In this document: piece after piece, positions 1 through 56,098 of the stretch
Layout: each line of letters opens with the position of its first letter
How positions within the stretch are numbered: the first letter of the stretch is position 1
Source: Chloroflexi bacterium ADurb.Bin180
GTDB taxonomy: Bacteria; Chloroflexota; Anaerolineae; UBA2200
Assembly: GCA_002070215.1 (NCBI GenBank)
Contig: MWCV01000015.1
Location: forward strand, 1-56,098
Direction of reading: 5' to 3'
DNA: 56,098 nucleotides
Position numbers and translations under genes: made by a program
The notes under the pieces: generated by a model
Told to the model about the DNA's origin: nothing
Database searches by the model: none
What the model saw: the letters and a program-made list of their open reading frames with translations, nothing else

Positions 1-120
1 GCTAAAGCCTGTACTACGAACCTATCGAGGTCTGTGGTTGCCCGGAGTCTTGGCACTACCAGGCACAGGCGCCAGAGTGCTCCCATCTCTCGCCCGCTTT
101 TTCCACACTCTCGGCGAGCG
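1..120. repeat. Dispersed intergenic repeat (REP-like), left copy
   Basis: No gene is seen before position 242. The reverse complement of positions 2-24 begins GGTTCGTAGTACAGGC and continues into TTTAGC. This closely resembles stretches near 44327-44345 and 44418-44440. The segment TCTCGCC followed by TTTTCCACACTCT (about 87-113) has a counterpart near 36800-36830. The stretch therefore looks like a degenerate member of a dispersed intergenic repeat family rather than coding DNA. Confidence 0.45.
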
Positions 121-124
121 GCAA

Positions 125-153
125 TTGACGCCCCTGCCACGCTCAGGTATCAT
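125..153 (+). promoter_or_regulatory. Sigma70-type promoter for the nucleoside phosphorylase gene
   Basis: TTGACG (125-130), a 17-bp spacer and TATCAT (148-153) lie about 90 bp before the start codon of the downstream gene. The -35 box continues into CCC, a feature shared with several other promoters in the window. Confidence 0.6.
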
Positions 154-241
154 TACCGGGCCAGCAGGCAGCCCTGTTGTCAGAGAAACAATCCACGTTT
201 TGAAGCGGGACCCCACGCGGGGGCGCCCGGGGAGGTAACAT

Positions 242-1249
242 ATGAGCCCACTGCGCAAGTGTCCGGGACCCTTCACGCCAGCGGATCTGCCGCTGGACGA
301 CGAAGGGCGCATTTATCACCTGAAGGTCGCGCCGGAGGAGGTAGCGCCGGACATCCTGGTGGTGGGCGACCCCGGGCGGGCAGAGATGATCGGCGAGACG
401 TTCCTCACCGACGTGGAGGTCGAACGCGAGCACCGCGGCCTGGTGACCGTGACCGGCACGTCCGAGATCAGCGACGAGCGGGCCACGGTGATTGGTCCGG
501 TGCGCGCCACGGTAACCACCTCCGGCATGGGCACGCCGTCGCTGGAGATCGTGCTCAACGAGCTGGTGGCGGCGATGGAGATCGACCTGAAGACGCGCAC
601 GCGCAAGGCGCGGTGGCCCAGGCTGCATGTCATCCGCGTGGGCACATCGGGGGCATTGCAGAGCTCGACCAGACTCGGCACACCGATCATCACCTCCTAC
701 GGCATCGGCACGGATAACACCGGCCTGTTCTACGATGCGCCCTACCCCGACGAGACCAGCCGCCGGCTGGAAGCCGAGCTGGCGGAGCTGGTGGACGGCT
801 CGATGGCCGATGGCTCGCGCTTCAGGGGTGCGATTCGGCCGTACGTGGGGCGAGCGGCGCCAGAGATCGTTCGCGCGCTGAAGGACGCCGCGGACATGCT
901 CCAGGTGCCGACCAAGGTGGGACTGACCGTCTCGTGCAGCGGCTTTTTTGCGCCGCAGGGGCGCGATGTGGGGCGCTTGCCGCTGAGCCTGCCGGAAGCA
1001 GACCGGCTGTTTGCCGAGTTCGACCCGCAGGTGGAAGGACAGCGGTGCGAGAATATGGAGATGGAAGCCAGCTTTTTGCTGCATTTCCTCAACGCGCTGG
1101 GGCACAGGGCAGGGGCCATCTGCACCACCATCGCGCAGCGGCGCACCGACGCGTTCGACACGGACTATCAGCAGTCGGTGCGCAACGCCACGCGGGTGGC
1201 GCTGCTGGCCCTGGCAATTGCCCGGGCGAGAGAGGCGCAGGGCAGTTGA
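242..1249 (+). CDS. Nucleoside phosphorylase, uridine phosphorylase-like
   Basis: This 335-residue protein belongs to the PNP/UDP phosphorylase superfamily, which cleaves nucleosides with phosphate to free base and (deoxy)ribose-1-phosphate in cytoplasmic salvage. Visible family marks are the phosphate-binding GDPGR near residue 41, RVGTSGAL near residue 137, and the ribose-binding MEMEAS near residue 270. The spacing fits uridine phosphorylase better than purine nucleoside phosphorylase, but base specificity cannot be read directly. The ATG follows a GGGGAGG site at a good distance, and a promoter lies at 125-153. The protein is somewhat longer than enterobacterial Udp (about 250 residues), with a long N-terminus and an extra segment before residue 240. 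A nucleobase or anion transporter-like gene follows on the same strand. Confidence 0.85.
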   Translation: MSPLRKCPGPFTPADLPLDDEGRIYHLKVAPEEVAPDILVVGDPGRAEMIGETFLTDVEVEREHRGLVTVTGTSEISDERATVIGPVRATVTTSGMGTPSLEIVLNELVAAMEIDLKTRTRKARWPRLHVIRVGTSGALQSSTRLGTPIITSYGIGTDNTGLFYDAPYPDETSRRLEAELAELVDGSMADGSRFRGAIRPYVGRAAPEIVRALKDAADMLQVPTKVGLTVSCSGFFAPQGRDVGRLPLSLPEADRLFAEFDPQVEGQRCENMEMEASFLLHFLNALGHRAGAICTTIAQRRTDAFDTDYQQSVRNATRVALLALAIARAREAQGS

Positions 1250-1250
1250 G

Positions 1251-1364
1251 ATGGCGCCGTTGCTGGTCGACCTGGCGGGGCTGGCTCTGGTGGCGTTGCC
1301 GCAGGCGGCGAGTGGTCTGCTGGCGCTGCTGGCAGGCCTTGCGGCCAGGGCGAGAGAGGCATAG
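1251..1364 (+). CDS. Possible 37-residue hydrophobic peptide
   Basis: An ATG one base after the phosphorylase stop opens a 37-codon frame rich in Leu, Ala and Val that would form one membrane helix ending in Arg-rich residues. Its position suggests translational coupling to the phosphorylase. Such a Leu/Ala-rich frame can arise by chance in GC-rich DNA, and no separate ribosome binding site is evident. I treat it as a weak candidate. Confidence 0.2.
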   Translation: MAPLLVDLAGLALVALPQAASGLLALLAGLAARAREA

Positions 1365-1463
1365 CGCGGAGCCGAAGCGGCTGGAGCCAGGGGCCCAACG
1401 GCGGTGCGCACCTGGCACGGGCCGCTGCAGGCGCGCACAACAGGCCAGACGGCGGAGGGAAGG

Positions 1464-2678
1464 GTGAGTTCAGCAGCGGAGCAGGTCAAGCCAGAGGTCA
1501 AGCACTGGCCGGATTTCGAGTTCAGTCTGCGCGAGTTGTCCGGTGCGCTGGGCGATTTCGGGACGTTGTTTCCCCTGGCCATCGGCTTTATTGCCATCAA
1601 CGGTCTCAATCCGGCGGGCCTGTTCGTGATGCTCGGGTTGACCAACATCGCCCTGGGGCTGATCTACCGGCTGCCGATGCCGCTGCAGCCCAAGAAGGTG
1701 ATTGCCGCGGTGGCCATTGCGCAGAAATGGCCGCCGGGAATGATCTATGCCTCGGGATTCGGCCTGGGGCTCACCTGGCTGTTTCTGGTGTTCACCGGGC
1801 TGCTGCGCAAGCTGCTGCAGATCACGCCGGGGTTTGTGGTGCGGGGCATTCAACTGGCGCTGGGGGTCTCGCTGGCCTGGCAGGCGGTCAAGATGATGGC
1901 TCCGGCGCCCTGGCTGGGCCTGCTGTCGCTGGCGGTGGTGGTGCTGCTGCGCGAGAACCGCAAGGCGCCGGCGGCGCTGGTGTTGATGGGGCTGGGCGTG
2001 GTCATCGTGGGGCTGCAGGGCAAGCTGCCGCAGGTGGTGGACATTCGTCTCACTCTGCCGCCGCTGACGGTGCCCGTGTGGTCGGATCTGTGGCGGTCGA
2101 TGGTGCTGGCCGGGTTCGCGCAAATCCCGCTGTCCATCACCAACGCAGTCATTGCCACGGCCGCGCTGATCGCCGAGTACTTCCCGGATAGGGCAGTGAG
2201 CGAACGCAGGCTGATGCTGAACATGGGCGTGATGAACATCGCTGCGTCCTTCTTTGGCGGGATGCCGATGTGCCACGGCGCTGGCGGTCTGGCCGGGCAG
2301 TACTACTTTGGGGCGCGGACGGGCGGGGCGCCGGTGCTGGAGGGGCTGGTGGAGGTGGCCATCGGGTTGTTCCTCAGCCAGTCCATCGCCAACATCATGA
2401 CCGCCTTTCCGATGGCGCTGGTGGGCGGGATGATGGTGCTGGTGTCCTGGGAGCTGGCCAAGGGTGCGGTCAAGCTGCGCGGCTGGAAGCTGGTGCTGGC
2501 GCTGGTCACTGGGGCCGTTTCGGTCGGGGTGAATATGGCCGTGGGCTTTGTGGTGGGACTGGTGCTGAGCAAGCTGGTCGAGGTGCTGGACGCGCGGCAT
2601 CGTCTGCCGTGCCTATGCGGCAAGCCGCGCCGACCAGACGGCGGCGAGGCCTCTACCGAGGCGGCGAGCGGCCACTAG
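1464..2678 (+). CDS. MOT1-type molybdate/sulfate transporter
   Basis: The product is a polytopic inner-membrane protein of about 404 residues. The N-terminal motif ELSGALGDFGTLFPL and the later RLPMPLQPKKVIAAVAI match the two signature blocks of the MOT1 family (a SulP-related group), which imports molybdate, in some members sulfate. About ten hydrophobic helices can be traced. I chose the GTG at 1464 because GGAGG (1454-1458) sits five bases before it. An upstream start at 1404 has no comparable site and would add a non-conserved leader. The gene follows the phosphorylase on the same strand. The substrate is inferred from the family; no Mo-cofactor genes are seen nearby. Confidence 0.8.
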   Translation: MSSAAEQVKPEVKHWPDFEFSLRELSGALGDFGTLFPLAIGFIAINGLNPAGLFVMLGLTNIALGLIYRLPMPLQPKKVIAAVAIAQKWPPGMIYASGFGLGLTWLFLVFTGLLRKLLQITPGFVVRGIQLALGVSLAWQAVKMMAPAPWLGLLSLAVVVLLRENRKAPAALVLMGLGVVIVGLQGKLPQVVDIRLTLPPLTVPVWSDLWRSMVLAGFAQIPLSITNAVIATAALIAEYFPDRAVSERRLMLNMGVMNIAASFFGGMPMCHGAGGLAGQYYFGARTGGAPVLEGLVEVAIGLFLSQSIANIMTAFPMALVGGMMVLVSWELAKGAVKLRGWKLVLALVTGAVSVGVNMAVGFVVGLVLSKLVEVLDARHRLPCLCGKPRRPDGGEASTEAASGH

Positions 2679-2858
2679 AGCCGTTCATGCCCCGGGTGGC
2701 GCGGCCCGGCGGAACTAGGGAGAGCAAGGCGGGGCCTGCCCCGGGACAGATGCGCCCGCGAGCGATGGGCAGCGGTCGCTTCTCCAGGCGATGTCGGACA
2801 GCAACAGCGGCCGCCCTGTGCGGGCCGCGCGGAGCAACTGACCACTCAGGAGGCAAGA

Positions 2859-4259
2859 ATGAGCAGCGCATCGCCGGCACCGGTTCGGCTTTCGGTTGTG
2901 TACAAGGTCCTCTGGGGTGTGGCGGCGCTGGGGACCACCCTCATTTCGGGCACGTTCGCGGCGCTGCTGCCGATCTTTTACCAGGACTATCTCGGCCTGT
3001 CCGCGCGGTGGATTGGCCTGGCCTCGGCCATCTATGCCGTCTGGAACGCTTTGAACGATCCCCTGTTTGGCTACATCACCGACAGCACGCGCTCCAAACA
3101 CGGCCGGCGCATCCCGTATATGCGCTACACCGCGCCCTTCCTGGCTCTGACCTTTATCTTGGTGTGGCTCGCTCCGGCCGGCGCGGGAGAGACGACGCTG
3201 TTTGTGTGGATGCTGGTGACGATGCTGCTGTACGACACCTGCTACACCATCATCGGGCTGGTCTACTCCGCGCTGGGCGCCGAAGTGACCGAGTCGGACG
3301 CCGAGCGCAACGACCTGCAGATCTCGGGCGCCCTGTTCGGGCTGGTGGGGATGATCCTGGGCTTTGTGATCCCCGACCTGTTCCGGCCCAAGGCCGGCAC
3401 GTCGCCGTCGTTCCTGCCGCTGCAGGTCGCGATGGTGGTGGTGGGAGTGGTGAGCGCGCTGTTGATCATCCTGACCACGCTCAAGGTGAGGGAACGTCCC
3501 GAGTTCACCCAGGTGGACCAGCCCATCCCGCTGGGCCCGGCGCTGCGCTTTACGTTCACCAGCCGCTCCTTCCTGGTGCTGGTGGCGCAGAACTGGATGA
3601 CGGTGTTGATGCAGTCGCTGGTGGTGGGGATGCTCTTTTATCTGGCCGACTATGTGCTGCAGATGAACACGCTGGTGGTGCTGGCCTGCGTTTTTCTGCC
3701 GCTGATTGTTGGCGTGCCGGTGACGGCCTGGTTCCGCCGACGGCTGGGAGTGGCCGGGGCCCAGCAGGTGCTGCTGCTCATTGCCGGGATCGGGCTGGTG
3801 GCCATGCCTTTTGTACCTGGCGCGTTCGTTCTGCCCTGCCTGATGCTGGCCGGCTTTGGTCTTTCCGGGCCGCAGACGCTGACCAATGTGCTGTTCGCCC
3901 AGGTGGCAGACGAAGATGAGGTACGCTCGGGCGTGCGGCGCGAGGGGGCGTTTTTTGGTATCAACGCATTGCTCACCAAGCCGGCGCAGTCGATTGCCCT
4001 GGCGTTGATCCCGTTTGTGCTGGAGAGCACGGCCTTTGTCACGCGCGAGGCCAACCGGGGGGAGATCCTGCTTCAACAGCCGGCCAGTGCTCTGTTTGGC
4101 ATCAAGGTCCTGGCCGGGCTGATCCCGGGGGTGGCCATGCTCGCGGGAGCGCTGCTGCTGCGCTGGTACCCTCTGCAGGGCCGGTATCTGGAGCAGGTGC
4201 AGGCGAGGGTGCTGGGACTGCACGCCGACAAGCACGAGCGCCTGGTGCAGGGCGGCTAG
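2859..4259 (+). CDS. GPH/MFS-type sugar:cation symporter
   Basis: This 466-residue, 12-helix transporter belongs to the glycoside-pentoside-hexuronide:cation symporter (MelB-like) branch of the major facilitator superfamily. The segment around residues 55-90 has the typical NDPLFGYITDSTRSKHGRR block, the family's cytoplasmic loop 2-3 signature. A second conserved zone is seen near residue 300 (FGLSGPQTLTNVLFAQVADE). AGGAGG at 2848-2853 sets the ATG. A strong terminator follows the stop, so the gene is probably the last in its unit. Sugar specificity cannot be read, and no glycoside hydrolase is adjacent. Confidence 0.8.
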   Translation: MSSASPAPVRLSVVYKVLWGVAALGTTLISGTFAALLPIFYQDYLGLSARWIGLASAIYAVWNALNDPLFGYITDSTRSKHGRRIPYMRYTAPFLALTFILVWLAPAGAGETTLFVWMLVTMLLYDTCYTIIGLVYSALGAEVTESDAERNDLQISGALFGLVGMILGFVIPDLFRPKAGTSPSFLPLQVAMVVVGVVSALLIILTTLKVRERPEFTQVDQPIPLGPALRFTFTSRSFLVLVAQNWMTVLMQSLVVGMLFYLADYVLQMNTLVVLACVFLPLIVGVPVTAWFRRRLGVAGAQQVLLLIAGIGLVAMPFVPGAFVLPCLMLAGFGLSGPQTLTNVLFAQVADEDEVRSGVRREGAFFGINALLTKPAQSIALALIPFVLESTAFVTREANRGEILLQQPASALFGIKVLAGLIPGVAMLAGALLLRWYPLQGRYLEQVQARVLGLHADKHERLVQGG

Positions 4260-4281
4260 CGCTGCTGGCCCGTTGTGTCAC

Positions 4282-4314
4282 GAGCCCCTGGCGAGGCTGG
4301 CCAGGGGCTCTTTT
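4282..4314 (+). terminator. Rho-independent terminator after the GPH transporter
   Basis: An 11-bp perfect stem (4282-4292 with 4300-4310), a 7-base loop and a TTTT run directly after the stem lie 22 bases after the transporter stop. Confidence 0.85.
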
Positions 4315-4362
4315 GTTCGTGCCGGGCGGTGCAGCGGCGGCGTGCTGCTTGGGTCAGTTGGC

Positions 4363-4391
4363 TTGAGCCATCATCGAGAGTGGAGTACAAT
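4363..4391 (+). promoter_or_regulatory. Promoter of the ABC exporter operon
   Basis: TTGAGC (4363-4368), a 17-bp spacer and TACAAT (4386-4391) lie 43 bp before the first exporter gene and just after the preceding terminator. Confidence 0.55.
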
Positions 4392-4433
4392 GCCTCCGTC
4401 CAAGTACCTACAACCTCTTCACGGGAGTAAGGA

Positions 4434-6200
4434 TTGATTCGTGCACTCTGGCCGTACCTCGGCCGCTACAAGCGCCTGATGGCGTTGCAGCCGCTGGTGG
4501 TGCTGGTCGACGTGGTGTTGGAACTGCTCATGCCGGTGTTGATGTCGCGCATCGTGGACCAGGGCGTGGCCAACCGCGACGTGGGCTACATTGCGCGCAT
4601 CGGGGCGGGCATGGTGGGCCTGGCGCTGACGGCGATGGCGCTGGGCATCCTGGCGATGTGGCTGGCCAACGTCATCAGCGCGGGGTTTGGCGCGCAGCTC
4701 CGCGACGCCCTCTTTGCCAAGGTCCAGGCCTTTTCCTTCACCAACATCGACCGCTTTTCCACTGCTTCGCTCATCACGCGGGTAACCAACGACGTCAACA
4801 ACCTGCAGATCACGCTCATGATGTCGTTGCGCGTTCTGCTGCGCGCGCCGATGGTGCTGGCCACGGCGTTCTTCCTCGCCTGGAGCATCCACTCCGAGCT
4901 GGCCATGGTGATGGCGGCGGCCACGCCGGTACTGGTGGTGGGGGTGGGGCTGATCCTGGTCACCGCCATCAGGCGCTTTTCGCTGGTGCAGGAGCGCATC
5001 GACGAGATGAACAGCGTGCTGCAGGAGAACCTCATCGGCCAGCGCGTGGTCAAGGCCTTTGTGCGGGCCGATTTCGAGACGTCCAAGTTCCAGCGCTCGA
5101 ACGACAACCTGACGCGGGCCTTTGTCAGCGCCGTGAGCGTGATCATCCTCAACATGCCGCTGATGATGCTGGTGATGAACCTGGCCACGCTGGCGGTGTT
5201 GTGGCTGGGCGGGGAGCTGGTGCATGCGGGCGATCTGGGCACGGGGCAGTTGATCGGTTTTCTGGCTTATGTGTTCCTGATGCTGAACAGCATCATGATG
5301 ATCTCGATGGTCTTTGCGATGTCGGCGCGAGCGCAGGCCAGCGGCAAGAGGGTGCTGGAGGTGCTGCAGACCGAGCCGGACATCGCGGACCGGCCGGAGG
5401 TGGCGGCCCTGGCGCAGAGCGCGAACCCCCATGCCGCGCCGCAGGTGACGCGCGGCAAGATCGAGTTCCGCGGGGTGGACTTTCAGTATCGCCGCGGCGG
5501 CACGGGCGAGATGGTGCTCTCCAACATCAGTTTCACCGCCGAAGCGGGGCAGACGGTGGCCCTGGTCGGGGGGACTGGCTCGGGCAAAACCACCCTGGTC
5601 AGCCTGATCCCGCGGCTGTACGACGTGTCGGGCGGGGCGGTGCTGGTCGACGGGGTGGACGTGCGGGACTATACGGTGGAGGCGCTGCGCGGCGCCATCG
5701 GCGTGGTGCTGCAGCGGAACACGCTCTTTTCCGGGACCATCCGCGAGAATCTGCTGTGGGGCCGCGCCGATGCCACGCAGCAGGAGATCGAGGCGGCCGC
5801 CAGGGACGCGCAGGCGCACGACTTTATTCTGTCTTTTCCCCAGGGCTATGACACGATGCTCGGGCAGGGCGGGGTGAACCTGTCGGGCGGACAGAAGCAG
5901 CGGCTGTGCATCGCGCGGGCGCTGCTGAAAAGGCCCCGGATCCTCATCCTGGACGACTCGACGAGCGCGGTAGACACGGCGACCGAGGCGCGCATCCGCG
6001 AGGCCTTTCGCCGCAACAGGGCCGATACCACGGTGCTGATCATTGCGCAGCGCATCAGCTCGGTGCGCGACGCGGACCAGATCATCGTCCTTGACGATGG
6101 CCGCGTGATCGGCATGGGCACGCACCAGGAGCTGCTGGCCACGAACCCGGTGTATCAGGAGATCAACCAGTCCCAGCAGGAAGGGGTGCTGGCCGAATGA
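4434..6200 (+). CDS. ABC exporter half-transporter, degenerate-site subunit
   Basis: This 588-residue protein joins a six-helix exporter domain (about 1-310) to an ABC ATPase domain (about 340-580). The Walker A lysine is K385 (GGTGSGKTT), and the signature LSGGQ is intact. The catalytic glutamate after Walker B is Asp (D508 in LDDSTSAVD), and the switch histidine is Gln (Q539 in IIAQR). The same pair of changes is known in the degenerate-site subunit of heterodimeric exporters such as TM287/288 and BmrC/BmrD. The start is TTG after a GGAG site; no ATG is available nearby. The next gene overlaps by ATGA, so both are translated together. The substrate (lipid, drug or peptide) is unknown. Confidence 0.88.
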   Translation: MIRALWPYLGRYKRLMALQPLVVLVDVVLELLMPVLMSRIVDQGVANRDVGYIARIGAGMVGLALTAMALGILAMWLANVISAGFGAQLRDALFAKVQAFSFTNIDRFSTASLITRVTNDVNNLQITLMMSLRVLLRAPMVLATAFFLAWSIHSELAMVMAAATPVLVVGVGLILVTAIRRFSLVQERIDEMNSVLQENLIGQRVVKAFVRADFETSKFQRSNDNLTRAFVSAVSVIILNMPLMMLVMNLATLAVLWLGGELVHAGDLGTGQLIGFLAYVFLMLNSIMMISMVFAMSARAQASGKRVLEVLQTEPDIADRPEVAALAQSANPHAAPQVTRGKIEFRGVDFQYRRGGTGEMVLSNISFTAEAGQTVALVGGTGSGKTTLVSLIPRLYDVSGGAVLVDGVDVRDYTVEALRGAIGVVLQRNTLFSGTIRENLLWGRADATQQEIEAAARDAQAHDFILSFPQGYDTMLGQGGVNLSGGQKQRLCIARALLKRPRILILDDSTSAVDTATEARIREAFRRNRADTTVLIIAQRISSVRDADQIIVLDDGRVIGMGTHQELLATNPVYQEINQSQQEGVLAE

Positions 6201-8110
6201 GTGAGCGACCGACCATCCGCAAGATCGAACGGCCGATGCGCGGGCCGCCGGGCACAGGGGCCTATGAAAAGCCCAAGGATCCCGGGCGGGTACTGGGCCG
6301 GTTGCTGGGTTACTTGCAGCGCAAAAAGTGGGCGCTGTTGACGGTGATTGCACTGGTGCTGGTGAGCACGACGACGAATCTGACCGGCAACTATATGCTC
6401 AAGCCGCTGATCAACGACTATATCCTGCCGGGCGACTTTCGGGGACTGGCACAGCGGCTGGTGATCCTGCTCGGCATCTACCTGGTGGGTGTGGCGGCGT
6501 CCTATGGCCAGAGCCGCCTGATGGTCTATGTGGCGCAGAGCACGTCGAACACGCTGCGGCGGGACCTGTTTGTCAGGCTGCAGAGCCTGCCGTTGACCTA
6601 CTTTGATGCGCATCCCCACGGCGAGCTGATGAGCCGCTTCACCAACGATATCGACAACGTGCAACTGGCCTTTGAGCAGAGCTTGGTGCAGCTCGTGTCT
6701 GGCAGCCTCAACCTGGTCGGGGCCGTGCTGCTGATGGGGCTGCTCAGCCCGCTGCTCCTGCTGGTGACGCTGACCATGCTCACGCTGATGTCGTTGCTGC
6801 TGAGCAAGCTCACCGGGCTCAGCCGCAGGTACTTTGAGCAGCAGCAGAAGCACCTCGGGGACCTCAACGGCTACATCGAAGAGCTGGTCGAAGGGCTCAA
6901 GGTGGTCAAGGTATTTGGCCACGAGCCGGCAGCCATTGTCGAGTTTCAGAAACGCAACGAGCAGTACCGTCAGGCGGCGCTCAAGGCCAATTTCTACGCT
7001 GGGGTGTCCTTCCCGGTGGTGGGCAATATGAGCCATATGTCCTACGCCGCGACGGCGGTGGCCGGAGGGCTGCTCGTGCTGGCTGGCCGGTTCGACGTCG
7101 GCTCGCTGGCGGCATACCTGCAGTACACGAGGCAGGTGGGCATGCCGGTGCAGTTCATCACCCAGCAGATGAATATGTTGCTGGCGGCGCTGGCCGGCGC
7201 GGAGCGCGTGTTTGAGGTGATGGACCAGGAGCCAGAAGTGGACGCGGGTGAGGTCGACCTGGTGGGGGTGCAGCGGCGCGATGACGGCTCCATCGAGGTC
7301 ATGACCGATGGCGAGCATCCGACCCACTGGGCGTGGCGCTGCCCGCAGCCTGACGGCACGGTGCAGTACACCGAGCTCAAGGGCGACCTGCGCTTTCACG
7401 ACGTGACCTTTGGCTATGCGGCCGGAACGCCGGTGCTGAAGGACATCTCGCTCTATGCCAAGCCGGGGCAAAAGATCGCTTTTGTGGGCTCGACCGGCGC
7501 CGGCAAGACCACGGTGACCAACCTGATCAATCGTTTCTACGAGGTCGATCAGGGGCAGATCACGTTTGACGGCATCGACATCCGGCGCATCCACAAGGAC
7601 AGCCTGCGCGAGTCGATCGGTATGGTGCTGCAGGACACGCACCTGTTCACGGGCACGGTGATGGAGAACATCCGCTACGGGCGGCTCGACGCCACGGACC
7701 AGGAGTGCATCACCGCGGCGCACCAGGCCAATGCCCACTCGTTCATCAAACGTCTGCCGGAGGGGTTCGAGACAGAGATCACTGCTGACGGGGCCAACCT
7801 GTCGCAGGGGCAGAGGCAGTTGCTGGCCATTGCCCGCGCAGCGGCGGCCGATCCGCCGGTGCTGGTCCTGGACGAGGCCACCAGTTCGATCGATACGCGC
7901 ACTGAGCGGTTGATCGAGAAGGGGCTGGACGCGCTGATGGCGGACCGGACGGTGTTTGTCATTGCGCACCGGTTGTCGACGGTGCGGAACGCCGACGCGA
8001 TTATTGTGATTGAGAATGGCGAGATTATCGAGCGCGGCAGTCACGAGGATCTGCTGGCGCAGAAGGGGCGGTATTACCGGTTGTACACGGGGCAGTACGA
8101 GTTGGAGTAG
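6197..8110 (+). CDS. ABC exporter half-transporter, catalytic subunit
   Basis: This is the 637-residue partner of the preceding gene, with which it shares an ATGA overlap. It has an N-terminal cytosolic extension of about 35 residues, a six-helix domain, and an ATPase with Walker A K437, catalytic E560 and switch H591, all canonical. Its signature is LSQGQ rather than LSGGQ. This complements the other subunit's defects, so the heterodimer should have one working and one degenerate ATP site. A segment of about 40 residues with several Trp (about 355-400) sits between membrane domain and ATPase, longer than usual, and may be a lineage-specific insert. Confidence 0.88.
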   Translation: MSERPTIRKIERPMRGPPGTGAYEKPKDPGRVLGRLLGYLQRKKWALLTVIALVLVSTTTNLTGNYMLKPLINDYILPGDFRGLAQRLVILLGIYLVGVAASYGQSRLMVYVAQSTSNTLRRDLFVRLQSLPLTYFDAHPHGELMSRFTNDIDNVQLAFEQSLVQLVSGSLNLVGAVLLMGLLSPLLLLVTLTMLTLMSLLLSKLTGLSRRYFEQQQKHLGDLNGYIEELVEGLKVVKVFGHEPAAIVEFQKRNEQYRQAALKANFYAGVSFPVVGNMSHMSYAATAVAGGLLVLAGRFDVGSLAAYLQYTRQVGMPVQFITQQMNMLLAALAGAERVFEVMDQEPEVDAGEVDLVGVQRRDDGSIEVMTDGEHPTHWAWRCPQPDGTVQYTELKGDLRFHDVTFGYAAGTPVLKDISLYAKPGQKIAFVGSTGAGKTTVTNLINRFYEVDQGQITFDGIDIRRIHKDSLRESIGMVLQDTHLFTGTVMENIRYGRLDATDQECITAAHQANAHSFIKRLPEGFETEITADGANLSQGQRQLLAIARAAAADPPVLVLDEATSSIDTRTERLIEKGLDALMADRTVFVIAHRLSTVRNADAIIVIENGEIIERGSHEDLLAQKGRYYRLYTGQYELE

Positions 8111-8138
8111 GGGAGGGGAGAAGGTCGGCGTTGGTCAC

Positions 8139-8167
8139 ACTTCCGAAGTCTTGGAGACTTCGGAAGT
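8139..8167. repeat. Perfect 13-bp inverted repeat after the ABC operon
   Basis: The arms at 8139-8151 and 8155-8167 are exact inverted complements separated by TGG. The element starts 29 bases after the exporter stop. It has no U-tract, so it is either a weak terminator, an mRNA-stabilising hairpin or a palindromic intergenic repeat. Confidence 0.6.
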
Positions 8168-8204
8168 CTAGTGGTCGTGTGAGCGCAGGCACCTTCGACC
8201 TGCC

Positions 8205-8512
8205 CCTACGGAGTGGTTGACAGGTGGCAGGGTTTGCCCTGGCGCGCAGGCAGGGGATGGGCGGGTCTGAGACCCGCCCCTACGGAGTGGTTGACAGGTC
8301 GTAGGGTTTGCCCTGGCGCGCAGGCAGGGGACGGGCGGGTCTGAGACCTGCCCCTACGGAGTGGTTGACAGTTCGCAGGGTTGGCCTTGGCGCACAGGCA
8401 GAAGACGGGCGGGTCTGAGACCCGCCCCTACAAAGTGGTTGACAGGTCGCAGGGTTTGCCCTGGCGCGCAGGCGCCTTCGGCCCGCCCCTGCGAGCTGGT
8501 TCGCAGGTCGGG
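8205..8512. repeat. Tandem repeat of about 74 bp with internal palindrome
   Basis: This is the main content of the 440-base gap between 8110 and 8551. Units starting GAGTGGTTGACA (or a close variant) begin at 8211, 8285, 8359 and 8433, exactly 74 bp apart. A shortened fifth start lies at 8493. Several units carry GGGCGGGTCTGAGACCCGCC or a one-base variant, an almost perfect palindrome able to form a hairpin. Short frames through it on both strands (with a recurring GLRPA motif) are repeat translations, not genes. No -10 box follows the TTGACA in the units, so they are unlikely to be promoters. Confidence 0.85.
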
Positions 8513-8550
8513 AGAACGGACCGGTCGACGGAAGCAGGAGGGTAAGGATC

Positions 8551-9237
8551 ATGACACAGGTGCTGCAGGTGAGCCAGGGGTTCATCGAGCGCTACCCGGG
8601 TGCGCACGGGGGAGCGTTGGTGCTGCGCGGGGCAGCGAATGCGGCAACCTCTGCGGCGCTGGATGAGGCGCGGCGAGAGGTGGAGGCAGAGCTCAGGGCC
8701 AGGTACGGCGGGCTGGACCGGGCGGCGCTCAAGGCGCTGCCCACGCTCGCGGCATACGATGCCTTCTATGGGAGCTTTGGCAAGAGCTATCACGTGCTCC
8801 TGCAGCTCGAGTCGGTGGTGCTCAAGGGCAAATCGGCGGGGCGCGGTGAGGCGCTGCTGCAGGCGATGTTCCTGGCCGAGCTGAAGAATCAACTGCTGAC
8901 CGCGGGGCACGACCTGGCGACGGTTCGGCTGCCGGTGACCCTGGAAGTCGCCACGGGAGAGGAGAGCTACACCCTGCTCGGTGGCCAGCCAGCCACGCTC
9001 AAGGCGGGCGACATGTTCATGGGCGATGGCGAGGGCGTGATCTCGAGCGTGCTCTACGGGCCGGACGGCCGGACGAGAATGGGCCCGACAACACGGGACG
9101 CGCTGTACCTGGTCTATGCGCCGCGGGGGATCGCGGCGGAGGACGTGCGCCGGCACCTGGAGGACATTGCGGCGCTGGTACGGCTGGCGGCGCCGGCGGC
9201 GCAGGTCGAGTCGCTCCAAGTCGTACCGGAGAGGTGA
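8551..9237 (+). CDS. B3/4 domain protein (PheRS beta-like tRNA-editing fold)
   Basis: This 228-residue freestanding protein has the B3/4 domain of the phenylalanyl-tRNA synthetase beta chain, the fold that hydrolyses mis-made Tyr-tRNAPhe. Recognisable parts are the LPTLAAYDAFYGSFGKSYH segment (about 69-87), the LESVVLKGKS and NQLLTAGHD region (about 94-130), and the C-terminal LYLVYAPRG strand (about 188-196). The ATG follows GGAGG at 8537-8541. Role is inferred: trans-editing of mischarged tRNA or an undefined nucleotide-linked function. A second copy of this domain is fused to tyrosyl-tRNA synthetase at 45129, so the genome uses the fold at least twice. Confidence 0.75.
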   Translation: MTQVLQVSQGFIERYPGAHGGALVLRGAANAATSAALDEARREVEAELRARYGGLDRAALKALPTLAAYDAFYGSFGKSYHVLLQLESVVLKGKSAGRGEALLQAMFLAELKNQLLTAGHDLATVRLPVTLEVATGEESYTLLGGQPATLKAGDMFMGDGEGVISSVLYGPDGRTRMGPTTRDALYLVYAPRGIAAEDVRRHLEDIAALVRLAAPAAQVESLQVVPER

Positions 9238-9367
9238 GGAGCCGTCAGGCGACGATGGTAACGGGCGGGGCGGAGGTCGGCCGTCTGAGCCTTGGGGCGG
9301 TGCAACTATTCCTGGAACGCGCTGGCCGCGAGGGCACTGTGGTGGTCGGGCCTGGCCTGACCGATGG

Positions 9368-9799
9368 CTAGCTCTGCGCCTTCAGCGAGTTCATAAAGCT
9401 CTCCGGGGTAAGGATGGGAAAGCCGGCGTACTCACCCAGACTCAGCAGCATCAGGTCGGCCGTGACAAGGTAGTTGACATAGCCTTCGACGGCACAGCTC
9501 AGCAAGGTGTCGTATTGCGGGAAGCGGTCCAACACGCTGAGCTCGACGTTGCCGGGAACCACGTCGCTTTCCGAGAGGAGGGCAGCCAGGAACTGGTCGA
9601 CCTGTTGACGGGTCAGCGCCAATTTGGCGCTGATGGGCGGGTGAGTGAGGATGTGGCGCAGCTCGTCGGCGAGGCAAACGCAGGTGACCTGGGTGAAGCG
9701 GCCCGCGAGCCAGGCGTCGATGACGTCATGGGCCGGGCCAAGCGGGTGCAGCAGGCCGTGGGCGAGCAGATGCGTGTCGATGACGGCTCTAATGGGCAT
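9368..9799 (-). CDS. PIN-domain toxin of a type II toxin-antitoxin pair
   Basis: The product is a 143-residue PIN-fold putative ribonuclease. It has the opening AVIDTHLL with the first acidic residue (D8), an ADEL segment in the middle and the late LVTADLMLLSLGEYAGFPILT block. The family usually has VTGD where this has VTAD. The start was moved from a longer frame to the ATG at 9799 because only this gives the conserved N-terminus. That start overlaps the end of the antitoxin gene by 11 bp, the normal arrangement for co-translated pairs. RNA target is unknown. Confidence 0.75.
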   Translation of the reverse strand: MPIRAVIDTHLLAHGLLHPLGPAHDVIDAWLAGRFTQVTCVCLADELRHILTHPPISAKLALTRQQVDQFLAALLSESDVVPGNVELSVLDRFPQYDTLLSCAVEGYVNYLVTADLMLLSLGEYAGFPILTPESFMNSLKAQS

Positions 9800-10097
9800 T
9801 GGACAGGTCTCCATGGATCCGCAGGTACTCGGTGCGGGCTTCTTCGATGAGGGTGTCGAGTTCAGATTCGGAGAGCGACGCGCCGCGGCTGCGGATACCG
9901 GCCAGGGTGTCCTGCAGAGAGCGCTTGGCCAGCAGGCGCCGGGTGGATTCGAGGAGGCGAAGGTCATCGAGGCAAATGAGGGCAGCGACGGGCTGGCCGT
10001 TGCGTTCGATCACGTAGTGGTTTCCACCGAAAGCAACCTCGTCAAGGACTGTGCGGATCTGCTCACGCAGAGCCGACGTCGTGATGGTCTTGCTCAT
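9789..10097 (-). CDS. Phd/YefM-type antitoxin
   Basis: This 102-residue protein carries the Phd/YefM DNA-binding fold: an N-terminal TITTSALREQI helix and strand, and NHYVIERNGQPVAAL (about residues 26-40), followed by the C-terminal helices that neutralise the toxin. I placed the start at the ATG at 10097, which follows a GGGAGG site. A longer frame upstream lacks both the site and family similarity. The gene lies upstream of and overlaps the PIN toxin. A promoter with a palindrome between its boxes lies just upstream, as expected for autoregulation. Confidence 0.8.
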   Translation of the reverse strand: MSKTITTSALREQIRTVLDEVAFGGNHYVIERNGQPVAALICLDDLRLLESTRRLLAKRSLQDTLAGIRSRGASLSESELDTLIEEARTEYLRIHGDLSNAH

Positions 10098-10147
10098 GTC
10101 TTGGCCTCCCTGCCAGCGCTGACCCGCCACGCAGATGAATTGGGGCA

Positions 10148-10176
10148 ATTGTACACCCCGCCGGGCGGGGCGTCAA
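10148..10176 (-). promoter_or_regulatory. Toxin-antitoxin promoter with palindromic spacer
   Basis: On the minus strand TTGACG (10176-10171), a 17-bp spacer and TACAAT (10153-10148) form a strong promoter. The spacer is CCCCGCC-C-GGCGGGG plus TG, a 7-bp inverted repeat placed where an autorepressing antitoxin could bind. The operator role is inferred. Confidence 0.6.
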
Positions 10177-10271
10177 ATGCACTGCTCTGACCGTATCAGG
10201 TTCGTGCTGTTGGTGTTGTGAGGCGTTGCCCTTGTCTGGTGGATTGACGTCAACCGCGGCCGCGGCAGCGC

Positions 10272-10299
10272 TTGACAGGGTGTCGCGCGTTGCTATGAT
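10272..10299 (+). promoter_or_regulatory. Promoter of the small lipoprotein gene
   Basis: TTGACA (10272-10277), a 16-bp spacer and TATGAT (10294-10299) lie 102 bp before the lipoprotein start. Together with the toxin-antitoxin promoter this accounts for the gap 10098-10401, in which nothing else is seen. Confidence 0.65.
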
Positions 10300-10401
10300 T
10301 GAGCGGCGACGGCAAGAGCGGCGCTAACGGCGCGGGATGGTTTCCCTGCGCACACCAGGGCAACTGGCAGCCTCTGACCGAGTGGAGAAGGACAGGCAAC
10401 G

Positions 10402-10884
10402 ATGAACAGGATCGTGAGCTGGATGGTGCTGCTGGCGTTGATGACGGCCTGCGCCACGAGGCCGACGCCGACGGTGAGCGTGGCACCGACGCCAACGGCA
10501 GTGGCACCCAGCGCGGCAGCCACGGACACAGCCACCCCGAAAGCGAGCGGGCCGAGGGTCTTTCTGGGGACAGACGAGCTGGGCTATGTGCACACCTACT
10601 ACATCGACCCGCTGCTGCAGAACCCGACGCCCAAGGCGGGGGAGTACGTTCTGGTGCGGCCGAGGCTGTTCAAGAACGGCAACTGGCGGGTAGGGGCAAT
10701 GTCCATCCTGGTCGAGTGGCGCAAGAACGGTGAGCTGCAGAGCTGCCAGTTCATGCCGTTCTACCTGGCCGGGTGCAACATCAAGGCGGAAGGATTCGCG
10801 CCAGGGGTTTTTGTGCCGCTCACCATCACCATCGCCTTTGACGGGCAGGTGTTCACCGACTATGCGGGGTTCACGCCGCAGTAA
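10402..10884 (+). CDS. Small lipoprotein of unknown function
   Basis: This 160-residue protein starts with a lipoprotein signal peptide ending in the lipobox LMTAC (Cys17). A Thr-Pro-Ala linker (about 18-50) leads to a globular domain of about 110 residues predicted to be mostly beta strand, with several aromatic residues and two spaced Cys. It should be anchored on the outer face of the membrane. No family was recognised. It has its own promoter and converges on the YchF-like gene, with only 11 bp between the stops. Confidence 0.65.
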   Translation: MNRIVSWMVLLALMTACATRPTPTVSVAPTPTAVAPSAAATDTATPKASGPRVFLGTDELGYVHTYYIDPLLQNPTPKAGEYVLVRPRLFKNGNWRVGAMSILVEWRKNGELQSCQFMPFYLAGCNIKAEGFAPGVFVPLTITIAFDGQVFTDYAGFTPQ

Positions 10885-10895
10885 GGTCGGAGCGC

Positions 10896-11978
10896 CTAGA
10901 CGTTGAAACGGATCTCCAGGACGTCGCCGTCCTTGACGACATAATCGCGGCCTTCGAGTCGAAGGAGGCCGCGATTTTTCGCTTCGGCGAGGGACCCGGC
11001 GTCGACCAGGTCGTCATAACCGATGACCTCGGCGCGGATGAATCCGCGGGCCAGGTCGGTGTGGATGGTGCCGGCCGCGTCCACTGCTGTGCCGCCGCGG
11101 GCCATGGTCCAGGCGCGGACCTCATCGGGACCCACGGTAAAGAAGGACTGGACGCCGAGCAGGTCATAGGAGAGGCGGATCAGGCGGCGCAGGCTGGGCT
11201 CGGCGATGCCGTACTCGGACAGGAAGAGCTCGGCCGAGGCCTCGTCCATCTGAGCGATCTCGCGCTCCAGGCCGCCGCGCAGGGCGATGAGTGCCGAGTG
11301 GCGGTGGGGATATGTAAGAATCGTGGCGGGATCGAGCGTTCCCTGGTCGCCCACGTTGAGCACTACCAGCACCGGTTTGAGCGACAGAAAGCCAAAACCC
11401 CGCAGGCGCAGCAGGTCGGCTGGTGGGAGGTCGAGGTCGCGCAGGGGCGTCTCGGCCTCGAGAGCGGCCTTGAGCGGCGACAGGAGCTCCATCTCGGCGC
11501 GGGCGGCGTCGCCGAGGGTACCGGGGCGGGAGGCGTCGCGGGCGATACGCTCGATGCGGTGCTCGACCACCGCGAGGTCGGCCAGGAGCAGCTCGCTGTC
11601 GAGGTCGCGCAGGTCGCGTTGCGGGTTGACGCTGCCGCGGATGTGCGGCACGGCCTCGTCCTCAAAGGCGCGCACCACGTGCAGCAGCGCGTCGTTCACG
11701 GCGATGGCGTTGAGCAGGGCCGGGCTGAAGCCGCCGGCACGGTTCACGCCGGCATCGAGGCCGGCGATGTCGTTGTACTGCACCTGGGCGCGGGTGGTCT
11801 TGCGCGGCTGAAAGAGAGCGGACAGGCGGTCGACGCGCGGGTCCGGCACTTCGACCACCGCGGTCTGGGTCTCGAACTTGCCGCTCGAGAAGGGGCGGGT
11901 GACCACATCGCGGTGGGTCAGGGCGCCAAAGATGGTCGTTTTGGTACTGCCGGGCAGGCCGATGATACCGATTTGCAT
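10896..11978 (-). CDS. ychF: YchF/OLA1-like P-loop GTPase/ATPase with TGS domain
   Basis: This 360-residue protein matches YchF (Obg-like ATPase 1) along its length. It has an N-terminal P-loop, DIAGLDAGV as the G3 motif, a helical coiled-coil region (about 120-200) and a well conserved C-terminal TGS domain (HTDLARGFIRAEVIGYDD, then DYVVKDGDVLEIRFNV at the end). YchF binds ribosomes and is linked to redox-stress control of translation. The P-loop reads GLPGSTKTT: the invariant Gly before Lys13 is Thr12. The start at 11978 follows GGAGGAG and gives the MQIGIIG opening. A promoter lies at 12069-12042. Confidence 0.88.
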   Translation of the reverse strand: MQIGIIGLPGSTKTTIFGALTHRDVVTRPFSSGKFETQTAVVEVPDPRVDRLSALFQPRKTTRAQVQYNDIAGLDAGVNRAGGFSPALLNAIAVNDALLHVVRAFEDEAVPHIRGSVNPQRDLRDLDSELLLADLAVVEHRIERIARDASRPGTLGDAARAEMELLSPLKAALEAETPLRDLDLPPADLLRLRGFGFLSLKPVLVVLNVGDQGTLDPATILTYPHRHSALIALRGGLEREIAQMDEASAELFLSEYGIAEPSLRRLIRLSYDLLGVQSFFTVGPDEVRAWTMARGGTAVDAAGTIHTDLARGFIRAEVIGYDDLVDAGSLAEAKNRGLLRLEGRDYVVKDGDVLEIRFNV

Positions 11979-12041
11979 GAGTGACTCCTCCGGTCGTAGA
12001 GCACAGGAAACGGCGGCCAGTGGCCGCCGCACAAGTGCGGG

Positions 12042-12069
12042 AGTATAGGCGCATTTGGGCCGGGGTCAA
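12042..12069 (-). promoter_or_regulatory. Promoter of the YchF-like gene
   Basis: Minus-strand TTGACC (12069-12064), a 16-bp spacer and TATACT (12047-12042) lie 64 bp before the start codon. Confidence 0.6.
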
Positions 12070-12119
12070 ATCGCAGGTGGACTGAGAGAGGCCAGGTGCG
12101 GGCAGTGGCTACCACTGTG

Positions 12120-12290
12120 CTCATTCTGCCGGGTGGGAGCAGCGGGTCCGGATGAAGAGCGCTGAAGCACTACCTTCGCAGTAGCTCAGAGACCTGCGGC
12201 AACTACAAACCGCTACTGGTTCGTGTCGCGGGCTCGGCCCGCCGGGCGGTTCTGGAACCAGCGCTACGTCGCGTTTGAGGCCGTGTCTGT
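12120..12290. repeat. Intergenic stretch with remnants of the dispersed repeat
   Basis: The 395-base gap 11979-12373 holds two promoters at its ends and this middle part. AGCGCTGAAGC followed by a CAGTAGCTCAGAGACC-GGCAACTA pattern (about 12158-12215) resembles copies near 44265-44310 and 44560-44615. No gene is seen in it. Confidence 0.4.
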
Positions 12291-12312
12291 GTATGGCGCC
12301 CCGTGGGCCTAC

Positions 12313-12340
12313 TTGACGTGTGGCCCGTTCTGGCTAGAGT
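12313..12340 (+). promoter_or_regulatory. Promoter of the zinc-ribbon/C39-like gene
   Basis: TTGACG (12313-12318), a 16-bp spacer and TAGAGT (12335-12340) lie 34 bp before the start codon. Confidence 0.6.
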
Positions 12341-12373
12341 AGGGACAATCCACCGTGGCAAAAAGGAGGCGTG

Positions 12374-15300
12374 ATGGCCGGCTTTTGTGGCAACTGCGGG
12401 AAACCTCAGCGCGAAGGGGAACGGTTCTGTCGCTACTGTGGCACGCCCTTTGCCACCGTCCAGCAGGCCAGCGCTCCTCCGGTGCTGGAGCAGCCTCAGC
12501 CTGAGGCTCCGGTGGCGCCTCTGCCCCCCGCGCCGGCACCTGCTGCGGAAGCCGCTCCCGCGGCCTCGCTCGAGTTCGGCGCTCCCACCGAGTCCCCGGT
12601 GGAGACACCCCCCGCAGGTACTGACGAACCTCTGGCCCGGCCCGCGCCCGACGTTTGGGCTCAGCCGATGCCGGTGCCGTCCCTGGCGGCCGCTGTTCCG
12701 CCCCTGACCGAGGCCCCCCAAGCCAAGAAGGCCAAAGGCAAGGCTCAAGCGAAACCGGCCCAGGGGGAGGGCAGGCGGCGGACCTCACCGCTGGCGGTGG
12801 GGCTGCTGGTACTGGCGGCGCTGGGCGCGTGCGTCGCTGGCGTCTGGTTCGGCGGCAAGGCGCTGCTCGGACGGCTGGGCCCCGGCAAGTACCTCCGGCC
12901 CACGGCAACCGCGGAGAGCGGCCAGGTTTTGACCATCGCCTCGGCTCGCCAAGTCATCGGGCCGGAGGGCGGCACGCTGGCGCTGGACACGGGAGTCAGG
13001 TTGGTCATCCCGGCCGGTGCGGTGAGCGGCCAGACCGAGGTGGTGGTCAAGCAGCTCGATGCCGCCCGGTTCGCCGACGAGACCAGAGAAGCGGTACTGC
13101 TGGACTGCACGGCCGGAGTGGCTACGTTCGACAAGCCGGTGGAGATCCACGTTCCACTGCCAGACTGGTTCACGCCGGAGATGGCCGACGCCGCCCAGAG
13201 CGGGGTGTGGAACCCGGAGACGGACGCGCTGGAGATCGAGCCGTCCACGGTGCAGATGGTCGACGGCAAGCCGGTGCTGGTGGTGCAGGCCAGCCATTTC
13301 TCCTGGCGCGTCGTGGAGTGGTTCAAGCAGAACTATGCCCTGCCGCCGAACGAGGCCGACACGCTGGAAGTGCCGTACTACAGCCAATCCGGCGGGTACT
13401 GCTGGGCGGCCACGCTGCAGATGCTGAACGAGTCAGCCAAACACTCCCTGACCAGCGAAGAGTTCAACATCATTGGCATGGTGGGCGTGGACGATACCGG
13501 GCTGGGAGCGCGTGCGGCAAGGCACCATCCCTCGATCCGCGCACTGGTACGGTCCGAGACCAACGAAGAGCCGGAGCGAATGCTCTGGTCTGTCGGAACC
13601 TACCCGGGGATGCTGACCTACATCCGCCGGCAGATTGCCTGCTTCAGGAGGCCGGTCGGCCTGATGTACGAGAAGCACGCCGTGCTGGTGGTGGGCTATG
13701 ACGGAACCAAGTTCACGGTGCTGGACCCGCAGGGTCTCAAAGGAGATATCTACAAAGTGACCACCCTGCTCGGTCTGGGCATGACCGAGGGCGAGGAAAA
13801 AACGACCATCGTCGTGCCGGCGCTGCTGGCCGCTGACCGGCCGCTGGTGACGGTGAACATCAAGGACAAGGCGCTGACCTTTGTCAAGCCGGCCACGGCC
13901 ACGCCGGGCGATCAGTTCGAGTTCCGCTGGGATTATACGGTAGCGAGGGGTTACTCGTGGTACAGTCTGAGGCAAAGTGCCGTGGTGGCGGTCATCCCGG
14001 CCGAGGTGAGCGAGCTCAAGATCGCCGTGGGCGGCGATAACGGAGTGGAGATCGCCAACTCGCACCTGAGGGCTGCGGTGGACGTGACGGTGCGGGTCGA
14101 CATCTACAGCCACGGGCCGGGCAAGACGCATTTCAGCGATGCAGCTACGATGAGCCTGGCGGCGGGTGAGTTCAAGCCGCTCAAGGTCAGGGGCATTGCA
14201 GTGAGCGCCTTCCGCGACCCATCGCCGGGTCAGGTGGACTATACGCTCGAGATCCGCACTGTGGTGGGCGGCAAGACAGTGGACGAAGCGCGGGTGGATT
14301 TCGTGCTGGAACCGGGCGCCACGCCCACTCCCACGAGCACAGCCAAGACCGTACCCACCGAGACCGGCAAGCCAGAGCCCAGCGCGACGCCTGGCCCGGG
14401 CGAATGGGTGCTGCAGGCGATTGTGCCTTATGGCAAAGCAAGAGAGGACTCGCAGTGCTACTTTAACAACAGGATGTCCCTGGGCGACGGCTCGTTTGTG
14501 TCCAGCGGGTCGTGGACGGACGCCGGCGGGTGCGTATCGGGCAGCAGCGCCTCAGGGTCCATCCACTGCACGTGCACCTGGGGTGCGCCGCCATCGTACC
14601 TGAAGGTCGGCAGCACGCTGAGTATGGAGATGACGTGCCACTCGGAGGCACAGCAGACCGCGGGCTACAAGAACAGCGGCGCTCAGGGCTGGATCTGGTA
14701 CACGCTCAATCCGCCGCCGGCCGACCTGAAAGCAAGCACCTACGGCTCGCGCAAGATCCTGGGCGACGTGCTGGCCACCGGCCCGTCGAACCAGTACCCC
14801 AAGACCGCCAGCAAGAGCGGCTCGGTTACGGTGCCGGGCGGCAGCGATGGTGACGTGCTGGCCATCGTGGTGCACGCGGCAGGGCAGGGCGGAGGCGGCG
14901 AGCTGGTCTACAAGTACGCTTACCACGGCAAGGATCCCGTGCCGCCGCGCGGCGTGCCGGCCGAAGGGCTGACGCCACAGGCGCCGGAGCCATCCGTCAC
15001 ACCGACGGTGGTGCCGAGCGCCACGCCGACGCAGACCCCTGAGCCCACCGCGACGCCCACTGCGGAGGAACCAGAGCCAGAGCCGCAGGTCACGCCGACG
15101 GAGGAGTACGGGGTCGGCGAGAGGGAAGTCTGGGCCGTCGACAGCATCTACCTGGTGTACAACGGCGCCGGAGTGCCGACCAAGTTCATGATCACGCGGC
15201 ACTGGTTGATCACGCGCATTATCAATTATCACTGGAACGACGGTAAGGGAGCCGAGCCGGGCTGGATCGCCCTGCGCGCGGACAACGGGACGCTGTATGG

Positions 15301-15487
15301 CCCCTGGTGGGCGGTGGGGCAGGACGGATTCGGCGGAGTGCGCAACGCCTACTGGCTGGTCACGCCGGACACGGTGATCCCGGCGGGGATCTATACGGTG
15401 ATCGATTCGGACCCGCTGACCTGGGCGCAGAATGAGGAGACGGAAGGTCGCGGCATAAGTCGTGGGTACGGGATACCGAGGAAGTAG
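12374..15487 (+). CDS. Membrane-anchored zinc-ribbon protein with ZU5-like and C39-like peptidase domains
   Basis: This 1037-residue multidomain protein opens with a zinc ribbon (Cys5, 8, 19, 22). A Pro/Ala linker leads to one membrane helix (about 140-162). Then comes a ZU5-like module (IGPEGGTLALDTGVRL and IPAGAV, about 190-260) and a C39-like cysteine peptidase with Cys343 (SGGYCWAA), His435 (EKHAVLVVGYD) and Asp451 (VLDPQG), Gln338 being a likely oxyanion residue. Beta-rich domains separated by Thr-Pro linkers complete the C-terminal half (about 470-1037). The ribbon should lie in the cytoplasm and the peptidase outside. ATG 12374 sits four bases after AGGAGG; a GTG one codon earlier is less well placed. 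C39 peptidases usually cut double-glycine leaders, but no such substrate or ABC partner is adjacent, so the target is unknown. Confidence 0.75.
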   Translation: MAGFCGNCGKPQREGERFCRYCGTPFATVQQASAPPVLEQPQPEAPVAPLPPAPAPAAEAAPAASLEFGAPTESPVETPPAGTDEPLARPAPDVWAQPMPVPSLAAAVPPLTEAPQAKKAKGKAQAKPAQGEGRRRTSPLAVGLLVLAALGACVAGVWFGGKALLGRLGPGKYLRPTATAESGQVLTIASARQVIGPEGGTLALDTGVRLVIPAGAVSGQTEVVVKQLDAARFADETREAVLLDCTAGVATFDKPVEIHVPLPDWFTPEMADAAQSGVWNPETDALEIEPSTVQMVDGKPVLVVQASHFSWRVVEWFKQNYALPPNEADTLEVPYYSQSGGYCWAATLQMLNESAKHSLTSEEFNIIGMVGVDDTGLGARAARHHPSIRALVRSETNEEPERMLWSVGTYPGMLTYIRRQIACFRRPVGLMYEKHAVLVVGYDGTKFTVLDPQGLKGDIYKVTTLLGLGMTEGEEKTTIVVPALLAADRPLVTVNIKDKALTFVKPATATPGDQFEFRWDYTVARGYSWYSLRQSAVVAVIPAEVSELKIAVGGDNGVEIANSHLRAAVDVTVRVDIYSHGPGKTHFSDAATMSLAAGEFKPLKVRGIAVSAFRDPSPGQVDYTLEIRTVVGGKTVDEARVDFVLEPGATPTPTSTAKTVPTETGKPEPSATPGPGEWVLQAIVPYGKAREDSQCYFNNRMSLGDGSFVSSGSWTDAGGCVSGSSASGSIHCTCTWGAPPSYLKVGSTLSMEMTCHSEAQQTAGYKNSGAQGWIWYTLNPPPADLKASTYGSRKILGDVLATGPSNQYPKTASKSGSVTVPGGSDGDVLAIVVHAAGQGGGGELVYKYAYHGKDPVPPRGVPAEGLTPQAPEPSVTPTVVPSATPTQTPEPTATPTAEEPEPEPQVTPTEEYGVGEREVWAVDSIYLVYNGAGVPTKFMITRHWLITRIINYHWNDGKGAEPGWIALRADNGTLYGPWWAVGQDGFGGVRNAYWLVTPDTVIPAGIYTVIDSDPLTWAQNEETEGRGISRGYGIPRK

Positions 15488-15504
15488 AGAACAGGAGCCG
15501 TGCT

Positions 15505-15858
15505 CTAGCGCCAGTCATTGAGCCAGCGCACGGTGCCTGACCAGTCTTCAGTGGTAGTGGTGGACAGCAGTCGGTCGAGTGCCCTGATCAGCTCTGGCAC
15601 GGTCCAGCTGCCTTGAAAGGCGAGCACGATACCGGAGTGCCCGGGATGAAGCAAGGCAAGGGCCTGAAAGTCACGCACGTTGAAGGTGAACAAGCAGCGA
15701 CCCCGGGCAGTGGCCGCCAGGAGCTGTTCCTCGTCGGTGGCTGCGGCAGGCGCCCATTCGTTGGGCGTGCGGGTCACATCATGTCCTAGCTCAAGCAGGG
15801 CACGGTGCAGGGAGCGCCGTGAAGTGTCGGCGTCGAGGTGCAGGCGCGGCCTACTCAT
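15505..15858 (-). CDS. DUF5615-type PIN-like toxin candidate
   Basis: The 117-residue product starts RPRLHLDADTSRRSLHRAL and has TATARGRCLFTFNVRDFQAL in the middle. This matches the DUF5615 PIN-like group, in which an N-terminal D-D and a later N-x-x-D-F are the acidic site. It overlaps the end of the upstream antitoxin-like gene by 8 bp. The pairing with a DUF433 protein is the usual genomic context of this family and supports a toxin-antitoxin role. Biochemical activity is inferred only. Confidence 0.7.
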   Translation of the reverse strand: MSRPRLHLDADTSRRSLHRALLELGHDVTRTPNEWAPAAATDEEQLLAATARGRCLFTFNVRDFQALALLHPGHSGIVLAFQGSWTVPELIRALDRLLSTTTTEDWSGTVRWLNDWR

Positions 15859-16246
15859 GTGCGAGTTCGGCGCTGCGCTCTGCCTCGATCCCCGCGTCGA
15901 TCTCGGGACGGTGCGCTTCGTAGAACGCCAACGCCTCGCGTACCTGGGCTACGGTGACCCCATACTCTTTGGCTGTCTCGGCCGGTGCGATACCCTGCTG
16001 CGAATCCAGGACGATGGTCTGGACCCGAACACCGGAGCCGCGCAGCAACGGCGTGGGCATGCCGGAGGCTCCGCTGCGGTAGGTGACGCGCGGAAAGCGC
16101 GGATCGTCCAGTTGGGTGCTGAGGTTGCCCACCTTCTCGGCCACGGCCCAGAGAATGAACTGGTTGAGCGATATCCCCTGCCGCTGGGCCCAGTCCTGGG
16201 CTTTTTCTTTCAGCTCTGCAGGCAAGTTCAGCGCATATCGACCCAT
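15851..16246 (-). CDS. DUF433 antitoxin with N-terminal ribbon-helix-helix-like segment
   Basis: This 131-residue protein has two parts. Residues 1-45 (MGRYALNLPAELKEKAQDWA, then SLNQFILWAVAEKVG) look like a HicB/RHH-type DNA-binding segment. Residues 48-115 are a DUF433 winged-helix domain with IVLDSQQGIAPAETAKEYGVT and a following helix. The start at 16246 follows GGAGG and removes a non-conserved leader. The gene precedes and overlaps the DUF5615 gene by 8 bp. Two DNA-binding modules in one antitoxin suggest tight autorepression at the promoter at 16300-16272. Confidence 0.72.
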   Translation of the reverse strand: MGRYALNLPAELKEKAQDWAQRQGISLNQFILWAVAEKVGNLSTQLDDPRFPRVTYRSGASGMPTPLLRGSGVRVQTIVLDSQQGIAPAETAKEYGVTVAQVREALAFYEAHRPEIDAGIEAERSAELAHE

Positions 16247-16271
16247 AGAGCAAATCCTCCTCTCGTATGAC

Positions 16272-16300
16272 ATCATATACCATATCACGCAAGATGTCAA
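16272..16300 (-). promoter_or_regulatory. Consensus promoter of the DUF433/DUF5615 pair
   Basis: Minus-strand TTGACA (16300-16295), a 17-bp spacer and TATGAT (16277-16272) lie 26 bp before the antitoxin start. Short AT-rich inverted repeats (GTAT...ATAC) overlap the -10 box and could be the operator. Confidence 0.7.
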
Positions 16301-16307
16301 CGAGGAT

Positions 16308-16338
16308 AAAAAAAGGGGCTGCCCGGGAGGGCCGCCCC
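16308..16338 (-). terminator. Rho-independent terminator after the YhhN gene
   Basis: Read on the minus strand, a GC-rich 10-bp stem with one mismatch (16338-16329 with 16324-16315) and a 4-base loop is followed by seven T (16314-16308). It ends the YhhN transcript and insulates the toxin-antitoxin promoter that starts at 16300. Confidence 0.8.
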
Positions 16339-16363
16339 CGTTTTTGGTTAGCCGAGGCCGCTT

Positions 16364-17035
16364 TCAGGCGACGACAAAGTAGCTGGCGGCCAATGCGATG
16401 AGGGCCTGACCGGCGTAGTAAAAGGCCAGGCTGATGCGGTGGTATGGCCACGCCTTCCAGAAGCGGTTGAGCGCCAGGATGCCGTCCGAGACGTAGAACA
16501 GCAGCGCTCCGGCGGCGACCAGCCAGGCCTGAGCGGCGGTGAACAGCGGGCTGGCCGCGGTCGAGACAGCGCGGCTGACCATCAGCGAGATGACCACGAT
16601 ATAGACCAGTACGGGGATGCGCATCTGGCCGAGGTTGGGCGCCATCAGCAGAAAGAGGCCCAGCCCGGCCGCGGCAAGGAGCGCGGTGGTGAGCAGGTCG
16701 CGCGAGGAAAAGCGCCCCAGCAGGCCAAAGACCAGGGCATAGACCACCTGAGCGATCAGGAACGAAACCAGCCCCAGGCGAAAGTACCTGGGGTCGTCCT
16801 GGAACATCAGCAGCACGTCGCCGCCAAAGGAAAAGAGCAGGCCCAGCAGCACGCCCCAGGTGTAGGTGGGGTTATGGGTCGGCTCGAGGAGCGAGAGCGC
16901 GGCCATCAGGATTACCAGCACTGTGCACAGCGGCTTGAGCAGGTAGATCTGCTTCTTGCGGAGGGCGAACTCGGCACGGATGAGCAGGAACACCAGCACG
17001 ACCAGCGGTGGTACGAGGAAGAGGGCCAGTTTCAT
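16364..17035 (-). CDS. YhhN/TMEM86-family membrane protein (lysoplasmalogenase-like)
   Basis: The 223-residue product has eight hydrophobic segments and the YhhN blocks: LLKPLCTVLVI (about 32-42), FSFGGDVLLM (about 68-77) and the C-terminal VSDGILALNRF plus YHRISLAFYYAGQALIA. Members of the family, such as TMEM86, hydrolyse the vinyl-ether bond of lysoplasmalogens; the conserved Asp residues of the second and third blocks are present. AAGGAG precedes the ATG. Bacterial plasmalogens are mainly an anaerobe trait, so the gene may hint at an anaerobic membrane-lipid chemistry, but this is inference. Confidence 0.82.
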   Translation of the reverse strand: MKLALFLVPPLVVLVFLLIRAEFALRKKQIYLLKPLCTVLVILMAALSLLEPTHNPTYTWGVLLGLLFSFGGDVLLMFQDDPRYFRLGLVSFLIAQVVYALVFGLLGRFSSRDLLTTALLAAAGLGLFLLMAPNLGQMRIPVLVYIVVISLMVSRAVSTAASPLFTAAQAWLVAAGALLFYVSDGILALNRFWKAWPYHRISLAFYYAGQALIALAASYFVVA

Positions 17036-17218
17036 CTCACCACTCCTTGCGCCAGTTGGCGCCGTGATGGAGCCGGTCTGTGGGGGCCACAGCGCGCGTG
17101 CCGGAGGTCAGGCGGCGGGCGCGGCGGCGACGGGCTCGCTTGCAGGCAAGTATAGCGAGCGCCGCTACCAGCTCCAAACGCCGCCGCTCAGCGATTCTGT
17201 CGGGCAGGCCTCAGGCCG

Positions 17219-20200
17219 CTAGCGCCTCCGTGCGAGCACAGGCAGGTAGAGGTGCCGCTGGCCGACCCACACGTCGATGCTGGCGGTGCCCACCTGATCG
17301 CTCGCGTCGACGGCGCTGAGGGTGATGTGGTGCGGGCCGGGCGAGAGCGCTGGCACGGCGATGTCGTCACCCTGGCCCAGCACGCCGTCACGGTCGGAGG
17401 CCCAGGTGAGGGCTTCGCCGTGCAGAGGGCCGTCTTCCGGATCGGTGGCCAGGCCGCTGAAGGACAGGGGCGCTCCGGCGGGCAGGGTGGCGCCATTCCC
17501 GGGGCCGAGCACCCAGGCCCGCGGCGGCTTGAAGCCAACGCGGAACGGCTTGTCGCTCGTGTCGCTGGTTGTGTTCACGCCGTCGCTGACGCGCACCTGG
17601 ATCAGGGCGTTCGTGCTGCCGGGCAGGTCGCCAGCCTGCACCACGCACGTGCCGCCCTTGACGCCGAGCGCCACGGGCAGCCAGGACTCACCGCCGTCAG
17701 CGGAGTAGAGCACGTTGGCCACCAGCGGGTCGCCGTCGAGGTCGAAAGACGTCCAGGAGACGGTGTGAGCGCCAGCGTCGTCCCAGGACTCGCCGCCGTT
17801 AGGGCTGAGCAGGGTAACGGACGGTTTGTGCGCGCTCACCGTAACCGTGGTCAGGATCAGGTCGCCGTGGCGAATCACGATCCGCGCCGTGCTGGGGTGG
17901 AAGGGGACGATTTCGTGGAAGCGGTCGTCGGTGTGGCGCAAGGCCTCACCGGAGGCGACGGGATCAAAGCGGCGCACAACGAGCAGCGAACCCCCGCTGT
18001 TTTGCAGCTCGATGCTGTAAGGCCCTTCACCGGGATAGTTATACTCACCCGCGGGATAATCCTGTTGCCAGAAAGGACGCAGGGCAACCGCGTCGCCAGT
18101 GATCTGCCCTGAGGCAATAAGGTAGGGTGCCGACGCGGCTGCGTCGGCAGCGGTCTCCTGGAGCGCTGCCGAGTTCATGCCGCACAGGCCGCCCCACAGA
18201 CCCCAGTAGGTGTAGGGCGAGATCCAGGGGGGGCTGCAGTAGGACATAAAGTCAGGCGTGTTGGGTCCAAAGACGGTGGAAGAAGACCAGCGCACGCCCA
18301 CCTGGCCGATGATGGCGCCGGGGTTGGTGCTGTTGGGCCAGCCCGAGTCGGGCGGGGCCTTTCCCAACCCGCACGGGGCATGCGCTCGCCCCAGAGTATG
18401 GCCTACCTCGTGCGCCAGGGTCTCTCCGGCGTCGCTGGCCAGGATGCCGCAGGAGCCATTGCCAGAGCCAGAGGAGCAGCCGAGGTTGCAGCCACCGGTG
18501 GGAGCGCAATGAGGGACGCTCTGGTTTAGCAGGCCGTACACAAAGGCATGGGCCGGGCGGTTGGACCAGTTGTCATAGAAATCGTTCATATCGCTGGCCA
18601 GGTCACCCCACGCGGAGCTGCAGACACCCGGCTTGGAGCTGGCAGCGGCATAGTTGCGCGTGGCCTCAAAGGCGCCGCTGGCAGGCGTCCAGACATTCAG
18701 AGTGCTCATCGGGTAGACGTCTTTGAAGTAGGAAAGCATGTTGGTCACGAGCGTGCTGTTGAGACTGACCGTGATCCCGCCGGAGGTCACGGCTACCAGT
18801 CCGAGGTTGACCGCGGAGCAGCTGCCGCACTTGACCGAGTCCATCAAGTAGTTGTTGCTGTAGTTGGTCTCGGGAACCACCTGGCCGGGGTTCACCTCGG
18901 CGCGGAGGTAGAGCTTGCCATGGGTGAGCCAGGTCGAGGGGATGAGAAAGTTGAAGGTAGAGCCGAGAACGAGCCGCATGTTCGCCACCGACGTGCTGGT
19001 AACGGCGTAGGTGGCCGGGCCGAACGTCAAGGGCGAGCCGGGCAAGGATGTTCCGTTATAGGTGCCGTACCAGCCGTAGAGGCGGACCACCAGGTCGGAA
19101 AGCGACGTGACCGGAGGTGAGACGCCGACATAGACTCGCGCCCGGGTCAGCTTACCGCTGACCAGGGCCACCGAGTTGGAGAGGTCCTGGATGCCCTGGG
19201 TGACCTCCAGCTCCTGAATGGTCAGATCCACCACGCCAGCCATACTCACCTCGAGGTGGTAGGGCTGGGTGCTGTGGTAGGCGGAGCCGCTGCCGGAGGG
19301 CGCGCCGTAGACGCGGACACGCCAGTTGGACGGAAAGCCGCCTAGGGGCACCCACGACGAGCTGGTCGTCCAGGTGAGGGTTTTGTTAGCGGTGCCAGAG
19401 GTGGTGAGGCTCTTCTTCAGGGTCCCGTCCGAGTCATACAGCTCGAGGCGGTAATCGGCGGGGAGGTTGGTCAGCTTGATGCTGACAGTGGTGGTCTGGC
19501 CGCGGGGCATGGAGAACTGCCACCAGTCCTCATCGCCCTGCGGACAGATATAGTCCGAGTAGACGTACTGAGTGCCGGCAGCGGGCAGGCTGGTCGAGAT
19601 GACCGTCGCCGCGTCAAAGGTCGGGCCGCCCTGGTCGGAGATGCAGGTGTTCACGCGCAGGCGGTAGGGGTACGACTTGCTCCAGTCCGAGGCGTACTTG
19701 CCCGTGACCAGGACGACCCAGTCACCCGAGACGTAGGCATAGTACTCGATACTGTCCTCCACTCCAGCGGGGTTGAGCGACTTGGCCAGGACCGCGCCGC
19801 CGGCCGGCGGATAGAGGTAGAGGTCCGTGTCGATGTTGGTCAGCCAGTGGTTCAGGGTAATGCTGATCCATTGGCCCGAATCCACGTGGAACCTCCAGTA
19901 GTCCCAGTCGCCGCTGGGGCAGATGTACTCTTCGGTGTAGCTGATGTTGCCGCTGGGCAGGAGCGAGGCGGCGGAAAAGGTATTGCCCGCGGCATCGGCG
20001 TGCAGGCACACCGGTGTGGGCGTGATGGTCGGCGTGAGGGTCGGGATCGAGGTAGGCGTGGGGAAGAGGACCGGCGAGCGCACCTCGAGGTGCAGGCCCG
20101 GGCAGAAACCCGAGTAGACTCCGGCCTCAAACACGCGCTGCCAGAAGGCAGCTTCGGGTCCTCGCAGCTCCAGGCCGTTGTTGGGCAGGTCGCCGTTTGC

Positions 20201-21625
20201 CCAGCGCTGCACCAGGTCGCGGATGTTCCACTGGACGACCGTGCCCGGGGTCGAGCCGACATTGGTGATGGCCATCATGTCCGGCAGGACGTTCGGCTGC
20301 GAGGCCCAGGTGACGCCCATCTCGTTCCACGGGTCGCCGACGGCGTAGAGCGGCACCTGCACGGTAGACACTCCGCTCGCAGACTGGAGTCCCAGGGCGA
20401 GGAGGGCTGAATCGATGACGGTGCCCGGCGGGAGGAAGTCGAGCGCAAAGCGCACCAGGCCGTAGCGGTGGCCGATGGGCTCGTTCTGACCGGCGCCAAA
20501 GCCCACGGCAAAGGTGGAGGCGCCGCCATAGTTGGTGCCCGGTTGGAGTTCGTTGATCCACGTTTCGGCGCGCGCGCACAGGTCGAGGACCACGGGTGAG
20601 CCGGGTGGTGTGGTGAGAGTAGGTGTGGGCGTGGCGCCGCCCGCGCCGCAGCCAAAGAGGGACACGTCATCCAGGCGGAAGGTGGTAGGAGCACGGGCAT
20701 CGGTGAACACCTGAAACACCAGGGTGATGGACTGACCGAGGTAGCCGGACAGGTCCACCGATTGCGAGTGCCACTGACCGAGCGGGGCCGTGGCATCCCA
20801 CTCGCCGAGCAGGTCCTCGCCTCCCGTGCGGCGGACGAGCAGGCGCAGCCGGTCGCGCGGCTGCTCGTATTCGCTCTCGGCGAGCCACCAGAAGGTGAGG
20901 GGCACAGAGCCGAACCGCGATGAGATAGAGGCGACTTGCGCGAGCTCGACCACGGCGCTGTCCGTACCGGCCAGCCACGCGGCGAACTCGCTCTCGCGGC
21001 CAGGACCGATCCAGGCTGGTCCGCTGACTTCCCAGGCGGCGAAGGAACCGGTTTCAAAGCCCCCGTTCCCCAGCAGTTGGCGGCAGGCGGACTGCGTCGC
21101 GGTGGGGGTAGCCGAGGCCCAGGAGGTGTTCGTTTGTGTAGCAGTAGGGAGCACGGGCGTGGCGGTGTCCGGAGGCAGGATCCAGAAGCGGTTGTTGTTG
21201 AGGATCTTGCCGTCGTAGGAATAGGCGTAGCGGATCGTGACGTCGTCCAGACACTCGCCACCGACTGACTGGCAGCCGCCTGCGGTATAAAAGCGAGGCA
21301 CGATGACGTAGATACGGTAGAACTCGGACACGTACCCGGTTACGGTGAACTGGAACCAGCCAGCCTCATTGGTGGTGGTCGCGGCGACTTCCACGCCGGC
21401 ATAGTCCTTGCTGTTGGAACCATAGAGCTTGAGTCTCACTCCGGCCGCCGGCAGGCTGTCGGGCGGCTGGAGCGGCTTGACACCCTCCAGAACGCGTCCG
21501 GAGAAGGTGTAGGGTGGAGCCGCGGCGGCAAGCGGCGGTTGTGCGGTAGACTGAGGCGCAGAGGTGAGGAGCAGGGCCGCGAGGAGAAGGACCAGCCACG
21601 CGAGAGTCGCGCGCAACCGTGCCAT
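17219..21625 (-). CDS. Large secreted multidomain metzincin-type protease
   Basis: This 1468-residue protein has a signal peptide (about 1-32). Then come a carnitine-like beta domain (about 40-140), a jelly-roll domain with the NGGFETGSFAAWE opening (about 180-330), a DNRLRE-type domain (about 350-510), two pre-peptidase C-terminal-like domains (about 540-790), a CARDB-like domain (about 800-930) and a zinc protease. The protease has HEVGHTLGRAH at 1072-1082 (H1072, E1073, H1076, H1082) and a Met-turn M1127 in FMSYC. Ig-like repeats follow. The C-terminus reads HLYLPVLARRR, like the hydrophobic-plus-Arg tails on many Chloroflexota exoproteins. The start at 21625 follows GGGAGG and gives the only good signal peptide. 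Likely an extracellular or surface protease; substrate unknown. Confidence 0.85.
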   Translation of the reverse strand: MARLRATLAWLVLLLAALLLTSAPQSTAQPPLAAAAPPYTFSGRVLEGVKPLQPPDSLPAAGVRLKLYGSNSKDYAGVEVAATTTNEAGWFQFTVTGYVSEFYRIYVIVPRFYTAGGCQSVGGECLDDVTIRYAYSYDGKILNNNRFWILPPDTATPVLPTATQTNTSWASATPTATQSACRQLLGNGGFETGSFAAWEVSGPAWIGPGRESEFAAWLAGTDSAVVELAQVASISSRFGSVPLTFWWLAESEYEQPRDRLRLLVRRTGGEDLLGEWDATAPLGQWHSQSVDLSGYLGQSITLVFQVFTDARAPTTFRLDDVSLFGCGAGGATPTPTLTTPPGSPVVLDLCARAETWINELQPGTNYGGASTFAVGFGAGQNEPIGHRYGLVRFALDFLPPGTVIDSALLALGLQSASGVSTVQVPLYAVGDPWNEMGVTWASQPNVLPDMMAITNVGSTPGTVVQWNIRDLVQRWANGDLPNNGLELRGPEAAFWQRVFEAGVYSGFCPGLHLEVRSPVLFPTPTSIPTLTPTITPTPVCLHADAAGNTFSAASLLPSGNISYTEEYICPSGDWDYWRFHVDSGQWISITLNHWLTNIDTDLYLYPPAGGAVLAKSLNPAGVEDSIEYYAYVSGDWVVLVTGKYASDWSKSYPYRLRVNTCISDQGGPTFDAATVISTSLPAAGTQYVYSDYICPQGDEDWWQFSMPRGQTTTVSIKLTNLPADYRLELYDSDGTLKKSLTTSGTANKTLTWTTSSSWVPLGGFPSNWRVRVYGAPSGSGSAYHSTQPYHLEVSMAGVVDLTIQELEVTQGIQDLSNSVALVSGKLTRARVYVGVSPPVTSLSDLVVRLYGWYGTYNGTSLPGSPLTFGPATYAVTSTSVANMRLVLGSTFNFLIPSTWLTHGKLYLRAEVNPGQVVPETNYSNNYLMDSVKCGSCSAVNLGLVAVTSGGITVSLNSTLVTNMLSYFKDVYPMSTLNVWTPASGAFEATRNYAAASSKPGVCSSAWGDLASDMNDFYDNWSNRPAHAFVYGLLNQSVPHCAPTGGCNLGCSSGSGNGSCGILASDAGETLAHEVGHTLGRAHAPCGLGKAPPDSGWPNSTNPGAIIGQVGVRWSSSTVFGPNTPDFMSYCSPPWISPYTYWGLWGGLCGMNSAALQETAADAAASAPYLIASGQITGDAVALRPFWQQDYPAGEYNYPGEGPYSIELQNSGGSLLVVRRFDPVASGEALRHTDDRFHEIVPFHPSTARIVIRHGDLILTTVTVSAHKPSVTLLSPNGGESWDDAGAHTVSWTSFDLDGDPLVANVLYSADGGESWLPVALGVKGGTCVVQAGDLPGSTNALIQVRVSDGVNTTSDTSDKPFRVGFKPPRAWVLGPGNGATLPAGAPLSFSGLATDPEDGPLHGEALTWASDRDGVLGQGDDIAVPALSPGPHHITLSAVDASDQVGTASIDVWVGQRHLYLPVLARRR

Positions 21626-21738
21626 TTTGGCCTCCCGAAGCAAGCAGAGCCGTAGCCGGGCAGAGTGGGTTGAGCGGCGTTGGTGGGGCGCGTCCAGTGC
21701 TGGCCGCGGCGATGGTTGGGGCAGATTGCCCAATGCGT

Positions 21739-21766
21739 ACTATAGGCAGCCCGGGCGGGGCGTCAA
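21739..21766 (-). promoter_or_regulatory. Promoter of the secreted protease gene
   Basis: Minus-strand TTGACG (21766-21761), a 16-bp spacer and TATAGT (21744-21739). The -35 box runs into CCCCGCCCGG, the same 10 bases that follow the -35 box of the Phd/PIN promoter. Confidence 0.6.
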
Positions 21767-21794
21767 GTGCAGGATATGGCCGATGGCCAGCGGT

Positions 21795-21822
21795 TTGACC
21801 AAGGCAACGGGGCGCATATGAT
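21795..21822 (+). promoter_or_regulatory. Promoter of the DUF1801-GNAT-APH cluster
   Basis: TTGACC (21795-21800), a 16-bp spacer and TATGAT (21817-21822) lie 52 bp before the first gene. It diverges from the protease promoter. Confidence 0.65.
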
Positions 21823-21873
21823 AGGTACACGGGTGCGGGCAACGACCAGCGATCGCCAGGAGGAAGCGTTCAG

Positions 21874-22272
21874 ATGAAGACCACACGGCCGGTCTATCGG
21901 ACCATCGACGAGTACATCGCCGGGTACCCGCCCGAGGTGCAGGAGATCCTGCAGAAGGTGCGGCGGGTCATCCACGAGGCCGCGCCAGAGGCCACCGAAG
22001 CCATCAAGTACGGCATTCCCACCTTTGTGTTCGGGGGCAACCTGGTGCACTTTGGGGCCTTCAAGGAGCACTTGGGGTTCTTTCCCACGCCGTCGGGCAT
22101 CGAGGCGTTCCACGACGAGCTGGCCAAATACGCCCAGTCCAAGGGCACCATTCGTTTTCCCTACAATCAGCCCATCCCCTACGACCTGATCACGCGCGTG
22201 GTGAAGGGGAGGGTCAAAGAAGTCACCGAGAAGGCACAGGCCAGGTCCAAAGGAAAGAAGGCGGCCAGATGA
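21874..22272 (+). CDS. DUF1801 (YdhG/Fra-like) protein
   Basis: This 132-residue cytoplasmic protein has the DUF1801 fold. VYRTIDEYIAGYPPEVQEILQ opens it, then EATEAIKYGIPTF (about 42-54), HFGAFKEHLGFFPTPSG (about 62-78) and a basic C-terminus. Relatives include the frataxin-like Fra of Bacillus, proposed to carry iron, but most members have no proven role. AGGAGG precedes the ATG. The gene overlaps the next by ATGA. Confidence 0.8.
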   Translation: MKTTRPVYRTIDEYIAGYPPEVQEILQKVRRVIHEAAPEATEAIKYGIPTFVFGGNLVHFGAFKEHLGFFPTPSGIEAFHDELAKYAQSKGTIRFPYNQPIPYDLITRVVKGRVKEVTEKAQARSKGKKAAR

Positions 22273-23228
22273 GCAACGGAGCGAGGTGGGCCAGCCGGGG
22301 TTATCGCGATGACCAGGACTTGAGGCAGATGTTAGAGCTGATTCAGACCGGCCGGGCAGCCACAGGAGACTGGCAGTACTGGCACGTGGGCGAGCTGTTG
22401 TACATGTTCTACCAGGTGGATCGACACCTGGTGCCGGGCGAGCATATCCGTGTCTGGCACACGCCGCGGGGCGCGTTGATCGGCTATGCGTTCCTGGGCG
22501 TGGATCCCCTGTTCGACTGGCAGGTGGCCCACGGCTGGCTGCGCTGCGGCATCGAGGAGGAAGCGCTGGAGTGGGCGCAGGCCAGACTGGATGCGCTGCA
22601 CGCGGCGGCGCCCGAGCGCTGGAAGGACCACCTGACCTGCCTGGCCCGGCTGGACGATGCCGAACGGGTGGGGTTTCTGGAGCGAGGCGGGTTCGTTCCG
22701 GGCAAGTACGTGGAGGTCAACCACATTCGGCCGCTGACGGATCCGATTGTGGACGTGCCTGTGCCGGACGGGTACGAGGTCCGGGCGGTGGCCGGGCGTC
22801 ACGAGTTCGATGAACGGTCCGCGGTGGACCACGCCGTGTGGGGCCAGTGGCAGCCGGGCAAGCTGTCGGGGCAGGACTATCTGCGCCTGACTCAGTTGCC
22901 TGGATACGATGGCCGGCTGGACATTGTGGCGGTAGGGCCGGAGGGCCGCATCGCCGCCTACGTGAATGGCTGGAACGACGTGGTCAACCGCATCGGTGAT
23001 TTCGGGCCGGTGGGCACGCGCGCCGAGTACCGCCAGCGGGGACTGGGGAAAGCGGTGCTGACCGAGTGCCTGCGGCAGATGGAGGCCTGCGGGATGGAGC
23101 GGGTGTGCGTGTCGACCGGCGAGAACAACACCGCCGCCCGGCGGCTGTACGAGTCGGTGGGCTTTCGCGTGGTCAATCGGACGGGTGAGTTTGAGCGCAC
23201 GAACAGAAGCGTCGAAACTGAAGAATAG
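22269..23228 (+). CDS. Tandem GNAT-family acetyltransferase
   Basis: The 319-residue product contains two GNAT-like halves. The N-terminal half (about 1-150) is degenerate. The C-terminal half (about 165-310) has the acetyl-CoA-binding YRQRGLGKAVLTECL motif (about 258-272) and the NNTAARRLYESVGFRVV end (about 286-300). Such proteins N-acetylate small amines or peptides; the acceptor cannot be read. Coupled by ATGA to the DUF1801 gene and overlapped by the downstream kinase-like gene, so the three form one unit. Confidence 0.8.
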   Translation: MSNGARWASRGYRDDQDLRQMLELIQTGRAATGDWQYWHVGELLYMFYQVDRHLVPGEHIRVWHTPRGALIGYAFLGVDPLFDWQVAHGWLRCGIEEEALEWAQARLDALHAAAPERWKDHLTCLARLDDAERVGFLERGGFVPGKYVEVNHIRPLTDPIVDVPVPDGYEVRAVAGRHEFDERSAVDHAVWGQWQPGKLSGQDYLRLTQLPGYDGRLDIVAVGPEGRIAAYVNGWNDVVNRIGDFGPVGTRAEYRQRGLGKAVLTECLRQMEACGMERVCVSTGENNTAARRLYESVGFRVVNRTGEFERTNRSVETEE

Positions 23229-24159
23229 TGCGAACAGGCTGGGTGTGGACCTCGAGCGCTTGCCAGAGCTGCTGCGGGAGACGGTCGGTCCGCGCGCCCG
23301 AGTAGCCGCCATCGAAAGCCTGAAGTGGCGGCAGGACTATACCGTGCTGCTGGTGAACGTAGAACAGCCCGAGACACGGGTCGTGGTCGAGCTGGCCGGA
23401 CCGAAGGCGGAGCTGGCCTGTCCATTTGAGCGTACGGCCCAGCTGCATCGGCTCGTCGCTTCGCGCACCGGCCTCGACATGCCCGAGATCCTGGGGGTCG
23501 ATACCTCGTACGGGAGGTACCCCTGGCGCTACCTGGTCAAGACCCACATCGCGGGGGTCGAATGGGTCCAAGTTCGCCAGCAAATGAGCGCGCGAGAGCG
23601 TGCTCACGCCTTTTGGCAGCTGGGCCACGTTTTGGCGGAGCTACACTACATTCACTTCGACAGCTTTGGTGAGCTCACTGCAGACGCCGAGGTGGAGCAC
23701 GGCCAGAGCTGTCTCGAGGCACTGCAGGCCAGAAGCAGGGAGAGGATTCGCCCTCCGGTGATGCGGGAGAGGTTCCTGGAGCTGCTGGAGCAACGCAGCG
23801 CATGGTTCGAGGGGGTCAAGCGGTCGTGCCTCACTCACGAGGACCTCCACCAGCACAACCTCATCTTTGACCATCAGTGCGACGCCTGGCGGCTAGCGAC
23901 GATCCTTGGTTTCGACAAGGGCTGGGCGGGCCACGGCGAGTCGGACCTGGCGCGGCTGGCCCTGTGGCGCGGCATGAGCCACCCGCTGCTATGGAAAGCC
24001 TATCACGGGGTTGAAAGGCCAGAGCCGGGTTGGCGGGAGCGTCGACCGGTCTACCAGCTCCTGTGGTGCCTGGAGTACGCGCGCGAGACGCCGGTCCATC
24101 TGGCCGATACCAGCCAGCTCTGCCAGCAGCTCGGGGTACGGTTCGAGCGGTTCGAGTAG
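23185..24159 (+). CDS. APH-type small-molecule kinase
   Basis: The 324-residue product belongs to the aminoglycoside/choline phosphotransferase superfamily. The catalytic loop LTHEDLHQHNLIF (about 212-224) has the Asp and Asn of the HxDxxxxN pattern. FDKGWAGHGESDLARL follows in place of the usual DxE/DWE metal-binding motif. The first annotated start is GTG 23185, which overlaps the GNAT gene by 44 bp and has only a weak ribosome site. No ATG exists until well into the domain. A resistance role is possible but unproven; related kinases phosphorylate sugars, choline or homoserine. Confidence 0.72.
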   Translation: MSLSARTEASKLKNSANRLGVDLERLPELLRETVGPRARVAAIESLKWRQDYTVLLVNVEQPETRVVVELAGPKAELACPFERTAQLHRLVASRTGLDMPEILGVDTSYGRYPWRYLVKTHIAGVEWVQVRQQMSARERAHAFWQLGHVLAELHYIHFDSFGELTADAEVEHGQSCLEALQARSRERIRPPVMRERFLELLEQRSAWFEGVKRSCLTHEDLHQHNLIFDHQCDAWRLATILGFDKGWAGHGESDLARLALWRGMSHPLLWKAYHGVERPEPGWRERRPVYQLLWCLEYARETPVHLADTSQLCQQLGVRFERFE

Positions 24160-24168
24160 GGTCCCCGG

Positions 24169-25071
24169 TCAGGCTGCCGGCAGCCCCTTGAGTGCCTGTC
24201 TCTTGAGCAGGATACGCCGGCCGAGCCAGGCCAGCAGGAATGCGTCGACGGCGAAAAAGTACCCCGCCAGGATGTCGATCACCCAGTGGTGCCCCAGGTA
24301 GACGGTCGAGAAGGACACCACGCCTACCCACAGCAGCACCCACCACGCCTTGCTGCCCCACGCGCCGAGGCTCACCAGGGCGATATAAGCGATATACGCG
24401 CAGTGCAGGGAAGGCATGGCCGCGACGGGATTGGGGCTGCCGACCTCGATGGCCAGGGGCATCGCGAAGCGGGCCAGGGTAACGGGCTGGTCAAGCATGT
24501 AGCCATAGCGGGTGGCCCACCAGGGAGGAGCGGCGGGAAAGAGGAGGAAGGCGACAAAGCCAGTGTAGGACATGATGATCAGGCCGGCCATAAAGGGCCA
24601 GTACCAATCGTGGCGCCGGTACCAGAGGACGATGCCCAGGAGCACCGGATAGACAAAGTGGCCCATATAGGCCACATTGAGAATGGGATCGAGAAGGCGG
24701 GTGAGGGCGGGAGAGGTGAGGTTGGCCTGGACCCAGGCCGCAGGGATTAGGCCATTGAACAGCGCCTTTTCCCAGGCGATGAGGTCGGTGACGTGGATGT
24801 CCATCGGCGTCAAGTCGTCGGCAAAGCCACGCAGGAACTGGTAGGTGATGAGCAGAAGGAGAAATGGCATCAACGCGGCCAGCAGACGGCGCTCCCTGCC
24901 GCGCCAGATCAGGAGCAGCACGACCAGGACCACGATCCACTCGATGGTAGGGAAGAAACCCTGCGCCATCAGCAGTACGCTGAGCACTGCCAGAAAAGTG
25001 ACCTGAATGACCAACACAGTGCCACCCAGGCCGGACCGCTGCTCCTCGTTTGAAGGTGTGGGTAGAGTCAT
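24169..25071 (-). CDS. PAP2-superfamily membrane phosphatase/phosphotransferase
   Basis: The 300-residue product has about eight membrane helices. The PAP2 sites are visible: AAMPSLHCAYIAYIAL (about 216-231) with the catalytic His, and STVYLGHHWVIDILAGYFFA (about 255-275) with the second His and Asp. The arrangement resembles the Aur1/inositol phosphotransferase branch (PAP2_3). Likely acts on lipid-linked phosphates in the membrane. It starts 54 bp downstream of the GT39-like gene's stop, with an extended -10 box in between. Confidence 0.75.
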   Translation of the reverse strand: MTLPTPSNEEQRSGLGGTVLVIQVTFLAVLSVLLMAQGFFPTIEWIVVLVVLLLIWRGRERRLLAALMPFLLLLITYQFLRGFADDLTPMDIHVTDLIAWEKALFNGLIPAAWVQANLTSPALTRLLDPILNVAYMGHFVYPVLLGIVLWYRRHDWYWPFMAGLIIMSYTGFVAFLLFPAAPPWWATRYGYMLDQPVTLARFAMPLAIEVGSPNPVAAMPSLHCAYIAYIALVSLGAWGSKAWWVLLWVGVVSFSTVYLGHHWVIDILAGYFFAVDAFLLAWLGRRILLKRQALKGLPAA

Positions 25072-25112
25072 TGGATTCCTTAAGGTAACAGGTTGGTTAC
25101 AGTACAGATGCC

Positions 25113-25118
25113 ATTATA
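25113..25118 (-). promoter_or_regulatory. Extended -10 promoter before the PAP2 gene
   Basis: Minus-strand TGCTATAAT has a perfect -10 box (25118-25113) with a TGN extension and no good -35. It lies in the short gap between the GT39-like stop and the PAP2 start, so the PAP2 gene may be transcribed both alone and by read-through. Confidence 0.45.
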
Positions 25119-25125
25119 GCACAGG

Positions 25126-26544
25126 TCAAGGAGCCTGGCGGCGGCGGTAGAGGGTGGCCGGGCCGAAGGTGCGCTCGGGAAGGTAGTTCCCCTGAAGGGC
25201 GGCCTCGAAGCGTCCCTCCGGGTCGAGTGAGGTAATGGGCGCGTCCAGGGCGAGGACGTAGGTGGGCGTGCGCGAGGCCACGGCAGCGACGATTTCGTCG
25301 TAGGCGCCGGGCAGGGAGACCACGTAGGCGTAGAAGAGGTAGGGGACGGACGCGCGGCGGCGGGCGAGATGATAGATGTCGGCCTCGGAAAAGGCAACGT
25401 AGATGGTCCCGTGCTCTTCGGTGTGGGCGCGGATGTAGTCTGCTGCTGCGGTGGCGATCTGGTATCCCGGGCGGTGGTAGAGCGCCCAGTCGCCTTCCAG
25501 CGGGGGGAGTAGGGCGAAGCGGGCCAGCGCAACTGCCGGGAGCACCAACACTGCCGCCGCCAGCAGGCGAGAGACGGCACGCCCTTTGCTCCACAGCATC
25601 AAGAGGCCCAGCGAACCGGCGAGGCACAGGGCCGGCATGAGCTGGATCCAGTAGTGCCAGTACCAGTGTCCACTGACGCTCATGCCCAGGAGACAGGTGC
25701 CGAGCCACAGCCAGAGAAAGAGAGAGCGCCGCCGTGGGAGAACAGACAGAGAGGGGAGGAGGGCGACCAGGGGCAGCCAGGCCACAGCCGTGCTCGACCA
25801 GCCGTACAGTGCGGCGATCAGAGGGCTGCCGTAGGGCTGAAAGAGGCCTCCCGAGCGCACGCCGAGCATGTTGTACAGGTAGTTCGACCAACCGGCTGAC
25901 CACACGCCGTGGAGCACCAGCACAGCCAGCACCAGCCCGGCGCCCGCGGCCAGCCGCAGGGCCGACCGCCAGCCGGAGCGCATGCAGAGGAGCCAGGCGG
26001 CGGCGAGAAGGAGGGCGCTCCCCCCGGACGCCTTGCAGGAGATGGCCAGCCCTGCGGTGAGTCCGGCCCAGAACCAACGGCCATCGAGCAGGGCCAGAGC
26101 CGAGAGGGTCAGAGGCAGGACCAGAAAGGTCTCGGCGTTCGCGGTGAATCCCTCGATGGCGGGCAGAGAGGAGTACAGGGCGTACAGCAGCGCCGCCGGC
26201 AAGGCGTAACGCTCGCCGAGCAGACGACGCGCGCAGCCAGCGACGGCGAGGGTGGTGGCCGCGACCCACAGCGCGCCCCACAGGCGGATGGCCCAGGTGG
26301 CTCCGCCAAGCAAGACCACGGGCACCCAGTAGGACACGAAGAGCCCCTGGGGCCGCTCAACCCCGAGAAGATTGACATACAGCGGGTAGCCTCGCACCCA
26401 CCAGTAGACATCGTAGGCGTAGCTGCCCTCATCGGAGATAAGGGGCCAGGAGAAGAAGGGCACCCGCAGCAGCAGGGCCAACGCGGCAGGAATCAGCGGG
26501 CTGTTGCGCCATCGAGTGAGCAAGCGAGCACCTCCGCGGCGCAT
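25126..26544 (-). CDS. GT39/PMT-like membrane glycosyltransferase
   Basis: This integral membrane protein of about 472 residues has ten or more helices. After the first helix comes WPLISDEGSYAYDVYWWVRG, where the Asp-Glu pair matches the catalytic acidic site of dolichyl-phosphate-mannose-protein mannosyltransferase-like enzymes that use polyprenyl-phosphate sugars. The C-terminal 100 residues are an extracytoplasmic soluble part. The second ATG (26544) is preferred; six more residues are possible from 26562. Acceptor is unknown. Paired with a PAP2 protein, which could recycle lipid carrier (inference). Confidence 0.72.
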   Translation of the reverse strand: MRRGGARLLTRWRNSPLIPAALALLLRVPFFSWPLISDEGSYAYDVYWWVRGYPLYVNLLGVERPQGLFVSYWVPVVLLGGATWAIRLWGALWVAATTLAVAGCARRLLGERYALPAALLYALYSSLPAIEGFTANAETFLVLPLTLSALALLDGRWFWAGLTAGLAISCKASGGSALLLAAAWLLCMRSGWRSALRLAAGAGLVLAVLVLHGVWSAGWSNYLYNMLGVRSGGLFQPYGSPLIAALYGWSSTAVAWLPLVALLPSLSVLPRRRSLFLWLWLGTCLLGMSVSGHWYWHYWIQLMPALCLAGSLGLLMLWSKGRAVSRLLAAAVLVLPAVALARFALLPPLEGDWALYHRPGYQIATAAADYIRAHTEEHGTIYVAFSEADIYHLARRRASVPYLFYAYVVSLPGAYDEIVAAVASRTPTYVLALDAPITSLDPEGRFEAALQGNYLPERTFGPATLYRRRQAP

Positions 26545-26596
26545 TGTACCACAGGGCCGCACGGGCCGTTAACCGCTGGCGAGGGCAGGCACGCAG

Positions 26597-26625
26597 TTGG
26601 CTCTGGCGGCGACCAGCCCTAGAAT
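26597..26625 (+). promoter_or_regulatory. Promoter of the MBL-fold/methyltransferase pair
   Basis: TTGGCT (26597-26602), a 17-bp spacer and TAGAAT (26620-26625) lie 52 bp before the MBL-fold start. A small GCCCGC/GGCGGGC hairpin follows. Confidence 0.5.
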
Positions 26626-26677
26626 GGGCTGCCCGCGATAGGCGGGCGACGGCAGATCAAGACAGATAGGAGCTGCG

Positions 26678-27353
26678 ATGAGTCACGATTTCCTCGCCCT
26701 CTCGCTGCCGCTGCCTTTCGGTATGGGCAGCGTCAACTGCTACCTGGTGCACAATGACAAGGGATTCTATCTGGTCGACAGCGGAGCGCCCAATGCCACC
26801 GCCAGGCTGCAGAAGGAGCTGGGACTGGCGGGGTGCGGACCGGGCGAGCTCAGGCTCATTGTGCTGACCCACGGCGATTTCGACCATATCGGCAGCGCAG
26901 CGCGGATACGGGCCCGCTTTGGCGCGCCCATCGCTATGCACCGTGCTGACGCCGGCATGGCCGAGAGGGCCGATATGCTGGCCAGCCGCAAGTCGGGCAG
27001 CAAAATGATGGCCAGGATCGTGCCGCTGCTGTTTGGCTTTGGCCAGGACAGGCTCTTTAGCCCGGACGTGCTCCTGGAGGACGGCTCGGACCTCACACCC
27101 TACGGCTGGCAGGCGAGGGTGGTGGCGCTGCCGGGGCATTCTGGCGGCTCAATCGGGGTGGTCACGGCAGAAGGAAACCTGTTCTGCGGCGACCTGTTCG
27201 AGAACACCACGGTGCCGGCCATGGGCTCGATCGTGGATGATCGGCCGGCGATGCTGGCCAGCGTGCAGAAGGAAGGGCCTGGGCATCCAGCGGGTCTATC
27301 CGGGACACGGCGAGTCTTTTGCGTTTGGGGAGCTTGGCCCCGGGGAGGAGTGA
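26678..27353 (+). pseudogene. Frameshifted metallo-beta-lactamase-fold hydrolase
   Basis: About 198 residues read normally: a Gly-rich N-terminus, the metal motif THGDFDHIGSA (a H-x-D-x-DH form), PGHSGGS and CGDLFENTT. After the codon at 27269-27271 the frame runs straight into the downstream methyltransferase. The expected C-terminus (GLGIQRVYPGHGESFAFG, with the last metal-site His) is intact in the +1 frame and ends at a TGA at 27351-27353. Adding two bases after 27271 would restore a normal protein. This is either a sequencing or assembly indel or a true recent mutation. It should not be annotated as a genuine MBL-methyltransferase fusion. Confidence 0.78.
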
Positions 27354-28312
27354 TGGATCATCGCGAGGTGGGCCGCTACTGGAACGAGAACGCCGAGGTG
27401 TGGACCAGGCTGTCGCGGCAGGGGTACGATACCTACCGTGATCACCTGAACACGCCGGCGTTCCTGGCCATGCTGCCGGAGGTGCGGGGCAGGAACGGGC
27501 TGGACATTGGCTGTGGGGAGGGATATAACACGCGGCAGCTCGCCCGGCGCGTGGCCAGGATGACCGCCATCGATGTTGCCGAGGTGTTCATCGGGCACGC
27601 CAGGGCCGAGGAGGAGCGGGAGCCGCTGGGCATCGAGTATCAGGTAGCCAGCGCCGTGGCGCTGCCCTTTGGCGACGCGTCGTTCGATTTCTGCACCGGG
27701 TTCATGAGTTTCATGGACATCCCCGAGACCAAGTTGGTGGTGCGCGAGGCCTACCGGGTGCTCAAGCCGGGCGGATTCCTGCAGTTTTCGATCACTCACC
27801 CCTGCTTCAACACGCCCGGGAGGCGCAACCTGCGCGATGAAAACGGGCGGACCTATGCCTTTGAGATTGGCGATTACTTTGGCACGGAGGACGCGGTTAT
27901 TCAGGAGTGGACCTTTAGCGCCGCGCCGAAGGATATCCGTGACAGCGTGCGCCCCTTCCGGGTTCCGGCGTTCAATCGCACGCTCAGCCAGTGGTTCAAC
28001 CTGCTGCTGGGCACGGGGTTCGTGCTGGAGCAGGTGGAAGAACCCCGACCGAGCGACGAGGTGGTGGCGCAGCATCCCAACCTGCAGGACGCGCAGGTGG
28101 TGCCGTACTTTCTATTGCTGCGGGTGAGCAAGCCGGCTTGGCCGCAAACGGTCGGGGGTGGCATTGACAGCGGCGGCGCCGTGCGTATGATGAGCGGCAG
28201 ACGATCGTGGCACAGGAGGCAGCGTCGCTCCGCCATCGCAGCCCAGAGCCTCCGGGAGGGTGTGCGATGCGGGCCGAGTCTCTGGAAATCCTCAGACAGT
28301 ATGCGTTCTTGA
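27353..28312 (+). CDS. Class I SAM-dependent methyltransferase
   Basis: The 319-residue frame starts at an ATG overlapping the MBL-fold stop (TGATG). Motif I is GLDIGCGEGYNTRQLA (about 46-61), TAIDVAE is motif II, and SFDFCTGFMSFMDIPET precedes the LKPGGFLQFSI strand, all typical of the Methyltransf_11 group. The domain should end near residue 262 (about 28140). The last 55 residues are basic, of low similarity to the family, contain a promoter at 28164-28191 and overlap the next gene by 46 bp. The original stop may have been lost. Substrate unknown. Confidence 0.8.
   Translation: MDHREVGRYWNENAEVWTRLSRQGYDTYRDHLNTPAFLAMLPEVRGRNGLDIGCGEGYNTRQLARRVARMTAIDVAEVFIGHARAEEEREPLGIEYQVASAVALPFGDASFDFCTGFMSFMDIPETKLVVREAYRVLKPGGFLQFSITHPCFNTPGRRNLRDENGRTYAFEIGDYFGTEDAVIQEWTFSAAPKDIRDSVRPFRVPAFNRTLSQWFNLLLGTGFVLEQVEEPRPSDEVVAQHPNLQDAQVVPYFLLLRVSKPAWPQTVGGGIDSGGAVRMMSGRRSWHRRQRRSAIAAQSLREGVRCGPSLWKSSDSMRS
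28164..28191 (+). promoter_or_regulatory. Promoter inside the methyltransferase 3' end
   Basis: TTGACA (28164-28169), a 16-bp spacer and TATGAT (28186-28191) form a near-consensus promoter 76 bp before the small membrane protein gene. Confidence 0.6.
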
Positions 28313-28653
28313 CCAGTCTGCTGGCCGGCTTTGCGCCCACGGCGGCCAGCGAGTTGGTTGGGTTGGGCACGAGGGCCAGGCTGGCCACCGTTGCCATCGC
28401 TCTGTTCCTGCTTTCCCCTCTGCTGTCAGTGGTATACACCTGCCTGTCGGTGATGGTGCTGGCCAGGCTGCTCGCGCCGCCCGGCTACCTCTCGGCGAGC
28501 GAAGAGTGGGTGACGCACCTGCTGGGGGGAGCGGCGTGCTGTCCCTTGTTGGTGGGGTGGCTGAGGTCGCGGGCGCTGAGGGCGTTCTCCACGCTGACGG
28601 CTGGCCGGTCGCTGTATCTGCTGGTCTATCTGATGTGGACCAGCGGCATGTGA
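28267..28653 (+). CDS. Small membrane protein of unknown function
   Basis: The 128-residue product has three or four hydrophobic segments (about 15-30, 40-66, 78-98, 108-122) and no family recognised. The ATG at 28267 follows GGGAGGG, and a longer frame from 28207 lacks this. It has its own promoter and is followed by the esterase gene after 43 bp. Confidence 0.55.
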   Translation: MRAESLEILRQYAFLTSLLAGFAPTAASELVGLGTRARLATVAIALFLLSPLLSVVYTCLSVMVLARLLAPPGYLSASEEWVTHLLGGAACCPLLVGWLRSRALRAFSTLTAGRSLYLLVYLMWTSGM

Positions 28654-28696
28654 GTGAGTCGCTGTGGGGGCCAAAGAACCGATTACGGGGAGTACG

Positions 28697-29863
28697 GTGA
28701 AAGAAATCCAAGTTAGAGAACAGACAGACAGGCTGCCCCTGAGGGGCGAGAGTGAAGCGTTCCAGACGCTGGGCGAGCTGCGGGAGCTGATGTCGCAATG
28801 CACCGCCAGCGGTGATGCCGACCGCTTGTGGAAGGCGGTGCGAGAGCCGGGGCAGATGCCGCTCCTCTTTGGCGACACAGTGGCGGTGTTCTTCTACCGC
28901 GGGACGGCCACGAGCGTCGAGGCGCGGGGTGACTTTGAGCTACGCTACCGCCGTCTGGGGCGTACGGACGTGTGGTGGGCGCAGGGCGAATTTGAGCCGG
29001 ACGCGCGGGTAGAGTACCGGCAGCGGCTGGGGGCCCGGCGCTGGCAGCTCGACCCGCTCAATCCGCTGGTGGAAACGGGCGGCATGGGCTCGGAATCGGT
29101 GGTGATGATGCCGGGCTATGTACCTCCGCCCTGGACCCAGTTGCCCCGGCCGGCGGTCAGAGGGCGCCTGGGCAGGAACATCACGCTGGCCAGTCAAAGC
29201 CTGGGCTATGACGTGAACGTGCGCATTTACCGCCCGCACGGCTACGAGATGCTGCACGCTCTGCCGAGCATCTATGTGGTCGACGGGCAGGAGTATGCCG
29301 ACCCGCAGATGGGGGCGATGGTCCAGGCACTGGACTATCTCATCGCCGGGGGGCGCGTCGAGCCGGTGATTGCCGTGTTCATCGATGCGCGCGACCCGCA
29401 CACGGGCAGGAACCGGCGCGAGGAGGAGTTTCGGCGGCGGCGGCTGGACGACAACCCCCTGGGCGAGTTCATCGGCGAGGAGCTGGTGCCGCTGGTGGAC
29501 AAGAAGTGGCGGACGAAAGCGTCGGCCGGGTCGCGGGCGCTGGCCGGGTTCTCGTTTGGCGGGATGTTCGCCGCCCATATGGGGCTGGCCTATCCTGATG
29601 TGTTCGGCAAGGTAGCGATTCAATCGCCCTACATCGTACGGCGCTGGGTGCTGGACACGTACCGGCTGGCCGAACGTCGGCCGTTGGAGATCTTCCTGAG
29701 CCACGGCACCTACGATGAGGGTGCGTCGTCGCTGCGGCTGAGGGAGATCCTGGTGGCGCGCGGATACCGGGTGCGCTATGTGGAGCGTCACGAGGGGCAC
29801 TCGTTTGGCATGGTGCGCAGCCAACTGGGTGACCTGCTGACCTGCTTTTTCGGGCGGGGCTGA
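28697..29863 (+). CDS. Enterochelin-esterase-like alpha/beta hydrolase
   Basis: The 388-residue product has an N-terminal Ig-like/CBM48-like module (about 35-130) and a C-terminal esterase domain of the Fes/esterase D group. The nucleophile elbow is GFSFGG (about 281-286), and HEGHSF near residue 370 gives the catalytic His. The IYVVDGQEYADP strand (about 196-207) is typical. No signal peptide is seen, so it acts in the cytoplasm. GTG 28697 follows GGGGAG at a better distance than GTG 28664. Without siderophore genes near, the substrate is open. Confidence 0.75.
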   Translation: MKEIQVREQTDRLPLRGESEAFQTLGELRELMSQCTASGDADRLWKAVREPGQMPLLFGDTVAVFFYRGTATSVEARGDFELRYRRLGRTDVWWAQGEFEPDARVEYRQRLGARRWQLDPLNPLVETGGMGSESVVMMPGYVPPPWTQLPRPAVRGRLGRNITLASQSLGYDVNVRIYRPHGYEMLHALPSIYVVDGQEYADPQMGAMVQALDYLIAGGRVEPVIAVFIDARDPHTGRNRREEEFRRRRLDDNPLGEFIGEELVPLVDKKWRTKASAGSRALAGFSFGGMFAAHMGLAYPDVFGKVAIQSPYIVRRWVLDTYRLAERRPLEIFLSHGTYDEGASSLRLREILVARGYRVRYVERHEGHSFGMVRSQLGDLLTCFFGRG

Positions 29864-29902
29864 GCGGCGTTCACCGACGGCAGCGACAAACGCACACGAG
29901 AA

Positions 29903-29933
29903 CAGAGGGGGGCGAAGGCCCCCCTCTGCGTTT
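29903..29933. terminator. Bidirectional terminator between esterase and glutamate dehydrogenase
   Basis: An 11-bp perfect stem (29903-29913 with 29918-29928) with a GAAG loop is followed by CGTTT on the plus strand. It lies between two convergent genes. Confidence 0.7.
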
Positions 29934-29972
29934 GATGCCGTCCCGCTGCCGCGCCGCGCGCTCAGCTCAGGA

Positions 29973-31238
29973 TCAGGGAGCAACGCCGCGCTGGCGGTAG
30001 ACCTTCTGGATGCGCGACAGGGCCACGATGTAGCAGGCGGTGCGCCAGTCGGTCGAGTAGGCCTTGGCGGCATCGCGCACGGCCTGGTAGCCGGCGGTCA
30101 TCCGCTTGAGCAGCTTGCTGTCGACCTCTTCCAGGTCCCAGTACTCGCTCTGCTTGTTCTGCAACCACTCAAAGTAGCTCACCGCCACGCCGCCGGCGTT
30201 GGTCAGCACGTCGGGCAGGAGCGGGATGCCCTTTTCGCAGAGGTAGGCGTGGCCTTCACCGTCAGTGGGGCCGTTGGCGGCTTCGGCCACGAGTTTGACG
30301 TTCAGGAGCGGCGCGGTCTCGGCGGTGATCTGGTTCTCCATTGCCGCCGGGATAAAGATGTCCGCTTTGGTGCTGAGATAGGTCCGGAAGTCAATGGGGT
30401 TGAGTCCCGGGAAGCCGTTGACCAGGCCGCCGTGAGTCCTGGTAAAGTCGGTCAGCCCGTCGGGGTCAATGCCGTTGGGATTGTTGAAACAGCCCGAGAT
30501 GTCGGCCACGGCCACGAGGCGGGCGCCGGCGGCTTTCATCAGGCGGGCCGTCCAGGAGCCGACGTTGCCAAAGCCCTGCACAAAGTAGGTGGCGCCGCGG
30601 AGGTCCAGGCCGTTGTCGCGCGCCCACTGCTGGATGACGAAGAGCACGCCCTGGCCGGTGGCCTTGTCGCGGCCGACGCTGCCGCCGCACTCGATGGGCT
30701 TGCCCGTCACCACGTGGATGTTGCGGTTGCGTTCCTGGGGCGGGCGGGTGGTGAGGTAGGTGTCGAGCAGCCAGGCCATAATCTGGGCGTTGGTGTTGAC
30801 ATCCGGCGCGGGAATGTCGTACTCGGGGCCGATGTTCTCGCCCAGGGCCAGCGTGAAGCGGCGCGTGATGCGCTCGAGCTCGGCGGCGGAATAGCGGGTC
30901 GGGTCGAGCTGAATGCCGCCCTTGGCGCCGCCAAAGGGGATACCCAGGATGGCCGTTTTCCAGGTCATCCATGTAGCCAGAGAGCGCACCTCGTCGAGGT
31001 CGACAGCGGGGTGGAAGCGCAGCCCGCCCTTGTAGGGTCCCAGGGCGTTGTTGTGCTGCACGCGGTAGCCAGTGAACAGCTCCACGTGACCGTTATCCAT
31101 ACGAGCAGGAAAGTTGACGATGATCTCGCTGGCCGGCTTGGACAGGATCGTGCGCACGTCCGGATCAAGGGACATCAGGTCCGCGGCCTTGTTGTATTGA
31201 CGCGTTACGTTCTCATAGGTACTGACTTTGGTGCTCAC
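29973..31238 (-). CDS. gdhA: Glutamate dehydrogenase (Glu/Leu/Phe dehydrogenase family)
   Basis: The 421-residue enzyme interconverts glutamate and 2-oxoglutarate plus ammonium in the cytoplasm. The substrate block reads GPYKGGLRFHP and then TWKTAILGIPFGGAKGGI (about 72-116). The dinucleotide fold has FVQGFGNVGSWTA (about 217-229). The C-terminal LPDVLTNAGGVAVSYFEW is typical. I set the start at GTG 31238, which follows GGAGG and gives the usual length; an upstream frame from 31298 has no support. It has its own promoter and a 180-base structured leader. It lies downstream of the ABC operon on the same strand but is separately initiated. Coenzyme preference cannot be judged safely. Confidence 0.92.
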   Translation of the reverse strand: MSTKVSTYENVTRQYNKAADLMSLDPDVRTILSKPASEIIVNFPARMDNGHVELFTGYRVQHNNALGPYKGGLRFHPAVDLDEVRSLATWMTWKTAILGIPFGGAKGGIQLDPTRYSAAELERITRRFTLALGENIGPEYDIPAPDVNTNAQIMAWLLDTYLTTRPPQERNRNIHVVTGKPIECGGSVGRDKATGQGVLFVIQQWARDNGLDLRGATYFVQGFGNVGSWTARLMKAAGARLVAVADISGCFNNPNGIDPDGLTDFTRTHGGLVNGFPGLNPIDFRTYLSTKADIFIPAAMENQITAETAPLLNVKLVAEAANGPTDGEGHAYLCEKGIPLLPDVLTNAGGVAVSYFEWLQNKQSEYWDLEEVDSKLLKRMTAGYQAVRDAAKAYSTDWRTACYIVALSRIQKVYRQRGVAP

Positions 31239-31267
31239 CTTGCATTGCCTCCTCGCAACCTGTTGTT

Positions 31268-31337
31268 GCGGGCCGCTTTCGGGCCCGCTCGTGCACACAA
31301 AAAGGCAGCGGTCCCAGCCCTGATGTGGCCGCTGCCT
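31268..31337 (-). promoter_or_regulatory. Structured leader of gdhA with possible attenuator
   Basis: On the minus strand a 9-bp stem (31337-31329 with 31311-31303) runs directly into five T (31303-31299), a terminator-like structure between promoter and gene. A second 7-bp hairpin (31288-31282 with 31274-31268) lies just before the ribosome site. The loop side of the first hairpin contains AGGGCTGGGACCGC, which resembles a T-box core with one extra base, but no stem I is seen. Conditional termination is an inference. Confidence 0.5.
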
Positions 31338-31419
31338 GTGGTGACGCAGGGAAAGATGGGGGCCACGCTGCCACGTCCCGGGCGTTGTGCGCTACTCTTT
31401 GCCTTGTGTGGACGGCCCC

Positions 31420-31448
31420 AGTTTAGTCCAAGAACGCCCGGGCGTCAA
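31420..31448 (-). promoter_or_regulatory. Promoter of gdhA
   Basis: Minus-strand TTGACG (31448-31443), a 17-bp spacer and TAAACT (31425-31420). It starts 20 bp after the stop of the substrate-binding protein gene, giving a leader of about 175 bases. Confidence 0.65.
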
Positions 31449-31467
31449 ACACAGTGAATCGGGCGTG

Positions 31468-32493
31468 CTACTGGCGCCCGATCTCGTCCAGCACGGTATT
31501 GAGATAGGAAAGGTCGGCCACGTCCTCTGGCTTGATTCCTGCGGGCACAAGCTGGCCGTCGATGAGCATGCTCAGGGTGTACCGGACGTTCTGTTCGGTC
31601 AGGCCGCCGTTGGGCGACCACATATGGATCTTGAGGTAGGCGTCGGCCCAGTCGCGCGCCCGGGCTGGTTCAATGGAGAGGTACTTGACGATATTGTCGG
31701 CCAGGAGCTGCGGGTCGGCAATGACGGCGCGCTGGGCCTCGAGCAAGGCGCGCAGGTAGTCGTGCACGATGGTCACGTTCTCTTTGGCCCAGTCGCGGCG
31801 CACGGTGACGGGCAGGATGATGGTGTCGGGGAACTCGGCCGCATAGTCAACCAGCACGTGGAACTTGCCGGGCTGCTGCTTTTGCAGGTCCACCCACTCC
31901 TGCAGGTCCAGGTAGGCGGCGACAAGCTGACCGCCGGCGAGGCCGGCGACGCGGTTGGGGGATTCGGGAATGAGGACCAGCTCGGGCTTGATGCCAGGGC
32001 AATTCGCGGCCACGTGGCGCAGGAAAAGCATGTAGCCGACCGACTGCAGATTGCTAAAGCTCACGGGCTGCTGGTCGAGCTGGCGGCAGTCGGTGACGTT
32101 GGCAGCGGCGACAAAGGCAAAGCTCATACCCTGCTTGTTGGCGACCATCTGCAGGTGGGCGCCCTGAGCGACGGCGGTTGAGATCAGGGTAAAGTTGGAG
32201 TCAGAAAAGTCGACATCGCCCTTGTCCAGCGCGGCGGGGATCAGCGCCGTTTTGGCAAAGGGCACCACCTCGACGGTGTAGCCCATCTGGCGCAGCACAT
32301 CGTAGGCCATCAGCGAGGGGATGTCGCGGACGTTCGCTGTACCGGCCTGGGAGAAGCGGATGGTGCCGGAGCGGGCGGGGGCAGCCACGGTCGGCTGAGG
32401 GGCAGGTTCCGTCGCTGGAGCCGGCCTGGCGCAGGCAGCGACGGTGGTGAGCAGCAAGGCAAGGGAGATGAGGAGCCTGGTTTGGGTTTTCAT
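31468..32493 (-). CDS. NMT1/TauA-like ABC substrate-binding lipoprotein
   Basis: The 341-residue product has a lipoprotein signal with lipobox TVAAC (Cys21), a Thr/Pro/Ala linker and a periplasmic-binding fold of the NMT1/THI5/SsuA group (about 40-335). That group binds sulfonates, nitrate, pyrimidine precursors or aromatic acids. Characteristic parts are LIPAALDKGDVDFSDSN and the GLAGGQLVAAYLD region. The ATG overlaps the preceding stop (ATGA) and follows AAGGAG. It is the last gene of the operon that begins at 36470. Ligand is unknown; a carboxylate would suit the adjacent adenylating enzyme. Confidence 0.82.
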   Translation of the reverse strand: MKTQTRLLISLALLLTTVAACARPAPATEPAPQPTVAAPARSGTIRFSQAGTANVRDIPSLMAYDVLRQMGYTVEVVPFAKTALIPAALDKGDVDFSDSNFTLISTAVAQGAHLQMVANKQGMSFAFVAAANVTDCRQLDQQPVSFSNLQSVGYMLFLRHVAANCPGIKPELVLIPESPNRVAGLAGGQLVAAYLDLQEWVDLQKQQPGKFHVLVDYAAEFPDTIILPVTVRRDWAKENVTIVHDYLRALLEAQRAVIADPQLLADNIVKYLSIEPARARDWADAYLKIHMWSPNGGLTEQNVRYTLSMLIDGQLVPAGIKPEDVADLSYLNTVLDEIGRQ

Positions 32494-34106
32494 TGCTGTG
32501 ACTCCTTGGCGGAGGTTGGCGCCGTATGCCTGGTGCGCAGCGGGAGCAGCTTGCCGCGGGCAGTGAGAATGGGCTCGGCGCGGCGCACGCGGATGGTGCC
32601 GGCATCCTGCCAGACAGTGCGCGTGGCGTCGGCCATCGGTGACGATTCGCTCAATGCCTGGAGGAGGACCTGCACCACCTGCTGCTCGTCGATATCGGGC
32701 AGGCGGGGGTGCACGTAGACGTAGAGGCGGGTGAAGCCCACCTCGTCTTCTTCTTCGACCATCTGATATTCGAGCGCTGTGCCGCCAAAGCGAGCCGGCA
32801 GAACCTGCTCGAGGATGCGCACCATCTCGGTGCCGATGAGGGTGACGCCCGCGCCGGTGAGTTTGCTGTAGCTGCGAATCTGGCGCAGGTGGGTAGTGTA
32901 GCCAAAGCTCTCGAGCGGGCAGCCGCAGTGACGCTCCTCGATGAGGCCGTAATCGTCGAGCTGTACATTGAGCATGATCTTGGGAGTAGCCGGCAGGAGC
33001 GAGGTCAGGTTGAAGGCGGGCACGGTGCCGTCAACGCCGGGCACGGAGCAGGGGTAGGTGAAAACGGCGCTCACATCGTGGAGGAGGTGCACGTCCCCGG
33101 CCTCGGACGGAGAGGCGCAGGCGACCCCGATGCGCCCGGACTCGACCGAGCCATAGTTGGAGACAAAGCGCAGGCCGGCCTGCGCGAAGAAAGCGGCCTT
33201 GGCGTCGGTAAGGGCTTCCTCGCTACCGAAAAAGACCAGCCCGGTGAGGTCGATACCGGCCTCGCGGGCGGCCAACACTACCCGCATGGCCCGGCTGGGA
33301 TTGGTGTGCAGCAGGCAGCGGCCGTGGGCGGCGAGCTGCTCGCGGGCGGCACGGGCGATCTGGACTGCCTCAGCCAGGCGAACGTACTCGGGCCAGGGCA
33401 CAGGGATGCCGTTGAGCCGCGAGAGAAGCACGACATAATAGGTGGCCACACCGTAGCGCAGCCAGTAGCGCGAGTCGCGCAGGCCCAGTGGTGAGAACCA
33501 GCGCAGCGGCGGCTGGCCAACGTAGGTGGCGCGCAGGATGTGGCGCAGTGAGCCGACGGGCAGGATGGAGCTCCAGCGGAGGGCGGGAATGTCCAGCACG
33601 TCATGCGCAGCCAGGGCCAGCAGCTCATCGGGGCCGCGGGCTGCAATGTGCTCCAGGTTGATGCCGACGTTGATGGCCAGGCCGGAGGAGCCGCCAGATT
33701 CAACCATAAACACCGGGGGAACGGCGGGGTTGTCGAAATCGCGCGCCGTGACCGGCAGAGTGAGACCGGGGCGCTCGATGGGCTTGCGGCCTTTGAACTC
33801 TTCAAAGGTGATGTAGACGCCGGACTCGCGGAGCTGCCTCAGAGCGCCTTCCACGCCGCGCTCGGCCACGAGGGCGCGCAGGTCACCCAGCTCGCAGCCC
33901 GCGTGGCGCAGCAGGGGCAGGTAGGGGCTGGCCGGCTGGTTGTAGATGCAGCGCTCGGCCATCGACAGCAGCATCTCGGCGCGGCGCTCCATTCGGTCGC
34001 GGACGATGCGTTTAGCGTCGTCGAGGGTGATGTGGTGGCGGCTAAAGCGGCGCAGCGCCCGGGGGAGGGCAGCGAACATGCGCAGGTATTCCAGTTGTTC
34101 ACCCAA
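32490..34106 (-). CDS. PaaK-like AMP-forming ligase (phenylacetate-CoA ligase/F390 synthetase family)
   Basis: About 538 residues. It is an ANL-superfamily adenylating enzyme of the PaaK/coenzyme F390 synthetase branch. ESGGSSGLAI (about 139-148) is the nucleotide loop, NYGSVESGRIG (about 319-329) the aromatic/acidic motif, and KIMLNVQLDDYGLIEE the metal/ribose region. SYSKLTGAGVTLIGTEM leads into the C-terminal ACP-like subdomain. The frame overlaps the permease stop (TTGA at 34112). The second TTG (34106) is better placed after GGGAGG. Sitting inside an ABC importer operon between permease and binding protein, it could activate the imported acid as a CoA thioester; this is inference. Confidence 0.78.
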   Translation of the reverse strand: MGEQLEYLRMFAALPRALRRFSRHHITLDDAKRIVRDRMERRAEMLLSMAERCIYNQPASPYLPLLRHAGCELGDLRALVAERGVEGALRQLRESGVYITFEEFKGRKPIERPGLTLPVTARDFDNPAVPPVFMVESGGSSGLAINVGINLEHIAARGPDELLALAAHDVLDIPALRWSSILPVGSLRHILRATYVGQPPLRWFSPLGLRDSRYWLRYGVATYYVVLLSRLNGIPVPWPEYVRLAEAVQIARAAREQLAAHGRCLLHTNPSRAMRVVLAAREAGIDLTGLVFFGSEEALTDAKAAFFAQAGLRFVSNYGSVESGRIGVACASPSEAGDVHLLHDVSAVFTYPCSVPGVDGTVPAFNLTSLLPATPKIMLNVQLDDYGLIEERHCGCPLESFGYTTHLRQIRSYSKLTGAGVTLIGTEMVRILEQVLPARFGGTALEYQMVEEEDEVGFTRLYVYVHPRLPDIDEQQVVQVLLQALSESSPMADATRTVWQDAGTIRVRRAEPILTARGKLLPLRTRHTAPTSAKESQQ

Positions 34107-34108
34107 GG

Positions 34109-34933
34109 TCAACCTCCCGTCCAGGCCGTGACCCGGCGCTCGACCATCTGGATGACCGCGGTGCAGAGCAGAGCGATGATGACCACCACCAGCAGCACGG
34201 CGAATACCCCGGCCGAGTCAAAGCGGCCACCCAGGTCGCGCAGCAGCGCACCGAGGCCAAAGTAGGCGATAAACATCTCGCCGGTGATCATCCCTTTGAC
34301 CGCCTGACCCATTCCCAGGCGCAGCCCCGCCATGGTGAGAGGCAGGGAGCCGGGCAAGAGCACGCGCCAAAAGACCTGGCGCTGGCTGGCGCCGAAGGAG
34401 CGGGCCATCTCCACGCTGCCTGCGCCAACGCCGCGGATGCCGGCCATGGCGTTGATGGCGATAATAAACACCGCGTTGAGGAACACGACTACCACCTGCG
34501 TGCTGCGACTCAGGCCAAAGAGGGCATAAACTACCGGCACGAAGGCGACCTTGGGCGTGGCCAGGAGAGCGTGCAGGGCCGGCTCCAGCAGGGAGGGCAC
34601 AAAGCGGTAGCGGCCCATCAGCAGACCGACACCGCTGCCGATTACCACCGCCAGCCCATAGCCCGCGGCCAGGGAGAGCAGGCTGCGGCCCAGGTTGGCC
34701 AGGATGAGCCCGCGCGCCGTGAGCCGGTAGAGCGTGACCGCTACGCTCGAAAGCGGCGGAAAAAAGCTCCAGTGGAACCAGCGCGCAGCGACCTCCCAGA
34801 GCAGCGCTCCGCTGAGCAATGACAGCAAGGCGGGGCCGGCCTGGAAGCGAAAGGCCAGGTCCTCGGCATCGGCGCCGACGCGAGCGGGCGTTTCGATGGC
34901 GGGCCGCAGGAGGGCGGGAGTGGGAGAGCTCAG
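34109..34933 (-). CDS. ABC importer permease 2 (SsuC/TauC-like), probable CTG start
   Basis: The 274-residue protein has six helices and the BPD_transp_1 loop VEMARSFGASQRQVFWRVLLPGSLP (EAA-like motif). ATG, GTG and TTG are absent near the expected start. A CTG at 34933 overlaps the ATPase stop (CTGA) and follows AAGGAGG by seven bases. The first standard codon, TTG at 34828, would cut off about 35 residues that align with the N-terminus of permease 1 and lacks a ribosome site. I therefore prefer CTG. Its partner is the permease at 35685; together they form a heteromeric channel. Confidence 0.75.
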   Translation of the reverse strand: MSSPTPALLRPAIETPARVGADAEDLAFRFQAGPALLSLLSGALLWEVAARWFHWSFFPPLSSVAVTLYRLTARGLILANLGRSLLSLAAGYGLAVVIGSGVGLLMGRYRFVPSLLEPALHALLATPKVAFVPVVYALFGLSRSTQVVVVFLNAVFIIAINAMAGIRGVGAGSVEMARSFGASQRQVFWRVLLPGSLPLTMAGLRLGMGQAVKGMITGEMFIAYFGLGALLRDLGGRFDSAGVFAVLLVVVIIALLCTAVIQMVERRVTAWTGG

Positions 34934-35688
34934 CTCTGGGCCTCCTTCAGCTCGCGCCAGAGGCGCGCGGTCAGCTCGGAAAAGCGAGGCAGCAGGTTCA
35001 CATCTGGCGGGCGCGGCCGCGGGAGATCGACGGTTACGATGTCGCGCACGCGTCCCGGGCGGGGCGTGAGCATCACCACCCGGTCAGCGAGCAGCACTGC
35101 CTCTTCGACGCTGTGGGTGACAAAGACCACGGTGTGTGGTGTAGCCTGCAGCAGGGCCAGCAGGTCCTCCTGCAAGAGGCGCCTGGTCTGGGCATCGAGG
35201 GCGCCGAACGGCTCGTCCATCAACAGGATCTCGGGGTTCACGGCCAGGGCGCGGGCCAGGCCCACGCGCTGCTGCATCCCGCCGGAGAGCTGGCGCGGGT
35301 AGTGGCGCTCAAAGCCAGCCAGGCCAACGCGGCTGATGAGCTCGCGCGCGGCGGCCTCACGCGCGGCACGGGGCTGGCCGCGCAGCTCCAGGCCAAAGGC
35401 CACGTTGCTCAACACGTCGGCCCAGGGCAAGAGGGCGAAATCCTGAAAGACCATAGCCCGGTCGCTGCCCGGACCGGTCACGGGCAGGCCGTTGATAAAG
35501 ATCTCGCCGGAATCGAGGGTCACCAGGCCAGCGATGGCCTTGAGCAGGGTGGTCTTGCCGCAGCCGCTGGGGCCGAGCAGGCAGACGAACTCGCGATGGG
35601 CGATGGAGAGGTCGACGCCGTCGAGTGCCAGCACCGGGGCCAGGCGGTCGTGGCGGTAGGTTTTGCGGCAGCCGCGCAGCTCGATCAG
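34930..35688 (-). CDS. ABC importer ATPase (SsuB/TauB-like), probable CTG start
   Basis: The 252-residue ATPase has Walker A LLGPSGCGKTTLLKAI, Q-loop VFQDFALLPWADV, signature LSGGMQQR, Walker B ILLMDEPFGALD and switch THSVEEAVLLADRV, all typical of the nitrate/sulfonate/taurine import group. The open frame extends upstream to 35961, but those residues are antisense-like and not conserved. The conserved part begins LIELRGCRKTY. The only plausible initiator is CTG 35688, which overlaps the permease stop (CTGA) and follows GGAGG by seven bases. The neighbouring permease 2 shows the same arrangement. Confidence 0.8.
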   Translation of the reverse strand: MIELRGCRKTYRHDRLAPVLALDGVDLSIAHREFVCLLGPSGCGKTTLLKAIAGLVTLDSGEIFINGLPVTGPGSDRAMVFQDFALLPWADVLSNVAFGLELRGQPRAAREAAARELISRVGLAGFERHYPRQLSGGMQQRVGLARALAVNPEILLMDEPFGALDAQTRRLLQEDLLALLQATPHTVVFVTHSVEEAVLLADRVVMLTPRPGRVRDIVTVDLPRPRPPDVNLLPRFSELTARLWRELKEAQS

Positions 35689-36470
35689 GAGGCAGCCTCC
35701 GGGGCGGCCCAGGGTGCAAGACGCTGCTCCACCAGGCGGAGAAGCTGCAGCACCAGCACTGCTTCGGCGATCACTACCAGGATGGTGGCGTAGAGATCCG
35801 CCGAGCGGAAGGTACCCTGGAACTCGAGGATCAGGCGACCGATGCCCACCGCTACCAGCAGCAGCTCTACGGTGATCATACCGGTGATGGCCCGGGCCGC
35901 ACCCAGGCGCAGCCCGGTGAGCACGGCGGGCAGGGCGCCGGGCAGATAGACCCTGCTCCACAACTGGCGCTCGGAGGCGGAGAAGGAGCGAGCCATTTCG
36001 ACCCAGGACGGCTCGAGCAGGCGCACGCCGGCGCGCACGTTGACGGTAATCACCACCACGGCAAAGGTAAAGGTGATGAAGACGCGCGAGGTGAGGCCGA
36101 GGCCAAAGGCCATAATGACGATGGGAATGAGGGCCGACTTGGGCACGGCGATGAGGATGGAGAGGTAGGGGTCCAGGTACTGTTCGGCCAGGCGCCAGCG
36201 GCCCATGAGCAGGCCAGTCAGCACGCCGACCGCGGCGGCCAGGCCAAAGCCCAGCAGCATGGCCTGGTTGCTGAGCCAGAGGGCCTGCCAGAGCGTGCGG
36301 GTGGTCAGCAAGCGGGCCAGTGCGGCGAGGGTTTCGAAGAAGCCAGGCAGGAGCAGGCTGTGCAGGCGGCGGGCGCCGAGCTCCCAGGCCAGGGCAAAGA
36401 GGAGCGGCGAAGACAGCCGAACAGCCGTTTCCGCTGCTGGAAGCCAGGCGGGTCTGGAATGGTTCGTCAT
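35685..36470 (-). CDS. ABC importer permease 1 (SsuC/TauC-like)
   Basis: The 261-residue, six-helix permease has the cytoplasmic EAA-like loop VEMARSFSASERQLWSRVYLPGALPA (about 150-175). The ATG at 36470 follows GAGGAG; a longer frame to 36602 covers the promoter region and is not used. First gene of the five-gene operon permease-ATPase-permease-ligase-binding protein, whose members all overlap or abut. Two different permease genes imply a heterodimeric channel, less common than the homodimer in this import family. Confidence 0.82.
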   Translation of the reverse strand: MTNHSRPAWLPAAETAVRLSSPLLFALAWELGARRLHSLLLPGFFETLAALARLLTTRTLWQALWLSNQAMLLGFGLAAAVGVLTGLLMGRWRLAEQYLDPYLSILIAVPKSALIPIVIMAFGLGLTSRVFITFTFAVVVITVNVRAGVRLLEPSWVEMARSFSASERQLWSRVYLPGALPAVLTGLRLGAARAITGMITVELLLVAVGIGRLILEFQGTFRSADLYATILVVIAEAVLVLQLLRLVEQRLAPWAAPEAAS

Positions 36471-36512
36471 ACCGGGCAGCTCCTCTGCGGCGCCGTCACG
36501 CACCGACGGGCC

Positions 36513-36541
36513 ATTTTGCGCGCGAATGGTGGCTCTGTCAA
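36513..36541 (-). promoter_or_regulatory. Promoter of the ABC importer operon
   Basis: Minus-strand TTGACA (36541-36536), a 17-bp spacer and CAAAAT (36518-36513), 43 bp before permease 1. Confidence 0.55.
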
Positions 36542-36594
36542 GCGGAGACTCTGACCGGAGTGTCGAACAACTGCCTGGAATGGGCGAACGACAG

Positions 36595-36840
36595 GCTGGC
36601 AATGGTCGTAGATCTTGGCACTATTGTGCCGAGCCAGGACCTTGTGCGCAGTTCAAGGGCGCTTCATCCCCCTCCAGACAACCTCACGGCGAAAGGGCTG
36701 GGGACAGGCACGGCCATGGCCACGCCGGCACGGCGAACCTGACGAGATTGGAAGTTGCCCGTGGTCCCGGCACAGCCGGGCACCAACACCACCGCGTTCG
36801 GGTCTCTCGCCGACTTATCCACACTCTCCGGGGATGGTCC
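36595..36840. repeat. Intergenic stretch with hairpins and repeat remnants
   Basis: This is the rest of the 388-base gap 36471-36858. It holds two small hairpins (GGCAC-TATT-GTGCC at 36617-36630 and CCCGGC-ACA-GCCGGG at 36766-36780). TCTCTCGCC followed by TTATCCACACTCTCCGG (about 36803-36831) resembles positions 87-113. The second hairpin lies after the triple-fusion gene and may act as a weak terminator. No gene is seen. Confidence 0.4.
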
Positions 36841-36858
36841 CCGGTGGCCTGCTCCAGG

Positions 36859-39204
36859 CTAAACTGCCTGCTCCTTACGCAGATAGCGCAGCGCGGCGAC
36901 CCCGGGCAGGATGGGCAGCCAGAAGCTGAGCAAGCGGTAGGCCAGCACCGCCGCGACTGCCGGCCCGGCTGGCACGCCTACTGCGGAGAGGCCGGCGACG
37001 AGGGCAGCCTCGATGGCGCCCAGGCCGCCGGGCGTGGGGCTGGCCGCTGAGACAGCGGTTCCACCGAGGTACACTGCCATCACCTTGAGAAACGAAGCGT
37101 GGGCGCCAAAGGCCCGCACGCAGACCATCAGAGCAATGATGTTGACCAGGATCTGCCCCGTTGCGCCAGCCAGGAGGCGCGCCATGCGGGCCGGGCTGCG
37201 GGCCAATGCGGCCAAGGACCGCAGTGCTGCTGTAACCGGCCGAAGCAAACGCCGGGCGCCCTGCGAGCGCAACGCCAGCGCAATGCCCAGCAGGGCCAGG
37301 GAACCGGCAATGGCCACCAGCGTCGGCCAGTGCTGAGGCAAGCGGACGGCGGCTACGCCCCGAATACCAAGCAGTGCCGTGCTGAGCAAGAGCAAAGGCA
37401 CGTGTACCGCCGAGGTAGCAGCCATGGCCGTGCCCAGGGCCGAGACCGCAGTCGGGCGGTCCAGCCCTGAACGCTCCAGGTAACGCTCCAGAAGACTGAG
37501 GCCACCCAAACCTTTGGGAGTCACTCGATTCATGGCCGATCCGGCCAGTTGGACCAGTGCCGTGCGCCCGAGGGCGAGCGGATGCTCTGCCGCGCCCGTG
37601 AGCGCCAGCGCCGCCGCGAGATAGGTGGAGAAGGCCCCCGCCGACGCGACCAGCAGCCAGTCCCACTGCACGCCGCGAAAGGCGGCTACCGTCTGGCGCA
37701 GCTCGCCGACCTGGGGCAACAGAAAATGAATGGCCAGGGCCAGGCCGACCAGGGTGAGCACGGCCATCGGCTGGACCCGCGACAGGGGGGCAGGCGCTGG
37801 CACAGGGGTCGAGGTGAGGGCGCCGACCTGCGCGGCAATGGCCCGCAGGGCAGCGTGCCTGGTCTCGCTGCGCGTGACCGACGAGAGGGCCAGCGGCTGC
37901 AGCAGAGGCAGTGCGGCCTCCAGCTCCTGGGGCGGCAGAGCAGCGCTGGCCGAACGGACGGCGCGTTCCGGGCCGACGACAAAGGACAGCGAGGCGAGCA
38001 GCTCGGCCACGTCCTGGCCGATGCGGTGCGTGCTGGCCGCGGCCTCGGAAAAGCCAAAGTCAATCAGCCAGGGCTGGCCCTGCTGGTCGACGACGATGTT
38101 GCCCCGCCTGAGGTCGCGGTGGGCGATGTGCGCGCGGTGGAGCAGGGCTACCTGCTCCCAGATCTTGCGTAAGAGCGAATCGTCCATTTCGGCGGCGCTC
38201 AGCGAGCTGAGGCCGCGGCCGGGGATACGCTCTTCGACGAGCACGGCCGCGCCGCCGGGTACCTCTGCGGCCACGACGAGGTGCGGCACGCGCACTCCGG
38301 CCCTGGCCGCCAGCAAGGCCAGGTAGGCTTCATGCTCCACCTGCTGCTTGGGTGTGGCAAAGGGTGACTCGTCCTCCAGCTCACGAAAAGCGAGAAAGCG
38401 GTAGGCCTTGAAGAGCAGGTCCGCGTCGCGCTGCTCGCTACTGACGAGTTTGACGAAGAGGTCCGGCCCTCCGGGTTGGTGGGCCCACATCGGGCTCGAG
38501 CCGCGGGCATCGACTCTGGCCTGGCCAAGGTCGCTGACCTGAACGCCCATCGTCTGCAAGGTCTGGCGGATCTGTTCCGGCGAGACCAAGTGCCCGGGCG
38601 CGCCGCGAACAACGTGCAGCAACGAGCCCACGAGCCAGCCCAGTGCCACACCGCCCAGCACGTCCAGCGGCAGGTGCGCGCCCACATAGACCCTCCCGAT
38701 GGCCACGGCCCACACGACGCCCCAGGCAAGCTGGCGCGATCTCCGCCCGATGTAGGGCGAGAGGACTGTGGCGAGTGCCGCCGCGACGGCAGCATGGCCG
38801 GAAGGGAAACCCGGGCCGGTGGCCGTGGTGCCGCGCACGCTGACCTCGGCCAGCAGAATGTCGGGTCTGGCGCGGGCCACGATGAGCTTGCCCAGTCGGG
38901 CCAGGAGCCAGGCAGTTGAGCCGCTGAGGGCCAGATCCAGGGCCAGTTGGCGCCTCCGGGCCAGCAGCGCGGCCAGGGTCACCACAACCACAGCGGCAAA
39001 GGTGCCGGCTTCCATAAGCACGCGGAAAGGCAGGCCAGCGGCCCGCGGCAGGTGGTTGAACAGGCGAAAGACATCGGTCTCGAACAGGCTGAGCCGGCCG
39101 CGGGAGGCGAGCAGCGCAAAGGCCAGGAGCGCCAGGGAAGCCAGGACCACGCGGAGGGCATCTCCCGGGCGGCGGATGCGGCGTTCGGTATCAAAGTCGG
39201 GCAT
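36859..39204 (-). CDS. PAP2 phosphatase - kinase-like - YbhN/LPG-synthase-type membrane fusion
   Basis: The 781-residue protein is built of three parts. A PAP2 domain (about 15-205) has KLIVARARPD, FPSGHAAV with His137, and GRVYVGAHLPLDVLGG. A soluble protein-kinase-like domain (about 225-440) has HRDLRRGNIVVD (H362, D364, N369) and LIDFGF (D382), as in RIO/Kdo-kinase-type enzymes. A C-terminal YbhN/UPF0104 membrane domain (about 480-775), the family of lysyl-phosphatidylglycerol-synthase flippases, includes PTPGGLGAIEAAL. All catalytic residues look intact. It probably handles and moves a phosphorylated lipid; the order of reactions is inference. Divergently transcribed from the phosphatase-like gene at 39365. 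Confidence 0.8.
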   Translation of the reverse strand: MPDFDTERRIRRPGDALRVVLASLALLAFALLASRGRLSLFETDVFRLFNHLPRAAGLPFRVLMEAGTFAAVVVVTLAALLARRRQLALDLALSGSTAWLLARLGKLIVARARPDILLAEVSVRGTTATGPGFPSGHAAVAAALATVLSPYIGRRSRQLAWGVVWAVAIGRVYVGAHLPLDVLGGVALGWLVGSLLHVVRGAPGHLVSPEQIRQTLQTMGVQVSDLGQARVDARGSSPMWAHQPGGPDLFVKLVSSEQRDADLLFKAYRFLAFRELEDESPFATPKQQVEHEAYLALLAARAGVRVPHLVVAAEVPGGAAVLVEERIPGRGLSSLSAAEMDDSLLRKIWEQVALLHRAHIAHRDLRRGNIVVDQQGQPWLIDFGFSEAAASTHRIGQDVAELLASLSFVVGPERAVRSASAALPPQELEAALPLLQPLALSSVTRSETRHAALRAIAAQVGALTSTPVPAPAPLSRVQPMAVLTLVGLALAIHFLLPQVGELRQTVAAFRGVQWDWLLVASAGAFSTYLAAALALTGAAEHPLALGRTALVQLAGSAMNRVTPKGLGGLSLLERYLERSGLDRPTAVSALGTAMAATSAVHVPLLLLSTALLGIRGVAAVRLPQHWPTLVAIAGSLALLGIALALRSQGARRLLRPVTAALRSLAALARSPARMARLLAGATGQILVNIIALMVCVRAFGAHASFLKVMAVYLGGTAVSAASPTPGGLGAIEAALVAGLSAVGVPAGPAVAAVLAYRLLSFWLPILPGVAALRYLRKEQAV

Positions 39205-39249
39205 GTCAGGTCCTTCTGGTCAGGTACTAGAGAAGCGCGCGACAGGGCC

Positions 39250-39278
39250 ATTGTCGCCCCGGACGGCCAATGAGTCAA
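39250..39278 (-). promoter_or_regulatory. Promoter of the triple-fusion gene
   Basis: Minus-strand TTGACT (39278-39273), a 17-bp spacer and GACAAT (39255-39250). Confidence 0.55.
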
Positions 39279-39291
39279 ACGGGGGCGGCGT

Positions 39292-39320
39292 TTGGCAGAC
39301 GGCGGCGGGGCGAGGATAAT
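39292..39320 (+). promoter_or_regulatory. Promoter of the purple-acid-phosphatase-like gene
   Basis: TTGGCA (39292-39297), a 17-bp spacer and GATAAT (39315-39320). It is back to back with the minus-strand promoter at 39278. Confidence 0.55.
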
Positions 39321-39364
39321 GGCGAGCAGCAAGAGCAGGGCGAGAGCCGGAGGGGAGAGGTCGA

Positions 39365-40843
39365 TTGAAGACGAGGGCAAGGCGGGTGACGGCGGTGCTG
39401 GTGGTGCTCGTCTGCGCGACGGCCTGGTGGGCCTGGCGCAGTGGAACGGCGGAGCGGCTGCTGGGTGGTATGGCAAACAGGGCGGGACCGAACCCCGCCT
39501 GCACTCCCCTGAGCGATGTGACTCCGGCGGCCTGTGCCATCCCCGCTGTCACCGGCACGGATGGACCGGGGCTGGCTGTGCCCACGCCGGACTCGACAAA
39601 CACACCGGCTGCGGAGCCGACCGTGGTCGTGCTGGTGCCATTGGCCGAAAGCGGTGCCACGGCGACGCCTCAGCCTACCGTGGTGGTGATGCTGCCTCTG
39701 GCCGAAAGCGGAGAGCAACCGGCAGAGACGGAAGGGGTGATTGGCGGACCGTACCTGGGGAACGTCACCCGGACCAGCGCGCACGTTTCCTGGGTGACGA
39801 GGGGCGAGGGGCCGGGCGCGGTGCGCTTCTGGCAGCAGGGGCAGGCGGCACGCGAGGCCCGGGCGGACACGCTCAGCACCCCGGCCGGGATCTGGCACGA
39901 GGCGGTGCTGACCGCTCTGAGGCCGGGCGAGCTCTGCACCTACACTCTGGCGGCTGCCGGCGGACCGGAGCACTCCTTTGTCACTGCGCCGGACGACGGG
40001 CGTCCCTTCACCTTTTTGGCGCTGGGAGACACGAGGCCGGGTGACCGTACAGCAGCGCAGCCGACCGATATGGCCCGCGCGGTGGCAGCACAGGTGGCGG
40101 GGCGCGAGTTTGTGTTTGCGCTGCACAACGGCGACATTGTGGCCGAGGGCGGACGCTGTGAGGGCGAGCTGAGCGGCTGGGAGCAGTACCGTCGGGCCTA
40201 TCTCAACCTGTTCGGCGCTACCCTGGCGCGGGCGCCGTTCTACCTCACGCCGGGCAACCACGACATGGCCTGGGGTACCTGCGGCATGGAGATCTTTAGG
40301 GGCGTGTTTGCCCTGCCGGACCAGACGCCGGGCGAAGGCCGCGAGAGCTACTATTCGTTCGACTGGGGCAACCTGCACGTGATCAGCCTCAACACCAATG
40401 AACCGGTGGGCCCGGGCAGCGCGCAGTATGAGTGGCTCGAGGGCGACCTAGCCGCGAACCGCCAGCAGTGGACGGTGGTGCAGTTCCACGAGGCGGTGTA
40501 CACGTCGGGCGATCATGAGCCGTTCCTGCCGGCACGCGAGTCCTGGGTGCCGCTCTTTGAGCGGTACGGGGTGGACCTGGTCTTTAACGGGCACAACCAC
40601 ACTTATGAGCGCACCTGCCCGATCAAGGCGGGAGCCTGCACAACTCGAGCGGAAGGCGGCGTGGTGTACGTGGTTACCGCCGGCGCCGGCCCGGCGCTGC
40701 ACGACTCGACGGGAGCGTGGTTCTCGGTGCTCCACCTGAGCCTGCACCACTTTGTAACCGTGCACATCGATGGCGGTCGGCTCGAGCTGTCGGCATGGAA
40801 CTGGCAGGGCCAGCTCTTTGACCGCTACGTGATGACCAGGTAG
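39365..40843 (+). CDS. Secreted purple-acid-phosphatase-like metallophosphoesterase
   Basis: The 492-residue product has an N-terminal membrane helix or uncleaved signal (about 8-25). A Thr-Pro linker follows, then an Ig/fibronectin-like domain opening GPYLGNVTRTSAHVSWVT (about 128-145), as in purple acid phosphatases, and a calcineurin-like phosphoesterase. The metal motifs are LALGDTRPGD, HNGDIV, TPGNHD, VQFHEA and FNGHNHTYER. It should act outside the cytoplasm on phosphate esters. The start is TTG 39365 after a GGAGGGGAGAGG site. Confidence 0.82.
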   Translation: MKTRARRVTAVLVVLVCATAWWAWRSGTAERLLGGMANRAGPNPACTPLSDVTPAACAIPAVTGTDGPGLAVPTPDSTNTPAAEPTVVVLVPLAESGATATPQPTVVVMLPLAESGEQPAETEGVIGGPYLGNVTRTSAHVSWVTRGEGPGAVRFWQQGQAAREARADTLSTPAGIWHEAVLTALRPGELCTYTLAAAGGPEHSFVTAPDDGRPFTFLALGDTRPGDRTAAQPTDMARAVAAQVAGREFVFALHNGDIVAEGGRCEGELSGWEQYRRAYLNLFGATLARAPFYLTPGNHDMAWGTCGMEIFRGVFALPDQTPGEGRESYYSFDWGNLHVISLNTNEPVGPGSAQYEWLEGDLAANRQQWTVVQFHEAVYTSGDHEPFLPARESWVPLFERYGVDLVFNGHNHTYERTCPIKAGACTTRAEGGVVYVVTAGAGPALHDSTGAWFSVLHLSLHHFVTVHIDGGRLELSAWNWQGQLFDRYVMTR

Positions 40844-40857
40844 CGCGGAGGAGTGGC

Positions 40858-41556
40858 ATGGCGGATGCAGCAAAGGTCGTATCGCGGGAGGTTGAGGCGG
40901 CAGCGCAGGCGGCGGTGAGCGATGCGGCGGTGCTGCGCGCACTGTTGGACGGAGTGGGACCCGCGACGCAGCGCTCGACGGTGCGGGAGACAAGCTCTCA
41001 GGCGCTGATGCTGCTGGCGTCGCGCTCGCCGGAGGTGCTGCTGCCCCACTGGGATTACCTGGCCGGGCTGCTCAACTGCGGCAATGGCTTTTCGCAGTAT
41101 GTGGCCATCTATGTGCTGACCGACCTGTGCCGCGTGGACCGAGAGGGGCGCTTTGCGCGCGTCTTTGACGCCTACTTTCAGCAGCTCGACGACCGCAGCC
41201 TGATGGTGGCCAGCCACACCGCGTTGCGGGCCGGGCTGGTAGCGGCGGCTCTTCCCGAACTGCAGCACCGCATCATCGAGCGGCTCGAGGCGATCGACCG
41301 AACGCACTTTGACCAGGACCGCAAAGAGATCATCAAGGGCTATGCCATAGCGGCATTCGACCAGTTCGTCGAGCACAGCCCGGAGAGGGAGCGCATCGTG
41401 GCGTGGGTCGCGCGGCAGAGCGCGTCGACGTGCGGCAAGACGCGCAAGGATGCCATCGCCTTTGGCAAAAAGTGGGGCCGGGGCAGCAGCGGCAGTCCCG
41501 CCGCGGCGTCAGGACGTGCTGCTGGCCGCGGGAAGGCCAAAGAGAAAGCGCAATAG
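40858..41556 (+). CDS. Helical-repeat (HEAT-like) protein of unknown function
   Basis: The 232-residue protein is almost all alpha-helical, with repeating Leu/Ala helices over residues 1-180 that suggest HEAT-type repeats. A basic Lys/Gly/Ala-rich C-terminal tail (about 195-232) resembles a nucleic-acid-binding extension. No enzyme motif. GGAGGAG precedes the ATG, 14 bp after the phosphatase stop, so co-transcription is likely. Its last 48 bp overlap the convergent acyltransferase remnant. Confidence 0.6.
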   Translation: MADAAKVVSREVEAAAQAAVSDAAVLRALLDGVGPATQRSTVRETSSQALMLLASRSPEVLLPHWDYLAGLLNCGNGFSQYVAIYVLTDLCRVDREGRFARVFDAYFQQLDDRSLMVASHTALRAGLVAAALPELQHRIIERLEAIDRTHFDQDRKEIIKGYAIAAFDQFVEHSPERERIVAWVARQSASTCGKTRKDAIAFGKKWGRGSSGSPAAASGRAAGRGKAKEKAQ

Positions 41557-42496
41557 TCTCGAGCGGCGGATGGCGAGGAAGTAGAACCCGAGGGCCAGCA
41601 CGAGCACCAGCGAGCCGATGAGCAGGTACTTGGGCAGGACGGGCAGAGCCCAGCCGGCCAGCAGGTACCCCAGCACCACGATCAGCGGCTGATGCAGGAT
41701 GTAGAAAGGCAGCACCGCCGGGCCGAGAAGGGCCAGGACCTTGTGCGGACGGTTGAGGTACTCTGCACCCAGACCGAGGATGGCCACCACCCAGAACCAG
41801 CCGTTCATCGTGCGCCACGCCCAGTGAAAGAGCAGCACCGGGTCCCCGTTCCAGCCGTCGCCCAGGGTGAAGGCCCAGGTAGCCAGGGGCACCAGCGTCA
41901 GGTCGGCCAGGGTGAACGCCACCCAGCGCTGGCGGCGCATCGCCTCACGCAGGCGCAGGTCCGCGCCGATGACAAAACCCAGGATCAGCAGCACCCAGTG
42001 GCTGGCCATGATCCAGCCGCCCTCGTTCTTGGACAGGTAGGGCACGGAGCGGGGGAAGAACTGCTCGGTGAGCACCAGGAGCAGGCCCGGCAGAAAGATC
42101 ATCCCCGGAAGGCAGAGCAAGCTCACCGCGGATAAAAGCACGCGTTTGCCCCGCTCGCTGCGCAGGAATAGAAAAAGTGGCAGCGAGACTAGGGTAAAGA
42201 TCAGCAGCCAGGCCAGGCACCACAGGTGAACGCCGCTCCAGCCAAAGTAGCCATTCACGCCATACCGGCCGGAGAAGGCGTGAGGCAGAAACTGCCAGAA
42301 GGTGCCGGAGAAGGGCGCGCATCGGAATGGTGAAAGCGTCCGTACGAATGGGGTTCTTGAAATGCCACGGCTCCATCGTGTCAAAGAGACGGCCGGTGTG
42401 CGAGGCAAAGACCAGACCGATGGCGATGAGGCGCAGCCAATCCACATCGAACAGGCGGTCCGCGAGACGAGCCGGTGCGGGTCGGGGCGTGTCCAC
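41509..42496 (-). pseudogene. Acyltransferase_3-type membrane protein with internal deletion and frameshift
   Basis: The N-terminus is a good acyltransferase_3/OpgC-like start: GTG 42496 after AGGAGG, then VDWLRLIAIGLVFASHTGRLFD and EPWHFKN. The C-terminal two thirds (FSGTFWQFLPHAF onward, eight or so helices) lie in another frame. The frames meet near 42310-42335. The helix pair and loop expected between IRTDAFTIP and GTFWQFL, about 60-75 residues in relatives, are missing, so a sequencing slip alone does not explain it. It is probably a dead gene. Intact relatives transfer acyl or succinyl groups to envelope glycans. Confidence 0.75.
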
Positions 42497-42601
42497 AGTG
42501 TCCTCCTCAGGTGACGATGGCTGGCAGGCCAGACCATTGTAGCGCTGTGTGCAATGAGGGGGTTAACGGGCGGGGAGCGCCGTCGGCCTGCGGAGGCGGG
42601 A

Positions 42602-42629
42602 TTGACCGTGCTGGTCGTTGTGCTATACT
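42602..42629 (+). promoter_or_regulatory. Promoter of the YbjN-like gene array
   Basis: TTGACC (42602-42607), a 16-bp spacer and TATACT (42624-42629), 27 bp before the first paralogue. Confidence 0.65.
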
Positions 42630-42656
42630 ATACGCAAAGCGAAAAAGGAGGACGCG

Positions 42657-43094
42657 ATGAACCGAGCCGAACTGGGGCAGATGTATTTGGATTACCTTCG
42701 TCAGGAAGGGTACGAGGGCAAGATCGACGAAGATGGCGACGTGCTGTTCAAGTTCGAGGGCGGCACGTACTTTGTCCTTATCGAGGAAGAAGACGAGATG
42801 TTCTTCCAGATAATGTACCCCAGTTTCTGGCCGATCGAGTCGGAAGAGGAAAGGGCCCGGGTGGAAAAGGCGGCTCAACTGGCGACCCGGTCGACCAAGG
42901 TGGCCAAGGTGTATCCCCAGCGGGACAATGTGACCGCGAGCGTCGAGCTGCTCTGTGTGCCGCCCGAGGCGTTCAAGGCGGTGTTCCGGCGTGCCCTGCG
43001 CTGCATTCAGGCTGGCGTGACCAAGTTCCGCGCCGAGATGAGCGAGTTGGACGCGGCGGCACCGCAGCCCGGCGCCACTGGCGACAGGCACTAG
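42657..43094 (+). CDS. YbjN-like protein, copy 1
   Basis: The 145-residue cytoplasmic protein resembles the YbjN (PF10722) sensory-regulator-like family, whose fold is like type III secretion chaperones. It has a short helix, an EDGDVLFKFEGG strand pair, an acidic turn, PSFWPIES and a long C-terminal helical half with TKVAKVYPQRDNV. AAGGAGG sets the ATG at 42657; an upstream TTG is rejected. First of three tandem paralogues. Function is unknown; YbjN overexpression affects motility and stress genes in E. coli. Confidence 0.7.
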   Translation: MNRAELGQMYLDYLRQEGYEGKIDEDGDVLFKFEGGTYFVLIEEEDEMFFQIMYPSFWPIESEEERARVEKAAQLATRSTKVAKVYPQRDNVTASVELLCVPPEAFKAVFRRALRCIQAGVTKFRAEMSELDAAAPQPGATGDRH

Positions 43095-43199
43095 TCGCCG
43101 CGAGAGCAGCGCGGTAAGCGAGCTGCGATAGCGAGGCAGTGGGCAGCCTGACCCGGTGGAAAGCGCCGCGCGGCTGCTATTCTGTTAGGGAGAGAGCAG
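43095..43199. repeat. Duplicated spacer, copy A (105 bp)
   Basis: This matches the spacer 43638-43743 with four substitutions and one extra base in the second. It is the footprint of a recent tandem duplication. Confidence 0.85.
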
Positions 43200-43637
43200 A
43201 TGGACAAAGCCGAACGAGCGCAGATGTATGTGAGCTATTTGCGCGAAGATGGATATGCGCTGGAGATCGACGAAGATGGCGACGTGATGTTCAAGTTCGA
43301 AGGCGGCACGTACTTTGTCCTTGTCGACGAAGAAGACGAGATGTTCTTCCAGATAATGTTCCCCAGTTTCTGGCCGATCGAGTCGGAGGAGGAAGGGGCC
43401 CGGGTGGAAAAGGCGGCTCAACTGGCGACGCGGATTACCAAAGTGGCCAAGGTCTACCGGCAGCGAGACAATGTGAATGCCAGCGTCGAGCTGCTCTGTG
43501 TGCCGCCTGAGGCGTTCAAGGCGGTGTTCCGGCGCGCCTTGGGCTCTATTCAGGCCGGCGTGAGCAATTTCCGCGCCGCGATGAGCGAGTTGGACGCGGC
43601 GGCACCGCAGCCCGGCGCCAATGGCGACAGGCACTAG
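43200..43637 (+). CDS. YbjN-like protein, copy 2 (apparent chimera of copies 1 and 3)
   Basis: 145 residues. The first 25-30 residues (KAERAQMYVSYLRE) match copy 3, while from about residue 37 to the end the protein follows copy 1 almost residue for residue, including the shared tail SELDAAAPQPGA. The crossover falls in the conserved DGDVMFKFEGG block. Lengths and start sites match the neighbours, and GGAGAGAG precedes the ATG. Confidence 0.7.
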   Translation: MDKAERAQMYVSYLREDGYALEIDEDGDVMFKFEGGTYFVLVDEEDEMFFQIMFPSFWPIESEEEGARVEKAAQLATRITKVAKVYRQRDNVNASVELLCVPPEAFKAVFRRALGSIQAGVSNFRAAMSELDAAAPQPGANGDRH

Positions 43638-43743
43638 TCGCCGCGAGAGCAGTGCGGTATGCGAGCAGCGATAGCGAGGCAGTGGGCAGCCTGACCCGGT
43701 GGAAAGCGCCGCGCGGGCTGCTATTCTGTTGGGGAGAGAGCAG
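43638..43743. repeat. Duplicated spacer, copy B (106 bp)
   Basis: Partner of the 43095-43199 spacer. It carries the same upstream signals before copy 3 as the first does before copy 2. Confidence 0.85.
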
Positions 43744-44178
43744 ATGAACAAAGCCGAACGAGCGCAGATGTATGTGAGCTATCTGCGCGAAGAGGGCTAT
43801 GCGCCGGAGGTCGACAAAGACGGCGACGTGATGTTCAAGTTCGAAGGCGGCATCTACTACGTCCTGATCGACGAGGAGGACGAGGTCTACTTCCGCATCG
43901 TGTATCCGGGGTTCTGGCCGATTCGCTCTGAGGCCGAGCGGGACAGGGTGATCAAGGCGGCGATGGCAGCGACGGCCTCGACCAAGGTGGCCAAGGTGTT
44001 CCCGGTAGGCGACGACGTGTGGGCCGACTCGGAGCTGCTCTGCGAGCCGCCAGAGGCATTCAAACAGGTGATGTGGCGCTGCATTCGTTCCATTCGAGCG
44101 GCCGTGGCCAAGTTCCTGGAGGGAATGAAGCCGGGCGATGAGGTGGTGGACCAGCAGGCTCCCGCGCCAGCGGCTTAG
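43744..44178 (+). CDS. YbjN-like protein, copy 3
   Basis: 144 residues, the most diverged of the three in the middle and C-terminal parts (VYFRIVYPGFWPIRSEAE, PVGDDVWADSELLCEPPEAF), with its own tail DEVVDQQAPAPAA. The ATG at 43744 lies after the same upstream sequence as copy 2; an earlier in-frame codon at 43699 is within that duplicated spacer. Closely spaced paralogues with unlike C-termini may bind different partners. Confidence 0.7.
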   Translation: MNKAERAQMYVSYLREEGYAPEVDKDGDVMFKFEGGIYYVLIDEEDEVYFRIVYPGFWPIRSEAERDRVIKAAMAATASTKVAKVFPVGDDVWADSELLCEPPEAFKQVMWRCIRSIRAAVAKFLEGMKPGDEVVDQQAPAPAA

Positions 44179-44650
44179 CCGCCGCCCCTCGAAGGTCCGG
44201 CACCTTCGGGTTACGGTGCTCGCTGGCTGGCGTGGAGAGGGAGGGGAGCAGGGCATCCAGTCAAGAGCGCTAGAGGGTCTTTGCACAGTGGCGCAGAGAC
44301 CCTTGGCGACTATGCACCTGTATGGGTTCGTAGTATAGGCTCTGACGGCTGGCGCCCCGACGTGCTGGTCGGGGTTAGCCTGTCCCCCCAACCTCCGGCG
44401 GCCACGAGCCTGCACGGGTTCGTCGTACGCGCTTTAGCGTGCCGGGGTTCGGCCTCCTTGGGCCGCGTTGCCGGTCCGAATCAGGAGCGCTAAAGCGCAA
44501 CTACAAACCAATCCGGGTTCGCCCTTTGGTCTGTCACGGCCACGGGGATCGGCAGCGCTGAAGCGTCTTGGCACAGCAGTGCAGAGACTTTTGGCAACTA
44601 GGAACCTCGCAGTGCATTTCCCGCAGCTTCTCTACACTCCAGGGGTGGAC
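44179..44650. repeat. Gene-free stretch rich in dispersed repeat remnants
   Basis: No gene is seen in 44179-44653. GCAGAGAC-TTGGC-ACTA units near 44285-44315 and 44575-44605 resemble each other and a copy near 12180-12215. GGGTTCGT-GTA units near 44325 and 44418 resemble the reverse of positions 2-24. Short palindromes such as AGCGCTAAAGCGC (about 44485) and GCGCTTTAGCG (about 44430) recur. This is typical of decayed REP-like or MITE-like elements. Confidence 0.5.
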
Positions 44651-44653
44651 GAT

Positions 44654-44682
44654 TTGACAAAGAGGGCTGACCTGGCTAGACT
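44654..44682 (+). promoter_or_regulatory. Strong promoter of tRNA-Tyr
   Basis: TTGACA (44654-44659), a 17-bp spacer and TAGACT (44677-44682). Transcription would begin about seven bases downstream, at or one base before the first tRNA base, so the tRNA has almost no leader. It may also feed the T-box and tyrS, since no terminator separates them. Confidence 0.75.
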
Positions 44683-44689
44683 CACGCGT

Positions 44690-44774
44690 GGGCAGGTATC
44701 CAAGTGGCTAAAGGAACCGGTCTGTAAAACCGTTCGCCGAGCGGCGTTCGTGGGTTCGACCCCCACCCTGCCCA
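44690..44774 (+). tRNA. tRNA-Tyr (anticodon GTA)
   Basis: The 7-bp acceptor stem GGGCAGG/CCTGCCC (44690-44696 with 44767-44773), discriminator A at 44774, a D-arm with AAGTGG-CTAAA, and the anticodon GTA at 44724-44726 in loop CTGTAAA are all visible. The variable arm is long, as in bacterial type II tRNATyr, and the T-arm is GTGGG-TTCGACC-CCCAC. CCA is not encoded. One mismatch is seen at the top of the anticodon stem. The gene lies directly upstream of a T-box leader for tyrosyl-tRNA synthetase. Confidence 0.95.
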
Positions 44775-44792
44775 TGGGCAATTGAACAGAGT

Positions 44793-45078
44793 GCGGCTGT
44801 GATGGAGAAGCAGTAGCGGAGAGTCGGGCGCGACAGAGAGCGGGTGGCTGGTGCGAACCTGCGGCGGGGCCCTCTGCGAATTACCCTCCAGAGCCGCCAG
44901 CCCAAAGCTCCTGCTGGGGCGAGTAAGCCAGGCCGGGTTCTCCCGTTACCGAGAGCAGGTATGAGCCGCCCTATGAGGCGGGCAGTACCCGCAGAGGCCT
45001 CGACCGTGAGGTGGAGGCGAAGCAAGGTGGTACCACGAGAAAGAACCTCTCGTCCTTGAGGACGAGAGGTGTTTTTTG
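44793..45078 (+). promoter_or_regulatory. T-box leader controlling tyrS
   Basis: Stem I is bounded by GCGGCT (44793-44798) and AGCCGC (44892-44897), with an inner GGAG/CTCC pair. The specifier bulge has AGTA (44812-44815) opposite GAAT-TAC, giving UAC (Tyr) at 44882-44884 as specifier. GACAGAGAG (44832-44840) and the GGTGCGAA loop follow. The T-box core AAGGTGGTACCACG is at 45024-45037, where TGGT pairs with ACCA of an A-discriminator tRNA such as the tRNATyr just upstream. In this class uncharged tRNA binding prevents the terminator and switches the gene on. This leader fills the gap 44775-45128. Confidence 0.92.
45045..45077 (+). terminator. T-box terminator
   Basis: An 11-bp perfect stem (45045-45055 with 45060-45070), a TTGA loop, one G and six T. 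Its 5' side and the T-box core can form the alternative antiterminator. Confidence 0.9.
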
Positions 45079-45128
45079 TCGGTGGGGATGGCGGGCCCGA
45101 GGCAGAGCGGGCAAAGGAGCGGTGAGAG

Positions 45129-47120
45129 ATGAGGATGCAACTGTCGCCAGAGATCGTCAGGGGTTTTGCGGGGTACAGGCGGTTTGTCGTAGTGGCCCTG
45201 GGTATCGACAACCAGGCGGGCGGCGAGCGCGCCGCGGCGTTCCTGGAGGAGCAGCAGGAGCGCGTGCGGGCCGACCGAAAGCTGGAACAGCCCCGCGAGG
45301 TGTCGCGTATCGCCGCGTGGCGGCAGGCGTTCCAGAGCCTGGGCGAGGACGCGGACGTCACTCCGCCATCGATCCAGGCGCTGGTTGAGGGGATCAAGGC
45401 CGGCCGCTCCATCGGCACGCACAACACGGCGGTGGCGCTGCTCAATGCCATCTCGCTCAAGTACCTGCTGCCCTGCGGCGGCGACGACCTGGACAAGGTC
45501 GAGGGCGACCTGGCTCTGCGCCCGGCACGGGGCGACGAGCTGTTCGTGGCCTTTGACGGCAACCGCGTGGAACGTCCACCCAAAGGCGAGATCGTGCTGG
45601 CCGACCAGCGCAAGGTGCTGTGCCGTCGGTGGGTGTGGAAGCAGGGTGTGCACACCACGATCGAGGCGGAGAGCATCAATGTGGCCATCGACGTGGACGT
45701 GCTGCCGGTCATTGCGGAGGAAGAGGGTCGACGGGCGGCAATGGAGCTGGCCGAGCGCATCCGCGAGCTGGCTGGCGGCGAGGTGAGCGTGCATTTGCTC
45801 GCTGAGGGGCAGCCGGCGGTAGAGCTGCCGGAGCCGGCCCGGCGGCGCCAGGTGCGCAAGAACGTGTACGACGTGCTCGAGGAACGGGGCTACATCGAGC
45901 AGACCACGGACCGCACCCTGGCGCGCGAGCTGCTGGGGCAGGGCACCACGCTGTACGAGGGCTTTGACCCGACCAAGCCATCGCTGCACATCGGCCATCT
46001 GATGTCGCTGGTGGCGCTGCACCACCTGCAGGAAGCGGGCAACCGCATCATCTACCTCAACGGGGGCGGAACGGCTCAGGTGGGCGATCCCTCGGAAAAG
46101 TCCCAGGCGCGCAAAGTCATGACTCTGGACGAGATACGGGCGAACTCGGCGCAGATCAAACGCCAGGTGCAGGCGATGGGCCTGGTGGATTTCGAGAACG
46201 ACTGGCCGGGGCGGCCCAAGGCCATCCTGGAGGACAATGCGAACTGGCTCAACATGCCGCTGCTGGACTTTGCGCGCGAGGTGACGGTGCACTTTAGCGT
46301 CAACGAGCTGGTCAAGCGCGAAACGTTCCGCGACCGGCTGGAGCGCGAAGAGCCCCTGTCGCTCTTTGAGCTGCTGTACTGCACGCTGCAGGGGTTTGAT
46401 TTCCTGCACCTGTTCGATCACTATGGCTGCCGCGTGCAACTGGGCGGGAACGACCAGTGGGGCAACATCACCGACGGGGTGGCGCTGATCAAGCGCAAAA
46501 GGGGCGAAACCGCGGTCGGGGTGACCGTGCCGCTGATCACGCGCGGCGGGCTCAAGATCGGCAAGACAGGCGGCGGCGAGGCGGTGTGGCTGGCCGGCGA
46601 GGGCCCGTCGTCGACCAGCCCGTTCGATTTCTACCAGCACTGGGTGCAGACAGCCGACGACGACGTCGGGCGGATGATGCGGCTGTACACTTTCCTGTCG
46701 CTGGATGAGATCGATGAGCTCACGGCCGGGGATCCGCGAGTGGCACAGCGGCGGCTGGCGTTTGAGGTGACACGCATTGTGCACGGCGAGAAGGCGGCGC
46801 GCCAGGCGCAGGAAGAGGCGGGCCAGGCCTTTGCCGCGGCCGAGGGGCTGCCCCAGGGCGTGCCCACGGTGACGGTCACGGAGGAACAGCTCCAGGCGGG
46901 GCTGCTCCTGCGGCAGGTGCTGAAGGACGGCGGAGCCGCACCGTCGGTCGGCGAGGCCAAACGCCTGCTGCTGTCCGGCGCGGTGCAGATCAACGGCCAC
47001 AAGGTCGACGATCCGCTGCGGGCAGTGACGACGGACGACCTGCTGGCCTATGGCCAGCAGAGGGGAGCCCTGGTGCGCTTTGGGAAGGGCAAGGTCATCG
47101 TCGTTCTGTTGCAGCGCTGA
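45129..47120 (+). CDS. tyrS: Fusion of B3/4 editing-type domain and tyrosyl-tRNA synthetase
   Basis: 663 residues. Residues 1-230 are a whole B3/4 domain (PheRS beta editing fold): GRSIGTHNTAVALLNAISLKY, then LRPARGDELFVAFDGN and the final VDVLPVI strand. Residues about 240-663 are a complete class I TyrRS: LHIGHL with HIGH at 287-290, GGTAQVGDPSEKS, LGGNDQWGNI, KIGKT (476-480) as the KMSKS loop, and an S4 RNA-binding domain (about 595-660). Ordinary TyrRS is about 400-430 residues and has no editing domain. Start ATG follows AAGGAG. Control by the upstream T-box agrees with the assignment. The B3/4 part might clear a mis-acylated tRNATyr (for example Phe); that is inference. Confidence 0.9.
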   Translation: MRMQLSPEIVRGFAGYRRFVVVALGIDNQAGGERAAAFLEEQQERVRADRKLEQPREVSRIAAWRQAFQSLGEDADVTPPSIQALVEGIKAGRSIGTHNTAVALLNAISLKYLLPCGGDDLDKVEGDLALRPARGDELFVAFDGNRVERPPKGEIVLADQRKVLCRRWVWKQGVHTTIEAESINVAIDVDVLPVIAEEEGRRAAMELAERIRELAGGEVSVHLLAEGQPAVELPEPARRRQVRKNVYDVLEERGYIEQTTDRTLARELLGQGTTLYEGFDPTKPSLHIGHLMSLVALHHLQEAGNRIIYLNGGGTAQVGDPSEKSQARKVMTLDEIRANSAQIKRQVQAMGLVDFENDWPGRPKAILEDNANWLNMPLLDFAREVTVHFSVNELVKRETFRDRLEREEPLSLFELLYCTLQGFDFLHLFDHYGCRVQLGGNDQWGNITDGVALIKRKRGETAVGVTVPLITRGGLKIGKTGGGEAVWLAGEGPSSTSPFDFYQHWVQTADDDVGRMMRLYTFLSLDEIDELTAGDPRVAQRRLAFEVTRIVHGEKAARQAQEEAGQAFAAAEGLPQGVPTVTVTEEQLQAGLLLRQVLKDGGAAPSVGEAKRLLLSGAVQINGHKVDDPLRAVTTDDLLAYGQQRGALVRFGKGKVIVVLLQR

Positions 47121-47196
47121 GGAGAGCCGGCGCAGAGCGGTCCGGCACGCGGTGCTCGGTCCGGCGTGGGTTACTAACTGGTTACAAAACAGGCAC

Positions 47197-47225
47197 TTGA
47201 CGAAACCGACCAGATACACTATAAT
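47197..47225 (+). promoter_or_regulatory. Near-consensus promoter of the small Trp-rich gene
   Basis: TTGACG (47197-47202), a 17-bp spacer and a perfect TATAAT (47220-47225), 46 bp before the start codon. Confidence 0.75.
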
Positions 47226-47271
47226 GACAATGCGGACGGTTCGAGTCCACTTTGTCTTGGAAAGGAGCACC

Positions 47272-47649
47272 ATGAGACGCCTCGCGATCCTCGTCATTGT
47301 GTTCCTGCTGGTAGGGTCAAGCTGCGCGCCTGCAGCAAGGGCCGCCGGGTGTGAGGAGCTGCGCCTCGGGGCGAGGCGCTCCGTTCAGGAGAGGGCGAGG
47401 CTCGCCGTGCCTGCGGTGGCCGACAGAGGCGCGCAGTACGATGACGTCTGGAGCGGCGTGTGGTCCCAGATCGTGGCGCAGCTCAGGGCCTGGGCCGCGG
47501 CCATCGTCCGGTGGTTCAGCGGCGCGTTGAGGCAAGGTCTGGCGGTGGCCTGGGAGAGGGTCCGCTGGGAACTGCAAAAGATCTGGGAGTGGCTCAAGGA
47601 CCTGTGGAAGTGGATGAACCTCGGGGGGGACGTCGGGCCCCTTCGCTGA
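47272..47649 (+). CDS. Small exported lipoprotein-like protein with Trp-rich amphipathic helix
   Basis: 125 residues. The N-terminus MRRLAILVIVFLLVGSSCAP is a short signal with a possible lipobox (VGSSC). The second half (about 55-118) is a long amphipathic helix with Trp at regular steps, for example WLKDLWKWM near the end, which would lie on a membrane or form a coil. No family recognised. AAGGAG precedes ATG 47272. It has one of the best promoters in the window and its own terminator, so it is probably a well expressed monocistron. Confidence 0.65.
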   Translation: MRRLAILVIVFLLVGSSCAPAARAAGCEELRLGARRSVQERARLAVPAVADRGAQYDDVWSGVWSQIVAQLRAWAAAIVRWFSGALRQGLAVAWERVRWELQKIWEWLKDLWKWMNLGGDVGPLR

Positions 47650-47662
47650 GTCGGGGCAAGCA

Positions 47663-47700
47663 AAAGGGCGGATGCGTGAGAAGCGCATCCGCCCTTTCTT
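47663..47700. terminator. Bidirectional terminator between convergent genes
   Basis: A 14-bp perfect stem (47663-47676 with 47684-47697) and a 7-base loop have CTTG-type U-rich ends on both strands. It serves both the small lipoprotein gene and the exopolysaccharide operon ending at 47716. Confidence 0.85.
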
Positions 47701-47715
47701 GTTGGTCGGGTGAGG

Positions 47716-50700
47716 CTAGTTCGCCGTTGTCGGCAGGGGGGTCGGGGTGGCGGTCAGGGCGTTGATGCGGCTCTGGGCCTCGGCCGGGTCGCACGAGGAG
47801 TGGGTGAGCACCAGACTGTACTGCTGCAGGGCCGGTTCGGTCTGGCCGGTGGCCTGGTACGAGTCGCCCAGCTTGAGGTGCGAGCTGCACAACAGCCGCA
47901 CGGCCTGACCCTGGCCATAGTCCGGCTGGTCAGCGAGGATGCGGGTCAGTTCGGACACTGCCCGGCGCCAATCGCCGCTGTCGTAAGCAGTGAACGCGTC
48001 GAGGTACTGGCTGGCGAGCTGTCGCTCCTTCTGGGCGACGGCGTTGGTCGAATCGAGCGCCAGGGCGCTGTTGAAACTCTGCGTGGCGTGGATGATGGCC
48101 GAACGGGTCGTGGCCAGGGCGATCTCCTGACGGCCCTGGTTGACGTAGGAATCGAGCAGGCGGGCGCGGACGGCGCCGTCGGGGTCGTCGATGCCTTTGG
48201 ACAGTGCGTCGCGGAAAGCGCTGACGGCTCTGGCCCAATCGCCGGCAGCGTAATAGCCTTCGGCTTGAGCGTGCAGCGCCTGCAGGTCGAGCGCGGTCTG
48301 ACACTGCGTCAGCAGTCGGTCGGCGTCCTTGTACCAGGGATCGATCTTGATGATCGACTGCAAGATCGTCGCTGCCTGGTCGTAGGCGCGGCTCTTCATC
48401 AGGGCCAGGGCCTGGTCGTAGAGTCCGCGCAGCTCCTGGTAGCGGGTGGCGTTCTGCAGGCCCTGTCTGGCCTCGGCGTTGTTCGGGTCGATGGCCAGGG
48501 CTTCGTTGAAACTGGCGATGGCCGAGGGATAGTCATCGACGATGAAAAAGTTGTAGCCGCGGGTGATGAGCTTTTGTACCTGGCTGCGGCCGAAAACCCT
48601 GACCGCCCAGGCCGAGGGCAGGAATCCCGAATAGGCCAGGGCGGCCACCACGGCTGCGACCAGGGCCAGCAGGAGCAGGCCGGTCAACATGGGGCGCAGG
48701 ATGGAGCGGCGGGGGCGCGGAGCCCGGCCCGGCTGGCTGCCGTTGTCCAGCTCGCCGGACAATTCGCCTTCGACCTCGCGCAGGAGAGACTCGACGCCGC
48801 GGCGGCGGGGGTCGATGGTGGCCAGGCGCAGCAGGGTCTCGCGGGCTCCCTTCAACTCGTGGTGGCGGTAGAGGTCGAGGGCCTCGGCAAAAAGCGCGTC
48901 GGCCTCGGCCGTTTCGGCGTCAGCGGGCGTTGCGGGCGGGCAGGGCACCGGCGGAGCAGGCTGTCTTTCCACGGCGGTCGGTGCCACCACTGGTTCTGCT
49001 GGTTCCACGGCAAGAGGGGCCGGCGGCTCTGGCGCGGACAGGGCGGGTTCTGGCTCTGGCTCTGCAGCAAGAGGAGCAGTGATAGCTGGCTCTGACTCGG
49101 CAGGTAGCGGGGCTGGCTCCTGGCGCGGCTCCGGGCCTGGCTGAGCGGCGGGCGGTTCTGGTTCGGCCGGGGCGATCATCAGCTCTGGTTCACCGGGGGC
49201 CATAGCCGGGGCCAGGTCCTCGGTGGTAAAGGGCAGGATTGCCGGCGGCTCGGGAGGCGGCCCGGCGGGCGGCAGGGGCAGGATAGAGGCGGCCTCCTCC
49301 TCGCTCTCGTCGTACTCGGGCGGCTCTGATGGAGGGGGCGACTCGGCCGGGGCGATCATGAGCTCTGGTTCGCCGGGGGCCATAGCGGGGGCCAAGTCCT
49401 CGGTGGTAAAGGGCAGGATTGCCGGCGGCTCAGGAGGCGGCCCAGCGGGCGGCAGGGGCAAGATAGAGGCGGCGGCCTCTTCCTCGCTCTCGTCGTACTC
49501 GGGCGGCTCTGGCGGCGTTGGTTCTGGCGGGGCAGCGGGTTCGGCAGCCAGCGCGGGTTCCGGCAAGGGCTGTTCGGCGGCGGCCGGCTCGACGGGGGCT
49601 GGCTCTGGCGGCGTTGGTTCGGCCTGGGCAGCGGCTGCCTCGGGGACCGCGGCTGCAGCCGGGAGCGGCTCGGTGGCGAGGGCAGGTCCGGCTGGCGCGG
49701 GGGTACGGCGGCGGAAGGGCCAGAAGTTGAACCGGCGCCGGGCAGGAGCGGACGGCGCCTCAGGCGCGGCTTGTTCGGCGGGCGGTGACGGCGGCAACGC
49801 CGCCTCGACCGGCGGCGCGGCAGGTGCGGGCTCTTCTGCGGGCAGAGGCGCGGGCGCAGGTCGGGCGGCAGGCTCCTCCGCGAGGGGCACAAAGGGCAGC
49901 GGACCCTCTGGCGGCACCCAGGGCACTGCGGGCGCCTCTTGCTCGGCGGCAGCCGGGGAGGGCAGTGGCGGCGCGGTCACGGACTCGGGCGGCTCTGGCG
50001 GCCGGGGCGCTGCCTCATCGAGGACGGTGGTCAGCACCTGCGGCCGGTCCAGACTGGCGGGGCGCAGGGTCAGGGCAACGGTGGCTCCCTCTGGAGATTC
50101 CTCCTCATCCTCGGGCGGAGGTTCCAGAGGCGGAACGAAAGGGCGGGACGGCGAACCCCCGGCAGGCGGAGGTTCACCTGGCGCGGCGCAGGCCGATCCG
50201 TCCCGCGCAGACGCCTCGCCTGCGGCGAGACTGTGTACAGGGGCCGCACCGCCCCGCGCAGACGCCTCGCCTGCGGCGAGACTGTGTACAGGGGCCGCAC
50301 CCTCGGCCAGGGTGGCTGGCCCGGCTGCACCGCCCGGGGCAGGAGGCGCCGCGCCGCTGGCGCTGGTTCCGGACGACGGGCGATGCTCGCTGCGGCGGCC
50401 GCGGCGGAACCAGTGGCGAATGCGGCCAAGCAGAGTGCGGTCACGGTGCCGTCGGGTGCGCTTGTGGCTGCCGTCTTCGGTGTAGTAGGAAGAATAGTAG
50501 TAGTAATAGTCGTAGGAGTAGGCCCCGCGGTGGGCGCCCACCTTGGTCAGGATCGAGCCGAGCAACTTGGCCTTGACCGCCTGAAGGACGCTCACTGCGC
50601 GCTCGAACATGCCGGTGCGGGTCAGGCCGGCCTCGACCACCATCAGCACGCCGTCGACCTTTTGCGCCAGCACGCTGGTGTCGGCCACGCTCAGCACGGG

Positions 50701-52047
50701 CGGGCTGTCCATCACCACATAGTCGGCCAGACCACGCAGGCGCTCGATGAGGGCGGACATCTCGGGAAAGCCCAGCACCTCGGCCGGGTTGGCCGGTACG
50801 GGACCGGAGGGCAGCACCGCGAGGTTCTCAATGCCGGTCTTGTGCACCACGTAATCCAGGTTGGCCTCCCGCTCGATGAGCAGCGAGGTCAGGCCGATGT
50901 CCTTGGAGATCTTGAAGAGCTTGTGCAGCGACGGGCGGCGCAGGTCGGCGTCGACCAGCAGCACCTTCTTGCCGGCCTGGGCCAGACTCACGCCCAGGTT
51001 GGCCACGGTGGTGGTTTTGCCTTCGGTGGGCTGGGCGCTGGTGACCAGCAGCACGGTGGACGGCTTGTTCAGACCCAGCGTGGCGAACTGGAGGTTCGTG
51101 CGCAGTACGCGGTAGCCCTCAGCGATGGAGGAGCGCGGTTCGATGGCGGTGACCGGGCCTTCCCCGTCGGCGGAGGGCGGGAAGCGGATGATCACGCCAA
51201 AGGTGGGCAGGCCCGTCTTGCGCTCGACGTCCTGGGGCGTCTTGACCGTATCGTCGAGGTACTCGATGAGAAAGGCCGCGCCGAGGGCCAGCATCAGGCC
51301 AATGGACGCGGCGAGGGCGACCTGCATCATGCCCTGGTTGCCAGCGGGCACGGTGGGGATGGCCGCCTCCTCGATCACGGTGAGCACGTTGACGCCGGTG
51401 TCGCCGAGGAGGAGCTGGTACTGGGCAAAGGTCGAACGCCAGTTGTTGACCTGCGTCTCGAGGGCGCTGATCTGGGATTTCAGGTCCTGAATCTCGCGCG
51501 CGCTGATGGCCTGAGCGAGCTCTTCCTGCAGCGACTGGATCTCGGCCTGGCCCTTCTGGATCTGTCCGGGCAGAATGGCCACCTGCTCCTGGATAAAGGC
51601 GCGGGAAGTGCCCTGGGGCCGGGCGGCCTCGACCGTGGCCATCAACTGGCGGGTCACCTCGTCGGCAATCTGCTTGGCACGGATGGGGTCCGTGTCGATG
51701 ACGCGGATCTCCATCAGCTCGGTGCCGGCCACGAGCTGAGCGGTGACCTGCCCGCGCAGGGCCCGCCACTGATCCTCAAAGCCCAGCGCCGCAGCCGTGG
51801 CCTTGAGCACTGGCTCGCGGCGGATGAGCTGGGAATAGGTCTGCGCCAGCCGCTCGGCAGTGTAGAACTCGGTATAGTTCGGAGAGACCTGCTGGATGGT
51901 CGTGCCGATCATCACCGTGGTCGAGGTCTGGTAGATGGGCGGCTGGTCTTTGACGACCCACCAGGAGGAGGCGGCGGCGACGACGGTGGCCAGGATGAGC
52001 AGCCAGGCCCATTTCCACAGAGTTGCGGCGATCTGACGAAGTTCCAT
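47716..52047 (-). CDS. Wzz/BY-kinase polysaccharide co-polymerase fused to Pro-rich linker and TPR domain
   Basis: 1443 residues. Residues 1-265 are a Wzz chain-length domain with helices at both ends and a coiled coil between. Residues 300-500 are a BY-kinase: P-loop PTEGKTTT (K344), VLLVDADLRR and YVVMDSPP. A tyrosine cluster (about 510-523) is the likely autophosphorylation tail. About 550 residues of Pro/Ala/Glu-rich linker follow with two internal repeats, then a membrane helix (about 1116-1140) and TPR-like repeats (about 1150-1440). Ordinary Wzz-kinase fusions end after the Tyr cluster at 700-800 residues. The last two parts would place the TPRs across the membrane, outside the cell. 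It controls exopolysaccharide length and export; the TPR role is unknown. Confidence 0.85.
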   Translation of the reverse strand: MELRQIAATLWKWAWLLILATVVAAASSWWVVKDQPPIYQTSTTVMIGTTIQQVSPNYTEFYTAERLAQTYSQLIRREPVLKATAAALGFEDQWRALRGQVTAQLVAGTELMEIRVIDTDPIRAKQIADEVTRQLMATVEAARPQGTSRAFIQEQVAILPGQIQKGQAEIQSLQEELAQAISAREIQDLKSQISALETQVNNWRSTFAQYQLLLGDTGVNVLTVIEEAAIPTVPAGNQGMMQVALAASIGLMLALGAAFLIEYLDDTVKTPQDVERKTGLPTFGVIIRFPPSADGEGPVTAIEPRSSIAEGYRVLRTNLQFATLGLNKPSTVLLVTSAQPTEGKTTTVANLGVSLAQAGKKVLLVDADLRRPSLHKLFKISKDIGLTSLLIEREANLDYVVHKTGIENLAVLPSGPVPANPAEVLGFPEMSALIERLRGLADYVVMDSPPVLSVADTSVLAQKVDGVLMVVEAGLTRTGMFERAVSVLQAVKAKLLGSILTKVGAHRGAYSYDYYYYYSSYYTEDGSHKRTRRHRDRTLLGRIRHWFRRGRRSEHRPSSGTSASGAAPPAPGGAAGPATLAEGAAPVHSLAAGEASARGGAAPVHSLAAGEASARDGSACAAPGEPPPAGGSPSRPFVPPLEPPPEDEEESPEGATVALTLRPASLDRPQVLTTVLDEAAPRPPEPPESVTAPPLPSPAAAEQEAPAVPWVPPEGPLPFVPLAEEPAARPAPAPLPAEEPAPAAPPVEAALPPSPPAEQAAPEAPSAPARRRFNFWPFRRRTPAPAGPALATEPLPAAAAVPEAAAAQAEPTPPEPAPVEPAAAEQPLPEPALAAEPAAPPEPTPPEPPEYDESEEEAAASILPLPPAGPPPEPPAILPFTTEDLAPAMAPGEPELMIAPAESPPPSEPPEYDESEEEAASILPLPPAGPPPEPPAILPFTTEDLAPAMAPGEPELMIAPAEPEPPAAQPGPEPRQEPAPLPAESEPAITAPLAAEPEPEPALSAPEPPAPLAVEPAEPVVAPTAVERQPAPPVPCPPATPADAETAEADALFAEALDLYRHHELKGARETLLRLATIDPRRRGVESLLREVEGELSGELDNGSQPGRAPRPRRSILRPMLTGLLLLALVAAVVAALAYSGFLPSAWAVRVFGRSQVQKLITRGYNFFIVDDYPSAIASFNEALAIDPNNAEARQGLQNATRYQELRGLYDQALALMKSRAYDQAATILQSIIKIDPWYKDADRLLTQCQTALDLQALHAQAEGYYAAGDWARAVSAFRDALSKGIDDPDGAVRARLLDSYVNQGRQEIALATTRSAIIHATQSFNSALALDSTNAVAQKERQLASQYLDAFTAYDSGDWRRAVSELTRILADQPDYGQGQAVRLLCSSHLKLGDSYQATGQTEPALQQYSLVLTHSSCDPAEAQSRINALTATPTPLPTTAN
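49163..49520. repeat. Direct repeat of about 180 bp inside the BY-kinase linker
   Basis: Two copies about 180 bp apart (for example GGCGATCAT at 49171 and 49351) code for the same 60-residue Pro/Glu-rich unit containing EPPEYDESEEE and PFTTEDLAPAMAPGEPEL. One codon has been gained in one copy. The unit contains acidic and Tyr residues. Confidence 0.85.
50202..50302. repeat. 51-bp tandem repeat inside the BY-kinase linker
   Basis: Two nearly identical units start at 50202 and 50253, each with the palindrome CTCGCC-TGC-GGCGAG. They add the peptide VHSLAAGEASAR twice to the linker. The palindromic core looks like a mobile intergenic repeat that entered the coding sequence in frame. Confidence 0.8.
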
Positions 52048-52107
52048 TATTGGTCTCCCAATGATTGATGCGGTGTCGGGGCGCGCAGTGGCCTAACAGC
52101 GACGGGA

Positions 52108-53337
52108 CTAGCGCGGAGCATTGGTCTCTTCACGGCGTTGAGTGCGCTGCCAGGCGATGCGGTCTCCACGCACTCGAACGAGCAGCGCGATCCACAGCCG
52201 CCACAGAAGATACGCCGGACCCAACAGCAAAGCGCGAAAGGCCCAGGGCGGTGCGCGGTCCAGAACAAGCCCCAGAACGGGATACAGGGTCCATCCGGCA
52301 AGCAAGCAGGCCACCCCCCAAACTCCCAGCCAACCAAGCCCTGCCGGAAGCCAGACTGACAGCACCAGGGTGGCGACGAGGTTCAGCGCAGCCAGAGTGG
52401 TCAGCAGCGAGTACGGGGGCATAAGGAGCTCAATGGCTCCGTCGAGCAGAGCAAGGGACCTCGAGCGCAGCGACGCGGCTATCAGCGGCCAGGCCAGCCG
52501 GCGCTGCATCGCCGGGACTTGGCGATACCATCGCAAGCGTTGCGGCTCTGCCTGATGCCACGAACTGGCGGCCTGTCCGAAAGACAAGGCCTCCGGGACA
52601 TAGTATGCCCGCACTCCCCGCAGCAGGAGCTCGTAGCCAAATTCGCGGTCCTCGTTGAAAGTGGCCGTCGGCCAGCCTCGCTCGCGGAGCACCTGCGTAT
52701 CGAAAACCATGGCATCGCCCATCAGGCGGCAGGCAAAGCCGAGGTTGGAGCGGCCTAGATTGCGGAGGCGGTTATTGAGGCGCATGTCGACTGCAGCCAT
52801 TGCGGATACCCTGCTGTCGTGAGGGTTCTGGATGACGTGTTGGCCCTGCACCACCTGGCGCCCGCAACGGAGATGACGCTCGACGATGGAGAGGAAATCA
52901 GCATCAACCAGGCTGTCAGCGTCAAATACGGCGATGGCATGGTACGGTGGTTCGTGCTCCAGCAGACGCTGCACCAGCCATTGCAAAGGGTATGCCTTGC
53001 GGCCTGTTGGACCCTCGTTGCGTTCGTGGGCTATCGCCCCTGCGACGCTGGTGACCTGTGCCGTGTCGTCCGTGCAATAGTCCGCGACCACGTGAATGTC
53101 GATAAACGAAGACGGGTATGATTGCTCCTTGAGCCTGGCCAGGGTAGCGGGCAGCACCAGAGACTCGTTGTGGGCAGGGATGGCCACAGCAAAGCGCAGG
53201 TGAGGAGAGCCGGCGAGAGGAGGCGACCGGCGTGGCAGCAGCGAAGCCAGGGCCAAGAAGAGCTGATACAGCAGGCAACCCAGAAGAAACGCTTGAAGCA
53301 GGCTAATCGCGAGTGATAGGGCGGATGTCAGGATCAA
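52108..53337 (-). CDS. Membrane GT2-family glycosyltransferase
   Basis: 409 residues. One N-terminal helix, then a GT2 catalytic domain (about 45-270) with FAVAIPAHNE, VFDADS (DxD), NEDREFG (catalytic Asp) and QRLRWYRQ (Q-x-x-RW), then three or four C-terminal helices. The set of motifs resembles processive or polyprenyl-linked synthases such as NodC/cellulose synthase-like enzymes. The start is TTG 53337, overlapping the epimerase stop (TTGA) and preceded by GAGGAG. It makes part of the repeat unit or polymer of the exopolysaccharide. Confidence 0.82.
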   Translation of the reverse strand: MILTSALSLAISLLQAFLLGCLLYQLFLALASLLPRRSPPLAGSPHLRFAVAIPAHNESLVLPATLARLKEQSYPSSFIDIHVVADYCTDDTAQVTSVAGAIAHERNEGPTGRKAYPLQWLVQRLLEHEPPYHAIAVFDADSLVDADFLSIVERHLRCGRQVVQGQHVIQNPHDSRVSAMAAVDMRLNNRLRNLGRSNLGFACRLMGDAMVFDTQVLRERGWPTATFNEDREFGYELLLRGVRAYYVPEALSFGQAASSWHQAEPQRLRWYRQVPAMQRRLAWPLIAASLRSRSLALLDGAIELLMPPYSLLTTLAALNLVATLVLSVWLPAGLGWLGVWGVACLLAGWTLYPVLGLVLDRAPPWAFRALLLGPAYLLWRLWIALLVRVRGDRIAWQRTQRREETNAPR

Positions 53338-54455
53338 GGGAGCGACTCCTCGAGCGAGTCGACGATACGCTTGGCGGCATGACCGTCACCGTAGGGATTG
53401 ACAGCATGCGCCATCGCCGCGTAGGCAGCCGGGTCGTCGAGCAAAGTGGCTGCCTCCCTGAAGATACGGTCGGTGTCGGTCCCGACCAGGCGCGCCGTGC
53501 CCGCGGCGACACCCTCTGGTCGCTCGGTGACCTCGCGCAGAACGAGAACGGGCCGGCCAAGCCCGGGCGCCTCTTCCTGGATCCCGCCCGAGTCGGTGAG
53601 CACGAGATAAGCTCTCTTCATGAGGTAGACGAGGCGCAGATAGTCCTGTGGAGGCACCAGTAGAATGCCGGGGGTGTCGCTGAGAAGATCGTGTACTGGT
53701 CCCCAGACGTTGGGATTGAGATGGACGGGATACACCACCTGGACATCACCACGAGCGGCGAGCGCTCGGAGCGCGGCGCAGATGCGCGCCAGGGGCTGGC
53801 CCAGATTCTCGCGGCGGTGCGCCGTCACGAGTAGCAAGCGCCTGGAGAGATCAATCGCTCGAAGAGGGTCGCCCTCTGGCGGCTCCCAGGGAAGAGCCGC
53901 AACGCTCTGCAGCGCGTCGATCACTGTGTTTCCTGTGACGCGGATCGACGCTGGCGCGATTCCTTCGCGCAGAAGATTGTCCCGAGCGCCGATTGTTGGG
54001 GCGAACAGGAGATCTGAGGCATGGTCCGCCAGTACTCGATTCAGCTCTTCAGGAAATGGATTGGCGCGGTCGAACGAGCGGAGGCCCGACTCGACGTGGC
54101 CGACGCGTACGCGATTGTAGTGAGCACACAGTGCGGCAGCGATGACGGTAGTGGTATCACCTTCGACGAGAATCCAGTCGGGTTGGTGCTCGCGCAGTAG
54201 CGGCTCCAGACCCGCCAACACCCGGGCCGCGACGCAGGCGGGAGACTGATCGGGCTGCATCAAGTCGAGGTCAAAGTCCGGTTTGATCGCAAACAAGCTT
54301 AGCACTTGATCGAGCATTTCGCGATGCTGGCCGGTGGCGCAGACAAGCGACTCGAAGGAGCCAGACCGGCGAGTCAACTCGCTGATGACCGGCGCAAGCT
54401 TGATCGCCTCGGGGCGCGTGCCGAGCACCGTCAACACACGGATGTGCTCTGGCAC
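53334..54455 (-). CDS. wecB: UDP-N-acetylglucosamine 2-epimerase (non-hydrolysing)
   Basis: 373 residues. Interconverts UDP-GlcNAc and UDP-ManNAc. Visible motifs: GTRPEAIKLAPVI at the N-terminus, GDTTTVIAAAL and GHVESGLRSFDRANPFPEELNR (about 93-130), TAHRRENLG, and TDSGGIQEEAPGLGRPVLVLREVTERPEG near the C-terminus. GTG 54455 follows GGGGA and lies two bases after the upstream stop. A frame running further up overlaps the transferase gene and is rejected. It supplies ManNAc or ManNAcA units to the locus. Confidence 0.93.
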   Translation of the reverse strand: MPEHIRVLTVLGTRPEAIKLAPVISELTRRSGSFESLVCATGQHREMLDQVLSLFAIKPDFDLDLMQPDQSPACVAARVLAGLEPLLREHQPDWILVEGDTTTVIAAALCAHYNRVRVGHVESGLRSFDRANPFPEELNRVLADHASDLLFAPTIGARDNLLREGIAPASIRVTGNTVIDALQSVAALPWEPPEGDPLRAIDLSRRLLLVTAHRRENLGQPLARICAALRALAARGDVQVVYPVHLNPNVWGPVHDLLSDTPGILLVPPQDYLRLVYLMKRAYLVLTDSGGIQEEAPGLGRPVLVLREVTERPEGVAAGTARLVGTDTDRIFREAATLLDDPAAYAAMAHAVNPYGDGHAAKRIVDSLEESLP

Positions 54456-54457
54456 GG

Positions 54458-55963
54458 TCAGCGTCCCCGCCGGCCGAGCATCACGGCGGCGGTCTTGGCC
54501 AGGATAGAGAGCTCCACATAGACGCCCTGATGCTTGACATAGTACAGATCGTACTCGAGCTTGATGCGCGCATCGTCGACGCTCGAGCCATAGCGATAGC
54601 GCACCTGCGCCCAGCCGGTGATGCCCGGGCGCACCGCATGGCGCGCCTGGTAGTAGGGCACCTGTCTGACCAGCTCGGCCACAAACTCGGGGCGCTCGGG
54701 GCGCGGGCCGATGAGGCTCATCTCGCCGCGGAGCACGTTCCAGCACTGAGGCAGCTCGTCCAGACGGCTCCGGCGCAACAGGCGGCCAACGGGGGTGATG
54801 CGCGCGTCGTGGTCCGCGGCCCAGACGGCGCCAGAGTCGGCCTCGGCGTTAGGCACCATCGAACGGAACTTGACCACGGTAAAGGGCGAGCCGTGGCGGC
54901 CCACGCGCTGCTGACGATAAAAGAGCGGCCCCGGGCTGGTGAGGGCGTTGGCGAGGGCAACCAGCGGCGACAGCACGCCGGCGACGGCCAGGCCGGCCAG
55001 AGCGAACAGGATGTCGCCCAGGCGCTTGATCCAGCCAAAGATGCGGCGGGTGGGTGAATCCTGCAAAGGCAGCACCACGTGCAGGCTGCCGCCGGCGTGA
55101 TTGACCGGCACACGGCCGGTGATTTGTTCATAGAGCTCGGTCATTGGGATGAGGGAGTAGCCCCGCTCGCGGAGGCCAAGCAGGCCCTGCAGCAGCTCGG
55201 GACGAACCTCGAAGGCGTGGGTGATGGCCAGGGCGATCAGGTCCACACGGTAGTCATTCACCAGGGGGTTGAGCGCGGTGCGGTTGCCAAGCACGGGCAA
55301 GCCCTCGACCATGGCACCGGCCTTGGCCGGGTCGTCATCGACAAAACCCACTGCCACATAGCCAGAGCCGGCATAGGGATTGCCCTTTGCGGCCGTGGCT
55401 GAGAGCAGCCGCGCCAGCTCGCTGCCGGAGCGGCCCGCGCCAACGATGAGCACGCGGCGCTGAAAGGCCGGCTGCGCCAAGACCGAAGCATAGACCAGGC
55501 GCCACAACGGGACGCTGGCCGTGGCCAGGAGGACAAAGGTCAGGGCGGTCGACCGGGAGACGAGAAAGGGCGGCGAGAGGTAAGGAATCGCCAGGTAAGT
55601 GAGGGACGCGGCCAGGCTGGCCCGGAAGGTGCGCCAGACACTCTGGCTGGCATCAGAAGACGACGGCAGATCGTAGCAGTCAAAGAAGGAGGACCAGACA
55701 AACCACAGCACGGTGAGCAGCAGCGGGTAGCGAGGGGAGGCGGCCAGGCTGTGCAGTGAGAACGCATAGTCAAAACGCAGGGCCAGGGCACTCAGGAGGC
55801 CGACGTTGAGGACCAGAGCGTCGACCAGGGCGAGCAGCATGCGGCGCTCGGAGAGGGTCAGGCGCGGGATAGGCACAACCAGGCGCAGGCCGGCGGGAGA
55901 ACGAGCGGCGCCAGCCAGCCGGGCGGAAGGGGAATTCTCAGGATCGGAGTAGGGCCGGACCAT
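54458..55963 (-). CDS. Polyprenyl glycosylphosphotransferase (WbaP/exopolysaccharide initiating type)
   Basis: 501 residues. Four or five N-terminal helices, a nucleotide-binding-like domain (VLIVGAGRSGSELARLL, about 170-186, and GFVDDDP), then a bacterial sugar transferase domain (about 300-500) with RRIFGWIKRLGDILFAL, PLFYRQQRVG, VKFRSM, DELPQCWNVLRGEMSLIGPRP and ITGWAQV. It transfers a sugar-1-phosphate to undecaprenyl phosphate, the first step of repeat-unit assembly. GGGGGAG precedes the ATG, ten bases after the upstream gene's stop. Confidence 0.92.
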   Translation of the reverse strand: MVRPYSDPENSPSARLAGAARSPAGLRLVVPIPRLTLSERRMLLALVDALVLNVGLLSALALRFDYAFSLHSLAASPRYPLLLTVLWFVWSSFFDCYDLPSSSDASQSVWRTFRASLAASLTYLAIPYLSPPFLVSRSTALTFVLLATASVPLWRLVYASVLAQPAFQRRVLIVGAGRSGSELARLLSATAAKGNPYAGSGYVAVGFVDDDPAKAGAMVEGLPVLGNRTALNPLVNDYRVDLIALAITHAFEVRPELLQGLLGLRERGYSLIPMTELYEQITGRVPVNHAGGSLHVVLPLQDSPTRRIFGWIKRLGDILFALAGLAVAGVLSPLVALANALTSPGPLFYRQQRVGRHGSPFTVVKFRSMVPNAEADSGAVWAADHDARITPVGRLLRRSRLDELPQCWNVLRGEMSLIGPRPERPEFVAELVRQVPYYQARHAVRPGITGWAQVRYRYGSSVDDARIKLEYDLYYVKHQGVYVELSILAKTAAVMLGRRGR

Positions 55964-55973
55964 AGGCTCCCCC

Positions 55974-56098
55974 TTATTCTATCACAGGTGCGTGATGACG
56001 CCAACCAGAGGCGGTCTGGTAGAGCTCGAGCAGGATCCGCTTTTCGACCGCACGCTGGCGGTCATACCAGGAGCGGCAGGCGCGGCCCATTTGTTCGA
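55974..56098 (-). CDS. C-terminal end of a probable glycosyltransferase (partial)
   Basis: Forty codons of an open frame enter from the right edge and end in TAA at 55976-55974. The residues EQMGRACRSWYDRQRAVEKRI resemble the last helix of GT4-type glycosyltransferases. It precedes the sugar-transferase gene by ten bases. The rest lies outside the window. Confidence 0.5.
   Translation of the reverse strand, partial: EQMGRACRSWYDRQRAVEKRILLELYQTASGWRHHAPVIE

What the first reader, a model, noticed from the sequence alone, without database searches (positions are those of the whole stretch)
45129..47120. Tyrosyl-tRNA synthetase with a complete N-terminal B3/4 editing-type domain
The frame is continuous for 663 codons, and both parts are full length with their motifs. 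B3/4 is the PheRS beta domain that hydrolyses Tyr-tRNAPhe. TyrRS is not known to carry an editing domain. A fusion suggests hydrolysis of a mis-acylated tRNATyr (Phe, meta-Tyr or DOPA) or a structural use of the fold. It could be a lineage-specific quality-control enzyme.
Basis: partly seen in the sequence, partly recalled or inferred. Interest (0 to 1): 0.82.

Follow-up and report, generated by a model that had tools for sequence, protein, structure and literature searches.

The report
Tyrosyl-tRNA synthetase fused to editing domain
A Chloroflexota bacterium's only tyrosyl-tRNA synthetase carries a complete aminoacyl-tRNA deacylase-type domain at its N-terminus; this fusion evolved at least twice, which suggests that some bacteria proofread tyrosine charging, a step for which I found no natural editing enzyme described.

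Summary
Window 45129-47120 (+) encodes 663 aa: a full-length B3/4 domain (residues ~1-229; fold matches the canavanyl-tRNA deacylase CtdA, Z 29) followed by a complete TyrRS (244-663) with HIGH, KIGKT and Tyr-binding residues intact. It is the only TyrRS found in its genome. A tRNA-Tyr gene (44689-44775) and a T-box leader (44790-45060, specifier read as UAC = Tyr) lie directly upstream. I found 18 such fusions in nine Chloroflexota families. They fall into two groups built on two deeply split TyrRS subfamilies (TyrS-type and TyrZ-type). One origin of the fused B3/4 domains is rejected (p-AU 3e-8), so the fusion arose at least twice. Active-site core residues are kept in all fusions aligned, and PheRS beta keeps its own editing site. 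The PheRS Glu that recognises Tyr is replaced (by D in the window, N or P elsewhere). Best reading: a cis post-transfer editing TyrRS that deacylates mischarged tRNA-Tyr while sparing Tyr; hydrolysis and substrate (DOPA, m-Tyr or another analogue) are inferred, not shown. In the papers searched, only engineered TyrRS-B3/4 chimeras are described.

The parts
44689..44775 (+). tRNA-Tyr gene, anticodon GTA
   Evidence: ARAGORN tRNA-Tyr(gta); Rfam tRNA 53.9 bits
44790..45060 (+). T-box leader; specifier loop GAAUUACC read as UAC (Tyr), ending in a terminator hairpin and a T run (about 45047-45077)
   Evidence: Rfam RF00230 93.3 bits against gathering 93. The same register in the T-box upstream of a SerRS gene of G048 reads UCC = Ser. 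Hairpin read.
45129..47120 (+). B3/4-TyrRS fusion gene, 663 aa plus stop
   Evidence: only TyrRS match in G000
45129..45815 (+). B3/4 (CtdA-like) domain, residues 1-229
   Evidence: Pfam B3_4 E 8.6e-20; CtdA fold Z 29; phmmer to CtdA E 4e-18
45444..45698 (+). Putative editing-site core, residues 106-190 (N106, G117, D119, D120, G153, E154, R166, W168, D190)
   Evidence: conservation across 13 fusions and 48 standalone proteins; register to PheRS from two alignments
45816..45857 (+). Short linker between the domains, residues 230-243
   Evidence: boundaries
45858..47117 (+). TyrRS (TyrS-type) catalytic, anticodon-binding and S4 domains, residues 244-663
   Evidence: TIGR00234; E. coli TyrRS 6hb5_A Z 37.9 over 399 residues
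45987..45998 (+). HIGH motif, residues 287-290
   Evidence: translation; H287 and G289 invariant in alignment A1
46554..46568 (+). KMSKS-type loop KIGKT, residues 476-480
   Evidence: translation; G474 and K476 invariant in alignment A1
46917..47039 (+). S4 domain, residues 597-637
   Evidence: Pfam S4 E 1.8e-5

Best explanation
This is the cell's tyrosyl-tRNA synthetase with a built-in proofreading domain. SHOWN by sequence: one polypeptide holds a full CtdA-like B3/4 deacylase-fold domain and a complete TyrRS. It is the only TyrRS found in its genome. It lies behind a tRNA-Tyr gene and a T-box whose specifier reads UAC. The fusion was made at least twice, on two TyrRS subfamilies. INFERRED: the TyrRS half charges tRNA-Tyr and sometimes attaches a tyrosine analogue. 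The charged 3' end then moves to the B3/4 pocket, which hydrolyses the ester of the wrong amino acid and leaves Tyr-tRNA-Tyr alone. The pocket must spare Tyr, so its specificity must differ from that of PheRS. This fits the aligned sites: PheRS Glu334, which binds the Tyr hydroxyl, is N in three TyrS-type fusions, D in the window and P in the TyrZ-type ones; PheRS Gly318 is Q or L. The most plausible substrates are ring-hydroxylated Tyr analogues that TyrRS accepts (L-DOPA, m-Tyr); this last step is a guess. Uncharged tRNA-Tyr released by editing would relieve T-box termination and raise expression of the enzyme (inferred).
For: Domains and model; TyrZ-type model. Only TyrRS in 12 of 13 fusion genomes tested. 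tRNA-Tyr and T-box; the G563 fusion also has two tRNA-Tyr genes upstream. Independent fusions: B3/4 halves rejected as one clade, p-AU 3e-8 and 1e-61 with more rows; TyrRS halves in two deeply split subfamilies. All 18 fusions found are to TyrRS, and none of 59 other B3/4 frames examined has a C-terminal extension over 25 aa. N106, G117, D120, E154, R166, W168 and D190 are kept in all 13 fusions aligned, and the B3/4 half is not much less conserved than the TyrRS half (43% against 52-53% between the window and L004/L005). The standalone relative CtdA is a proven aminoacyl-tRNA deacylase (PMC10018355). Engineered TyrRS-B3/4 chimeras edit Tyr-tRNA-Tyr, so the geometry works (PMC3275996; PMC6540133). 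E. coli TyrRS charges m-Tyr onto tRNA-Tyr in vitro (PMC4066437) and DOPA is incorporated at Tyr sites (PMC9050441).
Against: No activity is measured. The catalytic residues of the standalone B3/4 family are not established in any paper I could read, so 'active-site core' rests on conservation and on alignment to PheRS. The substrate is unknown, and the two fusion groups differ in pocket residues (119 D or H, 188 N/D or P), so they may not share one. L-DOPA did not inhibit growth of wild-type or PheRS editing-deficient E. coli (PMC4066437), and m-Tyr was not incorporated at Tyr sites in a cell-free E. coli system (PMC9050441). The T-box score is just above its threshold. I could not superpose a tRNA to show that A76 reaches the pocket.
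Confidence: 0.67

Rival explanations
1. The domain is catalytic but edits another tRNA in trans (for example Tyr-tRNA-Phe, or whatever its standalone ancestor edited); fusion to TyrRS only gives co-regulation.
For: Standalone B3/4 proteins act in trans; CtdA edits tRNA-Arg although related to PheRS (PMC10018355, PMC11415595). Fused domains keep the pocket residues of their standalone sisters.
Against: Two independent fusions chose TyrRS and none of the standalone frames examined has another partner. PheRS beta in the window's genome keeps HAFD and LLEAA. The fused domains lie outside the clade that holds CtdA, which is set apart with 100/96 support. The gene sits with tRNA-Tyr and a Tyr T-box.
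Confidence: 0.15
2. The domain is a catalytically dead add-on for tRNA binding or dimer architecture.
For: Many synthetases carry appended non-catalytic domains (general knowledge). TyrZ-type fusions of families f84 and f48 have changed R167 to W and W170 to G or S.
Against: N106, E154, R166, W168 and D190 are invariant in the 13 fusions aligned, which share only about 30% identity across types.
Confidence: 0.09
3. It is a D-Tyr-tRNA-Tyr deacylase that stands in for DTD.
For: D-Tyr is a known TyrRS error (general knowledge).
Against: DTD (PF02580) is present in the window's genome and in 11 of 13 fusion genomes. [quoted passage not shown]
Confidence: 0.04
4. It deacylates cognate Tyr-tRNA-Tyr as a regulatory or futile cycle that feeds the T-box.
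For: An archaeal PheRS B3/4 fused to TyrRS does deacylate Tyr-tRNA-Tyr (PMC3275996). The window keeps a carboxylate (D188) at the PheRS Glu334 position.
Against: In most fusion genomes it is the only TyrRS, so wasting Tyr-tRNA would be costly. The other fusions have N or P at position 188.
Confidence: 0.04
5. The fusion is an assembly or frame artefact.
For: The window lies in a draft genome of 170 contigs.
Against: The same architecture occurs in 17 other genomes, 47-50% identical end to end in the nearest.
Confidence: 0.01

Closest known systems
CtdA, standalone B3/4 canavanyl-tRNA-Arg deacylase (PDB 9f7e, 9mkl; PMC10018355)
   Same: Same fold over the whole N-terminal domain (Z 29, 216-223 residues aligned) and same conserved core.
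   Different: Standalone, acts on tRNA-Arg; falls in a separate B3/4 clade; CtdA has E at the aligned 119 and 190 sites, the window D and D.
PheRS beta-subunit B3/4 editing domain
   Same: Homologous domain; Asn of the PheRS triad (T. thermophilus N250) aligned with N106.
   Different: Editing-site His261 is Gly117 here (as in archaeal/eukaryotic PheRS, PMC3275996); Glu334 is D, N or P; attached to a class I synthetase.
[quoted passage not shown] 2008, cited in PMC3275996 and PMC6540133)
   Same: A B3/4 domain joined to TyrRS so that it edits tRNA-Tyr in cis.
   Different: Artificial, uses the archaeal PheRS domain, and removes cognate Tyr; the natural one must spare Tyr.
Bacterial TyrRS, TyrS-type (E. 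coli, B. stearothermophilus) and TyrZ-type (T. thermophilus)
   Same: Catalytic, anticodon and S4 domains with motifs.
   Different: Described TyrRS have no editing domain; the AARS Online table of domains shared between synthetases lists no PheRS-type editing domain for TyrRS (PMC11580382).

Membership tests
Bacterial tyrosyl-tRNA synthetase (TyrS) | Full-length match to the curated tyrS model above its cut-off | tested here: met
   TIGR00234 302.8 bits against 113.8, residues 244-659
Bacterial tyrosyl-tRNA synthetase (TyrS) | HIGH and KMSKS-type motifs and Tyr-binding residues (Y276, Y417, Q421, D424) | tested here: met
   Read; Y417, Q421 and D424 invariant in 12 fusions. Assignment to the B. 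stearothermophilus residues Y34, Y169, Q173 and D176 is from memory.
Bacterial tyrosyl-tRNA synthetase (TyrS) | Charges tRNA-Tyr with Tyr | not testable with these tools
   Needs an assay; supported by being the only TyrRS match in the genome
B3/4 (PF03483) domain superfamily | Sequence match above gathering score, and fold | tested here: met
   71.5 bits against 29.3; CtdA fold Z 29
CtdA (canavanyl-tRNA-Arg deacylase) | Groups with characterised CtdA in a tree of B3/4 domains | tested here: not met
   CtdA groups with five standalone proteins, support 100/96; the fusions lie elsewhere
CtdA (canavanyl-tRNA-Arg deacylase) | Deacylates canavanyl-tRNA-Arg | not testable with these tools
   Needs an assay
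PheRS beta editing domain | His261 and Glu334 (T. thermophilus) conserved | tested here: not met
   G117 and D188 in the window; G, and N or P, in the others
Cis-editing aminoacyl-tRNA synthetase | Editing-type domain in one chain with the synthetase | tested here: met
Cis-editing aminoacyl-tRNA synthetase | Hydrolyses a misacylated cognate tRNA | not testable with these tools
   Needs deacylation assays
T-box regulated gene | T-box leader upstream with the matching specifier codon | tested here: met
   RF00230 93.3 bits against 93; UAC specifier read by a register that a SerRS T-box confirms

The most novel reading that the evidence does not exclude
Two bacterial TyrRS subfamilies independently recruited a standalone B3/4 deacylase to make the first natural TyrRS with post-transfer editing. 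Its pocket rejects Tyr and removes a Tyr analogue, and the standalone sisters with the same pocket signature in Clostridia and Chloroflexota are trans-editing factors for tRNA-Tyr.
Probability: 0.5. Interest if true: 0.86.

Novelty: new variant of a known kind. Interest (0 to 1): 0.78.

Why it matters
To my knowledge TyrRS is treated as a synthetase that needs no editing, and the papers searched describe no natural TyrRS with an editing domain. A fusion made at least twice says that in some bacteria tyrosine charging is error-prone enough to need proofreading, and it points to an unknown tyrosine analogue as a threat. It also suggests a target (tRNA-Tyr) for parts of the large standalone B3/4 family, of which only CtdA was found characterised here. 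For genetic code expansion it offers natural, Tyr-sparing counterparts of the chimeras that engineers built by hand.

Tried and rejected
(1) Replacement of lost PheRS editing: rejected, PheRS beta of G000 keeps its editing motifs. (2) DTD substitute: DTD is present. (3) A second, plain TyrRS doing the real work: none in 12 of 13 fusion genomes; G563 has one. (4) One fusion event: rejected. Whether the TyrZ-type group is one event is open: B3/4 halves p-AU 0.049 against one clade, TyrRS halves p-AU 0.32, with an unfused TyrRS (L124) in an unresolved position beside them. (5) B3/4 fused to other proteins: long frames in G153, G059 and G1151 hold the domain at their C-terminal end, behind sequence that looks like non-coding read-through. 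(6) T-box or tRNA-Tyr beside standalone B3/4 genes: no T-box in the flanks held, and no tRNA-Tyr beside the TyrZ-type fusions. (7) The genome-contig scan gave only two unfused TyrRS, because its patterns are narrow. (8) Papers: no report of a natural B3/4-TyrRS; the library is open-access only. (9) Phyla other than Chloroflexota and one Bacillota phylum (348 genomes, no fusion) could not be sampled, so restriction to Chloroflexota is not shown.

Full report
OBSERVATION. The frame 45129-47120 (+) reads 663 codons without a stop. Residues 63-193 match Pfam B3_4 (E 8.6e-20) and 273-568 match class I W/Y synthetase; residues 244-659 match the NCBI tyrS model at 302.8 bits. An AlphaFold2 model on an 86-row alignment has mean pLDDT 93.3 and pTM 0.88. 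Its residues 245-662 match E. coli TyrRS (Z 37.9, 399 residues) and its residues 1-226 match CtdA 9mkl over 216 residues (Z 29.1, rmsd 1.7 A). So both halves are complete. A long open antisense frame over the same DNA (783 aa) shows that openness alone would not have been evidence.

SETTING. The genome (3.13 Mb, 170 contigs, 95% complete) has no other TyrRS match. A tRNA-Tyr gene with anticodon GTA lies at 44689-44775 and a T-box leader at 44790-45060 (93.3 bits, gathering 93), followed by a hairpin and a T run (CCTCTCGTCC TTGA GGACGAGAGG TGTTTTTT). The specifier loop GAAUUACC reads UAC when the codon is taken at loop positions 5-7; the same register in the T-box upstream of the SerRS gene of G048 reads UCC, a Ser codon. 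The gene therefore looks like a T-box-controlled tyrS next to its tRNA. PheRS beta in the same genome has its own B3/4 domain with HAFD and LLEAA intact, so the fusion does not replace lost PheRS editing. D-Tyr-tRNA deacylase is present too.

RELATIVES. The same architecture occurs in G013 and G048 (family code f9, 49-50% identity end to end) and in G563 (f32, 47%). These three and the window carry a TyrS-type synthetase (K(M/I)GKT loop; the HIGH motif is HIGH in three and HVAH in G563). A second set of 14 fusions carries a TyrZ-type synthetase: families f83 (4), f84 (2), f77, f115 (5), f48 and f139. The model of one of them (L047, pLDDT 93.1) matches T. thermophilus TyrRS best (Z 40, 41% identity) and CtdA in its N-terminal domain (Z 29). 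The fusion is sporadic: 4 of 396 genomes drawn from the window's class, 7 of 29 in the class of G199, 6 of 158 in the class of G372, and 0 of 348 in one Bacillota phylum, where standalone B3/4 is found in 34 genomes. In 12 of 13 fusion genomes tested the fusion is the only TyrRS above the model's cut-off; G563 has a second, plain one. The G563 fusion also lies behind two tRNA-Tyr genes.

TWO ORIGINS. In a tree of 68 B3/4 domains the four TyrS-type fusions sit with standalone proteins of their own class (support 100/97 with family f3), far from the TyrZ-type fusions, which group with standalone proteins of Clostridia and of family f89. Holding all fused domains together is rejected (p-AU 3e-8; about 1e-61 with 18 fusions). 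The TyrRS halves fall in the two deeply split subfamilies as well. At least two fusions, both to TyrRS, therefore happened. Within the TyrZ-type group the number of events is unresolved.

POCKET. N106, G117, D120, E154, R166, W168 and D190 are present in all 13 fusions aligned, and E154, R166 and W168 in all 48 standalone proteins of the alignment too. Two independent alignments (phmmer; profile-profile) put PheRS His261 (T. thermophilus numbering) at G117 and PheRS Glu334 at residue 188. Archaeal and eukaryotic PheRS also have Gly in place of that His (PMC3275996). Glu334 binds the Tyr hydroxyl in PheRS (same source); here residue 188 is N in three TyrS-type fusions, D in the window and P in the TyrZ-type ones. 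By the phmmer alignment the site of the E. coli PheRS editing mutation G318W is Q172 in the window and Q or L in the others. Such a pocket need not read the tyrosine hydroxyl as PheRS does, as a TyrRS editing site must not. Each fusion group keeps the residues of its standalone sisters (119 D and 188 mostly N, against 119 H and 188 P), so the fusions may continue a job that the standalone sisters already do.

MECHANISM. Most likely the enzyme charges tRNA-Tyr and deacylates tRNA-Tyr that carries a wrong amino acid. Homology to a proven deacylase (CtdA, PMC10018355), repeated fusion to the same synthetase, conservation of the core, and position next to tRNA-Tyr support this. That a B3/4 domain joined to TyrRS can reach the end of tRNA-Tyr is known from engineered chimeras (PMC3275996, PMC6540133). 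The substrate is open. E. coli TyrRS charges m-Tyr in vitro (PMC4066437), while in a cell-free system DOPA goes to Tyr sites and m-Tyr does not (PMC9050441). Phe is less likely, since activation of Phe by E. coli TyrRS was not detected (PMC9050441) and the conserved pocket positions are polar. Every catalytic statement is inference.

COMPARISON. It is a TyrRS by all sequence tests, and a B3/4 protein, but not CtdA by tree and not a PheRS-type editing site by residues. The papers searched describe only engineered TyrRS-B3/4 fusions, and a curated 2024 table of domains shared between synthetases lists no such domain for TyrRS (PMC11580382). I rate it a new variant of a known kind (cis-editing synthetase), with high interest.

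Noticed in passing
window 42618-44178 (+): Three tandem paralogous small proteins (145-159 aa) with sub-threshold matches to the YbjN/TY-Chap1 peptide-binding chaperone family, just upstream of the tRNA-Tyr gene.
   Followed up: partly
window 47716-52047 (-): 1443-aa protein joining a Wzz chain-length domain, a P-loop tyrosine-kinase-like domain with a tyrosine cluster (YSYDYYYYYSSYY), a long Pro/Glu-rich region and C-terminal TPR repeats.
   Followed up: no
window 44946-47297 (-): 783-aa open frame fully antisense to the fusion gene; most likely a shadow of high GC content.
   Followed up: no
L046, L061, L155-L158: TyrZ-type fusions of families f115 and f48 have HxGR and KMSTS in place of the usual HIGH and KMSKS motifs.
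   Followed up: partly
L055, L061, L062: In these fusions (families f84 and f48) R167 is W and the conserved W170 is G or S, so their editing pocket may have changed.
   Followed up: no
L097-L106 and L024-L026: Standalone B3/4 proteins of Clostridia and of Chloroflexota family f3 share the pocket signatures of the two fusion groups; candidates for trans-editing of tRNA-Tyr.
   Followed up: partly
L121 6054-6322 (-) and L176: G563 has two near-tandem tRNA-Tyr genes upstream of its fusion and a second, unfused TyrRS on another contig.
   Followed up: partly
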